Origin: Comamonadaceae bacterium
Lineage (GTDB): Bacteria > Pseudomonadota > Gammaproteobacteria > Burkholderiales > Burkholderiaceae_C
Assembly: GCA_947443645.1 (NCBI GenBank)
Contig: CANEXF010000010.1
Span: 62,001 to 126,000, forward strand
Reading direction: 5' to 3'
Length of the DNA: 64,000 nt
Below, one piece after another: positions 1 to 64,000 of this stretch (position 1 is the first letter of the stretch; each line of letters opens with the position of its first letter). Both the position numbers and the translations under genes were made by a program. A model generated the notes under the pieces. It worked only from the letters and a program-made list of their open reading frames with translations, searched no databases and had not been told where the DNA came from.

Positions 1-83
1 TCAAGCTTGACATTGGAACCGCAAGCCACCAGAGCGGCCGACAAGGTGATGATGGACAGAAGGGAATAAGAAACGCGTTTCAT
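1..83 (-). CDS. pal: Pal, peptidoglycan-associated lipoprotein (N-terminus only, runs off window)
   Basis: Reverse strand reads MKRVSYSLLSIITLSAALVACGSNVKL with lipobox LVAC, directly downstream of tolB. Confidence 0.7.
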   Translation of the reverse strand, partial: MKRVSYSLLSIITLSAALVACGSNVKL

Positions 84-170
84 GAAAAACCTCAGCTACA
101 AAAAAAGAAAGAAATCAGAAATTAACAATGTCACCACGCAGCCGCAAGTGCTGTAGGGCGACGGGGACAG

Positions 171-1457
171 TCATCGTGGGAAAGGGCCCCAATCAGGCTC
201 ACGTATGTCGCCGCTGGCGCCTGACAGACGCGCCTTGATCCTGCCGTCGAGTGTCGTGGTCATCAGCGCTTCGCGCCCTTGCTGCTGGGTAGCATAAACA
301 ATAAGGCGACTGTTAGGCGCAAAACTCGGACTTTCGTCAGCACCAGTATCCGTGATCTGGGACACCGCTCCACCTGCGAGTTCCATCACCTGCAACTTGA
401 AAGCGCCGCTTACCCTTGAGATATACGCCAGCCAGCGTCCATCTGGACTGATGGCGGGCGATATGTTGTAACTTCCATTGAAAGTGACGCGCTCGACATT
501 GCCTCCAGATGCAAGCATCCGATAAATCTGCGGCGACCCCCCTCTGTCACTGACAAAGTAAATGTATTTGCCATCTGGCGAGAACGCAGGCTCGGTGTCT
601 ATGCTTGAAGATTGGGTCAAACGACGTGGCTCGCCACCGTTGGAATCGATCGCATACAACTGCGAGCCGCCATCGCGGCTGAGTGTGGCGACAATCTGTC
701 GGCCATCGGGTGACCAGGCCGGAGCACTGTTGGAGCCGCGGAAATTGGCTAACAGGCGGCGTTTACCAGTTGCGACGTCATGCGCGTAGATGACGGGCTT
801 GCGGGACTCAAACGACACATAGGCCAGTTGCGAGCCGTTGGGCGACCATGCCGGGGAAATGATGGGCTCTGAACTGGCCAGCGCGGACTGCGCGTTTTCG
901 CCATCCGAGTCAGCGACCCAAAGCGTAAAACGCTGACTGGCCTTGGTTACGTAGGCGATGCGGGTTGAAAAAACCCCCTTCTCGCCGGTTAATTTCTCAT
1001 ATACAAAGTCTGAAATCCGGTGCGCAGACAATCGCAGGTCTGCCGAGCTCACCGCATAACTCTGACCACCAAGATCCTGGCCGCGCACCAGATCCCACAG
1101 CCTCAGACGGACGTCAAAACGGCCATCTGCAAGCGGGCTGATGCTGCCCGTGACCATGGCGTCAGCGCCCTTTTGTCGCCACAGCGTCAAGTCAGGGCGA
1201 GCGCTTTCATCGGCAACCAGGCCAGCAGTATCGACAGCTCGAAACGCACCGCTGCGCTCAAGATCGGCCCTGACGATGGCCCCCATTTTTTGAGGCGCCT
1301 GCGCCTCGCCACGAAAAGTGGCGATTGCAATAGGCATCTGTGTCAAACCGACACCTGAGACCTCCACTCTGAATTGCGCCCGCGCAGGTGCAACGGATGC
1401 GATGGCCAGGAAAGCCAATAGAGCGATCAGTATTCGGCGGTGAAATTGGAAAGTCAT
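171..1457 (-). CDS. tolB: Tol-Pal system protein TolB
   Basis: Signal peptide plus TolB N-domain and WD-like repeats (SPAWSPNGSQLAYVSFE, APAWSPDGRQI, EPAFSPDGKYIYF); start taken at MTFQFHRR. Confidence 0.95.
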   Translation of the reverse strand: MTFQFHRRILIALLAFLAIASVAPARAQFRVEVSGVGLTQMPIAIATFRGEAQAPQKMGAIVRADLERSGAFRAVDTAGLVADESARPDLTLWRQKGADAMVTGSISPLADGRFDVRLRLWDLVRGQDLGGQSYAVSSADLRLSAHRISDFVYEKLTGEKGVFSTRIAYVTKASQRFTLWVADSDGENAQSALASSEPIISPAWSPNGSQLAYVSFESRKPVIYAHDVATGKRRLLANFRGSNSAPAWSPDGRQIVATLSRDGGSQLYAIDSNGGEPRRLTQSSSIDTEPAFSPDGKYIYFVSDRGGSPQIYRMLASGGNVERVTFNGSYNISPAISPDGRWLAYISRVSGAFKLQVMELAGGAVSQITDTGADESPSFAPNSRLIVYATQQQGREALMTTTLDGRIKARLSGASGDIREPDWGPFPR

Positions 1458-1494
1458 ACGAATAAGAAAAGAATTCTGAAAAATAGTTTCAAGC

Positions 1495-2340
1495 TCAATG
1501 CAGTTTGGTGACTCTAACTGTATTGTCGACGGCAATTTCACGCAGACCTTTCTCCGAGCGCACCAAACGCGTGTTCATTCGGTCAAAAACCCTTTGTTTG
1601 TTGACTGACGCCTGATCCCTTGTGCTTTCGCGATGCCACAAATGTAAAACTTCGGTGGCCAGAAACCCATTCTTGCGCTTCACGCCAAGATGACTGAGGC
1701 GCAGCACCAAGTCGGCATCCTCGTGCCCCCAGCCTTCGAAGGTCTCATCAAAACCATTGACGGCAACAAAATCAGAGCGCCAGACAGCCAAGTTACAGCT
1801 GCGAATGCCGCGCCACTTGAAAGATGGTTTTACCCTGAATAAAGACCAGGGCCAAAAAAGCATGTGCAACAGTTTGTTGCTGTCGCCAAGCCATCTGGCT
1901 TTGAACCAAAATGCCGCGGACTGATCGCTTAAATCAAGCTCACGACGCAGGGCTTGCGCAGTCAGGCGCTCACTCAACAGAACCCGACTTCCATTGACAA
2001 AACAGCCCTGTTCAGCAAGCTGTGTGTGAGCGTTGACGAAGGACTTGCCAGGCAGGCAGTCGCCGTCGAGAAAAACCAGATATTCACCGGTGGCAAAGTG
2101 CGCGCCAAGATTTCGCGCCGCCGCCGCCGTGAAGCCCGTGTCAGGATGCCAAACATGTCGCACCGGACATTTGAACGCAGGACATTTTTGAAATAGCAAC
2201 TCGAGCTGCGATGGATTTGAGCCATCATCAGCGATAACAACCTCATGGTTGCTGCCGCATTGCCGGGCCAACGCCTCGAGCACCACCAGCAAGGCGTCAA
2301 CTCGGTTGTAGCTGAGAACGATAAAGCTGATCGTTATCAA
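1495..2340 (-). CDS. Glycosyltransferase family 2
   Basis: ITISFIVLSYNRVDALLVVLEAL...FLDGDCLPG GT-A motifs; likely TTG start overlapping the upstream TGA. Confidence 0.85.
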   Translation of the reverse strand: MITISFIVLSYNRVDALLVVLEALARQCGSNHEVVIADDGSNPSQLELLFQKCPAFKCPVRHVWHPDTGFTAAAARNLGAHFATGEYLVFLDGDCLPGKSFVNAHTQLAEQGCFVNGSRVLLSERLTAQALRRELDLSDQSAAFWFKARWLGDSNKLLHMLFWPWSLFRVKPSFKWRGIRSCNLAVWRSDFVAVNGFDETFEGWGHEDADLVLRLSHLGVKRKNGFLATEVLHLWHRESTRDQASVNKQRVFDRMNTRLVRSEKGLREIAVDNTVRVTKLH

Positions 2341-3146
2341 TTGGATTGCGATCTTCCGGAAGGAGCGGAAATGCCGTTTTTCAAATCGTGCGGCTGCGAT
2401 TGCGCTTGACTCAGGAACCAAAGCTTCAAATAGCGGTAATAAGTACCCTCGGCATTGGAAATCGCCAGAACCAAGCCCATGCGTCCATCGAGAAACCCAA
2501 GGCGAAGAACGTAGGTGCGAAAAAACGCCCAGAACGCGCGACCAAGCGCCGTGCCGAGGGATGCTTTTCTTCCCCTTGCAAAAAGGACCTGCGCTCCAGC
2601 CGTCGAGTAACGGTCGACTTTATCAAGAACCGCCTCAAAGCTGACGAAGCTCTGATGCAGCAAAGGTGAATGGAGCTGCGCAACGGCAGCAGTGGTCAAC
2701 ACTCTTTCGTGGACCAGATCTTCCGAGAATGAAGCGCTGCCGCGCTTGAACAGACGTGTAATTCGGTCTGGATACCAGCCAGAGTGAAGCATGTACTGCC
2801 CACAATAGCTGGACAGCCTTGGGAAGTCATAGACTTGATGGCTGGCCTGCTGGATGGCATTTTTGATTTCGGCCTGTAAAGCAGGCGTGACTCTTTCATC
2901 TGCATCAATTGAAAGAATCCAATCACCATTGGCCAAAGCCAAAGCGCGATTTTTTTGCACGCCAAAACCTCGCCAGTCAGAATTTACGCTGACCTCAGCT
3001 CCCAGCTTTTTGGCTATTTCAACCGTACCATCCGTACTGCCGGAGTCCAGCACCACGACTTGCTCTGCAAACGACAGCGACTGCAGACATGCCTCGATGT
3101 TGTGGGCTTCGTTTTTTGTTATCACTATGACAGACAAGCTTGCCAA
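2337..3146 (-). CDS. Glycosyltransferase family 2, LPS core WaaE/KdtX-like
   Basis: SLSVIVITKNEAHNIEACLQSL...VVLDSGSTDGTVEIA...DWILSIDADERV. Confidence 0.86.
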   Translation of the reverse strand: MASLSVIVITKNEAHNIEACLQSLSFAEQVVVLDSGSTDGTVEIAKKLGAEVSVNSDWRGFGVQKNRALALANGDWILSIDADERVTPALQAEIKNAIQQASHQVYDFPRLSSYCGQYMLHSGWYPDRITRLFKRGSASFSEDLVHERVLTTAAVAQLHSPLLHQSFVSFEAVLDKVDRYSTAGAQVLFARGRKASLGTALGRAFWAFFRTYVLRLGFLDGRMGLVLAISNAEGTYYRYLKLWFLSQAQSQPHDLKNGISAPSGRSQSN

Positions 3147-3306
3147 TGGTCGCCTTTCATAATTCGCGTCCAGAAAACCCCGGCTGCGGTCAGCTCGTTA
3201 AGAACCTGCAGAGCATAGCAGAGCGTGCTTGACAGACACATGGCCATCGGCCGTGTGGAATCACTGATAATGACACCCATTCTTCAGCCGCCACCTGCCA
3301 ACAATT

Positions 3307-4584
3307 TTGCAAAAAAAATCGCTCAACTTCCGGCTGCTGCTGGTTTGCCTGGCTGCAGCATCCGTCGGCTTACCTGTTGCGCTTATCAGCCTTGCGAAGA
3401 TGTTGCTACTGCTCGGTGGTGCCGCCATTTTGCTTTTTAGCCAGCGTCCTGTGCAGGCCGGCCCTGCACAACAAACAGCCCACCTGACGCCTGTCGCTGT
3501 ACTGGTCATTATTTGTGCCTTCGCACTGAGCCTCTTGTGGACAAGCGGCTCGCAGGTCGAGGCCTTGAACTCGCTTGGAAAATACGGCAAATTATTGATG
3601 ATCCCGCTGATCGTTGCCCTGCTGCGAAGCCGTGAAGAGGCGCGCTACGCGCTGGCAGCCTTTACCCTCACGCAATTGTTTTTAGTCCTGAGTTCCTGGA
3701 TGCTTTTCCTGCACCTTCCGGTGCCATGGGCTACGTCCGAAACGGCGCTCAGCCACTACACCCCGTTTTCAAGTTACCTCGATGAAGGCATCATGACCGC
3801 ATTGTTTGCGTCGCTGTGCTGGCATCTGCGCGCGCTGCTGCCGGGGCGCCTGGCCACGATCGGCGCGCCCGCAGTAGCCGTGCTGGCTTTGCTCAACGTG
3901 CTGTTTGTACTGGAGGGGCGAAGTGGCCACATCGTCGCCGTCGTACTTTTGTCGCTCGCCATCATGTGGGAGCTACCGGCGCGCTACCGTGCGGGCATCA
4001 TCTTGCTGCCTTTTGTGCTGACGCTTGCTGTGTCGCTGGTCTCGCCGCGAGTGCAAAACCGGCTTATCCAGGCCAAGCAGGAAATTCAGGCCTTCTCACT
4101 TGAAAAGGGCGCAAGCACAACGACCGGCAGCTCCTCCGGCATACGCCTGCATTTCTGGCATCGTGCAGCGCAGCTGATGGCTGAGAATCCGGTTCTGGGC
4201 TCAGGCGTGGGCAGCTGGAGCCACGAATACAACCGACTAGACAAAGCCCAGAATCCGGCGCACCAGGAGATTGGCCCCCTGGGCAATCCGCATCAGGAGT
4301 ACCTGCTGTGGGGCGTTCAACTCGGCATCCCCGGTATCGCGCTCATCGCGGGGCTTTTGGGGGCCATGCTGCGCGACACAAAACACATGGAAAAAATGCC
4401 ATCCCGCGCGGCACAGTCTGCCATCTTCGCACTGGCTATCGCCTGCCTTTTTAACGCTTCCATTTATGACGCACTGATAGGCGACTTTTTCTGTGTCGTG
4501 CTGGGCCTGTTGCTGGCGCTGGGTTGCTTGCGTCCATCACCGCCCTCCAGTCTCAAATTCAAGCAGGCAGCCAGCTCGCAATGA
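3307..4584 (+). CDS. O-antigen ligase family protein (WaaL-like)
   Basis: Polytopic membrane protein with Wzy_C-type segment (NPVLGSGVGSWSHEYN...NPHQEYLLWGVQLGIPG). Confidence 0.86.
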   Translation: MQKKSLNFRLLLVCLAAASVGLPVALISLAKMLLLLGGAAILLFSQRPVQAGPAQQTAHLTPVAVLVIICAFALSLLWTSGSQVEALNSLGKYGKLLMIPLIVALLRSREEARYALAAFTLTQLFLVLSSWMLFLHLPVPWATSETALSHYTPFSSYLDEGIMTALFASLCWHLRALLPGRLATIGAPAVAVLALLNVLFVLEGRSGHIVAVVLLSLAIMWELPARYRAGIILLPFVLTLAVSLVSPRVQNRLIQAKQEIQAFSLEKGASTTTGSSSGIRLHFWHRAAQLMAENPVLGSGVGSWSHEYNRLDKAQNPAHQEIGPLGNPHQEYLLWGVQLGIPGIALIAGLLGAMLRDTKHMEKMPSRAAQSAIFALAIACLFNASIYDALIGDFFCVVLGLLLALGCLRPSPPSSLKFKQAASSQ

Positions 4585-6344
4585 CAGAACAAATAGAACC
4601 GATACCTGTGGCTATCAAGCTTTCTGTCTTGCAGAGAATCAAACGTGTTTGGCCCTACTTCGGTACTGCAAAAAAGGGCTGGACAGTTGCGATCGCCGCA
4701 ACCGTGGTGGCGTCGGCTACTGAACCCTTTGTACCGGCATTGCTGAAACCCCTGTTGGACCGCGGCTTCCAAAAGGGCGCGCTCGATCTTTGGATGGTGC
4801 CCTTGTCGCTGATGCTGCTGTTCACGATAAGAGGCCTGTCGGGCTTTGTCGCGCAGTACGCCTTGGCCCAGGTCACCAACGAAGGGCTCCAGGCCCTGCG
4901 CAAAGCGATGTTCGCAAAGCTGCTGAGCGCGCGTCTTTCACTGTTTGCCGACCAGACCTCGAGCGCCATTTCAAATACTGTGGTCTACGAGGTCTACAAC
5001 GGCTCCATGATTTTGAACAACGCGCTGATGAAGCTGGCGCGGGATGTGCTCACACTGGTCGCATTGGTCGGTTATCTGATTTTCCTGAACTGGAAGCTGA
5101 TGCTGGTGGTGTCGCTGCTTTTCCCCGCCGTAGCGCTGGTGATTCAGCTGTTAACCAGGCGCCTTTACAGACTCACAAAGGAAAGCCAGACTGCCACGGA
5201 CAACCTGGCCTACGTGGTCGAGGAGAACGTTCTGGCGCACCGCGACGTTCGCCTGCATGGCGCACAGTCAAGCCAGGCCAGCCGTTTCGATGCCTTGAGC
5301 CGGTCGCTGCGGCGGCTGTCCATGAAGTCAACAGCCGCTTACGCGAGCATGAGCGCGATAACGCAGGTGTTGGCGGCTGTCGCTTTGTCTGCGGTGATTT
5401 CAATCGCCCTGCTGCAGGGCTCGGAAAACACCACGACCGTGGGAGGCTTCGTGGCCTTTGTCACGGCCATGCTGCTGCTGATAGCGCCCATCAAAGGCCT
5501 GTCAGACGGCGCGACACCGATCACCCGGGGATTGGCGGCGCTGGAGCGCGGTCTTGATCTGATCAATCTGACTGACGATGAGTCTGGCGGCTCTGTTTCC
5601 AAACCGCGGGCTTCTGGTGATATCGAGTTTGCAAATGTCAGCGTCCGCTATAGAGCCGACGCGCCACCTGCGCTGGATGAGTTGAGCCTTTCTATCAAGG
5701 CAGGCGAAACCGTGGCGCTCGTGGGAAGCTCGGGTTCAGGCAAAACCACGCTGGTCAATCTCTTGCCCAGGTTCGTGGAACTGAGCTCGGGCGCTGTTTT
5801 CCTCGATGGTACTGAACTGAGGAAGTGGAGCCTGGCCTCGCTGCGATCACAGTTTGCAGTGGTCAGCCAGCACGTTGTGATGCTCAACGGCAGCCTGGCA
5901 TTCAACGTGGCGCTCGGCCAGTCGTTTGACCGGGACAAAGTCACGCAGTGTCTGAAGGCTGCCAATCTGGGCGGCTTGCTGGACGGCATGCCTGAGGGCA
6001 TTGATACCGTGCTTGGGCATAACGCCATGCAGTTGTCAGGCGGACAACGTCAGCGCCTGGCCATCGCACGCGCGCTTTACAAGGATGCGCCAATTCTGAT
6101 TCTGGACGAAGCGACTTCCGCCCTTGATACCGAGTCCGAACAAGCTGTTCAGGAAGCCATCCGGAGGCTGACCTCAGGCCGCACCTCACTGGTGATCGCC
6201 CATCGCTTGTCTACTGTGCAACATGCAGACCGCATCATCATGATGAACGCCGGACGCATCGTAGAGTCCGGCACGCACGCAAACCTGCTGGCTCAAAATG
6301 GCGCCTACGCCCATCTCTACCGACTCGGTTTTCAGGGCAGCTGA
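4581..6344 (+). CDS. msbA: Lipid A export ABC transporter MsbA
   Basis: ABC TM domain plus GSSGSGKTTLVNLLPR Walker A and LSGGQRQRLAIARALYKDAPILILDEATSALD; ATGA overlap with the upstream gene. Confidence 0.93.
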   Translation: MTEQIEPIPVAIKLSVLQRIKRVWPYFGTAKKGWTVAIAATVVASATEPFVPALLKPLLDRGFQKGALDLWMVPLSLMLLFTIRGLSGFVAQYALAQVTNEGLQALRKAMFAKLLSARLSLFADQTSSAISNTVVYEVYNGSMILNNALMKLARDVLTLVALVGYLIFLNWKLMLVVSLLFPAVALVIQLLTRRLYRLTKESQTATDNLAYVVEENVLAHRDVRLHGAQSSQASRFDALSRSLRRLSMKSTAAYASMSAITQVLAAVALSAVISIALLQGSENTTTVGGFVAFVTAMLLLIAPIKGLSDGATPITRGLAALERGLDLINLTDDESGGSVSKPRASGDIEFANVSVRYRADAPPALDELSLSIKAGETVALVGSSGSGKTTLVNLLPRFVELSSGAVFLDGTELRKWSLASLRSQFAVVSQHVVMLNGSLAFNVALGQSFDRDKVTQCLKAANLGGLLDGMPEGIDTVLGHNAMQLSGGQRQRLAIARALYKDAPILILDEATSALDTESEQAVQEAIRRLTSGRTSLVIAHRLSTVQHADRIIMMNAGRIVESGTHANLLAQNGAYAHLYRLGFQGS

Positions 6345-7501
6345 AGGCCGCCCTGACTGACTTGACGGTAAATCTCTTCCTGCTGGTCAGCGATTTTTTC
6401 CCACTCGAAATGGCTGGAAAAATCGCGTGCCGCAAGGCTCAGCGACGCTTTGAGGGCGCTATCAGCAAAAATACGTTTGAGTGATTGTGCAAGGGCTCGC
6501 ACATCACGCGGATCGTCCAGAATCAAGGCATTTTTTTCATGCTTTAGCAAGCCGGAAATGCCGCAATACCGCTCGCTGCTCACCACCACAGGCAAGCCGT
6601 GGGCCATGGCTTCAAGTACCACCATGGCAAAAGTGTCCTCAAGCGTGGGATGCGCGAGGCAATCTGCAGCAAGGTAGGCCGGACTGACCGTCTTCATGGC
6701 ACCGAGAAAAAATACCCGCGACGTCAAGCCAGCCCGCTCAACCTGCTGGCGGAACGCTGCAAGCTGCCTGGAACTGCCAACCACGGCCAAAATAGAATCG
6801 CCCGCCAAACTCGACATCGCATCAATCAATGTTTGCAGCCCTTTTTTTCGAAAATCATTGCCCACAAACAATATGCAGTCTTTGTCCAGAGGCAAGCCCA
6901 GTGATTGCCTGGCCAAGGCGCGCTCTGATTGCGACGGCAGCGTCGGCAAATCAATTCCAGGGGTCAGGACGCGGGTCATGGGTAGGGCGTCTGGATAGCT
7001 CGTAGAAAAAATGGACAGCAGGCTCTGTGACGTCAGGATCACGCAACGCCCCGCTTGCAATGCGTAACGCATGCGCTCGAGCAGCAGGTAAACCACCAGC
7101 CTGGGACTGCTCAGTACTTTGCACCACCTGAGCAGGCGCCTCCAGCCCGTCAGTCCATGAAAAAGATTGTGCTTGACGGGCAATACGTGAACCGTCTGCA
7201 CATTGCCATGCCAAGTATTTTCGTGCGAATGCACGACATCAAAACCCTTGCGGGTCGCCCACCAGCTCGCGCTTGCAAACCAGAGTTGATTAAACCAGCG
7301 GGGCCGGCGTAGCGGCATGCTGACAAGGTGGTAGCGCACACCTGGCCACTGGTGTTCCACGGACTGCGCGAAAACATGAATCTCGTGGCGCGCTGCGAGC
7401 TGCTCAACCAAGGCAATCGAGTAACGCTCGGCGCCGCCGGCCGTGGGCGAAAAATTCCGGCTCAACACCGCGACACGTAGCTGCGCGATAGGTAAGGTCA
7501 T
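6332..7501 (-). CDS. Glycosyltransferase family 4 (WaaG-like)
   Basis: VAVLSRNFSPTAGGAERYSIALVEQLA...FVGNDFRKKGLQTLIDA...HPTLEDTFAMVVLEAMAHGLPVVVS. Confidence 0.9.
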   Translation of the reverse strand: MTLPIAQLRVAVLSRNFSPTAGGAERYSIALVEQLAARHEIHVFAQSVEHQWPGVRYHLVSMPLRRPRWFNQLWFASASWWATRKGFDVVHSHENTWHGNVQTVHVLPVKHNLFHGLTGWRRLLRWCKVLSSPRLVVYLLLERMRYALQAGRCVILTSQSLLSIFSTSYPDALPMTRVLTPGIDLPTLPSQSERALARQSLGLPLDKDCILFVGNDFRKKGLQTLIDAMSSLAGDSILAVVGSSRQLAAFRQQVERAGLTSRVFFLGAMKTVSPAYLAADCLAHPTLEDTFAMVVLEAMAHGLPVVVSSERYCGISGLLKHEKNALILDDPRDVRALAQSLKRIFADSALKASLSLAARDFSSHFEWEKIADQQEEIYRQVSQGGLQLP

Positions 7502-8259
7502 TTCTTGCGTCTGTCCTCGTAAGCGGTCGCAATCTTGAGCCAGAACATGGGCAAACTGGTCGAGCGAAGCACAGGCACGCGTGGCAGCTCCAACAGGTTC
7601 ACGCCCGCATGACAACGGCTGCGTTGCGTGCTTGTCGCAGTGACAAAGCCCTGAGCGCGGACCATGGCGACATGTCTGGCCTCATAGCGTCCGTAGGGAT
7701 AGCAAAAGTGACTGACGGGGCTGTCAATAGCGACCTCCAGATCGACCTTGCCGCCAGCAATTTCAACCTGGCAAGTCACGTCGTCCTTGTCCAACAGGTT
7801 CACGTGATGCCGGGTGTGAGAGCCTATCTCCTGTCCCCCGCTAACCCACTGCAGCATCTGGGCCTCGCTCATCAATGGCGTCTGGGCAATACCGTTTTGT
7901 GCATCCCAACTGTTTGTTTTGCCGGCCAGGCCGCTGACCGCATAGCAGGTAGCTGAGAAACCATGGCGCATCAGCACAGGCAAGGCATGGGTGAGATTGT
8001 TGAGGTAGCCGTCATCGAAGGTGATGCCCACTACCTTGCCCTGCCGCTCTCCGCTCAAATAGGGTTGCAGGGCACTCATGCTCAGGCCCGTATAACCGAG
8101 CCAGTTGAGCCAGGCCATCTGGCGGGCAAAAGCGTCGGGATGCACATAGAGGCTGCGAAAAGGACTACCTTTGGGCGGGGCTTCGTCAATCTGGTGGTAA
8201 ACGAGGATGGGAATCGGCCGGAGATTGCCAGTTGTCGTGCCGGTCGTGGAATGCGCCAT
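7498..8259 (-). CDS. Polysaccharide deacetylase (NodB-type)
   Basis: ILVYHQIDEAP...VVGITFDDGYLNNLTHALPVL...IGSHTRHHVNL...FCYPYGRY. Confidence 0.88.
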   Translation of the reverse strand: MAHSTTGTTTGNLRPIPILVYHQIDEAPPKGSPFRSLYVHPDAFARQMAWLNWLGYTGLSMSALQPYLSGERQGKVVGITFDDGYLNNLTHALPVLMRHGFSATCYAVSGLAGKTNSWDAQNGIAQTPLMSEAQMLQWVSGGQEIGSHTRHHVNLLDKDDVTCQVEIAGGKVDLEVAIDSPVSHFCYPYGRYEARHVAMVRAQGFVTATSTQRSRCHAGVNLLELPRVPVLRSTSLPMFWLKIATAYEDRRKK

Positions 8260-8292
8260 GGTGTCGGGTTCGGTAAAACGATGCGGAAAGAA

Positions 8293-9792
8293 TTACATCA
8301 GCACAATGTCGTATTGCTCTTGCGCCATGGCCGCCTCTGCCTGCAGCGAGATCGGCTTGCCGATGAAATCACTCAAACCGGCCAGGTGCTGGCTTTCCTC
8401 ATCCAGGAAAAGCTCTATGACCTTGGGCGATGCCACCACGCGAAACTCGCGTGGATTGAACTGGCGCGCCTCGCGCAGGATTTCGCGCAGGATGTCATAG
8501 GTCACGCTGCGCGCGGTCTTGACAACGCCTTTACCCATGCAGGCGCTGCAGGGCTCACACAGCTGGTGCGCCAGCGATTCACGGGTGCGCTTTCGTGTCA
8601 TCTCCAGCAGACCCAGTGCAGAAAATCCATTGACTGTGGTCTTGATGCGGTCACGCGAGAGCTGCTTCTGGAACTCTGCCAACACGTTATCGCGGTGACT
8701 GTCCTTGACCATGTCTATGAAGTCCACAATCACGATGCCGCCAAGGTTGCGCAAACGAAGCTGCCGCGCAATCGCCTGCGAGGCCTCCAGGTTGGTCTTG
8801 AAGATGGTGTCGTCAAAATTACGCGCACCCACAAAGCCGCCGGTGTTCACGTCAATGGTGGTCAGGGCTTCGGTCTGGTCAACCACCAGGTAGCCGCCGG
8901 ACTTCAGGTCGACTCGTCGGCCCAGCGCCTTGGCGATGTCATCGTCAATATTGAACAGGTCGAATATCGGGCGCTCTCCTGCGTAGAGCTGCAGTTTTGG
9001 CAGCGTTGCCGGCATGAACGTTTGCGCAAAGACTGTGAGCTTGTCGAACTGCTCGCGTGAATCAATGCGTATGGTCTGCGTGCTCTCCACCACCATGTCA
9101 CGCAGCACGCGCTGCAGCAGGTTCAGATCCTGATGCAGCACCGAGGCCGGCGGCAGACGGACAGATGCATCCTTGATGCGCGCCCAGGTCTTGCGCAGAT
9201 AGCTGATGTCTTCTGCCAACTCGGCGTCGCTGGCGTCCTCGCCATTGGTCCTGAGTATGAATCCACCACCGAGCTCACCCGAGAGCACCTGCATGCGCTG
9301 ACGCAAGTCTTCGCGCTGACGCGGCGGAATTTTTTGCGACACGCCGATGTGGTTGTCCTGCGGCAAAAAAACCAGCAGACGTCCTGCAATGCTGATCTGG
9401 GCCGTCAAGCGCGCGCCCTTGGTTCCTATCGGGTCTTTGAGCACCTGAACCATCACTGCCTGACCTTCGAACAGCTGCTTTTCAATCGGCTGAAGGCCTG
9501 CGGCGGCCGCAGACGTCAAGGCACCTGCAGCTTGGGCATCGCTTTCCGCGTGACGGCTGTTGATGCTGCTCATCAAGTCCGCAACATGCAAGAAAGCGGC
9601 GCGGTCCAGGCCAATGTCTATAAATGCAGACTGCATACCGGGCAGGACCCGGGCAACCTTTCCAAGGTAGACATTGCCGACAAGCCCACGCTCAAGCGTA
9701 CGCTCGACCTGCAACTCCTGCACGGCGCCCTGCTCCACCACGGCCACGCGGGTTTCCTGCGGCGACCAGTTGATCAGGATGTCTTGTTGCAT
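8293..9792 (-). CDS. rng: Ribonuclease G
   Basis: MQQDILINWSPQETRVAVVEQGAVQELQVERTLERGLVGNVYLGKVARVLPGMQSAFIDIGLDRAAFLHVADL. Confidence 0.95.
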   Translation of the reverse strand: MQQDILINWSPQETRVAVVEQGAVQELQVERTLERGLVGNVYLGKVARVLPGMQSAFIDIGLDRAAFLHVADLMSSINSRHAESDAQAAGALTSAAAAGLQPIEKQLFEGQAVMVQVLKDPIGTKGARLTAQISIAGRLLVFLPQDNHIGVSQKIPPRQREDLRQRMQVLSGELGGGFILRTNGEDASDAELAEDISYLRKTWARIKDASVRLPPASVLHQDLNLLQRVLRDMVVESTQTIRIDSREQFDKLTVFAQTFMPATLPKLQLYAGERPIFDLFNIDDDIAKALGRRVDLKSGGYLVVDQTEALTTIDVNTGGFVGARNFDDTIFKTNLEASQAIARQLRLRNLGGIVIVDFIDMVKDSHRDNVLAEFQKQLSRDRIKTTVNGFSALGLLEMTRKRTRESLAHQLCEPCSACMGKGVVKTARSVTYDILREILREARQFNPREFRVVASPKVIELFLDEESQHLAGLSDFIGKPISLQAEAAMAQEQYDIVLM

Positions 9793-9812
9793 GTTGCCTT
9801 GAAAAAGATGGT

Positions 9813-10415
9813 TTAGATTTTGAGGCCTGCTGCACGCAGCAAGCAGGCTGTTTCGTGCAGCGGAAGCCCCATGATGCCACTGTAGCTGCCGTTGATGGCG
9901 GTCATGTGCATGGCCACCTTGCCCTGTACTGCATAGGCTCCGGCCTTGCCCATGGGTTCGCCGGTCGCAACATAAGCCCGGATCTGGGCAGCAGTCATGG
10001 CCTCAAAACTGACCCGGGAAGTGCTCAGGGCCTCGAAACGCCGCCGTCCCGACTGCACAGCCACGGCCGTCAGAACGCGGTGGGTGGCGCCGGACAGCTC
10101 GGCCAACATGCGCCGCGCGTCCTTCTCATCTTCAGGCTTGCCGTAAATCGTACGCCCGAGAGCCACCGTGGTGTCGGAGCACAGAATGGGTGCGGGCTTG
10201 AGCTTGCGGTCCTTCAGGCGGGCAAGCGCAGCATCGAGCTTGAGGCCAGTCACACGTTTGACGTAAGTCGCGGGCGCTTCATTTTTGAGCACCACTTCCA
10301 GCGCCTCGGCATCTTCAGCAGCATCGGGCAAGAGCAATTCATATCGGACACCAAGCTGCTCTAGCAACTGGCGACGACGCGGACTTTGAGACGCCAGGTA
10401 AACGAAGTTGGTCAT
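9813..10415 (-). CDS. maf: Maf family nucleotide pyrophosphatase
   Basis: FVYLASQSPRRRQLLEQLGVRYELL...ILCSDTTVALG...YAVQGKVAMHMTAINGSYSGIMGLPLHET. Confidence 0.93.
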   Translation of the reverse strand: MTNFVYLASQSPRRRQLLEQLGVRYELLLPDAAEDAEALEVVLKNEAPATYVKRVTGLKLDAALARLKDRKLKPAPILCSDTTVALGRTIYGKPEDEKDARRMLAELSGATHRVLTAVAVQSGRRRFEALSTSRVSFEAMTAAQIRAYVATGEPMGKAGAYAVQGKVAMHMTAINGSYSGIMGLPLHETACLLRAAGLKI

Positions 10416-10465
10416 TGCGCAAAGCATAAAAAGGTTGAGGCAAGGCCCGCCACGAACGCGCTGCC

Positions 10466-10787
10466 TGCGCAGGCCGTCCTCTTCAAGCGGGAGCCGCGGA
10501 ACCGGCTTTGCCGGACCGCAGGCGCAGCGGACCGCCTTAGGGGCAGCGAGCCACTCGCAGTGAGCAAGCGTGGGGGCTCTTGTTCATTCAAGCAGGAGCC
10601 GCGGATCTGGCTCTGCCAGTCCGCAGGCGCAGCGGCCCCCCTTGCGGTCAGCGAGCCACACGCAGTGGGCAAGCGTGGGGGCTCTTGTTCATTCAAGCAG
10701 GAGCCGCGGATCTGGCTCTGCCAGTCCGCAGGCGCAGCGGCCCCCTCGGGGGGCAGGGCGCTACACGCAGTGAGCAACCGTGGGGGC
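10466..10787. repeat. Tandem repeat, about 3 units of exact 105-bp period, GC-rich, between rlmH and maf
   Basis: The string tgggggc recurs at 10571, 10676 and 10781; the two right-hand units are nearly identical (tgggggctcttgttcattcaagcaggagccgcggatctggctctgccagtccgcaggcgcagcgg), the left unit diverged. Confidence 0.9.
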
Positions 10788-10788
10788 A

Positions 10789-11256
10789 TCATTCTCTGTG
10801 ATACGGATGGTTGATCGTGATGCTCCAGGCCCGGTAGAGCTGCTCGATCAGCAAGACCCTAACCATGGCATGCGGCAGGGTCAGGTCCGACAGGCGCAAA
10901 CGCTCATGCGCAGCCTTTTTGAATTCGCCTTCCAGGCCGTCAGGGCCGCCGATCACGATGGCCACATCGTCACCCGACAACTGCCAGGCTTTGAGCCTTT
11001 CGGCCAAAGCCATGGTCGTGACAGCAGTTCCGCGTTCATCCAGGGCAACGATGCGCGTACCTCTTGGAATGGCGGCCTCTATGCGTGACTTTTCTGCCAG
11101 CAGCAAGGTGTCCAACGTTTTGGAGCCGCGCGGCTCGGTCTTGACGGCCTTGAGTTCCACCTTGATCTCAGGCGGAAAACGCTTGGCGTAGTCGTCGTAA
11201 GCAGTTTGCGCCCAGTCGGGCACTTTCTGGCCGACGGCGACTATCGTCAGCCTCAT
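10789..11256 (-). CDS. rlmH: 23S rRNA (pseudouridine1915-N3)-methyltransferase RlmH
   Basis: [30 protein letters not shown]...FVIGGPDG-like SPOUT motif (IVIGGPDGL)...[18 protein letters not shown]...HPYH. Confidence 0.95.
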
Positions 11257-12089
11257 CGGCTCCGGGGGGCGATTTTCTTGGCCGCAGGCTTGGCTGCCGG
11301 TTTAGCTGCTGACTTGGCCGGCGCTTTCTTGGCGGCCACTTTTTTCGCTACAGGAATCTTCACGATAGGCGATTTCGCCGCCGGCTTGGCCGCTGTCTTT
11401 GCCGCCGTTTTTACAGCCGGTTTGGCTACGCTGGTTTTGGCCGGCGCTCTGGCGGCTCTGGCTGGCTTGGCAACAGGCTCTTCAGCCGGCGCGGCTTCAT
11501 TGCGCTTGGCAGTCCAGTCGCTGGTTTTACCGAGCTTGCCGATGTAACCCGGCTCATGGTCCCTGACAGGCGCCTTGACGACCGGCTTCGCGGCAGCGCG
11601 GCTCGGGAACTTTGCGCCCAACCTGGGTTTGGCGACCTTTTTGGCAGGCGCCTTTTCCTCAAGCTTGGGCTCGGGCTTGGAGGCCTTGACCAATGGCGCT
11701 GGCGCGCCAAGTTTCAGCTTGACTGGCTTGTCACCCCAGAGCTCTTCGAGATGGTAATACTGGCGAATGGTGGGCTGCATGATGTGCGCAACAGCTGCGC
11801 CGCAATCCACAATGATCCACTCACCATTGTCTTCACCCTCGATGCGGGGTTTGGCAAAGCCGGCATCGCGCACCGCGTCACGCACGCTGGCGGCAAGCGC
11901 CTTGGTCTGACGGTTGGAGGTTCCCGAGGCGATGATCACGCGCTCGAACAAAGACGTGATGTGCTCGGTATCGAACACCACAATATCCTGCGCCTTGACG
12001 TCTTCCAGACCGTCAATGATCGCGCGCTGCAGTTTCTGCACGTCTTTCTTGCCGGTGGTGCTGGTGGGGTTGACAGAAGATGAGGTCAT
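11253..12089 (-). CDS. rsfS: Ribosomal silencing factor RsfS with long Ala/Lys/Pro-rich C-terminal tail
   Basis: [36 protein letters not shown]...[30 protein letters not shown]; then about 150 aa of AKPA/KKAPAK-type sequence. Confidence 0.9.
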
Positions 12090-12116
12090 GCAGTGCTTTG
12101 TTCGGTGAAGTAAAAA

Positions 12117-12731
12117 TTAACGGGGGACGTAAAGCCTATGGGCTGAAATATAACGCGCAACCGGCCCGGGGACCAAGTCGCCGAGCTCCATAGGCTTGCC
12201 CGTGTCTGAGGCCATGAGCTGGCGAATTTGCGTGGCACTCACTTGTATCAGCGGCAGCGGCAGCAGTAAAAAACGGTCGCTGCGCTCTTTGTACGCGTCA
12301 AATCGGGGCAAGGCCTCCGTGGATATTGCGCGCTGAGCTACACAAATTATAGCGATATCAAGAATGTCCTGCCAACGGTGCCAGTTCTGGAAGGCTGCAA
12401 ACTGGTCCGCCCCCATGATGAGGAAGAGCTGCGCCTGGGGATTTTCCGCCTGCAAGGCCTGCAGTGTGTCTATCGAGTAACTCGGCCCCGCGCGCTGCAA
12501 CTCCCGCTCATCGACAACCATATGCGGCTGCGTACCGAACGCCAGTCTGGCCATGGCCAGCCGGTCGGTCGCAGGGCTCAGCGTTCCGGCCTTGTGCCAG
12601 GCCTGACCGGTGGGAACGATGCGCAGCTCGTCAAGCGCCAGGGTATCAAGCGCGACCTGCGCCAGCGCAAGGTGCGCCTTGTGCGGCGGATCAAACGCGC
12701 CGCCCAGAACACCTATGCGCTTTTTCGCCAC
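12117..12731 (-). CDS. nadD: Nicotinate-nucleotide adenylyltransferase NadD
   Basis: RIGVLGGAFDPPHKAHLALAQVAL...MGADQFAAFQNWHRWQDIL...SATQIRQLM; GTG start assumed. Confidence 0.92.
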   Translation of the reverse strand: MAKKRIGVLGGAFDPPHKAHLALAQVALDTLALDELRIVPTGQAWHKAGTLSPATDRLAMARLAFGTQPHMVVDERELQRAGPSYSIDTLQALQAENPQAQLFLIMGADQFAAFQNWHRWQDILDIAIICVAQRAISTEALPRFDAYKERSDRFLLLPLPLIQVSATQIRQLMASDTGKPMELGDLVPGPVARYISAHRLYVPR

Positions 12732-12769
12732 TGCGCCCGCCGTTATTTCCGCTGGTGCCGAGGCTGCGT

Positions 12770-13693
12770 TCAAAGCCAGTCCCGCCTGACCAGAAACGCT
12801 TTGTACAAGCGCTCTTCCGGCGAGCCTGCTTCGACCGGCCTTTGATAAGACCAGCTGGCCAGCGGCGGCATGGACATCAGGATGGATTCGGTGCGGCCAC
12901 CAGACTGCAGGCCAAAGTGCGTACCGCGGTCCCAAACCAGGTTGAACTCCACGTAGCGGCCGCGCCGATACAGCTGAAACTCGCGCTCACGTTCGCCATA
13001 AGGCGTGTCCTGGCGCTTTTGCACAATTGGCAGGTAGGCCTGGAGAAACGAATCCCCAACACTTTGCAGCATGGCAAAGCTTTGATCGGGCCCGAGCTCC
13101 TGGAAATCGTCAAAGAACACGCCGCCTATGCCGCGCTGCTCCTGACGGTGCTTAAGGAAAAAATACTCGTCGCACCATTGCTTGAAGCGCGGGTATTTGT
13201 CGCCGCCAAATGCCTGCAGCGCATCACTGCAGGTCTGGTGAAAATGCACTGCATCTTCTTCAAAGCCGTAGTAAGGCGTCAAGTCCATGCCGCCGCCAAA
13301 CCAGCAGACCGGAACGCCGCCATCGGTGGGCGTGGCCGCCAGCATGCGCACATTCATGTGAACTGTGGGCACGTAGGGGTTGCGCGGGTGAAACACCAGC
13401 GAGACACCCATGGCTTCGAAAGGTGCGCCGGCGAGTTCAGGCCGATGCTGGGTCGCTGAGGGCGGCAGTTTGGGGCCGCGCACATGCGAAAAACCGCACC
13501 CCGCGCGTTCAAACAGTCGGCCCTGCTCAAGGATCTGCGTCACGCCGCTGCCCTGAAGCTGCTCGCCAGGGGCTTTTTCCCACGCATCGGACAAAAAGGA
13601 ATGCCCGTCAAGCTCGGCAACTGCACTGGTGATGCGGTTTTGCAAGCCCAGCAAAAATGCCTTGACGCTGGCAATATCCATCGCCGCCGTCAC
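12770..13693 (-). CDS. hemF: Oxygen-dependent coproporphyrinogen III oxidase HemF
   Basis: [23 protein letters not shown]...[11 protein letters not shown]...[34 protein letters not shown]. Confidence 0.96.
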
Positions 13694-14982
13694 GACTTGA
13701 TAGCCCGGTAACCAATATCCTTGCGGTACTGCGCGCCATCAAAGGCGATGCCCTGGGCGACTTCGTAAGCACGCTGCTGCGCTGCCTTCACAGTGCTGCC
13801 AAGCGCAGTGACGCACAGGACGCGACCGCCTGAGGTCACGGTTTCGCCGTTCTGCCGGGCGGTTCCGGCATGGAACACCATGGCGTCTTCACTGGCAGCT
13901 GGCAAGCCATGAACCACATCACCCTTGCGCGGGTGCAGCGGATAACCGTGCGCGGCCATCACCACGCCCAGCGCTGGCCGGCGGTCCCACTCGAGCTCGA
14001 CCTGGTCAAGCGCACCGGAAGTCGCCGCCATCATGACGTCGAACAGGTCGGTTTTCAGCCGCATCATGATGGGCTGGGTCTCGGGGTCGCCCATGCGGCA
14101 GTTGAATTCCAGCGTCTTGGGCTTGCCCTGCGCGTCAATCATCAGACCGGCGTAGAGAAATCCAGTAAACGGAATGCCGTCTTTTTCCATGCCCTTGATG
14201 GTCGGCAAGATGATCTCGCGCATGGCCCTGGCGTGAACTTCCGGCGTCACCACTGGGGCTGGCGAGTAGGCGCCCATGCCGCCGGTGTTGGGTCCCTGGT
14301 CCGCATCAAGCAGGCGCTTGTGGTCCTGACTGGTAGCCATGGCCGTGACGTTCTTGCCATCACACATGACGATGAAGCTGGCTTCTTCGCCCTGCAAAAA
14401 CTCCTCGATCACAACCCGCGCGCCGCCTTCGTTGTGCGTGACGCCCAGCACGTTCTGATCCGGGCCGGCGGCCAGCATGAACTCGATGGCTTCGTGCGCC
14501 TCATGCAGCGTCATCGCCACCACCACGCCCTTGCCGGCGGCCAGACCATCGGCCTTGACGACGATAGGCGCGCCCTTTTCATCGACGTAGGCATGCGCCG
14601 CCACCACATCGGTAAAGGTTTCGTAGGCCGCCGTAGGAATGCCGTGGCGCTTCATGAAAGCCTTGGAAAAAGCCTTGGAGCTCTCCAGCTGGGCCGCAGC
14701 CTTGGTCGGACCAAACACCCGCAGCCCGTGCGCGCGGAATTCATCGACGATGCCGGCGGCCAGTGGTTGCTCCGGCCCGACCACTGTCAGTGCTATCTTT
14801 TCAGTAGCTACCCACACCCGCAACGCGTGTATGTCAGTGATATTTATATTCTCGAGTCGGGCGTCCAGCGCCGTTCCGCCGTTGCCCGGAGCGACGTAAA
14901 CCGCCTGCACCTTGGGCGACTGCGCCAGCTTCCATGCCAGCGCATGCTCACGGCCGCCGCCGCCTACCACCAAAACTTTCAT
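13690..14982 (-). CDS. purD: Phosphoribosylamine--glycine ligase PurD
   Basis: [23 protein letters not shown]...[18 protein letters not shown]...[17 protein letters not shown]. Confidence 0.96.
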
Positions 14983-15018
14983 GCTCGTACTTTCATTGTT
15001 CTTGCTATTGATTGGCCG

Positions 15019-15744
15019 TTATTCGGACAGCGCGGCATTGTGAAACACTTCCTGCGTGTCATCGAGGTCTTCCAGCACATCCAGCAATTTCTGCATTTTG
15101 TGCGCCTCGTCGCCCGACATCTCGATCACGTTGTCGGCCCGCATGGTGACTTCGGCGAGCTCGGCCTTCAGGCCAGCGGCCTCCAGCGCGTGCTTGACGG
15201 CTTCCAGCGCGGTGTAGGGCGTGAGCACCTCGATGGCGCCGTCGTCGTGCGTGATTACATCATTCGCACCGGCCTCAAGCGCGACTTCCATCACCTTGTC
15301 TTCACTGGTGCCAGGCGCAAAAATCAACTGGCCGCAGTGTTTGAACTGAAACGCCACCGAACCTTCGGTACCCATATTGCCGCCATGCTTGGAAAACGCA
15401 TGGCGTACCTCGGCCACAGTGCGAACCTTGTTGTCCGTCATGCAGTCGACGATGATGGCTGCGCCGCCAATGCCGTAACCCTCGTAGCGCACCTCTTCAT
15501 AGTGAACGCCTTCCAGACTGCCGGTTGCCTTGGCAATGCCGTACTTGACGTTTTCGGACGGCATGTTGGCCGCCTTGGCTTTTTCCACCGCCAGCCGCAG
15601 GCGCGGATTGGTGCCCAGATCACCGCCGCCCATGCGGGCCGCCACCATGATCTCGCGCATCACGCGGGTCCAGACGCGTTGACGTTTTTCGTCCTGGCGA
15701 CCCTTGCGGTGCTGAATATTTGCCCATTTACTATGACCAGCCAC
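15019..15744 (-). CDS. yebC: YebC/PmpR family regulator (TACO1 family)
   Basis: [21 protein letters not shown]...[21 protein letters not shown]. Confidence 0.95.
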
Positions 15745-15901
15745 GGAAATCCTTGGTAATTGATTTAATCTACTTCGAGTATTTTACTTTTTCACCTCCG
15801 GCCAGCGCCAGCCCGCGCAAAGGCCGCCGGCGGTCAGAACCATCAAGACAAAAAGCCGGCCAGGCAAGCAGCCTGAGGCCCCACCAGGAAAGCGCAAGCA
15901 C

Positions 15902-16524
<623 letters not shown>

Positions 16525-16531
<7 letters not shown>

Positions 16532-16581
16532 GGCTGCAGCGCCCTATTGACGGGCGCTACCAGCTCTTATATCAATAGCAG
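16525..16581 (+). repeat. Dispersed ~57-nt hairpin element (AAAATAAGGCTNCAGCGCCC..GACGGGCGC..CAGCT....AATAGCA), copy a
   Basis: aaaataaggctgcagcgccctattgacgggcgctaccagctcttatatcaatagcag; overlaps the upp stop codon. Confidence 0.7.
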
Positions 16582-16616
16582 ACGTCGGCCAGTCGACCCG
16601 ATACGGCTGATGCAGC

Positions 16617-19346
16617 TCAAAACTGGACTTGCACACCGGCATTGACACTGCCCAGAATCGCACCATTACGGGCCTCCGCAGAAGCCCGCACGTAAGCAAA
16701 AGAATGGCTTGCAAACCGCTTGGTAGCCGAGAGCCCCAGCTGCACAAAGGCGGCGCCTGTGTTGGGCGTTTCCATGGCCGTCGATACGCCGGCCAGCGAG
16801 GCATCCAAGGTCGGGCTGCGCAGCTTCGCGGTGTCAGCGCCCAGCGCAGCATTGAAGCGATAGGTCTGGGCCGCCTTCATCGGGTCGGCACTGAGAGAGC
16901 CGAACGTGAAACCAAGCAATGCGCGCAGGCCTTGTGCATCAAAGCTGCTGACTTTCAGCGCAGCGGCCGAGGCCCCTTCATCGAGCGAAGCACGGTGAAG
17001 CTGCTGCCAGGAAATTCGGGCATAGAGTGAAACCCGCATGTCTTCCAACTCCACGGGCTGGCTCAGGCCGGCGCTGACCAAGGCATCCCTGCCGCGCGCC
17101 TTGGCACCCAGGCCAGCGGTGTAGCCCGTCACATCGTCGCGCGCATGGTCTGCAGAGTGCTCGCCATAACTGGCCATGGCGTCCACCATCCACGATGCGC
17201 CCAGAGGCAGCCCGGCATACACAAAAACTTCGCCTTGTTGAACCCGGCCGGTTGCCTGCTCGGCGGTGACATGGGTGTTCGACAGCGCCAGACCGGCGCC
17301 AGCCTTGGCGCCCTGCGCTGTGTAAGCGTCCATGCCAAGGACAAGCTGGTAGAGATTGCTGGCAAAACCGCTGGCATGCGCGTCGCCAGAGCGCTGTCCG
17401 CGCTGGTAAGTGACCTCACCCCATGCGCCATCCGGCGGCATGCCGCCAGCGTCGCCCAGGTGTGCGATGGCAGCCTGCTGCGTGTGCAACGTGGCCTGCG
17501 GCACCACGGCGAGGCTCGCGCCATAGACTTCGCCCGCCAAAGCGCGCGTGAATGATGGCAGGCTCGATACGTTACGCGCCGATGCCGCATACAGCAGTTG
17601 GTCCTGCTGCGCGCTGGCCGTGCCGGCCTGGTTGGCCAGCACAATCTTGTCAAGCGCGCTGGCCACAGCGCGGCCGTTGCCATTGAGCCCGGCCAGGCTG
17701 GCGCCATAGGAGCTGGGGATCACCGCCAGATCCAGACTTTGGCTGCCGGCAAGGTTGTAAAACTGGATGAACTGCGTGCCCGCCGACAGCTCCGCTGGCT
17801 GCGACAGCGTCGCAAAACGGCCAGCGATCCCGCCATCCGCGGTCACGATACGAAACTTGTCACCCAGGACCGGGGTGTAAGGTGTGCTGCCAAAGCCGGA
17901 TTCAGATGCGGTAAACAGTCCCGACAAGCGCGGTGTCAGCGTCGCGTTGGGCTGAATCACAAACTGGCCACCCGTGATGTTCAGGAACGAGTAGTAGCCG
18001 GTCGCGCCTGCAGGGCTTGCGGCACTGGCTTGCACTGTCCCCGCGATGTCCTGCTGGTAAGTGCTGCCGCTGTTCATGGTGACGGTCGAGTTCACGGCAA
18101 GATAGCCTGGCGAGTTGCCGGGCTTGAGCGTGCCGGCCACGGTCAGCGCGCCATTGATGGTACCCGTGCCCATCAAGGTGCCGCCAGAGGCGACAAAAAC
18201 AGAACCCGTTCCGAGCGCGGAATCGCCGCCTACCGACAGCGTTCCCGAGTTGACCGTGGTGCCGCCCGAATAACTGTTGCTGCCGGTCAGCGCCACCAGA
18301 CCCATGCCATCGACCGTCAGGCCGCCGACACCGGAAATAACACCTGAAAGCTGCGACGGGCCACCGGCAGCAGCACTGATGCGGCCCCCCGCGGCATTGA
18401 GCGTAAACGCCCCACTTGAACTGTCTCCGGACCGCAGCGCCAGCGTACCGCCGTCAAACACACGGTTGGCCGACACGCCCAGGTCGGTCAGCGCGTAGGA
18501 GGTGCCGAGCGCCATGTTGGTGCTGGCCGCAGAAAAAACCAGATTCCAGACGCTGCTGCTGCCAGACGCCAGGTTCAAGGTCCAGTTCAGCCCACCGTAA
18601 GTACCCGATGTCAAACCCGTCAGGTTGCTGGAGGTAAAGCCATTGAGCACGCCCGTGTACGACCCGATGGCCACGCTTGATGTACCGTAAATGCCAAACG
18701 TCATGCTTCCCGTCACACCCGCGCTGCTCAGTTTGCCGTAGGTGCCGGGGCTGTTGATGATGATGTTGTAGTTGGTGGGCAAGTCACCGGTGTAGGTAAC
18801 CGCACCGTTGACATTGCCCGCGCCTTGCCGGTTGTTGAAGGTCTGGAGCAGACCGCCGGAGTTGTTGGTAATGCCCGCAAACGGGCCAATGATGGAACCG
18901 GTGTTGGTCAGCGTACCAAGCACGGCGGTGCTGCCATTGAGGACCAGACCGCGCCTGACGTTAGACGAAATCATTCCGGCGTTTAGCAGACTGGTCAGCG
19001 TGCCGTTGACGATCACGCCGATTTGCTGACCGGTGGCGATCGTGCCGTTGTTGACCAGGCTGGACGCCGTCGCCGACGATAGCACCGAGATCCCGTCGCC
19101 ATTTCGTCCGCTGCCCGCATCGTTGTAAACCGTCACGCCTGAATTGACCGTCACATTGGCACCGGTGTCCATTGACAGGGGCTTGCTGCCGCTGCCATTG
19201 CAGTTTGCACTGACCGTCAGCGTCGACGTCACCGTCACGCCGCCATTGCACAGCGCCCACGCGCCGCCCCAAGGAACAACGGAACACGGCAGGGCCAAAA
19301 GCAGCAAACAACGCTTTTTAAATACTTTATCGGGGTCAACAACCAT
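16617..19346 (-). CDS. Autotransporter (type Va) with beta-helical passenger and C-terminal beta-barrel
   Basis: Signal-like N-terminus, Gly/Ser/Thr repeat passenger with PATR-type motif (YSGGTTVNSGTLSVGGDSALGTGSVFVASGGTLMGTGTINGALTVAGTLKPGNSPG), barrel ending VNAGVQVQF. Confidence 0.88.
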   Translation of the reverse strand: MVVDPDKVFKKRCLLLLALPCSVVPWGGAWALCNGGVTVTSTLTVSANCNGSGSKPLSMDTGANVTVNSGVTVYNDAGSGRNGDGISVLSSATASSLVNNGTIATGQQIGVIVNGTLTSLLNAGMISSNVRRGLVLNGSTAVLGTLTNTGSIIGPFAGITNNSGGLLQTFNNRQGAGNVNGAVTYTGDLPTNYNIIINSPGTYGKLSSAGVTGSMTFGIYGTSSVAIGSYTGVLNGFTSSNLTGLTSGTYGGLNWTLNLASGSSSVWNLVFSAASTNMALGTSYALTDLGVSANRVFDGGTLALRSGDSSSGAFTLNAAGGRISAAAGGPSQLSGVISGVGGLTVDGMGLVALTGSNSYSGGTTVNSGTLSVGGDSALGTGSVFVASGGTLMGTGTINGALTVAGTLKPGNSPGYLAVNSTVTMNSGSTYQQDIAGTVQASAASPAGATGYYSFLNITGGQFVIQPNATLTPRLSGLFTASESGFGSTPYTPVLGDKFRIVTADGGIAGRFATLSQPAELSAGTQFIQFYNLAGSQSLDLAVIPSSYGASLAGLNGNGRAVASALDKIVLANQAGTASAQQDQLLYAASARNVSSLPSFTRALAGEVYGASLAVVPQATLHTQQAAIAHLGDAGGMPPDGAWGEVTYQRGQRSGDAHASGFASNLYQLVLGMDAYTAQGAKAGAGLALSNTHVTAEQATGRVQQGEVFVYAGLPLGASWMVDAMASYGEHSADHARDDVTGYTAGLGAKARGRDALVSAGLSQPVELEDMRVSLYARISWQQLHRASLDEGASAAALKVSSFDAQGLRALLGFTFGSLSADPMKAAQTYRFNAALGADTAKLRSPTLDASLAGVSTAMETPNTGAAFVQLGLSATKRFASHSFAYVRASAEARNGAILGSVNAGVQVQF

Positions 19347-19552
19347 AAAACTTCAAAACTTGAGGGGGGAGATGCGGCAAAGACGCAGGTCGCCAAGGCG
19401 ACAGCTGGTGAAACCCATCGTAATCGACGGCTTGTGCAAACCCGCACAAAGCGAGAACTCAAGTGTTGCGAAGTGTGCCGTTGTGGTGCTGTAGCGACGT
19501 CCCACAGTCCGCTAAGCTCGGCGTCTTCATCACCACGCGACAAATCCAACCC

Positions 19553-20026
19553 ATGACAAGCTACTGGCTCATGAAATCCGAACCAGAAGAGTGCTCTATA
19601 AACGACGCACTCGCGGCAACAAATGCCACCGTCCCCTGGGTCGGTGTGCGCAACTACCAGGCCCGCAACTTCATGCGTGATGGCATGAAGCTTGGCGATG
19701 GCGTTTTGTTTTACCACTCAAGTTGTGCCGAACCGGGCATCGTCGGCCTGGCGCGGGTGGCGTCCGCGCCCTACCCTGACCCGACCCAGTTTGACCCGAA
19801 GTCGCCCTACTTTGACGCAAAATCAAAACCCGAGGTGCCGCGCTGGCTGCTCGTTGATGTGCAGGCGTTGCGCAAGACACGCAAGCTCACGCTGCACGAG
19901 TTGCGGGCCAATGAAGCCCTGGCTGATCTGGTGGTGCTGCGCAAGGGCAGCAGGCTGTCCATCACCCCGGTTGAGCCGCAGCACTGGCGGGTGATCAGCC
20001 AGCTGCTGGGCGCACCTCAACAGTAG
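19553..20026 (+). CDS. EVE domain-containing protein (thymocyte nuclear protein-like)
   Basis: SYWLMKSEPEECSINDALAA...WVGVRNYQARNFMRDGMKLGDGVLFYHSSCAEPGIVGLARV. Confidence 0.92.
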   Translation: MTSYWLMKSEPEECSINDALAATNATVPWVGVRNYQARNFMRDGMKLGDGVLFYHSSCAEPGIVGLARVASAPYPDPTQFDPKSPYFDAKSKPEVPRWLLVDVQALRKTRKLTLHELRANEALADLVVLRKGSRLSITPVEPQHWRVISQLLGAPQQ

Positions 20027-20083
20027 ACAGTAGATAGCGCACGGCGTTTGAAGCGGGCAGGATAGAGCAGCCCGCATGCAGCC

Positions 20084-21064
20084 CTAGGTCTGCTTGGACT
20101 CAAGCAACTTCACCAAAGCCCACAACACCCGGTTGGCCGGCGTCGCCACGCCCAGCGCCTCGCCGCGCCGCACGACCAGGCCATTGAGGTAATCAATCTC
20201 GCTGCGTTTGCCGCGTGCCAGGTCTTGCGCCGTCGATGAATACTGGCCAGGCATGGTCTCGGCGATCTTGCGCACCGCCGCATCCACGTCGCCAGGCACC
20301 TGTACGCCGTCGGCCGTGGCCACTGCCAGGCATTCGGCGACCACGTCGCGCATGAGCTCCTCCACGCCCGCGCCTTTCACCGTCTTGCCATAGGGCAGCT
20401 GGGTGATCGCCGACACCGCGTTGTAGGCGCAATTGAGGATGAGCTTGGCCCATAGTTCGCCGCGCACGTTGCCTGAAATCTGAACCGGCACGCCGGCGGC
20501 AATCAAGGCCTGCGCAACCGCATCACCCGCGCTGCAAGGCTCTATCACCAGCTCGCCCCGGCCGTGGTGTTTGACATGCCCGGGTCCGGCCATTTCTGTC
20601 GCCACATAAACCACGGCCTGCGCGACTTGCTGCCCTGGCAGCACGTCGCGCAGGCGCTCGGCGTTGTCCACGCCGTTTTGCAGGCACAGCACCAATGAGT
20701 CGTCGGATAAATACGGCCGCATCAAGACGCCTGCAGCTTCGGTGTCGGTGGACTTGACACAAAACAGCACCAGCTGGGCGCCCTGCACCGCTTCTGCTTC
20801 GCTGCTGGCGGCCAGTGCAATATGCTCGTCGATGGTTTGGGTTTGCAGTCGCAGGCCGCTGCGCGCGATGGCCTGCACATGCTGGGGCCGCGCAATCAGC
20901 ACGACCTCGTGGCCTGCTCTGGCCAGCATGCCACCGTAATAGCAGCCGACCGCGCCGGCCCCCATCACGGCGACTTTCAGACGCGCACTAGCTTGTTCGG
21001 CAGTTGGGGGCTTGTTCATGGGCTGGCTCGCAGGTGTTTGCAGGATGTTGCAGTTGTTGGGCAT
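20084..21064 (-). CDS. 2-dehydropantoate 2-reductase family protein
   Basis: LKVAVMGAGAVGCYYGGMLARAGHEVVLIARPQH...LQNGVDNAERL...AYNAVSAITQLPYG. Confidence 0.9.
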   Translation of the reverse strand: MPNNCNILQTPASQPMNKPPTAEQASARLKVAVMGAGAVGCYYGGMLARAGHEVVLIARPQHVQAIARSGLRLQTQTIDEHIALAASSEAEAVQGAQLVLFCVKSTDTEAAGVLMRPYLSDDSLVLCLQNGVDNAERLRDVLPGQQVAQAVVYVATEMAGPGHVKHHGRGELVIEPCSAGDAVAQALIAAGVPVQISGNVRGELWAKLILNCAYNAVSAITQLPYGKTVKGAGVEELMRDVVAECLAVATADGVQVPGDVDAAVRKIAETMPGQYSSTAQDLARGKRSEIDYLNGLVVRRGEALGVATPANRVLWALVKLLESKQT

Positions 21065-21139
21065 GATAGCTTTGAGGCCTGGGATTGATCTACATCAGGC
21101 TTGCTGCTGCAAGCCTCAACAAGGTCAAGAATTGTTCGT

Positions 21140-21196
21140 AAAATAAGGCTCCAGACCACAAACGGCGAGCGCAAACAGCTATTTATTTAATAGCAA
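21140..21196 (+). repeat. Dispersed ~57-nt hairpin element, copy b
   Basis: aaaataaggctccagaccacaaacggcgagcgcaaacagctatttatttaatagcaa. Confidence 0.7.
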
Positions 21197-21240
21197 ATTC
21201 ATCAGGCTGCTCAACCTGATCACCCCAACGCCAGGCAACC

Positions 21241-22194
21241 ATGTCTTTTCTCACCGCCGCCCTGTACAAATTCGTCGAGCTTCCCGACTACGCCGCCCTT
21301 CAAGCGCCGCTGCTGGCCTGCTGTGAGGCCAATGGCGTCAAAGGGACGCTGCTGCTGGCTGAAGAAGGCATCAACGGCACGATTGCCGGGCCTGAAGCCG
21401 GCGTGCGCGCCGTGCTGGCCTATCTGCGCCAGGACCCGCGCCTGGCGCAGCTTGAGCACAAGGAAGCCTGGGCTGACAAAAGCACGTTTTACCGCATGAA
21501 GGTACGGCTCAAGCGAGAGATTGTCACGCTGGGCGTGCCCGACGTGCACCCGGCGCTGATGGCCGGCCAATACGTCAAACCGGCCGACTGGAACGCCTTG
21601 CTGAGCGAGCCGGGCGTGGTGCTGGTCGACACGCGCAATGACTATGAAGTCTACATCGGAACCTTTGAAGGCGCGATCAACCCCGCCACCAGTAGCTTTT
21701 CAGAACTGCCGGCCTGGGTCGAGCGCGAAATGCGTGAAGGCGGCCAGCTGGCCGACAAAGATGGCAAAAAACCCAAATTGGCCATGTTCTGCACTGGCGG
21801 CATTCGCTGTGAAAAATCCACCGCCTTCATGCGCGCCAAGGGCTTTGACGAGGTGTACCACCTTGAAGGCGGCATCCTTAAGTATCTGGAAACCATGCCC
21901 GAGGCGCAAAGCCGCTGGCAAGGCGAATGTTTCGTGTTCGACGAGCGCGTCTCGGTCGGGCACGGGCTCAAGCCAGGCGCGCACACCCTGTGCCGCTCAT
22001 GCCGCGACCCCTTGACTGACCAGGACAGGGCATCGCCGCTGTACGAGCTGGGGGTGAGCTGCCCACATTGCCACGACCGCACGAGCGAAGCGCAAAAGGC
22101 CGGTTACCGCGAGCGCCAGCGCCAGGTCGAACTTGCCCAAGCGCGTCACGCCGCCCACATAGGCGTGCGCCAGGACAGCCAGTCTGGGCATTGA
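21241..22194 (+). CDS. trhO: tRNA uridine(34) hydroxylase / rhodanese-domain protein TrhO (YceA)
   Basis: [14 protein letters not shown]...[22 protein letters not shown]...[20 protein letters not shown]...[16 protein letters not shown]. Confidence 0.92.
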
Positions 22195-22201
22195 GCTGCG
22201 G

Positions 22202-22834
22202 GTGATACCGGTTCTGTATTCCTTTCGCCGCTGCCCCTACGCCATGCGCGCGCGGCTGGCGCTGGCCTGCAGCGGCCAGAGTTACGAATTGCGGGAAATC
22301 GTGCTGCGCGACAAGCCTGCCGAGCTGCTCGCGGCGTCGCCCAAAGCCACGGTACCTGTTCTGGTGCTGGCCGATGGCCGCGTGATCGATGAAAGCCTGG
22401 AGATCATGCGGTGGGCGCTGCAGCAAAGCGACCTGGCCCAGTGGCTGGGCACAGGACAGATGCCTGACGACATGCGCGCACTGGTTGCGCTGAACGACAG
22501 CGCCTTCAAGCGCGCGCTTGACCGCTACAAATACCCCGGGCGCTACCCTCAGGAATCGGGCGCCGACGCCGCGGGCTTCGCCATGGCACAGCGCGATTTG
22601 GGCGCAAGCTGGCTGGCGCAACTTGAACCCCGACTCGCACAGGGTTGGCTGTTCGGCAAGGCCGCCAGCCTGGCCGACATGGCCATCTTGCCGTTTGTAA
22701 GGCAATTTGCGCACACCGACGCAGCGTGGTTTGCCGCGCAGCCTTGGCCGCGCCTGCAGGCCTGGCTTGCAGCGTTTGAGGCCAGCGCGCTGTACACAGG
22801 GGTGATGGGCAAACATCCGGTCTGGCGGAGCTAG
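22202..22834 (+). CDS. Glutathione S-transferase family protein
   Basis: YSFRRCPYAMRARLALACSGQSYELREIVLRDKPAELLAASPKATVPVLVLADGRVIDESLEIMRWAL. Confidence 0.87.
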   Translation: MIPVLYSFRRCPYAMRARLALACSGQSYELREIVLRDKPAELLAASPKATVPVLVLADGRVIDESLEIMRWALQQSDLAQWLGTGQMPDDMRALVALNDSAFKRALDRYKYPGRYPQESGADAAGFAMAQRDLGASWLAQLEPRLAQGWLFGKAASLADMAILPFVRQFAHTDAAWFAAQPWPRLQAWLAAFEASALYTGVMGKHPVWRS

Positions 22835-22892
22835 CTAGGCAGCTGGCCTATCGGTCATGCATGGGCGAAGGAATCTGGCCCTTTACTGCAAT

Positions 22893-24365
22893 TCAGGACA
22901 CTTCAGGCGCAATCAACTCAGCATATTCATAAAGCGCGCCAAGAATGGCTTCGCCCCGCTCGTCGGCGGTTTCAGCCAGCGTGTCAATCTCGGCAAACAG
23001 CGCATCGACATTGCGCGCACCGCCCTCGCCTTCTAGCAGGCGCGCAGCCCTGTGCGCCTCCCAGCGCTCAAGCTCGTCCGGCGACAGCGTCTCGATAAAG
23101 TTGCGGGCCCGGTACCTGAACACCAGCTCGCCCAGGCGATCATCATCAAAGCCGATGCGGCTGTGCGCCAGCTCGGCCGGCGACATGGCGCGCAACTGGT
23201 TTAGCCGCTTGCGGTCTGCGTTGCCGATAAATCCGCCATAAAGGTCTTCGTCCACGTCTGGCGTAGCCTCGCGCGGGCGCTGGAAGACTTCGGGCCAGAT
23301 CGCGCTCATGTCGGGCAAGGCGCGCGCTTTCTCGGCGTTGGCCAGCGCGGTCTCAAAGTCCACGCCCCATTTCGCGGCCATCTCGGCGCTCAGGGTCTGC
23401 AGCTTGCGCACGACCATGGGCGATTTGTTCAGATGCACAGACTTGAGCGGCAGGCGTTGCACGCCCTCGGGCAGATCGGCCGTCTTGCTGAACAGGCGTT
23501 GGCGCAAGGTGGCCACGTCCAGCAGCGGCAGCTCGCTCGGATCCTGCGCCAGGTCCCAGGCCAGCAGCTCGTTCTTGTTGCTCGGATGCGTGGCCAGCGG
23601 CCACATCAGGGCCAGGCAGCCGCGCTCCGGCGGGAACATGCCGGACACATGCAAAAACGGCTGGGCGGTCTGCGGACTGGTCGGCAGACCGAGTTCAGCG
23701 GCCACGCGGTCTTTTTTGTGCAGGCCAAGGCAGAAGTCAAAAAGCTTGGGCTGGGCCTGCTTGATCAGCCTGGCGAGTGCAATCGTGGCGCGCACGTCGG
23801 ACAGCGCATCGTGCGCGGCCTCATGCAGCAGGCCGTTGGCGCGCGCCAAGTCTTCAAGCTTGAAGCTGGGTCGGCTGGCGCCCGGATCGTTCGGCTTGCG
23901 GTCATCGGACTTGGTCGGCCAGACAATGCCGTCAGGCCGCAAGGCGTAAGCCATGCGCACGACGTCGAGCAAGTCCCAGCGGCCGCAGTCGTTTTGCCAT
24001 TCGCGGCCATAGGGGTCTATCAGGTTGCGCCAGAACATGAAGCGCGTGACCTCGTCGTCAAAGCGGATGGTGTTGTAGCCCACGCCTATGGTGCCGGGCT
24101 GGCCCAGCAGTGCCTCGATTTGTGCGGCGAACTCATGCTCGGGCAGGCCGCGCTCCAGACACTGCTGGGGCGTGATGCCGGTGATCAGGCAGGACTGCGG
24201 GTCGGGCAGGTAATCGCTGGCTGGCTGGCAGTAAATCATCACCGGCTCGCCCACCTCGTTGAGCTCGGCATCGGTACGAATCCCGGCGAACTGGCAGGGC
24301 CGGTCACGCCTGGTGTTCAGGCCAAATGTTTCGTAGTCGTGCCATAAAAAGGTGTGTAGAGCCAT
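22893..24365 (-). CDS. sbcB: Exodeoxyribonuclease I
   Basis: FLWHDYETFGLNTRRDRPCQFAGIRTDAELNEVGEPVMIYCQPASDYLPDP...GYNTIRFDDEVTRFMFWRNLIDPYGREW. Confidence 0.94.
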   Translation of the reverse strand: MALHTFLWHDYETFGLNTRRDRPCQFAGIRTDAELNEVGEPVMIYCQPASDYLPDPQSCLITGITPQQCLERGLPEHEFAAQIEALLGQPGTIGVGYNTIRFDDEVTRFMFWRNLIDPYGREWQNDCGRWDLLDVVRMAYALRPDGIVWPTKSDDRKPNDPGASRPSFKLEDLARANGLLHEAAHDALSDVRATIALARLIKQAQPKLFDFCLGLHKKDRVAAELGLPTSPQTAQPFLHVSGMFPPERGCLALMWPLATHPSNKNELLAWDLAQDPSELPLLDVATLRQRLFSKTADLPEGVQRLPLKSVHLNKSPMVVRKLQTLSAEMAAKWGVDFETALANAEKARALPDMSAIWPEVFQRPREATPDVDEDLYGGFIGNADRKRLNQLRAMSPAELAHSRIGFDDDRLGELVFRYRARNFIETLSPDELERWEAHRAARLLEGEGGARNVDALFAEIDTLAETADERGEAILGALYEYAELIAPEVS

Positions 24366-24385
24366 TTTTGTTCAATGATTTATGG

Positions 24386-24443
24386 AGAAATAGGCCTCCA
24401 GCCCAACAGGGACGGGCGCGGGCAGCTGCAATATTTATAGCGG
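24386..24443 (+). repeat. Dispersed ~57-nt hairpin element, copy c
   Basis: gaaataggcctccagcccaacagggacgggcgcgggcagctgcaatatttatagcgg. Confidence 0.6.
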
Positions 24444-24447
24444 CATT

Positions 24448-24484
24448 AAAAAAGGCCGTCAGCGTGATGCTAACGGCCTTTTTT
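24448..24484. terminator. Bidirectional Rho-independent terminator between clpA and sbcB
   Basis: aaaaaaggccgt-cagcgtgatgcta-acggcctttttt, 12-bp perfect arms flanked by A and T tracts. Confidence 0.9.
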
Positions 24485-24504
24485 CTGCGTGACGGGAAAA
24501 CGGA

Positions 24505-26847
<2,343 letters not shown>

Positions 26848-26935
26848 TGATTTTCCTTTCGGCTTGCTACGTTGATATCTGACGGGCTAACAATTGGTTC
26901 ATAAAAAAGCATGGTTCAAATATGGGCCGCGTTTT

Positions 26936-27316
26936 TCACAATTCAATGGGTTCGCTGACACACTGCAGCGGATGCCCGTTTTTGCGCGCCGCTTCCGTGA
27001 CCTGATCGACTTTGGTGGCCGCAACATCTTTTGAAAAAACACCGCAAATGCCTTTGCCATCCAGATGAATCTTCAGCATGATCTGAGTCGCGGTTTCCCT
27101 GTCCTTGTTGAAAAACTCCTGAATAACCACCACCACGAACTCCATGGGGGTGTAGTCATCATTGAGCAGCACCACCTGGTACATCTGTGGCGGCTTGGTT
27201 TTCTCGGGCCGGCGTTCAAGCACGACGGCTTCGCCGCCACGGCCATCTTCAGGCTTCAAAACAGGGGCCTGAGGTGCTGGGGGAGTCTTCGGGGATTTGG
27301 TAGCCATGGAATTCAT
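26936..27316 (-). CDS. clpS: ATP-dependent Clp protease adaptor ClpS
   Basis: [59 protein letters not shown]. Confidence 0.95.
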
Positions 27317-27712
27317 TCTAGCCATCGACGCGGGCCTGTGCGCCCGCAAGGGGAATGCGTAAGAGTTGGTGGCAATAACGCGACGTTCAAGTTGCTGAAT
27401 TGGACTCACCACGGCCAGGTTGACAATTCGGACCTGAGATTTATTCTGAACAGCAAGTCGGGACTATCAAGCGTTTCCCTGCCGTATCAAAGGAAGCTTG
27501 GGTAAGCCAGATCGTTGGGCCAGCTTACTCAGCAACAGCCATACAAACGTCAAGCCGTCCTACGGGTAAATACCCTTATTTTTTCTAAGGTATGCAGCGG
27601 CCAAGAAAAAAGATCGGCGGCATGTCAACCGACAAGCAGCCGACCTCGTTGAAATAGCGACTCCGAGATTTTCGGGGTGCAATTCCCACAACGCAATTCC
27701 AGGAAACTCCAA

Positions 27713-27979
27713 ATGAACAAAATCCTTGCTACCTTGATCGCCGGTTTCTTTGCTGCTGGTGCATTTGCGCAGGCTCCTGCTGCGCCTGTCGCTCCTGCTG
27801 CACCTGCCGCAGTGGTTGCCCCTGCACCTGCTGCTACAGCCAAGAAAGCTGAAGCCAAGCCAACCCTGACCAAAGAAGAAAAAGCCGCTGCAAAAGCTGC
27901 TAAAAAAGAAAAAGCCGCTGCAGCCAAAAAAGCAAAAGCTGAAGCCGCTGCAGCCAAAAAAGCCGAAGCCAAGAAGTAA
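27713..27979 (+). CDS. Small exported Ala/Lys/Pro-rich (PAKKA-like) protein, 88 aa
   Basis: Signal peptide MNKILATLIAGFFAAGAFAQ then APAAPVAPAAPAAVV and AAKKEKAAAAKKAKAEAAAAKKAEAKK; followed by a strong terminator. Confidence 0.75.
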   Translation: MNKILATLIAGFFAAGAFAQAPAAPVAPAAPAAVVAPAPAATAKKAEAKPTLTKEEKAAAKAAKKEKAAAAKKAKAEAAAAKKAEAKK

Positions 27980-27997
27980 TTCCTGAGCTCTCAGCCC

Positions 27998-28025
27998 AAA
28001 AGCCCGCCTAGTGCGGGCTTTTTTT
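27998..28025 (+). terminator. Rho-independent terminator
   Basis: aaaagcccgc-ctagt-gcgggcttttttt. Confidence 0.9.
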
Positions 28026-28097
28026 GTGGGCTAAATGGCATTATTTTGTCGTTTATGCTTTGCCATCACACAACCACGCACCTCCCAATCAAGAACC

Positions 28098-28583
28098 ATG
28101 GCTTTGAGCGTCAACCCATCCGATCTTCTGCGACAGCTGTTGCTGTCATCCGTCATGAGCACGCTGGCATTTATTTTGCCTGCGCAGGCTCAGGACGCTG
28201 CGCAAATGAACCTGCAACGCGCCCTACTCTCGGCTGGCATGCATCAAATTGACACGCAGCTCGCGTTGACGCAGGAACAACGCCAGATCGGGCTGATGTT
28301 CCGCAAAGAAATGCCGCAACACGAGGGCATGTTATTTGTATTCGAACAGGCCGCGGTGCAATGCTTCTGGATGAAAAACACCGTGCTGCCGCTGACAGCC
28401 GCATTTGTTGCAGACGACGGCAGCATCGTCAATCTGGCCGACATGAAACCGCAGACGACCGATTCACACTGCTCGGCCAAGCCGGTGCGCTATGTGCTGG
28501 AAATGAATCAAGGCTGGTTCGCTAAAAAAGGCATCAAGGCCGGTAGCAAGCTTCAGGGCATGCCATTTCAAGCTCAGCGCTAG
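28098..28583 (+). CDS. DUF192 family exported protein
   Basis: IDTQLALTQEQRQIGLMFRKEMPQHEGMLFVFEQAAVQCFWMKNTVLPLTAAFVADDGSIVNLADM. Confidence 0.88.
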   Translation: MALSVNPSDLLRQLLLSSVMSTLAFILPAQAQDAAQMNLQRALLSAGMHQIDTQLALTQEQRQIGLMFRKEMPQHEGMLFVFEQAAVQCFWMKNTVLPLTAAFVADDGSIVNLADMKPQTTDSHCSAKPVRYVLEMNQGWFAKKGIKAGSKLQGMPFQAQR

Positions 28584-28610
28584 CCCTCTAGGCAAGTTGC
28601 AATTTGCATA

Positions 28611-28640
28611 AAAAAAGCCGACTTAACAGTCGGCTTTTTT
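28611..28640. terminator. Bidirectional terminator between convergent DUF192 gene and sodB
   Basis: aaaaaagccgact-taac-agtcggctttttt. Confidence 0.92.
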
Positions 28641-28665
28641 GTGCGCATGGGCGCGCCGTGTTTAA

Positions 28666-29247
28666 TCAGGCGAAATTGGCTTCAGCAAAGCTCCAGTTGA
28701 CCAGGTTCGACAAAAAGGTTTCGACGAACTTTGGACGCTGGTTGCGGTAGTCAATGTAGTAAGCGTGCTCCCACACGTCCACGGTCATCAGCGCCTTGTC
28801 GGCAGTGGTCAATGGCGTGCCTGCTGGGCCGGTGTTGACGATGTCAACCGAGCCGTCGGCCTTCTTGACAAGCCAGGTCCAACCAGAGCCAAAATTGCCG
28901 ACCGCAGATTTGACAAAGGCTTCCTTGAAAGCTGCGTAAGAGCCAAATTTGGCATTGATGGCTGCAGCCAAGGGGCCGCTAGGCTCACCGCCGCCAGCAG
29001 GCTTCATGCAACTCCAGAAAAACGTATGGTTCCAGACCTGAGCCGCGTTGTTGTAAACACCACCACTGGATTTCTTGACGATTTCTTCCAGGGTCATAGC
29101 CTCAAACTCAGTGCCTTTTTGCAGGTTGTTGAGGTTGACGACATAAGCATTGTGGTGCTTGCCATGGTGATACTCAAAGGTTTCCTGGCTGTAATACGGC
29201 ACGAGCGCATCAATGGCGTAGGGAAGTGGCGGCAATTGGTGTTCCAT
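28666..29247 (-). CDS. sodB: Superoxide dismutase [Fe]
   Basis: [40 protein letters not shown]...[22 protein letters not shown]. Confidence 0.96.
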
Positions 29248-29304
29248 GATTTTTCCTTGGTGGGTACGTTGTAATTGGAGAACTGTCGAATGTTATTGTA
29301 AAAA

Positions 29305-30624
29305 CTAAATAAGTCGCGGTGCGCAGACGGTCAAATCGACCTCGCCATCGACGAGGGTAGCTCGAACAGGCTGCCCGGTACGGGTCTGCTTGACGCTGGT
29401 GATGGCCCGTCCTTGGTCGTCAGTCAACCAGGCGTAACCCCGCTGCAAGACCAGACGGGGATTGAGAAGCTCCAGCCGCAACTGGGCATGGCCTAAACGT
29501 AATGTCTGTTTTTGAACTGCCCCGGCGATCGCTTTGGGAAACCGGGACTCCACCGCCTGCAATTGGCTTGTCATGCGCTGCAAAGCGGTCAGTCTCGCGT
29601 GCTGCAGCTGCTGCGCGTGGGACGCGAGCCGCGCCTGCTGGCGGATCACAAAGTGCGAGGGCCGGCTAAAGCGCGAGGCCGCCAGATCAAGTCGCTGACT
29701 GCAGGACTGCAACTGCCTGTCAACACCGTTTTGAATGCGTGAAAAAATCAAACCCAGCGTATCCAACCAGACAGATTGAGGCTGCGCGCACAGTTCTGCC
29801 GCGGCCGTTGGCGTAGGCGCACGCACATCGGCACAGAAATCAGCTATTGTGAAATCGGTCTCATGCCCGACACCACAGACGATAGGTATGGGCGAGGCCA
29901 CGATGGCGCGGGCGAGCTGCTCATCGTTGAAGGCCCACAAGTCCTCCATGGCGCCGCCTCCGCGAACCAGCAGCAAGACATCGACTTCCTTGCGCTCAAA
30001 GGCCTTGAGCAAGGCCGCTCGCAGCCCACCAGCAGCCTGCGCGCCTTGCACACTGGCGGGGTAAATCACCACGGGAATATGCGGTGCACGGCGTTGCAAA
30101 GCCGTCACGACGTCATGCAGCGCGGCAGCGCCCAGGGAAGTCACCACGCCGATCGCCTTGGGCAGCATAGGCAAAGCCCGTTTTCGACCCACGGCAAACA
30201 GGCCCTCGGCCTCCAGTTTGACTTTCAACTGCAGAAACTGCTCAAACAAACTGCCCTGCCCGGCCTGTCGCATGGACTCGACCACCAGCTGCAATTCGCC
30301 GCGCGGGTCATAAACACCCAGTCTTCCGCGAAGTTCCACCAACTGACCATCGCGCACGGGAAAGTCCAGCAGGGAGGCGGCCCGGCGAAACATCGCGCAG
30401 CGAATCTGCCCCTGGTCGTCTTTCAGCGAAAAATAGCAATGTCCGCTGGCCGCGCGTGAAAAGCCGGAAATCTCGCCTTGAACGGCCACAGGGTTAAAAC
30501 GCGCTTCCAGGCTGTCGGCAATCGCCCTGAGCAAGGAGCCGACCGGCCAGACGCGCACGCCAGTCGACTCGCCATCGCGAACCCTCGCGCTCGGGCGGAG
30601 CTGCCCATCAGCGGCATCAAACAT
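29305..30624 (-). CDS. xseA: Exodeoxyribonuclease VII large subunit
   Basis: WPVGSLLRAIADSLEARFNPVAVQGEISGFSRAASGHCYFSLKDDQGQIRCAMFR...LLLVRGGGAMEDLWAFNDEQLARAI...GHETDFTIADF. Confidence 0.95.
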   Translation of the reverse strand: MFDAADGQLRPSARVRDGESTGVRVWPVGSLLRAIADSLEARFNPVAVQGEISGFSRAASGHCYFSLKDDQGQIRCAMFRRAASLLDFPVRDGQLVELRGRLGVYDPRGELQLVVESMRQAGQGSLFEQFLQLKVKLEAEGLFAVGRKRALPMLPKAIGVVTSLGAAALHDVVTALQRRAPHIPVVIYPASVQGAQAAGGLRAALLKAFERKEVDVLLLVRGGGAMEDLWAFNDEQLARAIVASPIPIVCGVGHETDFTIADFCADVRAPTPTAAAELCAQPQSVWLDTLGLIFSRIQNGVDRQLQSCSQRLDLAASRFSRPSHFVIRQQARLASHAQQLQHARLTALQRMTSQLQAVESRFPKAIAGAVQKQTLRLGHAQLRLELLNPRLVLQRGYAWLTDDQGRAITSVKQTRTGQPVRATLVDGEVDLTVCAPRLI

Positions 30625-30950
30625 GGGCACACCGCCAAAAAGCCACAGCGCATGGCAACGAGTGCAGGGACTGAACATACATGTAAATCATCGATCTTGG
30701 GTTTCCAACTTCTGCTCAAAATTTCATCGTTTTGTCGTGTTCCAGCGCAGGATAGGCCTCGCGGCTGATAGCTCGGAACTTGCCCACAAAGTTATCCACA
30801 GCTTCTGTGGGGTATTGTGAACCGAGGCGAGTGCGACTCAGGCAGCTTGGCTTTATGCGACTTGGTACCACCATCGGGCTGGCTAAACCGCCAATGCGTC
30901 CGGGCCGGTGGGACATAATCCGGTTCAATTTACTCGCCGGGAGATGCTTT

Positions 30951-31577
30951 TTGTTTTCCATCATACAAGCCGCAGGCTGGCCCATCTGGCCTCTGGTCGC
31001 GTGCTCCATCCTTGCGCTAGCGCTGGTGATCGAACGTTTTAGCAGCCTGAAAATCCGCAAAGTAGCGCCGCCCAAGCTGGTTGACGAGGCCATAACGGTT
31101 TCCCGCAACGCCCCGCCCGCGCCCGACGTCGTTGAGCAACTGGAGCAAAACTCGGTTTTAGGCGAGGTTCTGGCGAGTGGCTTTCGGGCGCTAAATGCCA
31201 ATCCGCGCCTGAGCGAAGACGATTTGCGCTCCACGCTTGAAGGCGCCGGCAGGCAGGCCGCGCACAAGCTCGAACGCTATCTTTCTGCCCTGGCCACGAT
31301 CGCTTCGGCCGCCCCGCTGCTGGGACTGCTCGGTACGGTCATTGGCATGATAGATATTTTTGGTTCCCAAGCGGGCAGCGGCTCGGTGGGCGGCAATCCG
31401 GCGCAACTGGCGCAAGGTATTTCCATGGCGCTTTACAACACGGCCTTTGGCTTGATTGTGGCCATCCCTTCGTTGATTTTCTGGCGTTATTTCCGTGCCC
31501 GCGTTGACTGGTATCTGCTGACCATGGAGCTGGCTTCCGAGCGCTTTGCGCGTCATCTGAACACTTTGCGGAAATGA
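30951..31577 (+). CDS. MotA/TolQ/ExbB proton channel family protein
   Basis: FSIIQAAGWPIWPLVACSILALALVIERF...APLLGLLGTVIGMIDIFG...LAQGISMALYNTAFGLIVAIPSLIFWRYFRARVD; TTG start inferred. Confidence 0.9.
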   Translation: MFSIIQAAGWPIWPLVACSILALALVIERFSSLKIRKVAPPKLVDEAITVSRNAPPAPDVVEQLEQNSVLGEVLASGFRALNANPRLSEDDLRSTLEGAGRQAAHKLERYLSALATIASAAPLLGLLGTVIGMIDIFGSQAGSGSVGGNPAQLAQGISMALYNTAFGLIVAIPSLIFWRYFRARVDWYLLTMELASERFARHLNTLRK

Positions 31578-31740
31578 CCCCCACGCTCGTCGCTTCGCGT
31601 ACTTCGCTGCCCCCCAAGGGGGCTGAACTTGCTCGGGGCGGCCCTTCGCTGCGTTCGATGACCCCCACGCTCGTCGCTTCGCGTACTTCGCTGCGTTCGC
31701 TGGCTTTCGTATTCGCCGCTACACACGCATCGAGGAGCCT
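31574..31740. repeat. GC-rich repeat block with an internal 37-nt direct repeat (84-nt period) between exbB and exbD
   Basis: atgacccccacgctcgtcgcttcgcgtacttcgctgc at 31574-31610 and 31658-31694; CCCCCCAAGGGGG core follows the first copy. Confidence 0.9.
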
Positions 31741-31743
31741 GCC

Positions 31744-32175
31744 ATGAACTTTCGCCAAGGTTCGCGCGATGAACCAGAGATCAACCTGATTCCGTTTATC
31801 GATGTCTTGCTGGTCGTGCTGATCTTCTTGATGCTGTCGACCACCTACAGCAAATTTACAGAACTCCAGATCAAGCTGCCCCTGGCAGACGCTGAGCAGC
31901 AGCGCGACTACCCCAAGGAAGTCATTGTTGCAGTCAGCAGCGATGGCCGCTACGTGATCAACCGGGTCGCAGTAGACGGGCGCAGCATTGATGCCGTGGG
32001 CGAGGCCTTGATCAAGGCCAGCAAGGCGGGCAAGGACAGCGTCGTGGTGATCAGCGCGGACGCCAGCGCCAGCCACCAGTCGGTGATCACGGTCATGGAG
32101 GCGGCCAGGCGCGTTGGCCTGACCCAAATCACCTTTGCAACGCAAAGCGCGGCCCAATCTGGCGCTCGCCGCTAG
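31744..32175 (+). CDS. ExbD/TolR family biopolymer transport protein
   Basis: EINLIPFIDVLLVVLIFLMLSTTYSKFTELQIKLP...VVISADASASHQSVITVMEAARRVGL. Confidence 0.93.
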   Translation: MNFRQGSRDEPEINLIPFIDVLLVVLIFLMLSTTYSKFTELQIKLPLADAEQQRDYPKEVIVAVSSDGRYVINRVAVDGRSIDAVGEALIKASKAGKDSVVVISADASASHQSVITVMEAARRVGLTQITFATQSAAQSGARR

Positions 32176-32199
32176 CAACGGCGCAACGGACTGCATATC

Positions 32200-33261
32200 T
32201 TGGCCAACACTGTGCATGGCAACAGTCGTCTGAAAACCGCCGTGCAGCGAGCCTGGCTGGATCGCGGCTGGCCAGCCAGACTGATGTGGCCAGTCTCATG
32301 GGTTCATGGCCATGTCGTGCGGGCGCGGCGTTCGCTCTTTCAAGCCGGGATACTCCGGTCTGAAGCCGTGTCCGTACCCGTGATCGTGGTGGGCAATGTG
32401 GTCGCCGGTGGCGCAGGCAAAACACCCTTGGTGATGGCCTTGGTGCGGCATTTTCAGGGTCGTGGACTGCGCGTCGGCGTGGTCTCGCGCGGCTATGGAC
32501 GCGCCAGCCAGGCCTGCCAGGAAGTCCTTGCCGACACCCCGGTTTCACAGTCTGGTGACGAGCCAGCGCTTATAAGACGGGCGACAGGCGCTCCTGTTTT
32601 CGTAGCAAACAGACGCGTCGAGGCAGCCCGGGCTTTGCTCCTGGCCCACCCTGGAACCCAAGTGCTGGTCTGCGACGACGGGCTACAGCACTATGCACTG
32701 GCCCGTGACATCGAAATTGCCGTGTTTGACGACAAAGGCGTGGGCAACGGCTGGCTGCTGCCCGCCGGCCCGCTTAGAGAACCCTGGCCGGAGCGGTTGC
32801 ACAGCGGCATCAAGCTCGTGCTGCATACCGGACAGACGCCGGCGTTTGACGGCTACACATCGACCCGGCGACTGGCAGACCATGCCGTAGACGCACAGGG
32901 CCAGCAACTGGCTTTGAGCAGTCTGCACGGACAGGCCCTGGTCGCGGTCGCGGCCATCGCCAACCCGGAGGCGTTTTTCAGCATGCTGCGCGCACGCGGC
33001 TTGCGACTTTCCCAGACCATCAGCCGGCCAGACCACGACGACTTTGCAGACTTCGAACTGCAAGCCGCGCCAGCAACGACCGTGCTTTGCACTGAAAAAG
33101 ACGCGCTCAAGCTTTTCAGTCTGCCGTCCATGGCCGGACTTCGCGTAGTTGCAGTACCGCTGGAGTTTTCACCCGAGCCAGGCTTTCTGGCTGCTGTCGA
33201 TGAACTGCTGGCGCCACTGCTTTCTCAATTACCATCGCACCATGGATACAAAACTGCTTGA
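32200..33261 (+). CDS. lpxK: Tetraacyldisaccharide 4'-kinase
   Basis: [43 protein letters not shown]...[21 protein letters not shown]. Confidence 0.95.
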
Positions 33262-33424
33262 ACTGCTGGTCTGCCCCGTCACCAAAGGCCCGCTGGTCTA
33301 TGACCGTGAAAAACAGGAGCTCATATCCCGCAGCGCCCGTCTGGCCTATCCCATTCATGACGGCTTGCCGGTGATGCTGGAGACCGAAGCGCGAACCCTG
33401 AGCGACGAAGAACTCGGCCTGTGA
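33242..33424 (+). CDS. Trm112 family protein
   Basis: [46 protein letters not shown]. Confidence 0.92.
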
Positions 33425-33446
33425 TTTTCACGGCGATGCAGCTGGC

Positions 33447-34202
33447 ATGAGCTTTACTGTCCTGATTCCGGCGCGCCTGGCCTCCACGCGCCTGCCCAAC
33501 AAACCCTTGGCCGACATTGGCGGCGCACCCATGGTGGTGCGGGTCGCGCAGCGCGCAGCGATGAGCGGCGCCGAACACGTCGTGGTTGCCACGGACAGCC
33601 CGGAAGTCATCGCGCGATGCGCCGACTTTGGCATCGCATCCGTCCTGACGCGCGCCGATCACCCAAGCGGCAGCGACCGGCTCGCCGAAGCCTGCGGCAT
33701 TCTGGGTCTGGCCGATGATGCGCTGGTCGTCAATGTGCAAGGCGACGAGCCGCTGATAGATCCCGCGCTGATTGACGCTGTCGCACGGCTGCTGTCAAGC
33801 CGCGCTGACTGCAGCATGAGCACGGCCGCTCACCCGATTGAGGAACTCGCAGACTTGCTGAACCCGAATGTCGTCAAGGTCGTGCTCGATGCGCGCCAGA
33901 CCGCGCTTTATTTCAGCCGCTCGCCGATACCCGCGGCACGCGACTTTGCGGGCCAGGCCTGGTGGAAAACTTCAAACCTGCCCAAGCCGCTGCGTCATGT
34001 GGGCCTTTACGCTTACCGCGTGGGTTTTTTGAGGCAGTTTCCAGGCCTGCCGCAGGCTCCCATGGAGCAGCTGGAGTCGCTTGAGCAACTCAGAGCCCTG
34101 TGGCACGGTCACCGCATTGCGGTTCACATCACCGACCGCGCGCCCGGTCTTGGCGTCGATACGCCAGAAGATTTGATACAAGCGCGAAAACTGTTTTCCT
34201 AG
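33447..34202 (+). CDS. kdsB: 3-deoxy-manno-octulosonate cytidylyltransferase
   Basis: [35 protein letters not shown]...[17 protein letters not shown]...[11 protein letters not shown]. Confidence 0.96.
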
Positions 34203-34332
34203 CCTTGCTTGACCGCCAGCTTGCCGATGTAAGCTTCACGCCAAGAGCTGCATGCTATCCTTGGAAAAACGGTTGCGGCGCAGCTGCGTGCTGCCCATTC
34301 TTGACCAAGAAAGTGCAGTAAGACTGAGCTGA

Positions 34333-36011
<1,679 letters not shown>

Positions 36012-36040
36012 AAATAAATTGACTTGCGCTTGGTAAAAAA

Positions 36041-36056
36041 CTGGATGAAAATACAG
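36041..36056. promoter_or_regulatory. LexA/SOS box 1
   Basis: CTGGATGAAAATACAG = CTG-N10-CAG, upstream of lexA. Confidence 0.75.
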
Positions 36057-36059
36057 CTA

Positions 36060-36075
36060 CTGGTTATTAAAACAG
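36060..36075. promoter_or_regulatory. LexA/SOS box 2
   Basis: CTGGTTATTAAAACAG = CTG-N10-CAG, 19 nt from the first box start. Confidence 0.75.
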
Positions 36076-36185
36076 TTGTCGGCGTTGTTGAAGCCATCAG
36101 AATTTGGACCGCGCCTTGCGCCTACAACATCAACTGAAACGCTGTCGGGCCCTGTGTTTGCAAAGACCTCCAAGGAGTTTTCACC

Positions 36186-36890
36186 ATGAGCACTTTGAAT
36201 CATTTTTCCAATATGTCTTCTGAAAACCCCAAGCTCACGGCGCGCCAACAACAGATTCTCGAACTGATTCAAAGCGCGATCTCGCGTACAGGTGCACCAC
36301 CCACACGGGCAGAAATTGCCACCGAACTGGGCTTTCGCTCGGCCAACGCGGCAGAAGAACACCTGCAGGCGCTCGCGCGCAAAGGCGTTATCGAACTGGT
36401 CAGCGGTACGTCGCGCGGCATACGCCTGCGCAGCGACACGCTGCGCTCACTCAATGAGTCACGCATCAAACAATTCTCCCTGCCCTTGCAAAGCCTGTCC
36501 CAGCTGGTCCTGCCACTAATCGGCCGGGTCGCAGCCGGCAGCCCTATTCTCGCGCAGGAGCATATCGAGCAGACTTACTGCTTTGAAAGCAGCCTGTTCC
36601 AGCAGCAACCCGACTATCTGCTCAAGGTTCGCGGCATGAGTATGCGCGACGTCGGCATCATGGACGGCGACCTGCTGGCGGTCAAGCAGATCAAGGAAGC
36701 CAAAAATGGCCAAATTGTGGTGGCACGTCTGGGCGACGAAGTGACGGTCAAACGCTTTCGGCGTACCAAGCAGCTGATAGAGCTGCTGCCGGAAAACCCA
36801 GACTTCAAAACCATTGTGGTTGACCCCGGTGAGCCCTTCGAACTTGAAGGCCTTGCGGTCGGATTGATCCGCAACACCATGCTGAACTAG
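36186..36890 (+). CDS. lexA: LexA repressor
   Basis: [66 protein letters not shown]...[11 protein letters not shown]...[19 protein letters not shown]. Confidence 0.97.
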
Positions 36891-37017
36891 CAATCGAGGC
36901 CGCACAACAGGTGGCGGGCGTTTGGCAATCACATTGGCCAACACCCTGATGCGCGGCTTTCACGGCTAACAAGCCATTTTCAATCCTGCCTATGTAAACC
37001 TCTTTCAGGAGTTCATC

Positions 37018-37359
37018 ATGGGAATAGTCAGTTTTTCACCTCTTGCTTTGCGTGCGCCCGCCTTGTCGGTTCTGCTCGCGCCGGTTCAGTCACTGCTCGC
37101 CTTGTTTGTCCCCAGCGCATCGGCATCCGGCCACGTCGGCAGAAGCCTGCAACTGCCAACCAGCAGCAAAAACAAGGCCTGCAGCGTGACACAACCAGCA
37201 GCGCGCACAGCGCCTAGCCGACTCAAGATCGTCAGGGAATATGAGGCTGGTGTGGGACCCACCTGCGCGGGGCGCATGGTTATCTCGGGCCGCATGGCAG
37301 ATGTTTGCGCTGAACTCGACCGCATGGCGCAACGAGAATCAGCCAGTCTTTCGAACTGA
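37018..37359 (+). CDS. Small hypothetical protein downstream of lexA, 113 aa
   Basis: ATG ORF preceded by caggag RBS-like sequence; C-terminal block RLKIVREYEAGVGPTCAGRMVISGRMADVCAELDRMAQRE looks protein-like. Confidence 0.6.
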   Translation: MGIVSFSPLALRAPALSVLLAPVQSLLALFVPSASASGHVGRSLQLPTSSKNKACSVTQPAARTAPSRLKIVREYEAGVGPTCAGRMVISGRMADVCAELDRMAQRESASLSN

Positions 37360-37535
37360 TATCGATTGTTCAGCGTGTGGGATCACCGGGCTAAAGCCCG
37401 GTTGTTTTACCTCAGGTCCGAGCGCAATCCAGCGTCAGAAACCGTGCGCGACGGCTCCCGATGAGCGCTGCCAATAAGTGCTGATTCAAAAATTCAGCTC
37501 TGACGAATCGAAAAACTTGCAGGCACAATACTCGG

Positions 37536-38543
37536 ATGAATATTGTGATCCTCGACGACTACCAGGACGCGGTGCGAAAACTGGCCTGCGCTGCCAAGCT
37601 CGATGCCTATCCTGCCAAGGTCTATACCAACACGGTCAAGGGCATAGGCCAACTTTCGGTCAGGCTGAAGGACGCTGATGTGATTGTGCTGATCCGGGAA
37701 AGAACCCATCTGCACCGCCAGCTGATAGAAAAATTACCCAAGCTCAAAATGATTGCCCAAACCGGGCGTGTCGGCTCGCATATTGATATAGGTGCCTGCA
37801 CGGAACGCGGCGTTGTGGTGGCAGAAGGCACAGGCTCCTCCACCGCACCCGCTGAGCTGACATGGGCCCTGATCATGGCCGCCATGCGCCGGATTCCACA
37901 CTACGTTTCGCATCTCAAGCACGGCGCCTGGCAACAAGCGGGCCTCAAGTCCAGCGCCATGCCCGCCAATTTCGGCCTGGGTACCGTGCTCAAAGGCAAG
38001 ACGCTAGGCATCTGGAGCTACGGAAAAATTGGGCAAATCGTGGCCGGCTATGGCCGCGCCTTCGGCATGAACGTGCTGATTTGGGGCAGCGAAACCTCGC
38101 GGGAACGCGCGACTGCAGATGGCTTTGAAGTGGCCGCCAGCAAGGCTGATTTTTTTGCACAAAGCGACGTTCTGAGCCTGCATCTTCGCCTGAACGATGA
38201 CACCCGCAGCCTGGTCACGCTGGAAGACCTTCTGAGCATGAAGCCGACAGCACTGCTGGTCAACACTTCGCGGGCTGAGTTGATAGAGCCAGAGGCCTTG
38301 ATCGCCGCGCTGAACCGAGGTCGTCCTGGAATGGGCGCGGTGGATGTGTTTGAGTCAGAACCGATTTTGCAAGGTCATGCGCTGCTCAGACTGGAAAACT
38401 GCATTTGCACGCCGCACATCGGTTACGTTGAACTGGACAACTACGAGAACTATTTCGGTGCAGCGTTCGACAACGTCATCAACTTTATCAAAGGCACGCC
38501 CACAAACATCGTCAACCCTGGCGCCCTTCAGGTCAGGCGCTGA
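37536..38543 (+). CDS. D-2-hydroxyacid dehydrogenase family protein
   Basis: KGKTLGIWSYGKIGQIVAGYGRAFGMNVLIWG...LSLHLRLNDDTRSLVT...LVNTSRAELIE...GAVDVFESEPI. Confidence 0.9.
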   Translation: MNIVILDDYQDAVRKLACAAKLDAYPAKVYTNTVKGIGQLSVRLKDADVIVLIRERTHLHRQLIEKLPKLKMIAQTGRVGSHIDIGACTERGVVVAEGTGSSTAPAELTWALIMAAMRRIPHYVSHLKHGAWQQAGLKSSAMPANFGLGTVLKGKTLGIWSYGKIGQIVAGYGRAFGMNVLIWGSETSRERATADGFEVAASKADFFAQSDVLSLHLRLNDDTRSLVTLEDLLSMKPTALLVNTSRAELIEPEALIAALNRGRPGMGAVDVFESEPILQGHALLRLENCICTPHIGYVELDNYENYFGAAFDNVINFIKGTPTNIVNPGALQVRR

Positions 38544-38654
38544 TCAGATAGCCCGGCGGTTTCAATGCTGTGCTGACTTTAGCCGTTGACATGAACCACC
38601 GACTTTGCCTGACGACTCCCGGCTATGGCCACAAGACCTGCAGCCAGGCTCGCG

Positions 38655-40832
38655 TCAGCCTTTTGGAAACTTCTGTCGCTGGCTGTAATTGAATGACGGG
38701 TCGGATGAATCAAAGTCAATCAGGTTATCCGTCGGGACAGTAGGACTCTTGTCTGCGCCTGCTGGACCCTGAGCAATATCAGCCGCAAATTGTGCGAAAA
38801 AACTTGAGTCCGACTGTTCCTCCGCCAGCCAAGCGCTGGCGCCGTCATCGGGCAGCTGGCTCAAATCAAGGTCAAGCCCCATCTGCGGCGACAAAGGCTG
38901 CACTTCAAGCGCGGCGGTCTTGTATGGAGGTGGTTTTTCGGGCAAGACGCTGGCCGACAAGGGCTGAATCGCTGTTGATTTGAACTTCGAGTTCTTGCTC
39001 TCCCTCGCCTTGGGAGGTGCAACGGCAATGGCTTCGGGTTCGATGATTTCTCTTGCCACTGCGTAGAGCAGCAACAATTCACGATAGGCCTCCAGATCGA
39101 AGGCCTTGGCATCAGCATCGGGCCGGCGAAAAAGCGACTCTTCAATGACTTCAAGCACCTTGGGCGACGGCCACAAGGCCTCGATTCGCGTGAGTGCCGC
39201 CTGATAAGCATCCAGGCCGGGGCTGACATCGTTGTACAGCTCAAAAGGCGGCATTTTCGCGTTGAAGCGCTGGTTGAAGTCTTCACGCAGCACTTCGTAG
39301 TCCTGCTGGCGCTTGAGCTGGTGGTAAAGGTTGAAAAGATCCAGATAGACCAGCGCGCTGGTCTGCACGTTGTCGCCGATATGGCTGCGCAACACCGCAA
39401 TGGCCTGGTCGTGCTGCCCCAGCGAGACAAAAAAGTCTGCCTGCTGTTGCACGTCAAACAGTTCCTCGGCTTTTACCGCCCTTGCAGGGCTGGTCGTGCT
39501 CATCGCAAATTCAACGCGATCCCGGCGCGCCAGAGGCAATACCGAGTCCGCACCGCGGGAGTCGGCAACGGGCTTGGCACCGGCCAACAAGGCCTCCTGT
39601 CCAATGAAGTCCAGATCCAGGTCCAGAACTGTCGGTTTGGCTTTTTTCGACTTTCGACGGCTTTTTTCCGCCGTATCGGGCTGGCTTGGCGGCTCCGAAA
39701 TATCAGACTCTGGCGTGCTGCTGGCCCATCCTTTTTGCTGCGCCTCATTTTTGCGCCACCAGGGCAAATCCTTGGCGCTGGCATGCTGTATCCGGCTCTG
39801 CCGGCGCCACAGGTAGCCCAGCGCGACCAGCGCACCAAGCAGCAAAAGCCCTAGCGCATACACCAAACCATTGGCGTAGCGTTCGGATTCGGCTTTTTTA
39901 AGCTGTTCGCCCAAGCTCTCAATGTCCAGCTGATTTTTTTGCGTTTGCTGCTGCAGGCCGCGCACCGAATGCTCCAGAGCGTCAAGGGTATTGGCGGTCC
40001 GCACGATGTCCTGAGGCTGTAGCGTCAGAGCATGCCAGAGCGCTGCAGCAGCGCTTCTTTCCTGCTCGCTGGAAGTCGGCAGACTCAGCAACTGCGCGCT
40101 CGCCTTGAGCTGAGGGTCGCGCTCCATGCTGAGGTCCAAAGGCTCCAGCCTGAGCCGCGCCGCGTTTTTATCGCGTGAGGAGCCAGCCTTGCCAGGCAGA
40201 ATCTTGCGCTTGGCATTAGATGCCACTTCGCCGATCACCGGCTGGACCGCCAACTGAGCCACCGTTGCAAGACCTGACGCATCGCCAACAGCTAAAGATC
40301 CGGCATCTGAAGAGGGCTTGCCACGACCTGCGGTGCGGCTCAAAGCCAGGCCCATGGGCGGCACCACAGCGTTAACTAAAACCTTGACCGTGTTGCCGCC
40401 GGGCGTTACCAAGGAGTCTGTCAGAGCAGGCAGCGTTGAGGCCTGCGGGCTGGAGACATCAGACACAAGCTCGGCCAGCACCACGTAGCGCTTCTCGGTC
40501 TTTTGCTGGCAACCGGTGCGTAAATAAACGGTGACGACTGGCTCATCGACCAGGGTCGACGACCGAATTCGGATCAGGCTTTCCTGGCTCGTGCCAGAGA
40601 CTTTTTCTGCCGTGACCCTGACGCGTGATTTTTCAAGCCGGTTGTCGGCATAGAAAACATCAGCCTCCAGGCACAAGCCGGCCGGGTCTTCCTGTGCGTC
40701 GAGCAGTGCCTGCACCGACAGGTCCAGTGGGCGTCCAATCAAAGCGGCGCCGCGATGCCGGCCCAGCGAAATAGCCGAACTGGTGGCAGTAAACAGCATC
40801 AGACTGGACAGGACAATAAGACTCTTTTTCAC
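38655..40832 (-). CDS. FimV-like protein
   Basis: Signal peptide KKSLIVLSSLMLFTATSSA, FimV-type N-domain (ISLGRHRGAALIGRPLDLSVQALLDA), coiled coil, single TM helix, acidic C-terminal region with TPR-like repeat (QADFFVSLGQHDQAIAVLRSHI); GTG start inferred. Confidence 0.75.
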   Translation of the reverse strand: MKKSLIVLSSLMLFTATSSAISLGRHRGAALIGRPLDLSVQALLDAQEDPAGLCLEADVFYADNRLEKSRVRVTAEKVSGTSQESLIRIRSSTLVDEPVVTVYLRTGCQQKTEKRYVVLAELVSDVSSPQASTLPALTDSLVTPGGNTVKVLVNAVVPPMGLALSRTAGRGKPSSDAGSLAVGDASGLATVAQLAVQPVIGEVASNAKRKILPGKAGSSRDKNAARLRLEPLDLSMERDPQLKASAQLLSLPTSSEQERSAAAALWHALTLQPQDIVRTANTLDALEHSVRGLQQQTQKNQLDIESLGEQLKKAESERYANGLVYALGLLLLGALVALGYLWRRQSRIQHASAKDLPWWRKNEAQQKGWASSTPESDISEPPSQPDTAEKSRRKSKKAKPTVLDLDLDFIGQEALLAGAKPVADSRGADSVLPLARRDRVEFAMSTTSPARAVKAEELFDVQQQADFFVSLGQHDQAIAVLRSHIGDNVQTSALVYLDLFNLYHQLKRQQDYEVLREDFNQRFNAKMPPFELYNDVSPGLDAYQAALTRIEALWPSPKVLEVIEESLFRRPDADAKAFDLEAYRELLLLYAVAREIIEPEAIAVAPPKARESKNSKFKSTAIQPLSASVLPEKPPPYKTAALEVQPLSPQMGLDLDLSQLPDDGASAWLAEEQSDSSFFAQFAADIAQGPAGADKSPTVPTDNLIDFDSSDPSFNYSQRQKFPKG

Positions 40833-40908
40833 AGCGAAGTAAATAATTGTATTAGTTCGATTCTGGCACAGCCCTTTGCAGTTCGAGGCTGCGTAATAAT
40901 ACTTTTCC

Positions 40909-42429
40909 ATGAAACCCATATATAAAATCGTTGGCATTGTTGGTACTGGTGCCATGGGGCGCGGTATTGCCCAACTTGCGGTGCAAGCCGGCAGCCTGGT
41001 TAAATTATTCGACCTTCAAGCCGATGCAGGTGTCACGGCAAAAGCTGCACTGGCCGCCCAATGGGACAAGCTGGCCGCCAAAAACCGGCTGGACGCCGCC
41101 ACCGCTGCTGATTACAAGGCACGCGTTTCCAACAGCCAGACACTGAACGACCTGGCGGACTGCGACCTGATCGTGGAAGCCATCGTTGAACGGCTGGACG
41201 TCAAACAAGCGCTGTTCGCTGAACTCGAAGCGCTGGTCTCGCCACAAGCGGCCTTGGCCACCAACACTTCCTCACTTTCAGTGACGGCGATTGCTGCACA
41301 GCTCAAGCATCCTGGACGTTTTGCGGGTTACCACTTTTTCAATCCAGCACCCTTGATGAAGGTGGTGGAGATCGTCTCCGGTCTAAAGACGCAGACACAG
41401 CTGTGCAGTCAGCTGGCCGACTATGCCCGGCAAATGGGCCACACGCCGGTTCAGGCACAGGACACACCGGGATTCATCGTCAACCATGCTGGGCGCGCTT
41501 ACGGGACCGAAGCGCTGCGCATCGTCAGCGAAGGCATTGCTGATTTCGCCACCATAGACAGGATTTTGCGCGACCAGGCCGGCTTCAAGCTCGGACCTTT
41601 TGAACTCATGGACCTGACTGGACTGGATGTGTCGCATCCCGTGATGGAATCGGTTTACCACCAGTATTACGAAGAAGCCCGCTACCGCCCCAGCGTGATC
41701 ACAGCCCAGCGCTTGGCGGGCGGCCTGCTGGGCCGCAAAACGGGCGAGGGCTTTTATCCTTATGTAGATGGCGTCATGCAAGTGCCACCTGAAGCCGCTG
41801 TGCCTGACGTCGCTGAAATGCCGCCATTCTGGGTCTCACCACGCGCGTCGCGTCGCTCAGAGCTGCTAGAGCTGCTCAAAAAGCTCGGTGCAAAAATTGA
41901 AACCGGTCAGTCGCCCTCGCCGCAAGCCCTGACACTGGTGGCGCCGCTGGGCTTTGACATCACCACCGTTGCGGTCGTCGAAAGGCTGGACCCGGCGCGC
42001 ACCGTTGGCATAGACATGCTGATTGACGATGCCAACACCAAGCGCCGCGTGCTCGCCACCAACCCCATCACCCGAACCGATATGCGTGATGCCGCACATG
42101 CCATGTTCAGCCGCGACGGCAAGGCGGTCAGCGTGATTCGCGACAGCGGCGGATTTGTCACGCAACGCGTGGTCTCCAGCATCGTCAATATTGCCAGTGA
42201 TATCTGCCAGCAAGGCATCTGCAGCCCCAAAGACCTGGAAAAGGCCGTCACGCTGGGACTGGGCTATCCGCTCGGACCACTCGCCATGGGGGATCACTAC
42301 GGCCCGACCAACGTGCTGGAAGTGCTCTTCAATATGCAGACCGTCTATGGCGACCAACGCTATCGGCCCTCTCCCTGGCTGCGCCGCCGTGGCGCCATAG
42401 GCCTGAGCCTGATGCACGAGGAGATCTGA
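40909..42429 (+). CDS. 3-hydroxyacyl-CoA dehydrogenase (PaaH/PaaC-like, duplicated C-terminal domain)
   Basis: KIVGIVGTGAMGRGIAQLAVQAGSLVKLFD...ATNTSSLSVTAIAAQLKHPGRFAGYHFFNPAPLMKVVEIV. Confidence 0.93.
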   Translation: MKPIYKIVGIVGTGAMGRGIAQLAVQAGSLVKLFDLQADAGVTAKAALAAQWDKLAAKNRLDAATAADYKARVSNSQTLNDLADCDLIVEAIVERLDVKQALFAELEALVSPQAALATNTSSLSVTAIAAQLKHPGRFAGYHFFNPAPLMKVVEIVSGLKTQTQLCSQLADYARQMGHTPVQAQDTPGFIVNHAGRAYGTEALRIVSEGIADFATIDRILRDQAGFKLGPFELMDLTGLDVSHPVMESVYHQYYEEARYRPSVITAQRLAGGLLGRKTGEGFYPYVDGVMQVPPEAAVPDVAEMPPFWVSPRASRRSELLELLKKLGAKIETGQSPSPQALTLVAPLGFDITTVAVVERLDPARTVGIDMLIDDANTKRRVLATNPITRTDMRDAAHAMFSRDGKAVSVIRDSGGFVTQRVVSSIVNIASDICQQGICSPKDLEKAVTLGLGYPLGPLAMGDHYGPTNVLEVLFNMQTVYGDQRYRPSPWLRRRGAIGLSLMHEEI

Positions 42430-42430
42430 C

Positions 42431-43210
42431 ATGGCAGGCGCAATAAAAGGCACCAGCGAAGGCCAGACACTGATACTCACGCTGAGCAACCCGGACTTCA
42501 AGAATGCACTCGGGCCCGAGATGTACGCCGCCGGCATTGAGGCGCTGAACGCAGCGGAGAACAATGCCGATATTCGCAGCGTGGTGATCACGGGCGAAGG
42601 CGCGATGTTTTGCGCAGGCGGCAATCTGCAACGACTGCAAGCCAACCGCCGCGAAGCACCCGAAGTGCAAGCCCAAAGCATTGAGGGCCTGCACAACTGG
42701 ATAGATTCGATACGCACCTACCCCAAGCCGGTCATCGCCGCGGTCGAAGGCGCAGCGGCAGGCGCCGGCTTTTCGCTGGCACTGGCCTGTGACTTCTGCG
42801 TCGCTGCCGACAACGCCATATTCGTGATGTCTTACAGCACGGTGGCGCTGTCACCAGACGGTGGCGGCAGCTGGAGCATCGCGCGGGCCTTGCCCCGCGC
42901 CCTGGCCAGCGAGCTGCTCATGAGCGGCGAGCGCATCAGCGCCCAGCGGCTGCACGGCTTTGGCCTGGTCAACCAGGTCACGGCGGCAGGCGGTGCGCTG
43001 GCTGAAGCCTTGCAACTGGCGGAACGCCTGAATGCGCGCGCCCCCAATGCGCTGGCCAGCATCAAGGAACTGATCAATGACGCGCCGACCAACACCCTGA
43101 GCCAGCAGCTGGCCAGCGAGCGCGACCACTTTGTTCGCAACCTGCACCACAGCAATGGCGGCGAAGGCATAGACGCCTTCTTGCAAAAACGCCAGCCGCA
43201 TTACCGCTGA
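42431..43210 (+). CDS. Enoyl-CoA hydratase/isomerase family protein
   Basis: VVITGEGAMFCAGGNLQRL...KPVIAAVEGAAAGAGFSLALACDFCVAADNAIFVMSYSTVALSPDGGGSWSI. Confidence 0.92.
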   Translation: MAGAIKGTSEGQTLILTLSNPDFKNALGPEMYAAGIEALNAAENNADIRSVVITGEGAMFCAGGNLQRLQANRREAPEVQAQSIEGLHNWIDSIRTYPKPVIAAVEGAAAGAGFSLALACDFCVAADNAIFVMSYSTVALSPDGGGSWSIARALPRALASELLMSGERISAQRLHGFGLVNQVTAAGGALAEALQLAERLNARAPNALASIKELINDAPTNTLSQQLASERDHFVRNLHHSNGGEGIDAFLQKRQPHYR

Positions 43211-43320
43211 CGCCAGCGCGGCGACAGGCCACCGGCGCGACGCCCATGTGACACCAGCTTGGTCCGGGCGCCCTGGCGCAAGCGACAATGGGCGCTAGAC
43301 AGTCACCCAACAGACAGGCC

Positions 43321-44046
43321 ATGGACGATCCAATTCTTACCGTAGACGAGCGGGAATCCGTTAATGCGGGCCGCTGGTTTTCATCGCTGTCTCCGTCCCT
43401 CCGGCACGACATTCTTCGATGCGCCTATGTCAAACGCTATAAGGACGGCGAGATCATCGCCGCGCGAGGTGATCCGCCAGAAGAATGGCTTGCCTGCGCC
43501 AAAGGTGCCGTGCGGGTGAGTTCCACCTCGATTTCCGGCAAACAGATCACGCTAACTTATGTGGAGCCCGGCATCTGGTTCGGCGACGTGGCGATTTTCG
43601 ACGGCGACCGCCGCACGCACGATGCCTATGCACATGGCGAGACCACCGTGCTGTGCGTTGCCAAAGCCGATTTCCGAAAAATTCTGGCCCTGCATACCGA
43701 ACTCTACGAGGCCATGCTGCGCCTGCACGCCAGGCGCATCCGGCAGTTGTATGGCCTGGTCGAGGACCTCAACACCCTGCCCCTGCGTGCCCGCCTGGCA
43801 AAACAGTTGCTGCACCTGGTGCGCAGTTACGGTATTGCGAGTCTGTCGAACAACAGCGAAGTCCGCATAGGCCTGCAACTGGCGCAGGAAGAGCTGGCCC
43901 AACTGCTGGGCGCCTCGCGCCAACGGGTCAACCAGGAGCTCAAGGCGATGGAACGCGAAGAAGCCATACGCATAGAGCCAGGTGGCCTGGTGGTGCGCAA
44001 TCGCCCTGCCTTGCTGCGCATATCAGAAATTGATCTGGACAAATAA
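43321..44046 (+). CDS. Crp/Fnr family transcriptional regulator
   Basis: cNMP-like domain (GEIIAARGDPPEEWLACAKGAVRV...GIWFGDVAIFDG) and HTH (LAQEELAQLLGASRQRVNQELKAME). Confidence 0.92.
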   Translation: MDDPILTVDERESVNAGRWFSSLSPSLRHDILRCAYVKRYKDGEIIAARGDPPEEWLACAKGAVRVSSTSISGKQITLTYVEPGIWFGDVAIFDGDRRTHDAYAHGETTVLCVAKADFRKILALHTELYEAMLRLHARRIRQLYGLVEDLNTLPLRARLAKQLLHLVRSYGIASLSNNSEVRIGLQLAQEELAQLLGASRQRVNQELKAMEREEAIRIEPGGLVVRNRPALLRISEIDLDK

Positions 44047-44069
44047 GCCTGCGACGGCACACGCAAACC

Positions 44070-45170
44070 ATGAGCAACTTTGACCACTTCCTGGGTACCC
44101 GGGCCGTATCAGGCCAGCATGCATTTGACCTGGCTGCGCTCAGCCACTACCTCGAAGCCAATCTGCCCGGGTTTGAAGGACCGCTCAGCGCAGAGATCTT
44201 CAAGGGCGGCCAGTCCAACCCGACCTACAAGCTGATCACCCCGGGCAAGTCCTATGTCATGCGCGCCAAGCCCGGGCCGGTCGCCAAACTGCTGCCATCG
44301 GCCCATGCGGTGGAGCGCGAGTTCAAGGTCATGCAGGGCTTGCAGAACACCGATGTTCCAGTAGCCAAAATGCACTGCCTTTGCGAGGACGAGTCGGTGA
44401 TAGGCCGGGCGTTTTACGTGATGGAGTTTGTCGAAGGCCGGGTGCTCTGGGACCAGTCCCTGCCCGGCATGTCGCCCAGCGAGCGTGCGGCGATCTACGA
44501 CGAGATGAATCGGGTCATCGCGGCCTTGCACAAAGTGAATTTTTCCGAGCGAGGGCTGGCTGACTATGGCAGGCCGGGCAATTATTTCGAGCGCCAGATC
44601 GCCCGTTGGAGCAAGCAGTACAGCGCCTCCATCACGAAGCCCATCCCCGAGATGGACCAATTAATGCAGTGGCTGCCAGCCAACATCCCGGCCAGCGGAC
44701 TCGATAGCCGCATGGTTTCCATCGTGCATGGCGATTACCGGCTCGACAACCTGATCTTTCACCCCACCGAGCCGCGCGTGCTCGCAGTTCTTGACTGGGA
44801 GCTGTCCACATTGGGCCATCCCATGGCCGACTTCAGCTACCACTGCATGGCCTGGCACATCCCGCCGGGCGCGTTTCGCGGCATTGGCGGGCTGGACCTG
44901 GCGCGCATGGGCATTCCTCTGGAATCTGACTACATCCAGTCCTATTGCACACTCACCGGCCTCACCACCCCGCAGGCGCTACGGCCCGACTGGGACTTTT
45001 ACCTGGCCTACAACCTGTTTCGTCTGGCCGCCATTTTGCAAGGCATTGCCAAGCGGGTGGAAGCCGGCACCGCGTCGAGTGCGCAAGCCGTGAGTTCGGC
45101 CGCCGGCGCGCCGCTGCTGGCCAAAATGGCCTGGGATTTTGCGCTCAAGAGCCAGACCTTCAAGGCCTGA
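44070..45170 (+). CDS. Phosphotransferase family protein (APH-like, ACAD10/11 N-domain type)
   Basis: [48 protein letters not shown]...[39 protein letters not shown]. Confidence 0.93.
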
Positions 45171-45216
45171 GCATCCGCATTTTTATCGCCACCGATCAAT
45201 AACGACAGGAGACAAA

Positions 45217-46476
45217 ATGGACTTCAATTTCACCCCCAAGGTACAAGCGCTTCAGGCACGCCTGCTGGAATTCATGGATGCGCACATCTATCCCAATGAG
45301 GCGCGCTTTTTCAGGGAAATCGCCGAAAACCGTGCCAAAGGCAATGCCTGGATTCCCAGCGCGCTGATAGAAGAGCTCAAGCCCAAAGCCCGCGCCGCCG
45401 GTTTGTGGAACCTGTTTTTGCCGCACTCCCCGCGCGCGCCCGAGGGCCTGTCCAACCTGGAATACGCGCCGCTGTGCGAAATCATGGGCCGCGTGCCTTT
45501 CGCAGCTGAAGTCTTCAACTGCAATGCGCCAGACACCGGCAACATGGAAACCATTGCCCGCTACGGCACGGAAGCCAACAAGGACCAATGGCTGGAGCCA
45601 CTGCTCAGGGGCGAAATCCGTTCTGCCTTTTTGATGACCGAACCCGAGGTGGCGTCTTCGGATGCGACCAATGTCCAGTGCCGGATTGAACGCGACGGCG
45701 ACGAGTATGTGCTCAATGGCCTGAAATGGTGGTCGTCCGGCGCGGGCGACCCGCGCTGCGCAATCTACATCGTGATGGGCAAAACCAATCCCGATGCCGG
45801 TCGCCATGAGCAGCAATCCATGATTCTGGTGCCCGCCAACACGCCCGGCATCACGGTGATTCGTCCCTTGACGGTGTTTGGCTACGACGACGCGCCACAC
45901 GGTCACATGGAAGTACGTCTGAACAATGTACGGGTTCCTGTCGGCAACCTGCTGCTGGGCGAAGGCCGGGGCTTTGAAATCGCCCAGGGCCGCCTTGGCC
46001 CCGGACGCATTCACCACTGCATGCGCAGCATAGGCAGCGCCGAACGCGCACTGGAGCTGATGTGCAAGCGCCTGAGCAGCCGCATCGCATTTGGCAAGCC
46101 GATTGCCAGCCATTCGGTCTGGCACGAACGCATTGCCGAGTCGCGCTGCATGATTGAGCAGGCGCGTCTGCTCACGCTGAAAGCCGCATTCATGATGGAC
46201 ACCGTGGGCAACAAGGTCGCGAAGGCCGAAATCGCCATGATCAAGGTGGTGGCCCCCAACATGGCCTGCCAGATCATCGACTGGGCGATTCAGGCCCACG
46301 GCGGCGGCGGCGTGTCGGACGACTTCCCGCTGGCCTACGCCTATGCCCATCAGCGCACGCTGCGCCTGGCCGACGGACCGGACGAGGTGCACCGTGCGTC
46401 TTTGGCCAAGCTCGAGCTCGCAAAGCAGCTGTTGCTGCCTGGCGAGGTCGAGATGCCCATCACGCGCGGCAGCTGA
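45217..46476 (+). CDS. Acyl-CoA dehydrogenase family protein
   Basis: [42 protein letters not shown]...[43 protein letters not shown]. Confidence 0.95.
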
Positions 46477-46497
46477 GGCGCCTGACGGCAGGCGATA

Positions 46498-46555
46498 TGC
46501 TATTAAATAAATAGCTGCCAGCGCCCGTCATCCGGGCGCTGGAGACCGAAAATAC
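46498..46555 (-). repeat. Dispersed ~57-nt hairpin element, copy d (minus orientation)
   Basis: tgctattaaataaatagctgccagcgcccgtcatccgggcgctggagaccgaaaata; GCTATT..AATAGC and CCAGCGCCCG..CGGGCGCTGG stems. Confidence 0.75.
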
Positions 46556-46610
46556 CATCAGAATTTGATCTATTTCAAGGCTCTCGGTCTTGGGCCTTGC
46601 TTGGTCGGGT

Positions 46611-47591
46611 TTAATCCGGTTTGATGCGGGCCGTCTTGATGACGCGTGTCCAGGTATCTAGCTCGGTGCGCATGTAGCGGCTGAGTTCCTGCGGCGTGCT
46701 GGATATCGCCTCCTGGCCCTGCTTGTTGAGTTGCTGGCGGTATTCTGGATCTTCGGCAATCTTCACCATCTCGCCATTGATGCGCTGCACGATCGCGGGC
46801 GGCGTGCCGGCTGGCGCGAACAGGCCGTACCAGGAACTGGCCTCTATCCCGGGATAACCCAATTCATTGAGCGTCGGCACATTGGGCGCCGCATCGATGC
46901 GTTTGGGCGAGGTCACCGCCAGTGCGCGCAGGCGACCTGATGTCACGAATGGCAAGGTCGCCACAACGCTGCCAAACACCATCTGGGTTTCACCGGCCAG
47001 CACAGCCGTCGTGGCTTGCGGACTGCCCTTGTAGGCAACGTGCTGGATGTCGGTGCCGGTACGCAACTTGAACAACTCTCCGACCAGATGCAGGGGCGTG
47101 CCACTGCCGCCCGAGCCGTAGTTGAGCGCGTTCGGTTTGGCCTTGGCCAAGGCGATCAACTCCGCCACCGACCTGGCTGCGAATGTCGGATGGACCGCCA
47201 AGATCTGGTAGCCCTGCGCCACCATGCTGATGGGTGCAAAGCTGTTGATCGGGTCGTAGTTGACCTTGCCCAGGCCAGGCGTCATGGCCATATTGGCCAC
47301 AAAGCCCAGCATCAGCGTGTAACCGTCGGGTTTGGCCCTGGCCGCCTGCTCGGTTCCCAGGTTGCCGCCAGCGCCAGCCCGGTTGTCCACAATCACCTGC
47401 TGACCCAGCGACGATGACAGCCGCTGGGCCACCAGGCGACCCAGCGTGTCGTTGCCACCGCCTGGCGGATAGGGCACGATGAGCCGGATCACATGGGCCG
47501 GATAGGCGTCCTCTGCAAATGCGAACGTTGTCAGCGCTGTCAGTGCCAGCGCCAACAAGGTGCCCAATGCGGGCGAGCTCAAATATTTCAT
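46611..47591 (-). CDS. Tripartite tricarboxylate transporter substrate-binding protein (Bug/TctC family)
   Basis: YPAHVIRLIVPYPPGGGNDTLGRLVAQRLSSSLGQQVIVDNRAGAGGNLGTEQAARAKPDGYTLML. Confidence 0.95.
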   Translation of the reverse strand: MKYLSSPALGTLLALALTALTTFAFAEDAYPAHVIRLIVPYPPGGGNDTLGRLVAQRLSSSLGQQVIVDNRAGAGGNLGTEQAARAKPDGYTLMLGFVANMAMTPGLGKVNYDPINSFAPISMVAQGYQILAVHPTFAARSVAELIALAKAKPNALNYGSGGSGTPLHLVGELFKLRTGTDIQHVAYKGSPQATTAVLAGETQMVFGSVVATLPFVTSGRLRALAVTSPKRIDAAPNVPTLNELGYPGIEASSWYGLFAPAGTPPAIVQRINGEMVKIAEDPEYRQQLNKQGQEAISSTPQELSRYMRTELDTWTRVIKTARIKPD

Positions 47592-47673
47592 GCTTGTCTC
47601 CTGCCAGTTCGCTCGTATGGCGCTGTATTTTTTAAAAATTCAAAGTCTTGCGTGCGGGGCCCGGTCGCCGTGT

Positions 47674-48060
47674 TCAGCTTGCCGGAGCCGGCAACGGTGT
47701 CGCCTGGACGGCCTGTAGTAGCCAGCCCGACGCCGTCTTTTCCCAAACCGCCAGGTAGGAACTGGCGACTTCCCGGCGCGCCTGGCCGCGCAGCACCGTG
47801 GCTTTCATGACCGCGCTGACCAGCCCCACAGAATCCAGCAGCTTGACGCTGGGCGCTACAAAAGCCAGGGCCTCATAACGCAAGGCGCCGCTGGACAGCT
47901 GCAGCAGATAGCTGTCCTTGCTGTCCCTGACGCCCGTGGAATGCAGGTAGACCAGCGAATCGGACATCAGCAGGCCCAGCTTGAGCGTGTCGCCGTCCAG
48001 CATCGCCAGCCGTCTGGCCTCTTCAGCCGCCAGCAACAAGGCTTCATCAGCAACCGACAT
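47674..48060 (-). CDS. NTF2-like/SnoaL-like family protein
   Basis: ARRLAMLDGDTLKLGLLMSDSLVYLHSTGVRDSKDSYLLQL...SSYLAVWEKTASGWLLQAVQATPL. Confidence 0.75.
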   Translation of the reverse strand: MSVADEALLLAAEEARRLAMLDGDTLKLGLLMSDSLVYLHSTGVRDSKDSYLLQLSSGALRYEALAFVAPSVKLLDSVGLVSAVMKATVLRGQARREVASSYLAVWEKTASGWLLQAVQATPLPAPAS

Positions 48061-48063
48061 GAC

Positions 48064-48915
48064 TCAGGCCTGAGGCACGTCGTGGGCAATGCTGTTGGAC
48101 AGCACGCCAACCTTGCCAACTTCGACCTCAACATGGTCGCCCGGCTTCATCCAGACCGGCGGCGTGCGCTTGGCGCCTACGCCACCCGGCGTGCCCGTCA
48201 CGATCACGTCGCCGGGTTGCAGCGAGGTGAAGGTCGAGATGTATTCAATCAGCACCGGGATCTTGAAAATCATGGACTCGGTGGTGGTCCGCTGCATGAC
48301 CTGACCGTTCAGGCGCGTTTCAAGCGTCAGCTCTTCGCCGTCGGCAATCTCGCCGCGCGTGACCATCCACGGTCCGAAAGCGCCTGTAGCGGTGAAGTTT
48401 TTGCCGGCAGTGAACTGCAGCGTGTGCTTTTGCCAGTCGCGGATAGAGCCTTCGTTGTAGGCGCTGTAGCCCGCCACATGCTCCCATGCGTCAGCCTCGC
48501 GAATACGCCGGCCAGCCTTGCCGATCACGATGGCGATCTCGCCTTCGTAGTCGAACTGGACAGACTCCGGCGGCAACAGCATGGGCTGCAGATGCGCCGT
48601 CTGCGATTCGGCCACGCGCATGAACAGCAGCGGGTGCTGGGTCTTGTCGCGCTGGGTCTCTATGCGGTGCTCCTCGTAGTTGTGGCCTACGCAAAAGATT
48701 TTCCCGGGCTCAGGAATGACGGGTAAAAACGTAATCTCACCGAGCTGCAAGCTGGGAACTTGACCTGCGGCCGCCGCTGCAATTTCTTCCAGCTTGCCGG
48801 CCTGCAGTGCGCTCAGCAGGGTTGGATACAGCTGGCTGTGCAAAGGCGTGATGCCGGCGTCGGTGCTCATGCCCCAGCCAGGCTGGCCTTGGTGAAGGTA
48901 ACTGATCAGTTTCAT
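48064..48915 (-). CDS. Fumarylacetoacetate hydrolase family protein
   Basis: KIFCVGHNYEEHRIE...YEGEIAIVIGKAGRRIREADAWEHVAGYSAYNEGSIRDWQ...GDVIVTGTPGGVGAKRTPPVWMKPGD. Confidence 0.94.
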   Translation of the reverse strand: MKLISYLHQGQPGWGMSTDAGITPLHSQLYPTLLSALQAGKLEEIAAAAAGQVPSLQLGEITFLPVIPEPGKIFCVGHNYEEHRIETQRDKTQHPLLFMRVAESQTAHLQPMLLPPESVQFDYEGEIAIVIGKAGRRIREADAWEHVAGYSAYNEGSIRDWQKHTLQFTAGKNFTATGAFGPWMVTRGEIADGEELTLETRLNGQVMQRTTTESMIFKIPVLIEYISTFTSLQPGDVIVTGTPGGVGAKRTPPVWMKPGDHVEVEVGKVGVLSNSIAHDVPQA

Positions 48916-48993
48916 GCGGTGCTTTCTTTTTAAAAATGAAAATCGATGTTCTTAAATCGGTGTTCTTGTATGCCGCGCTTTGGCCCGCAGGCT

Positions 48994-50685
48994 TCAAGTG
49001 ATGCGGTGTTGAGGTGAGGAGAACTCACGCAGCAGCTGCGCTACGGCCTGGCTGTCGCCAGAATTATTCGCCTTGAGGTAAGCCATGACATAACGGTCGG
49101 GTCTGAGCAGCAAGGCGTCTGCGCCTGCACTGCGAATAGCTTTTTCGATCACACCATCGACATCCCGCAGCGTCGCGTCACGCGGGCCTTCAGACCTGTT
49201 GGCTGACGCGAGCGCTGGCGAAGCGCGCAGCAAGAAGTCATCGCTTTTAGCCACCACGCCAATGACTTTGCAAACCAGGCCCAGCGGCGCAAACGCTGCG
49301 AGCAAGTCCGTCGCATCAAAGCCATGCATGGCCAGCAGAGCAAAGTCGTGGCCCAAGACCTCGTCGAGCTTCACCTGCGTGCCGCCAGGCAACTCGACCT
49401 GGGGCTGCGACAACAATTGACCCGGCGGAACCAGTGCCGACTGAACTTGGCTAGCCACAAAAAAGCCCTGGAAAAACCGCGGTTTGGGTTTGAACTTGAG
49501 TTGCAGCACATAGTCCCGCACCGGTGGGTAGAGGCTGCAGAGCTTGAGCGCACCCTGCGACAGCATTGCAGCCAGAACCGACTTTGGCTGCATGAATGTG
49601 CCAATCCTCACGGCCATTTTGATAAGAGACCAGGCATGCGGCTTGCGCTCCTGCTCATAGCTTTGCAGCAGCGAGGCCGACATTCGGCCCTGCACCACGG
49701 CCGCCAGCTTCCAGGCCAGGTTGGCAGCATCGCGCACCCCGCTGTTCATGCCCTGCCCCGCAAACGGCGGCGTCAGGTGCGCTGCGTCGCCCGCCAGAAA
49801 AACGTGACCAGACTGCCAGCGCTCGGCAACACGCGCATGAAAGGCATAGACCACCTTGCGCGCGATGACCAGCTGCGCATCGGCCGGTTCACGCGCATGA
49901 ATCAGGCTACGCACCAGCGTGTCGTCCAGCATCTGATCGGGGTCCTCGCCTTCGTGCAGCATGAACTCATAGCGTAGCGTGCCGTCCGGCCCGGGCAGCC
50001 GTATCGCCGGTCTTGCCGGGTCGCAATAGGTACGGGTGTGACGAAATGCAGACTGACGGTCCAGAAGATCAACAATCAGCCACTTTTCGTCATAACTGCT
50101 CCCGGTGAGCTTGATGCCCAGCTGCTCCCGAACCGGGCTGCGGCCGCCATCGCAGGCGACCAGCCAGTTGCAGCTGATTCGCTTTGTCTGTCCGGCATGC
50201 GCAACCTCCAGATGCACCAGATTGCCCTGCTCGCCTTCATCACGAAAATGCTGCAACTCGTGGTCAAAGCAGATTGCAGATGACTCAAAGCGCTGCAGGC
50301 CATCACGCAACTGGGCAACCAGAAACTGCTGCCTGAAGGCATTGCGCTTGGAGAAACCATGCTCCACCACGCTGGGCTCAATCCGTGCAAATTCCTGGCC
50401 GCGCCAGGAGTAGTAATGCACGCCGTAGCCCTGCACCACGTGCGGCAACACCTGCTCAATCAGGCCGGCGGCCTGCACCGTTCGCAGGCTCTCGTCGTCA
50501 ATGGTGACCGCACGCGGCTCGCCGACGGTGTTGCTGCTGCGCTCAAGCACCAGCGTTTTGATGCCTTGAATGCCGAGCAGGTTGGCGAGAATCAGACCGG
50601 TCGGCCCGGCGCCCACAATCACCACCGGAAAATGCGTTTCGTCGACAAGTGGTGCGGCCGAAGTTGGCGCAAGCGGTGTGTTCAT
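48994..50685 (-). CDS. FAD-dependent aromatic hydroxylase, MhpA-like
   Basis: FPVVIVGAGPTGLILANLLGIQGIKTLVLERSSNTVGEPRAVTIDDESLRTVQAAGL...GHVFLAGDAAHLTPPFAGQGMNSGVRDAANLAWKLA. Confidence 0.92.
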   Translation of the reverse strand: MNTPLAPTSAAPLVDETHFPVVIVGAGPTGLILANLLGIQGIKTLVLERSSNTVGEPRAVTIDDESLRTVQAAGLIEQVLPHVVQGYGVHYYSWRGQEFARIEPSVVEHGFSKRNAFRQQFLVAQLRDGLQRFESSAICFDHELQHFRDEGEQGNLVHLEVAHAGQTKRISCNWLVACDGGRSPVREQLGIKLTGSSYDEKWLIVDLLDRQSAFRHTRTYCDPARPAIRLPGPDGTLRYEFMLHEGEDPDQMLDDTLVRSLIHAREPADAQLVIARKVVYAFHARVAERWQSGHVFLAGDAAHLTPPFAGQGMNSGVRDAANLAWKLAAVVQGRMSASLLQSYEQERKPHAWSLIKMAVRIGTFMQPKSVLAAMLSQGALKLCSLYPPVRDYVLQLKFKPKPRFFQGFFVASQVQSALVPPGQLLSQPQVELPGGTQVKLDEVLGHDFALLAMHGFDATDLLAAFAPLGLVCKVIGVVAKSDDFLLRASPALASANRSEGPRDATLRDVDGVIEKAIRSAGADALLLRPDRYVMAYLKANNSGDSQAVAQLLREFSSPQHRIT

Positions 50686-51479
50686 GAGGTTTCCATTTTT
50701 TTAGTCGCACGGGCTTTCATGCGCTGATCTTGCAGCCGACCCTCGACACGGCCAGCGGCGCTCTGCAGCCGGCTCAGCGTGGTCTTGCGCAAGCCAGCCG
50801 TCATGCTGGCGGCGGGCATCACGATGCTCAGGCTACCGAGCAGATGTTCGCCATCGCGCAAGGCCACGGCAAACCCCACGGCATCGGGGTCAACCTCGCC
50901 AGTTGAGATGCAGTAGCCCGCTTCGCGCATTTCACGCAATAACGGGCCAAGTTCCGTGAGGTTTCCGGGCAGGCCAGCCGCCACCATGGACGCGCCATCG
51001 CTGGCCAAAAGCTGCTTGAGCTGGGCCTGGGGCAGACAGGCCAAGATGATCTTGGAGGTCGCGCCGCGGTACAGCGGCATGGCGCGACCGCGCTCGTAGC
51101 TCACGGCAAGCGACGGAATCAGGCCCTTGACGGGGGTCGCCTGGTGAATACACATGACCTGGTTGGCGTGAAATCGGCATAGCAACACGGCACCGCCCGT
51201 ATCTTCCGCAAGTCGACCCAGCACATCCTGCGCAGCTTCCAGCAAGGGGTCCGCCAACCGGATTTGGCGGTCCAGCTCGACCACCATGGGCCCAAGCACA
51301 TAGCCACGCTCAGCCACGCGCTCCAGCAGGCCCACGCTGGTGAGCTGGCTCAGGTCCCGGTAAACGCTGGCGCGCGACACGCCAAGCTCGGTCATCAGCC
51401 ATTCAGGCGTGATGACCGGACGCGCCAGGTCAAAGAGTTTGAGGATGCGAAGCATCCGGTTAGTGCCAGCCATCAGCAT
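50682..51479 (-). CDS. IclR family transcriptional regulator
   Basis: RILKLFDLARPVITPEWLMTELGVSRASVYRDLSQLTSVGLLERVAERGYVLGP; IclR effector domain. Confidence 0.93.
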   Translation of the reverse strand: MLMAGTNRMLRILKLFDLARPVITPEWLMTELGVSRASVYRDLSQLTSVGLLERVAERGYVLGPMVVELDRQIRLADPLLEAAQDVLGRLAEDTGGAVLLCRFHANQVMCIHQATPVKGLIPSLAVSYERGRAMPLYRGATSKIILACLPQAQLKQLLASDGASMVAAGLPGNLTELGPLLREMREAGYCISTGEVDPDAVGFAVALRDGEHLLGSLSIVMPAASMTAGLRKTTLSRLQSAAGRVEGRLQDQRMKARATKKMETS

Positions 51480-51485
51480 GAAACC

Positions 51486-52316
51486 CTAGCTGCGCAAAAT
51501 GGCTTTGCCCCAGAGATTTAGCGTGCGCTCCTCATGCGGCCAAAGACCTGCGGGACGGTCAGGTGCGCACTGCTCGATTTCCGAGGAAATTTCAGCCAGG
51601 TTGCCATCCGGGTCACGCACCATGAAAAACACATCATTGCCCGGACCATGGCGGCCAAGGCCCCAGACAATAGGCTGCCGGATGGCGGCCATGTGGTCAC
51701 CCCATTGCTTCATGCTGTCCCAGTCAGGCGCTTCAAATGACTGGTGGTCAAAGCAGGATACAGGCGCGAAAAACAGCGCCAGCGCATGGTGCTGCGTATC
51801 GGTGCGCAAAAAGCAAGCGCGTAAAACGCCTTCGGGGTCTTTCACGGCATCGGACAGAACAAAGCCCAATTGCTGACTGTAAAAAGCAAGCATGGCCTCA
51901 AGATGAGGGGTGCGCAGCGCAAAGTGCTGCAGCGTCGCCGGTAGCTGGGTCATGTCGCTTTGCGACAGCTGCGCTGAAGGCGCCAGCGTGAACACCAGCT
52001 GGTTGCCGTCGGGGTCTCGCAGGCTGAGCGCCTGGCTCTGCCCCGCAAACGCTGGCGGCAAGGGTTCAGGCACCAGCAGCTGCACACGTGCCGCGAAACG
52101 CTCCCAGGCCTGCGGGCCTTGTAGCGCAAAGTGGGCGTAACAGAGCTGGTTGGCGGCGCCCGGCGACAGCTGGACCTCGCGCCCCGGGGCACTACAGCGG
52201 TAGCCGTCTCCAGCGGGCGCCATCACCATGCCATAGGCCGCGCAATAAAAGCGCGCTGCCTGAAGCGGATCCGGTGAATAAAGGTGAATGCATTGAAGCG
52301 CAGCTTGCAGTTCCAT
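51486..52316 (-). CDS. VOC-superfamily two-domain dioxygenase-like protein (type I extradiol type)
   Basis: LQHFALRTPHLEAMLAFYSQQLGFVLSD...HHALALFF...GPGNDVFFMVRDPDGNLAEISSEIE. Confidence 0.88.
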   Translation of the reverse strand: MELQAALQCIHLYSPDPLQAARFYCAAYGMVMAPAGDGYRCSAPGREVQLSPGAANQLCYAHFALQGPQAWERFAARVQLLVPEPLPPAFAGQSQALSLRDPDGNQLVFTLAPSAQLSQSDMTQLPATLQHFALRTPHLEAMLAFYSQQLGFVLSDAVKDPEGVLRACFLRTDTQHHALALFFAPVSCFDHQSFEAPDWDSMKQWGDHMAAIRQPIVWGLGRHGPGNDVFFMVRDPDGNLAEISSEIEQCAPDRPAGLWPHEERTLNLWGKAILRS

Positions 52317-52384
52317 GGGGACGGCTCTTGTAATAAATCAACCCCGCGACTGTCGCCTCGACCAGGACTCGTGTCAAACAATAT

Positions 52385-52399
52385 TCTCACCAGGTGAGA
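52385..52399. promoter_or_regulatory. Perfect 15-nt palindrome, candidate IclR-type operator
   Basis: TCTCACC-A-GGTGAGA in the divergent VOC/GST intergenic region, about 70 nt upstream of the VOC start codon. Confidence 0.45.
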
Positions 52400-52506
52400 C
52401 TAAAGACAAACGCAGCCAGCGCTTTTGGGGGCTGCTCAACACGATTTCAGGTTTTCTCTTAAAGTCCAGCAAACCATGCAAGGGCTTGGTTATAAAGGAA
52501 GAACCT

Positions 52507-53211
52507 GTGATTGACGTTTATTCATGGGCCACGCCCAACGGCCACAAAGTCCACATCATGCTCGAGGAATGTGGTTTGAAGCTGGGCCGCGACTGGCAAG
52601 CGATTCCAGTCAACATAGGCGGCGGCGACCAGTTCACGCCTGAGTTTCTGGCGATCAGCCCCAACAACAAGATTCCGGCCATGGTGGACCCGAATGGTCC
52701 GGACGGCAAGCCCATAGCCTTGTTCGAATCAGGTGCGATATTGCTCTACCTGGCTGCCAAAACCGGCAAACTGCTGCCCAAGACCGACAGGCTCAAGTTC
52801 CAGGTATTGCAATGGCTGATGTTTCAAATGGGTGGTGTCGGTCCCATGCTTGGCCAGGCCCATCATTTCAGAATTTACGCCCCCGAAAAAATTGACTACG
52901 CATTCAACCGTTACACCAACGAGGCCAAGCGGCTTTACGGCGTGATGGACAAGCAACTCGCGAGCAGCAAATTCATCGCCTGCAACCAGTACAGCATTGC
53001 CGATGTAGCGATTTTCCCGTGGTTGCGCAGCTGGGAAAACCAGGGCATTGACTGGGCGGATTACCCGCATCTTAAAAAGTGGTTTGATCTGATTGCCGCA
53101 CGGCCGGCCGTGCAACGCGGCGTGCAAGTGCTGGCAGACTTGCGCAAGCCGATCAGGGACGAGAAAGAGCGTGAAATTCTGTTTGGCAGCACCCAGTACC
53201 AAAAACGCTAG
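52507..53211 (+). CDS. Glutathione S-transferase / disulfide-bond oxidoreductase (YfcG-like)
   Basis: IDVYSWATPNGHKVHIMLEECGL...FTPEFLAISPNNKIPAMVDP...ALFESGAILLYLAAKTGKLLP; GTG start. Confidence 0.92.
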   Translation: MIDVYSWATPNGHKVHIMLEECGLKLGRDWQAIPVNIGGGDQFTPEFLAISPNNKIPAMVDPNGPDGKPIALFESGAILLYLAAKTGKLLPKTDRLKFQVLQWLMFQMGGVGPMLGQAHHFRIYAPEKIDYAFNRYTNEAKRLYGVMDKQLASSKFIACNQYSIADVAIFPWLRSWENQGIDWADYPHLKKWFDLIAARPAVQRGVQVLADLRKPIRDEKEREILFGSTQYQKR

Positions 53212-53219
53212 GGTAAGCG

Positions 53220-53699
53220 TCAGTTGTACTCGATGCTGATAAATCCTGGAACGGGCTGAGACACCGCGAATGTCAAAGCAACACCTCCGCTGACAACCAA
53301 CGATCCATCCGTATTTCTGGTGATACTGACGGTCGCGGCCGGAGCCGGTAGTATGGCGCTGACTGCCGCAGGTGGTACGACTGCTCCAGCCAAAACAACA
53401 CTTCCAGCTACCGGAACGGGCAATGTTACAGCGCCTGAAAGTACCCCTGAACCAAGATGCAGCAAGGGTACGACGTTGGGCAGTCCATTTGTTATTTCCT
53501 CTATCGTAACAACTGTCCCGACCAAAGCCGGCGCAGCAATGACAATGGATACGGACTCGATGACGGTCGCGTTAGCCGTACTCGACGCCGTCGCTGCAAG
53601 ACTCTGGCTATTCGCCATGATGCCAACCCCCGCAAGTAAGGCGCACAAAAAATTGACCCCAGTAATGCGGATGCGGGCGCTGCGCCTGTTATTTTTCAT
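53220..53699 (-). CDS. DUF4402-like exported subunit (subunit 3 of usher locus)
   Basis: Signal peptide, mature ATASSTANATVIESVSI..., C-terminus FISIEYN matching the other two subunits; ATG overlaps the usher stop (ATGAAAAATAA). Confidence 0.62.
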   Translation of the reverse strand: MKNNRRSARIRITGVNFLCALLAGVGIMANSQSLAATASSTANATVIESVSIVIAAPALVGTVVTIEEITNGLPNVVPLLHLGSGVLSGAVTLPVPVAGSVVLAGAVVPPAAVSAILPAPAATVSITRNTDGSLVVSGGVALTFAVSQPVPGFISIEYN

Positions 53700-56600
53700 C
53701 CTGCTCCTCCCGCTGAAGACTTGGTACTGGATTGGCTGCGATTTTGCCAAGTAAAAAATCCACGCCGTTGATGAATTTTCCGTCGGGCAGGATGGTGACC
53801 ATGCGCACGCCGGGATCCGTCAGATTGACTCGCCTCAATTGTTCCGGAGACACCCGCAATAAGTAGCGGCCCTGAGCAACGGCTGGAATGATGTAGTAGC
53901 CGTCGGAACTCGTTTTAATAGTGGACACGAGCCTGCGGTCTGTGTCAAGCAACTCCATTACTACGTCACCAATCCCGCGCTTGCTATTGTTTTCGAGCAG
54001 ATAAACCGTGCCGTCAATTTCACTGGTCAACACCACGGGAAAATCAAGTTCGGCGACATGGCCGGGGCGAGGCAGCAGGCGCACGCCTTTGCGCTGCGGC
54101 ACCCAGTACGGGTCTTCAAGCGTCTGCGTGTCAACGGCCAGGTCGACGTACTGCCGCGTCGGCAAGCGGTCCAGCCAGGCGATGCCGGAAGCATCTGTTC
54201 GCACCGGTGCACGGCTGCCATTGACCGTCATCGCAGCGTTCTCTATGGGTTCTTCGCCCGGGTCCATCACACCGTTGCCGTTGCTGTCCTGAAACACCCG
54301 CACCGATGCAGCGCCGCTGTCAGCCTTGGGTTGCGCGTCAAGCCGCCATATACCCTGGCGTGGCTCACGACCCATGGCAATGAAGAGTTGCACGCCTATG
54401 GTGTAAACGCCACTCGACGAATAGCTCGCGCTCAGGCCAAGTCCGTAGCTACCCAAGCTTTTGTTCAGACCGGCGGTGTAAACGGTTTCACTGTTGCTGA
54501 TCGAGCGCGCCACCCCAAGGTTGAGCAGATAACCTTCACCCAGGCGTCTGTCGCCTGCAAGCAAAACGGTGTCAAGTTTGGCCTGGGGCTTGAGGCTGTA
54601 AGCGAGCTGGCCGCTCAAGCCGGTCACGCCGACCCGGTAGCTCATCTGCAGCGCACCACTGGCCAGGGTCGTTCCACCAAAACGTTGCCAGGTCAGCTGA
54701 TTGGAAACCGAGGTACGGTTCACGTAGGCGGCGACCCGACCCGTCACGGCAAGATTGCTGCTACCCGACTTGAATTGGTCGCGCTGAACCTCCAGCGTCA
54801 CGGGCAAACGCGGCAGCCAGCCCGCCGGAATGGCGCCGTCGAGTCGCACCTTGTCGCGACTGCGCAAAGGATCAGTGCTGGGCAAAAAAATCTCGCTGGT
54901 GAAGTCCCGCAGCTGCATGTGGTTGTAACTCACAGCGATACCACCAAGCCTGGTTTTAAGGCCTGAATCGTTGAGCCAACCGCCATTGGGCGATCGGTAA
55001 AAATCGCTGCTGAAAATATAGGACTGCCAAAAAGCTCGCAGTCCCAGGTTGCCGTAATACTGTGCATTGGTCGCGGCGCTGCCGCTTGCACTTGTAGCGC
55101 CTGGCAAGGTCGGCAGACGCACAAAACCACCGGTGCCCGTCAAATATTTGCTGAGCCCCCATTCAAACTGCGCTACAGAACGCGACTGGCCTGAATTCTC
55201 CTGGTGTTGGGCCAAGCTGTAATAGAAGGCGCCGGCCGGCGTGCTGGACTGCTCGAGCAAAAAACTTTGCCTCTCGACGCGCTGCTGCCCGAGCGGCCCA
55301 TGAAACACCAGCCGAAAATCGTTCGGGCCATAGGCCAGCGGCTGGTCATCAAAGCTGTAGCGGCCATCAGCGCGCGAGGCCTGAAAACCGACCAGCGCTT
55401 CATTAAAATAGAGCTCCACGTCCCATCCTGGCGGCAGGTCGCCCTGCAAGGTATGCCGGTCAAAGCTGGTCGGCTGGGTGATGGGTCGGTTGCTCAGATT
55501 CAAGCCGTAGCCGGTACCGGTCGCAGTGCGGTTGGCGATATTGGCCACGCTGGGCACCGTGACGCCGCTGCCAAACATCACAGAGCTCGCGCTCAGCGGC
55601 CCAAGCAAATTGGTATCAGGGTCATGGCGCGCGAGCGTGAAACGAAAATCCGGCGTCGGATTCTGCCGTGAGCTGCTGAGAAACACCGCAGCTTCAGTGC
55701 CCAGTAGATCGCCTGTCAGGTAAGCGGTGTAATTGGCACTGGTCTGGCGGCTGCCATTGCCGGCCTTGAGTCCGAGGCCAAAGGTCTGGTCAATGAACGG
55801 CACACCGAACAAGCGGTAAGGCATGTCGTACTTCGGATAACCCGGGTCTTCATAGCCGGTTCGGGTGCCGACTCTGGCACCCAGACGCTCACGCTCCAGC
55901 CGCTCTTGCAGTGGCAAGCGCTCCCTGGGCTTGACCCGCAGCACGAGGCTGGACAAGTCCACCTCCAGATCAATTGGCAACCAGCGCGTCAACAGTGAAC
56001 TCGCAACATAAATATCGTCGCTTTGCAGCCTGACGAGCGCGGGGTCATAGACCTGTGTCTGCTCAGCAAGCGTGATGCGTGACTGGGCGACATCAAGACT
56101 GAAGCCCCTGGCCTGATTCAAGATATAGCCCTCGGCCACGCCCTGCTCAGGCTGCGCCCGTATCGCCAAGGTCAGCAATCTTGCGAGCTCGCCCAGCGGC
56201 AAAAAAGTTTCCCGGCCCGACTGGTAGCTTGTGATCGCATCTGTCAGCACATAGCTATCGAGCTGCACTTCCAGCAGGGCGAGCGTTCGCTCATCGGCGC
56301 TGCGCGGCGGCAACTGTGCAGTCACTAGCGGCGCCAATGCAGATTCAGCCACATTACCAGACAGCAGCGCAGCAGGCGGCAGGCGCGGCACCTGGGGAGC
56401 CGCAGAAACGGCGGCGCTTGGCGAGGTCGATGCCACGAGGGGGGGCGCGAACTCCAGCACCAGCCGATAGTCCTTGCCAGCCTCTGGTTTGACCGAAAAG
56501 ATTTTCGGTTCAACTTCACGCTTTAAGGCGAACTCCAGCTCCACGGCGTCGGCGTGAGCGCGTGAAGGCCTGATGGCCAGACTCTTTATCGACGGATGTG

Positions 56601-56934
56601 TTTCAGCAAGCTGGCCGGCCAATCCTGTCAGCGTCGGGTTAAGCGCCACCCCGTCAAGCTCAAGCACCAGCCGCTCGGGATTGCGCAAGATAAACAGGCT
56701 AAAACGCAACTCTGCTTTTGACTCCAGCACCATGCGGGTCGCGCCGTCTGTCTGCTCCAGCGACGCCGCGCTGATGGGTACGGCGGCCAAGGCCATGCTG
56801 GGTAACAAGGCCATAAAAACCAGCGCCCAGACCGAAGCAGGCAGTATCCAGTAAGGAAATATCCTGAGACTTGCACCGCCAGCAAGCTGCGGCCCAAGCT
56901 GGCCAAGGCTGATACGCGGCAGCGTCATGGTCAT
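53689..56934 (-). CDS. Usher-like outer membrane protein with N-terminal AMIN-like domain and C-terminal Ig/CarboxypepD-like domains
   Basis: AMIN-like (ATRMVLESKAELRFSLFILRNPERLVLELDGVAL); usher-like (RPITQPTSFDRHTLQGDLPPGWDVELYFNEALVGFQASRADGRYSFDDQPLAYGPNDFRLVFHGPLGQQR); C-terminal ASVRVFQDSNGNGVMDPGEEPIENAAMTVNG and SEIDGTVYLLENNSKRGIGDVVMELLDTD. Confidence 0.85.
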   Translation of the reverse strand: MTMTLPRISLGQLGPQLAGGASLRIFPYWILPASVWALVFMALLPSMALAAVPISAASLEQTDGATRMVLESKAELRFSLFILRNPERLVLELDGVALNPTLTGLAGQLAETHPSIKSLAIRPSRAHADAVELEFALKREVEPKIFSVKPEAGKDYRLVLEFAPPLVASTSPSAAVSAAPQVPRLPPAALLSGNVAESALAPLVTAQLPPRSADERTLALLEVQLDSYVLTDAITSYQSGRETFLPLGELARLLTLAIRAQPEQGVAEGYILNQARGFSLDVAQSRITLAEQTQVYDPALVRLQSDDIYVASSLLTRWLPIDLEVDLSSLVLRVKPRERLPLQERLERERLGARVGTRTGYEDPGYPKYDMPYRLFGVPFIDQTFGLGLKAGNGSRQTSANYTAYLTGDLLGTEAAVFLSSSRQNPTPDFRFTLARHDPDTNLLGPLSASSVMFGSGVTVPSVANIANRTATGTGYGLNLSNRPITQPTSFDRHTLQGDLPPGWDVELYFNEALVGFQASRADGRYSFDDQPLAYGPNDFRLVFHGPLGQQRVERQSFLLEQSSTPAGAFYYSLAQHQENSGQSRSVAQFEWGLSKYLTGTGGFVRLPTLPGATSASGSAATNAQYYGNLGLRAFWQSYIFSSDFYRSPNGGWLNDSGLKTRLGGIAVSYNHMQLRDFTSEIFLPSTDPLRSRDKVRLDGAIPAGWLPRLPVTLEVQRDQFKSGSSNLAVTGRVAAYVNRTSVSNQLTWQRFGGTTLASGALQMSYRVGVTGLSGQLAYSLKPQAKLDTVLLAGDRRLGEGYLLNLGVARSISNSETVYTAGLNKSLGSYGLGLSASYSSSGVYTIGVQLFIAMGREPRQGIWRLDAQPKADSGAASVRVFQDSNGNGVMDPGEEPIENAAMTVNGSRAPVRTDASGIAWLDRLPTRQYVDLAVDTQTLEDPYWVPQRKGVRLLPRPGHVAELDFPVVLTSEIDGTVYLLENNSKRGIGDVVMELLDTDRRLVSTIKTSSDGYYIIPAVAQGRYLLRVSPEQLRRVNLTDPGVRMVTILPDGKFINGVDFLLGKIAANPVPSLQREEQDEK

Positions 56935-56954
56935 GGCCAGCGACGGTCAGGAAC

Positions 56955-57875
56955 TCAGGGCAAATCGATAGCGGCTTCTGCCAGCAGTTTTCCGCCCGAC
57001 TCTGGTCGCTCCCTGAAGCTCAGGCGCAAGGTACCATGCGCGAGCACCGTGCCAGAGGCCGGCTTGAGCTCCAACCTGACACGGCGCAACAAGTTGGGGG
57101 TGTAGACCGCGACACCACCGGCCCGACCGACCTCCTGCATTGCTCCGCCCTGCGGCGTGAATGTAGCCACCAGATCACCGTAAACAGAGCGATTGCCACT
57201 GCGCTGCAGCACCGCAGCGAGTACTGAATTTTGGCCAGCCGCAGGTTTGAGCAGTTCCACACCAGACACCGCCACACTAGCCGTCGTATCACCCTGCCTG
57301 ACAATCACCGGGATAGACACACCCACCAGCGCCTTGAGTTGCACACCTACCTCGCCGGCGCCCAGTTTGGGGGCTTGCGCGTCAATGCTGCTAACACCGC
57401 TGGATTCGGCAACCAGGTCAAACTGCAGGTGCGAGCGGTACTCACCAACCGGCAGATCGGCTGGTTTGCGCAACAAGATTCGTATGGTCTGACTGCGGCC
57501 AGGCGCCAGCACCACCTGCCGTGGTGAATAGCGCAGCAACTCATCAGCGAACAGCTCGCCTGGCAAAGCCTTGTCAGCCGGAGAAAATTCCCCGGTCTCC
57601 GTCATACGCCGGTTCACCAGGTTGATGCGATAGGTCGTGCTTTCCTGGCCGTTGTTGATCAGCTCCAATTGGGCTGACCGCTGATTTTTCTCAAACACGA
57701 TGCGCGTCGGAAACAGCATCAGGTCTGCCGAGGCTGGAGACGCGGCGAGCAGCATGAGCAAAGCCGCCAAAAACCAGACACTCATAGAACGAAGAGCCAA
57801 ACCGATATGCGGCTTGAACCTGCTGGCAGCATCTGGCAGGGCAGTACGGGAAGCAACAGTAGGGATTGGCGACAT
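56955..57875 (-). CDS. PapD-like periplasmic fimbrial chaperone
   Basis: DLMLFPTRIVFEKNQRSAQLELINNGQESTTYRINLVNRRM...YSPRQVVLAPGRSQTIRILLRKPADLPVGEYRSHLQF. Confidence 0.87.
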   Translation of the reverse strand: MSPIPTVASRTALPDAASRFKPHIGLALRSMSVWFLAALLMLLAASPASADLMLFPTRIVFEKNQRSAQLELINNGQESTTYRINLVNRRMTETGEFSPADKALPGELFADELLRYSPRQVVLAPGRSQTIRILLRKPADLPVGEYRSHLQFDLVAESSGVSSIDAQAPKLGAGEVGVQLKALVGVSIPVIVRQGDTTASVAVSGVELLKPAAGQNSVLAAVLQRSGNRSVYGDLVATFTPQGGAMQEVGRAGGVAVYTPNLLRRVRLELKPASGTVLAHGTLRLSFRERPESGGKLLAEAAIDLP

Positions 57876-57996
57876 GGCTTGGCTTTCTGAGTTGCAAAGG
57901 AGCTGGTCGCAGCCAAGCCAGAGCGCGGGCCGGTTTGCGTTCTTGTTTTCGACTGATTGAGCCGGAGAGCTTGGTGCAGGCATAGGCAAATGGGGC

Positions 57997-58449
57997 TTAG
58001 TTGTAGTTAATGGTGACGTCGAAACTGCCGCCGTAGCTGCCACTTGCCTGGTTGCTACCGACACTCAGCGTTGCGCCAACCGAGAGTGTTTGTGAGCCGC
58101 CTCCGCTGAGCTGACCAACAGTTGCCGGGCTGCTCGTGAAGCTGTTAACCGCCATGGAGTTGGCGCCACTGGTGAGCGACACCACACCGTTGCCAGGCAA
58201 GGTGATGGCGTAGGTCGCGTTGGCATTTCCGCTGACGTTGAATGTGGCGGCAGAGCCACTTGCAGACGGCACCAAAATCACGCCACCGCCTTGGGTGCGC
58301 GCACCCGCAGCGCTGATGGTGACCGTACCGCTTCCACCAGCGGCGAAACTACCAAAGGCCAGCGACTGCACAGCAGAGATGGATTGCGCCTGGCTTGGGT
58401 ATGCAAAGGCTGCTGCACACAACAGCGCGAACAGGCTGAACTTTTGCAT
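57997..58449 (-). CDS. DUF4402-like exported subunit (subunit 2, no N-terminal extension)
   Basis: Signal peptide MQKFSLFALLCAAAFAYPSQA, mature QSISAVQSLAFGSFAAGG..., C-terminus GSFDVTINYN; paralogous to 58635..59180. Confidence 0.75.
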   Translation of the reverse strand: MQKFSLFALLCAAAFAYPSQAQSISAVQSLAFGSFAAGGSGTVTISAAGARTQGGGVILVPSASGSAATFNVSGNANATYAITLPGNGVVSLTSGANSMAVNSFTSSPATVGQLSGGGSQTLSVGATLSVGSNQASGSYGGSFDVTINYN

Positions 58450-58634
58450 TGCATGCCCTTCCCTTCAAGCTCGCCTTCGAGCGAGATCGATTGTTCCGTA
58501 GTCGAGTATCCCCAAGAGCCACGACTGCCGGCCTACGACCCATTACGCCGAGTAAAGCCCGGCACACCCATCACGGCATCCAGTCGTCGGCAGGCGCGTT
58601 GCGTTCAGCGCTGCTCACAAGGCTTAGCGGCTGC

Positions 58635-59180
58635 TTAGTTGTAGTCCACCGAAACGTTAAAACTACCGGTATAAGCGCCTGCTACCTGGCTGGCCACGGT
58701 CGTGATGGTGGCGCCCACTGACAAGGTTTGCGCGCCAGCGGTCAAGGTACCCGTGGTTGCAGGGAAACTGGTAAAGGAACTGACCGCCATGGTCTCGGGA
58801 CCGGTCTGAGTGCCGGTCGTGATGTTCACGGTACCGTTGCTTGGCAGCGTGATCGCATAAGTCAGCGAACCATCGCCAGTGACGTTAAAAGTGGCAGCTC
58901 CGGTCGTCGAGGTCACAAGAAGCACGCCACTGTTGGTGCGGGCACTGGTCTGTGCATTGATGGTCACCGTCTGCGCAGCTGCGCTGGTAGAAAACGAGCC
59001 AAAGCGCAAAGTGTTGGCCGCAGCAATGGAAATTGGGGTGACCACCGTTGCCGTCGCCGTGTTCGAAGTCGAGGCGGCGTAAGCATTGACACCCAGACCG
59101 GCGCATGCCAGACCAAGGGTCGATACCAGTGCGGCGTGCAATGCACGGCGCTTGAAAGTTGCAGATATACCTGATTTCAT
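58635..59180 (-). CDS. DUF4402-like exported subunit (subunit 1, probable major subunit)
   Basis: Signal peptide ending AYA; mature ASTSNTATATVVTPISIAAANTLRFGSFST..., C-terminus GSFNVSVDYN; strong RBS GAAGGAGTGATC. Confidence 0.77.
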   Translation of the reverse strand: MKSGISATFKRRALHAALVSTLGLACAGLGVNAYAASTSNTATATVVTPISIAAANTLRFGSFSTSAAAQTVTINAQTSARTNSGVLLVTSTTGAATFNVTGDGSLTYAITLPSNGTVNITTGTQTGPETMAVSSFTSFPATTGTLTAGAQTLSVGATITTVASQVAGAYTGSFNVSVDYN

Positions 59181-59685
59181 GATCACTCCTTCGTTAATGA
59201 ATTGGACTTACATCACTTAAATGACCTCTACACCCACCCTGCCCGCCAGCCTCGTCAACAAAACATACAAGGACAGACTCCAGCGTCGCGACACAACAAA
59301 TTTCGACAAACGTTCCTTTAGGACCACTTTTTTTGAATTCTATTTTTCAAAATGTGACTTATGTTGACAAATATCATAATTTATTAACCGGTATTTGCAA
59401 CAACTTGTAATTAATTATTTAGAAATGCCAAATTTAACTCAAAAAATCGCTTGAAGTAGTTTTTTGGTAACTTCTGACGGCTTTTAAACGGCAATTCACC
59501 ACCAAGAATGCCAAAAACAAGCAACAAAATGTGTTCGGCGCAATCGGGCAATTAAAAAAGCAGCGCTGGCTGTTGGCCCTGCTGCAATTCAAAAAATCCA
59601 GGCAACAAAGAGCTTCAGGCCCGAGTGCGCCGCGCTGGTCGGCGCTTTGGGCCAGGGACGAACGGGTTTGGCCCTGCTAGCTGAT

Positions 59686-59742
59686 AACGATTAAATCTGG
59701 CTTTAGCGCATGACTGCCTTGCGCCAGCAGCTATAAATTAAG
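59686..59742 (+). repeat. Dispersed ~57-nt hairpin element, copy h (diverged)
   Basis: attaaatctggctttagcgcatgactgccttgcgccagcagctataaattaagtagca; right half matches the consensus GCGC..GCAGCTAT....TAGCA. Confidence 0.5.
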
Positions 59743-59776
59743 TAGCAGACAGGATGAATGTTTGCTGCCGCCGGCT

Positions 59777-60514
59777 TTACCAGCCAGCCGCGGCAAAGAT
59801 CATGGACTGCTTGTTGCGCCGCCAAGTGACGGCATGCGGATGCACGGCCAGCCACCAGGTTTGCATCGCGGGACGCGGCCTGGGCTTGGCAAATGCTTGC
59901 GGCGTGAGCAGTGCCACACACCACGCCGGCTGGGTGTCGCGCACAGATTGGTATTGAATGCCGCCCAAGCTGGCTTGGCGTGCGACTTGCGCGAAGGCCT
60001 GCGTGGCACTGTAGTCGGTGCGGTGCAACCAGGCAGAGGCATTGGCGCTGAATGGCGGCAGGCGCAAATCGACCAGTTGCGTGCTCACATCGACACTGAA
60101 AGCCGTGTGCGTCACTGGTTCGAGTTTATTCAGATCCACCGCGTCCTTGAGAAATCGCCAGCGCCAATACCCCAGCTCCGCGCTGGCGGTGCGCACCGAC
60201 TCGGCGCCATAAAACACGCCCGGGTCGGTGATGGCCCGAAAGCGGGAGCCGCCGCGCAGCGGGTTATAGCGAAATGGCGTGGCCAGCAGGTAGTCGAGCG
60301 CCAAAGCGCTGTCCGGCTGAGCGGGCTTGCTGCCTTCCAGCAAGGTCTCCAGCAGGTCTTGCTCGACGCCGTTGTCAACGATTTTCATGGTCGAGGCGGT
60401 GTGCTGCGCCTCGACCATGCGCCACACCGGTCCAGACCAGGCAAAAGCCTCAGACGAGACTGCGGCTGGCGTCAAGGTATTGAACAACACGGACCAAACC
60501 TTCGGTATGCCCAA
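59777..60514 (-). CDS. RES domain-containing protein (ADP-ribosyltransferase-fold toxin family)
   Basis: WSGPVWRMVEAQHTASTMKIVDNGVEQDLLETLLEGSKP...LDYLLATPFRYNPLRGGSRFRAITDPGVFYGAESVRTASAELGYWRWRFLKDAV; true start probably downstream of 60514. Confidence 0.86.
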   Translation of the reverse strand: MGIPKVWSVLFNTLTPAAVSSEAFAWSGPVWRMVEAQHTASTMKIVDNGVEQDLLETLLEGSKPAQPDSALALDYLLATPFRYNPLRGGSRFRAITDPGVFYGAESVRTASAELGYWRWRFLKDAVDLNKLEPVTHTAFSVDVSTQLVDLRLPPFSANASAWLHRTDYSATQAFAQVARQASLGGIQYQSVRDTQPAWCVALLTPQAFAKPRPRPAMQTWWLAVHPHAVTWRRNKQSMIFAAAGW

Positions 60515-60590
60515 TGAGCTCTATGGGCCTGGCATTCAAGCCAAGGTTCTCACTTTGCAGCCACTTGCGCGCCGTGGACTCGTCACCCAC
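60450..60590 (-). pseudogene. C-terminal remnant of MbcA/ParS/Xre-type antitoxin (DUF2384-like)
   Basis: Reading frame MGDESTARKWLQSENLGLNARPIELIGHTEGLVRVVQYLDASRSLV*, immediately 5' of and overlapping the RES ORF; in-frame TGA directly upstream. Confidence 0.6.
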
Positions 60591-60679
60591 TCATGGCATC
60601 AAGCGATACGACTTGGGACAACAAAAAACCCGCCATGCCAATAAACATGCGAGTTCTGAGACGATATGGAGCGAGGGTC

Positions 60680-60756
<77 letters not shown>

Positions 60757-60799
60757 ATGTAAAAAAAGCCCACGAAGTGAGCTTTTTTAGGATGTTTAA

Positions 60800-60876
60800 T
60801 GGTCGGAGTACAAGGATTCGAACCTTGGACCCCCTGGTCCCAAACCAGGTGCGCTACCAGGCTGCGCCACACTCCG
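60800..60876 (-). tRNA. tRNA-Pro(TGG)
   Basis: CGGAGTGTGGCGCAGCCTGGTAGCGCACCTGGTTTGGGACCAGGGGGTCCAAGGTTCGAATCCTTGTACTCCGACCA; 77 nt. Confidence 0.97.
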
Positions 60877-60955
60877 CCAAGCTTCAAATTATAGCCTCAA
60901 GAATTGCAGATTCAAGCAGCAAGCAGCAATTTTTTTATCTTGCGCCCGCCACCCA

Positions 60956-62380
<1,425 letters not shown>

Positions 62381-62425
62381 GATGTTTCCTTGAAAATCTA
62401 CAAAACAGGGCTAGAAGTTCCTTCG

Positions 62426-62484
62426 CCCTTTGGGAGAGGGTTAGGGGGAGCCCTCACCCCTGCCCTCTCCCAAAGGGAGAGGGC
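62426..62484. repeat. Inverted-repeat (REP-like) hairpin between boxC and boxB
   Basis: CCCTTTGGGAGAGGG (62426-62440) versus CCCTCTCCCAAAGGG (62463-62477), perfect 15-bp inverted repeat; right arm extends into its own palindrome CCCTCTCCCAAAGGGAGAGGG. Confidence 0.88.
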
Positions 62485-62493
62485 ATAAGAAAG

Positions 62494-64000
62494 TCAGACC
62501 CTCTTCCAGTCGAACTTGGCTTTTTTGCCGGTGCCGAAGAGCTTGAGCGCACCGTCTTCGCCGACCGCATTCGGACGGATGAATATCCAGTTCTGCCAGG
62601 CTGACAGACGCCCAAAAATGCGGGTTTCCATGGTCTCTTTGCCGGGAAAGCGCAGCGATGCCTCCAGGCCCGTCATGGCGTCTGGCGAGAGCGAAGCACG
62701 CTCTTCCAGCATGATGCGGATCTCGTCGTCCCAGTCGATATCGTCGGGGCTCAAGGTCACCAGGCCCAGTGCCAGCGCCTGGTCTGCGCGCAGCGGGCTG
62801 TCACCCAAGCCCTTGAGCTGGCTGATCGTGGCCTCGTCCTCACAGAACCGGGTCTGCAAACGCGTCAGGCCGTTGACGGCCGGGAACCAGCCAAAGTTGG
62901 CGGCGGTCAGCTGCAGCACCGGTGCGACATCGGGCGAATCCGGCAGGTCCAGCATGTAGATGCGGTCACAGCTCAAAGCCAGTTCATAAAACGTGCCCGA
63001 GAAACAAGAGCCCGAATCCACCAGAGCAATCAGCGAGCGGCTGGTCACATCCAGGCGCGCCAGGGTGCGGCGCAGCGCGCCCGTGGTTTCTTTCACCAGC
63101 CAGTGGTCCTTGAGGTGGTCCAGCACGGCGTCCATCTTGATGATCTGATTGGCGTCGCCCTGCGTCTGGATAACCCAGGTGCCAACTTCGAGCTCGTTGG
63201 TGCGCAGGTTCAATATCAGGTCATCGAGCTCGCGCTGCATGCGCAGCGGATACCAGCTGGCGCCGGCCGCCTCAATCGCCTCAGGCGTGGCTTCGATCGC
63301 GCCAGCAGGCGCCTTGACAGTGATGGTGGCAACGCGCTTTTCGCGATCAACCTGCGCGTTCACCGTGCTGTAGTGGTAGCCGGCGTCATCTATAAGCGGC
63401 TTCAAAGCCGTCAGTTCAATCCCTTTTATGTTGGCATTTGAGCCTGCGGCCCTTGTGGATTGTGCGCGAAGCGCTTCTATTTCTGTAGCAATCAGCTGAC
63501 TGAACTGCTGCGGCTTGGCATGCCCGTCGATCAGCTTCCAGTCCTTGGCGCGGTCGGCGCGAACGCCTTCCGAGGTGGTGCAGAAAATGTCGGCGAGGTC
63601 GCGGCGCACCTTGCGCTTGTCAGTCACGCGGGTCAGGCCGCCGGTGCCTGGCAACACGCCCAGCAGAGGCACTTCGGGCAGGCTGACGGTCGACGAGCGG
63701 TCATCGACCATGATGATGCGGTCGCAGGCCAGCGCGAGTTCGTAGCCGCCGCCAGCGCAGGCGCCCGTCACCGAAGCAATGCTTTTGAGGCCGTCATGGC
63801 GCGAGGAGTCTTCCAGGCCATTGCGGGTTTCATTGGTGAACTTGCAGAAGTTGACCTTCCAGCCGTGGGTCGACAAACCCAGCATGTAAATGTTGGCGCC
63901 CGAGCACCAGATCTTTTCCTTGCCCGATTCAAACACCAGCACCTTGACGGCCGGGTGCTCAAAGCGCACGCGGTTGATCGCGTCGTGCAGTTCTATGTCC
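62494..64000 (-). CDS. boxC: 2,3-epoxybenzoyl-CoA dihydrolase BoxC (N-terminus beyond window)
   Basis: ANIYMLGLSTHGWKVNFCKFTNETRNGLEDSSRHDGLKSIASVTGACAGGGYELALACDRIIMVDDRSSTVSLPEVPLLGVLPGTGGLTRVTDKRKVRRDLADIFCTTSEG; frame stays open to 64000 (DIELHDAINRVRFEHPAVKV). Confidence 0.94.
   Translation of the reverse strand, partial: DIELHDAINRVRFEHPAVKVLVFESGKEKIWCSGANIYMLGLSTHGWKVNFCKFTNETRNGLEDSSRHDGLKSIASVTGACAGGGYELALACDRIIMVDDRSSTVSLPEVPLLGVLPGTGGLTRVTDKRKVRRDLADIFCTTSEGVRADRAKDWKLIDGHAKPQQFSQLIATEIEALRAQSTRAAGSNANIKGIELTALKPLIDDAGYHYSTVNAQVDREKRVATITVKAPAGAIEATPEAIEAAGASWYPLRMQRELDDLILNLRTNELEVGTWVIQTQGDANQIIKMDAVLDHLKDHWLVKETTGALRRTLARLDVTSRSLIALVDSGSCFSGTFYELALSCDRIYMLDLPDSPDVAPVLQLTAANFGWFPAVNGLTRLQTRFCEDEATISQLKGLGDSPLRADQALALGLVTLSPDDIDWDDEIRIMLEERASLSPDAMTGLEASLRFPGKETMETRIFGRLSAWQNWIFIRPNAVGEDGALKLFGTGKKAKFDWKRV

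Follow-up and report, generated by a model that had tools for sequence, protein, structure and literature searches.

Which kind of assembly system is encoded by the five intact, co-directional genes lying on the minus strand between positions 53220 and 59180 of the window, as we call the whole 64,000-nucleotide stretch of a Comamonadaceae genome analysed here, and does it belong to any of the known chaperone-usher classes? In the order of transcription, these genes encode two subunits (s1 and s2), a chaperone, an usher, and a third subunit (s3). A sequence-only reading had proposed them, in this same order, as a divergent and possibly undescribed chaperone-usher branch exporting DUF4402-type fibres. 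Its coordinates were right, except for three start codons that we corrected from the ribosome-site context and from the relatives. The gene for s1 (58635-59180) most likely starts at the ATG at 59180, with AAGGAG ahead of it, instead of the GTG at 59186 used before; the chaperone reading frame from the GTG at 58064 (369 aa) is over-extended, the ATG at 57875 (306 aa) being the start that fits the conserved part; and the gene for s3 most likely starts at the ATG at 53699 (159 aa). All five genes appear in identical order in a Polaromonas MAG (L034) and in a further locus (L053), a recurrence that takes the set beyond chance, and the short contig L033 carries the s2, chaperone, and usher genes. 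Compared with their relatives, the five genes have dN/dS values of about 0.14-0.24, approximate figures because dS is near or beyond saturation, and therefore all of them look under purifying selection. A pseudogene remnant is ruled out by the intact reading frames and by dN/dS values well below 1.

The subunits s1 and s2 (57997-58449) are members of the DUF4402 family (PF14352) well above the Pfam cut-off, with values of 7.2e-24 and 3.9e-31, respectively. The more divergent s3 (53220-53699), the start of whose gene overlaps the end of the usher gene by 11 bases, has no Pfam match; a DUF4402 profile from which it had been left out picks it up weakly, at 0.0013 for the window copy and at 8.6e-5 and 3.9e-4 for its relatives; it is conserved in L034, L035, L036, and L053. 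The DUF4402-like character assigned to the three proteins from the bare sequence is thereby borne out, as is the lack of cysteines after their signal peptides: mature s1-s3 are cysteine-free because their only cysteines sit inside the predicted signal peptides.

In classical pilins, the strand recognised by the chaperone is marked by a glycine 14 residues from the end, a penultimate aromatic residue, and alternating hydrophobic residues. At the level of sequence, this strand is reproduced by the C-termini of s1 and s2, both of which have the glycine at -14 and a penultimate tyrosine, while s3 ends in YN and the glycine is absent. The two marks occur together in 27 of the 46 subunit sequences collected, which are related and do not represent 27 independent events, and in 15 of the 17 fimbrial subunits of E. 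coli K-12 that served as a yardstick. Subunits of the s1 class additionally have an N-terminal extension of around 15-20 residues, with alternating hydrophobic positions, before the first conserved strand; among the Comamonadaceae loci, s2-class subunits have a short N-terminus without this extension. Homology between DUF4402 as a whole and the FimA-type pilins is not demonstrable (7% in the profile comparison), so a pilin-type fold is only inferred for the family. A search of DUF4402 against the PDB returned weak adhesin-like matches only (clumping factor B, 0.011), and the AlphaFold models of a subunit and of the usher, built on shallow alignments of 3 and 5 sequences, reached pLDDT values of 30 and 36, respectively, too low for a fold to be assigned with confidence.

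The chaperone (56955-57875) grazes the PapD_N model as a single sequence (0.019), and its family supports the PapD-like identity originally given to it, since PapD_N matches 20 of the 22 members, the best at 2.7e-8, and the family profile matches that of FimC and the archaic chaperones at 98.3% (0.3% for the reversed-sequence control). In the PDB, single-sequence and family-profile searches gave weak matches to PapD-type chaperones only. The first-strand arginine is kept in 16 of the 17 chaperones compared, among which the second basic residue of the classical carboxylate anchor is not conserved. In lacking this second residue, the family is reminiscent of the non-classical chaperones, in which the carboxylate anchor departs from the classical arrangement (PMC4654587).

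The usher gene (53689-56934) encodes a protein of 1081 residues with a signal peptide, an AMIN domain (residues about 55-163; 4.2e-6 with the AMIN model and 1.1e-26 with an AmiC-derived profile), a family-specific N-module (216-345), a barrel (about 360-860) with its plug (about 498-560), and C-terminal domains resembling SdrD_B and CarboxypepD_reg (about 875-1060). None of the 24 family members is above the cut-off of the Pfam models Usher (PF00577), PapC_N, PapC_C, TcfC, and CooC_C or of the NCBIfam usher models; PF00577 appears below threshold in three of them. However, hhalign matches the family profile to that of 11 PF00577 ushers, classical and archaic, at 99.0% over 536 columns, with the plug, the barrel, and the C-terminal domains in register, whereas control comparisons with a TonB-receptor profile and with reversed sequences remained at 0.3% and 4.6%. 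A PapC-type architecture, on the presence of which the sequence-only reading had made its own interpretation of the large protein depend, is hence recovered by profile-profile comparison. The match to the alternative ushers, represented by EcpC and seven relatives taken from the class sample and from plasmid records, extends over 567 columns at 96.5%. No usher was matched in the PDB by single-sequence or family-profile searches. No similarity to PapC_N was detected for the N-module, which weakly resembles Cu_amine_oxidN1 in 8 of the 24 members and is single or duplicated across the family. It is duplicated in the ushers of L055, L056, L057, and L058, and the AMIN domain of the window clade sits where these ushers have the first copy.

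It could be argued that such a protein does not represent a separate branch and has simply diverged within the archaic (sigma) or the alternative (alpha) class. The closest single match is indeed the archaic set for both the usher (98.5%) and the chaperone (98.2%), the CarboxypepD_reg-like C-terminal domain is common to this usher and the alternative usher EcpC, and one of the 24 family members grazes the TcfC model, at 0.086. Nevertheless, classical and archaic ushers score 326 against each other, far above the 112-138 that either obtains against this family, and the alternative ushers score 84-135 against the other classes and 94 against this family. By these scores, the distance between the family and each known class is about the same as that separating the alternative class from the others. 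The models by which the classes are recognised point in the same direction: the classical PF00577, PapC_N, and PapC_C are not above cut-off, nor is the PF00577 of the archaic ushers, and the TcfC E-set and CooC_C models, which recover EcpC at 6e-19 and 7e-21, detect no member of this family above cut-off. Moreover, the pilin domains of the archaic systems have invariant cysteines (PMC4654587), contrary to the mature subunits of the window. Membership in one of these two classes therefore seems doubtful to us, and the divergent branch suspected from the sequence is found to lie outside the characterised clades.

The comparison with each class is consistent with this. With the classical systems, such as E. 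coli type 1 with FimC and FimD, the locus shares the aligned plug, barrel, and C-terminal domains of the usher, the glycine and tyrosine of the subunit motif, and the first-strand arginine of the chaperone, but it differs in the family-specific N-module that stands in the absence of PapC_N and PapC_C, in its cysteine-free DUF4402 subunits, and in the extra AMIN or SPOR domains. The archaic systems (Csu, CupE) are likewise compact and have an incomplete classical carboxylate-anchor pair, whereas their ushers belong to PF00577 and their subunits are of the spore-coat-U type. As for the alternative systems (EcpC, CooC/TcfC), neither their ushers nor those described here match PF00577, but TcfC and CooC_C separate the two, and EcpA does not have the glycine and tyrosine motif present in DUF4402. 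None of the open-access papers covered by our search mentions DUF4402 or PF14352, and an earlier description may exist in subscription journals or preprints.

The AMIN domain is restricted to four closely related ushers among the approximately 35 examined, it is kept in all four, and that of the window usher is closest to AmiC. Three ushers of other families (L039, L067, and L073) have C-terminal SPOR matches, and the Pseudoalteromonas locus is flanked by two genes for SPOR proteins. AMIN and SPOR are both peptidoglycan-binding folds, and because ushers are linked to such folds repeatedly and in different lineages, the pattern suggests that these domains may anchor the usher to the cell wall or determine its placement. 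To our knowledge, no usher anchored to peptidoglycan through either domain has been described. In the alternative explanation, the locus would work as a chaperone-usher system and AMIN would be a passenger without any wall-binding role, as its confinement to four close relatives would allow. Its retention in all of them, within an usher that, taken overall, is under purifying selection, and the joining of SPOR, a different fold with the same binding property, to ushers of other families make a passenger role somewhat unlikely. The nearest parallel for a wall-binding usher is the PilQ secretin of the type IVa pili, likewise a pore protein of the outer membrane, whose N-terminal AMIN domain faces the periplasm, binds peptidoglycan, and gives the secretin its location (PMC5285504). 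The pore here is an usher and not a secretin, its AMIN domain is nearest to that of AmiC, and its wall binding is only predicted.

The usher family occurs across Proteobacteria, and its distribution follows that of DUF4402. Since an order-wide search with the whole usher was swamped by the AMIN domains of AmiC, a barrel-only query was used instead. Among 273 genomes of the class, the window's own excluded, the usher is present in 10, DUF4402 in 10, and both in 8 (Fisher 3e-12; 3e-10 when counted by genus), and among 398 genomes of the phylum the usher is present in 12, DUF4402 in 10, and both in 9 (Fisher 3e-15). A few genomes have only one of the partners, and in 23 genomes examined the distance between the usher match and its closest DUF4402 is 0.6-3.2 kb. 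The export of DUF4402-type fibres, as put forward from the sequence, is thus strongly supported as a genetic pairing.

Two genomes of one genus (G598 and G714) have five or six DUF4402 matches and no detected usher of this family, and in genome G529 the usher with two SPOR matches (L073:7786-11397) has no obvious adjacent subunit, nor does this genome have any DUF4402 match. Partial loci are found on a Curvibacter MAG contig (L035:3661-4933) and a Polaromonas MAG contig (L036:6621-7893), both of them consisting of the C-terminal 282 residues of the usher followed by s3 and surrounded by the same flanking genes; they are apparently decayed or truncated copies of the locus. In the family of the window, 8 of the 301 genomes, its own included, have the usher, which is absent from three further members of the window's genus; being so sparse and missing from these congeneric genomes, the usher is regarded as an accessory trait.

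Plasmids of Polaromonas, Sphingopyxis, Novosphingobium, and Pseudoalteromonas carry the DUF4402, chaperone, and usher genes in the same order, near IS6 elements in the two Polaromonas plasmids. The paper on the Polaromonas plasmids makes no mention of fimbriae, usher, or chaperone, though pE5SP1 bears a homologous set. RefSeq calls the usher homologues 'carboxypeptidase-like regulatory domain-containing protein' or 'hypothetical protein', and none of them usher. This naming, and the fact that only the end domains are above the Pfam cut-off, would agree with a different kind of outer-membrane or surface protein that has SdrD_B/carboxypeptidase-regulatory-like domains and whose neighbours have nothing to do with fibre assembly, but such a reading is very improbable given the specific usher profile match, with its negative controls, and a PapD-like chaperone gene that adjoins the usher in every annotated plasmid locus examined (in one of them unnamed but homologous).

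Space for an operon promoter would clearly be available only in the AT-rich intergenic stretch upstream of s1 (59187-59760), the GC content over 59000-59999 being 50.9% versus around 60% in the operon. A promoter scan gave three weak promoter-like sites on the minus strand upstream of s1, with a total count no better than in shuffled sequences; a terminator scan did no better than shuffles either, and the composition gave no island signal apart from the AT-rich stretch. On the minus strand, the reading frame at 60956-62380 (474 aa) presumably resembles benzoyl-CoA epoxidase subunit B, and a monooxygenase-like reading frame lies at 48994-50685; the two suggest that the fibre locus sits among genes for aromatic degradation.

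Judged from the sequences, then, the machinery is homologous, the subunits bear the motif, and the genetic pairing is in place, and we conclude with considerable confidence that the locus encodes the complete assembly system of a fourth, unnamed chaperone-usher branch. Very probably, the product of the five genes is a thin fibre of protein at the cell surface, and the formation of this fibre, its donor-strand exchange, the order of its subunits, and its tethering may be inferred as follows. After export through Sec, the subunits would have Ig-like folds without the last strand, for which the chaperone would lend a strand of its own while reading the C-terminal strand of the subunit. The usher would then displace the chaperone, whose place is taken by the N-terminal extension of the incoming subunit. 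The shaft would consist of s1, the subunit with this extension; s2 does not have it, could only accept a strand, and is predicted at the tip; and s3 would be a minor subunit, acting as base or adaptor. In the window clade, the AMIN domain may tether the usher to peptidoglycan, perhaps at the division sites or the poles, in the manner of PilQ (PMC5285504). A more far-reaching proposal seems to us evenly balanced: a fourth class found in alpha- and gammaproteobacteria (in the sense of GTDB, including Burkholderiales), in which an usher with an N-module of a new type builds DUF4402 fibres and, in several lineages, is anchored to peptidoglycan, and perhaps positioned, through AMIN or SPOR.

With the locus read as a chaperone-usher branch, DUF4402 passes from a domain of unknown function to a probable pilin family, and the 'carboxypeptidase-like' proteins of the public genomes gain an identity as ushers. 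These results suggest that a whole branch is overlooked when fimbrial systems are counted by PF00577, and a wall-bound usher would provide a testable case for how chaperone-usher fibres get placed and held.
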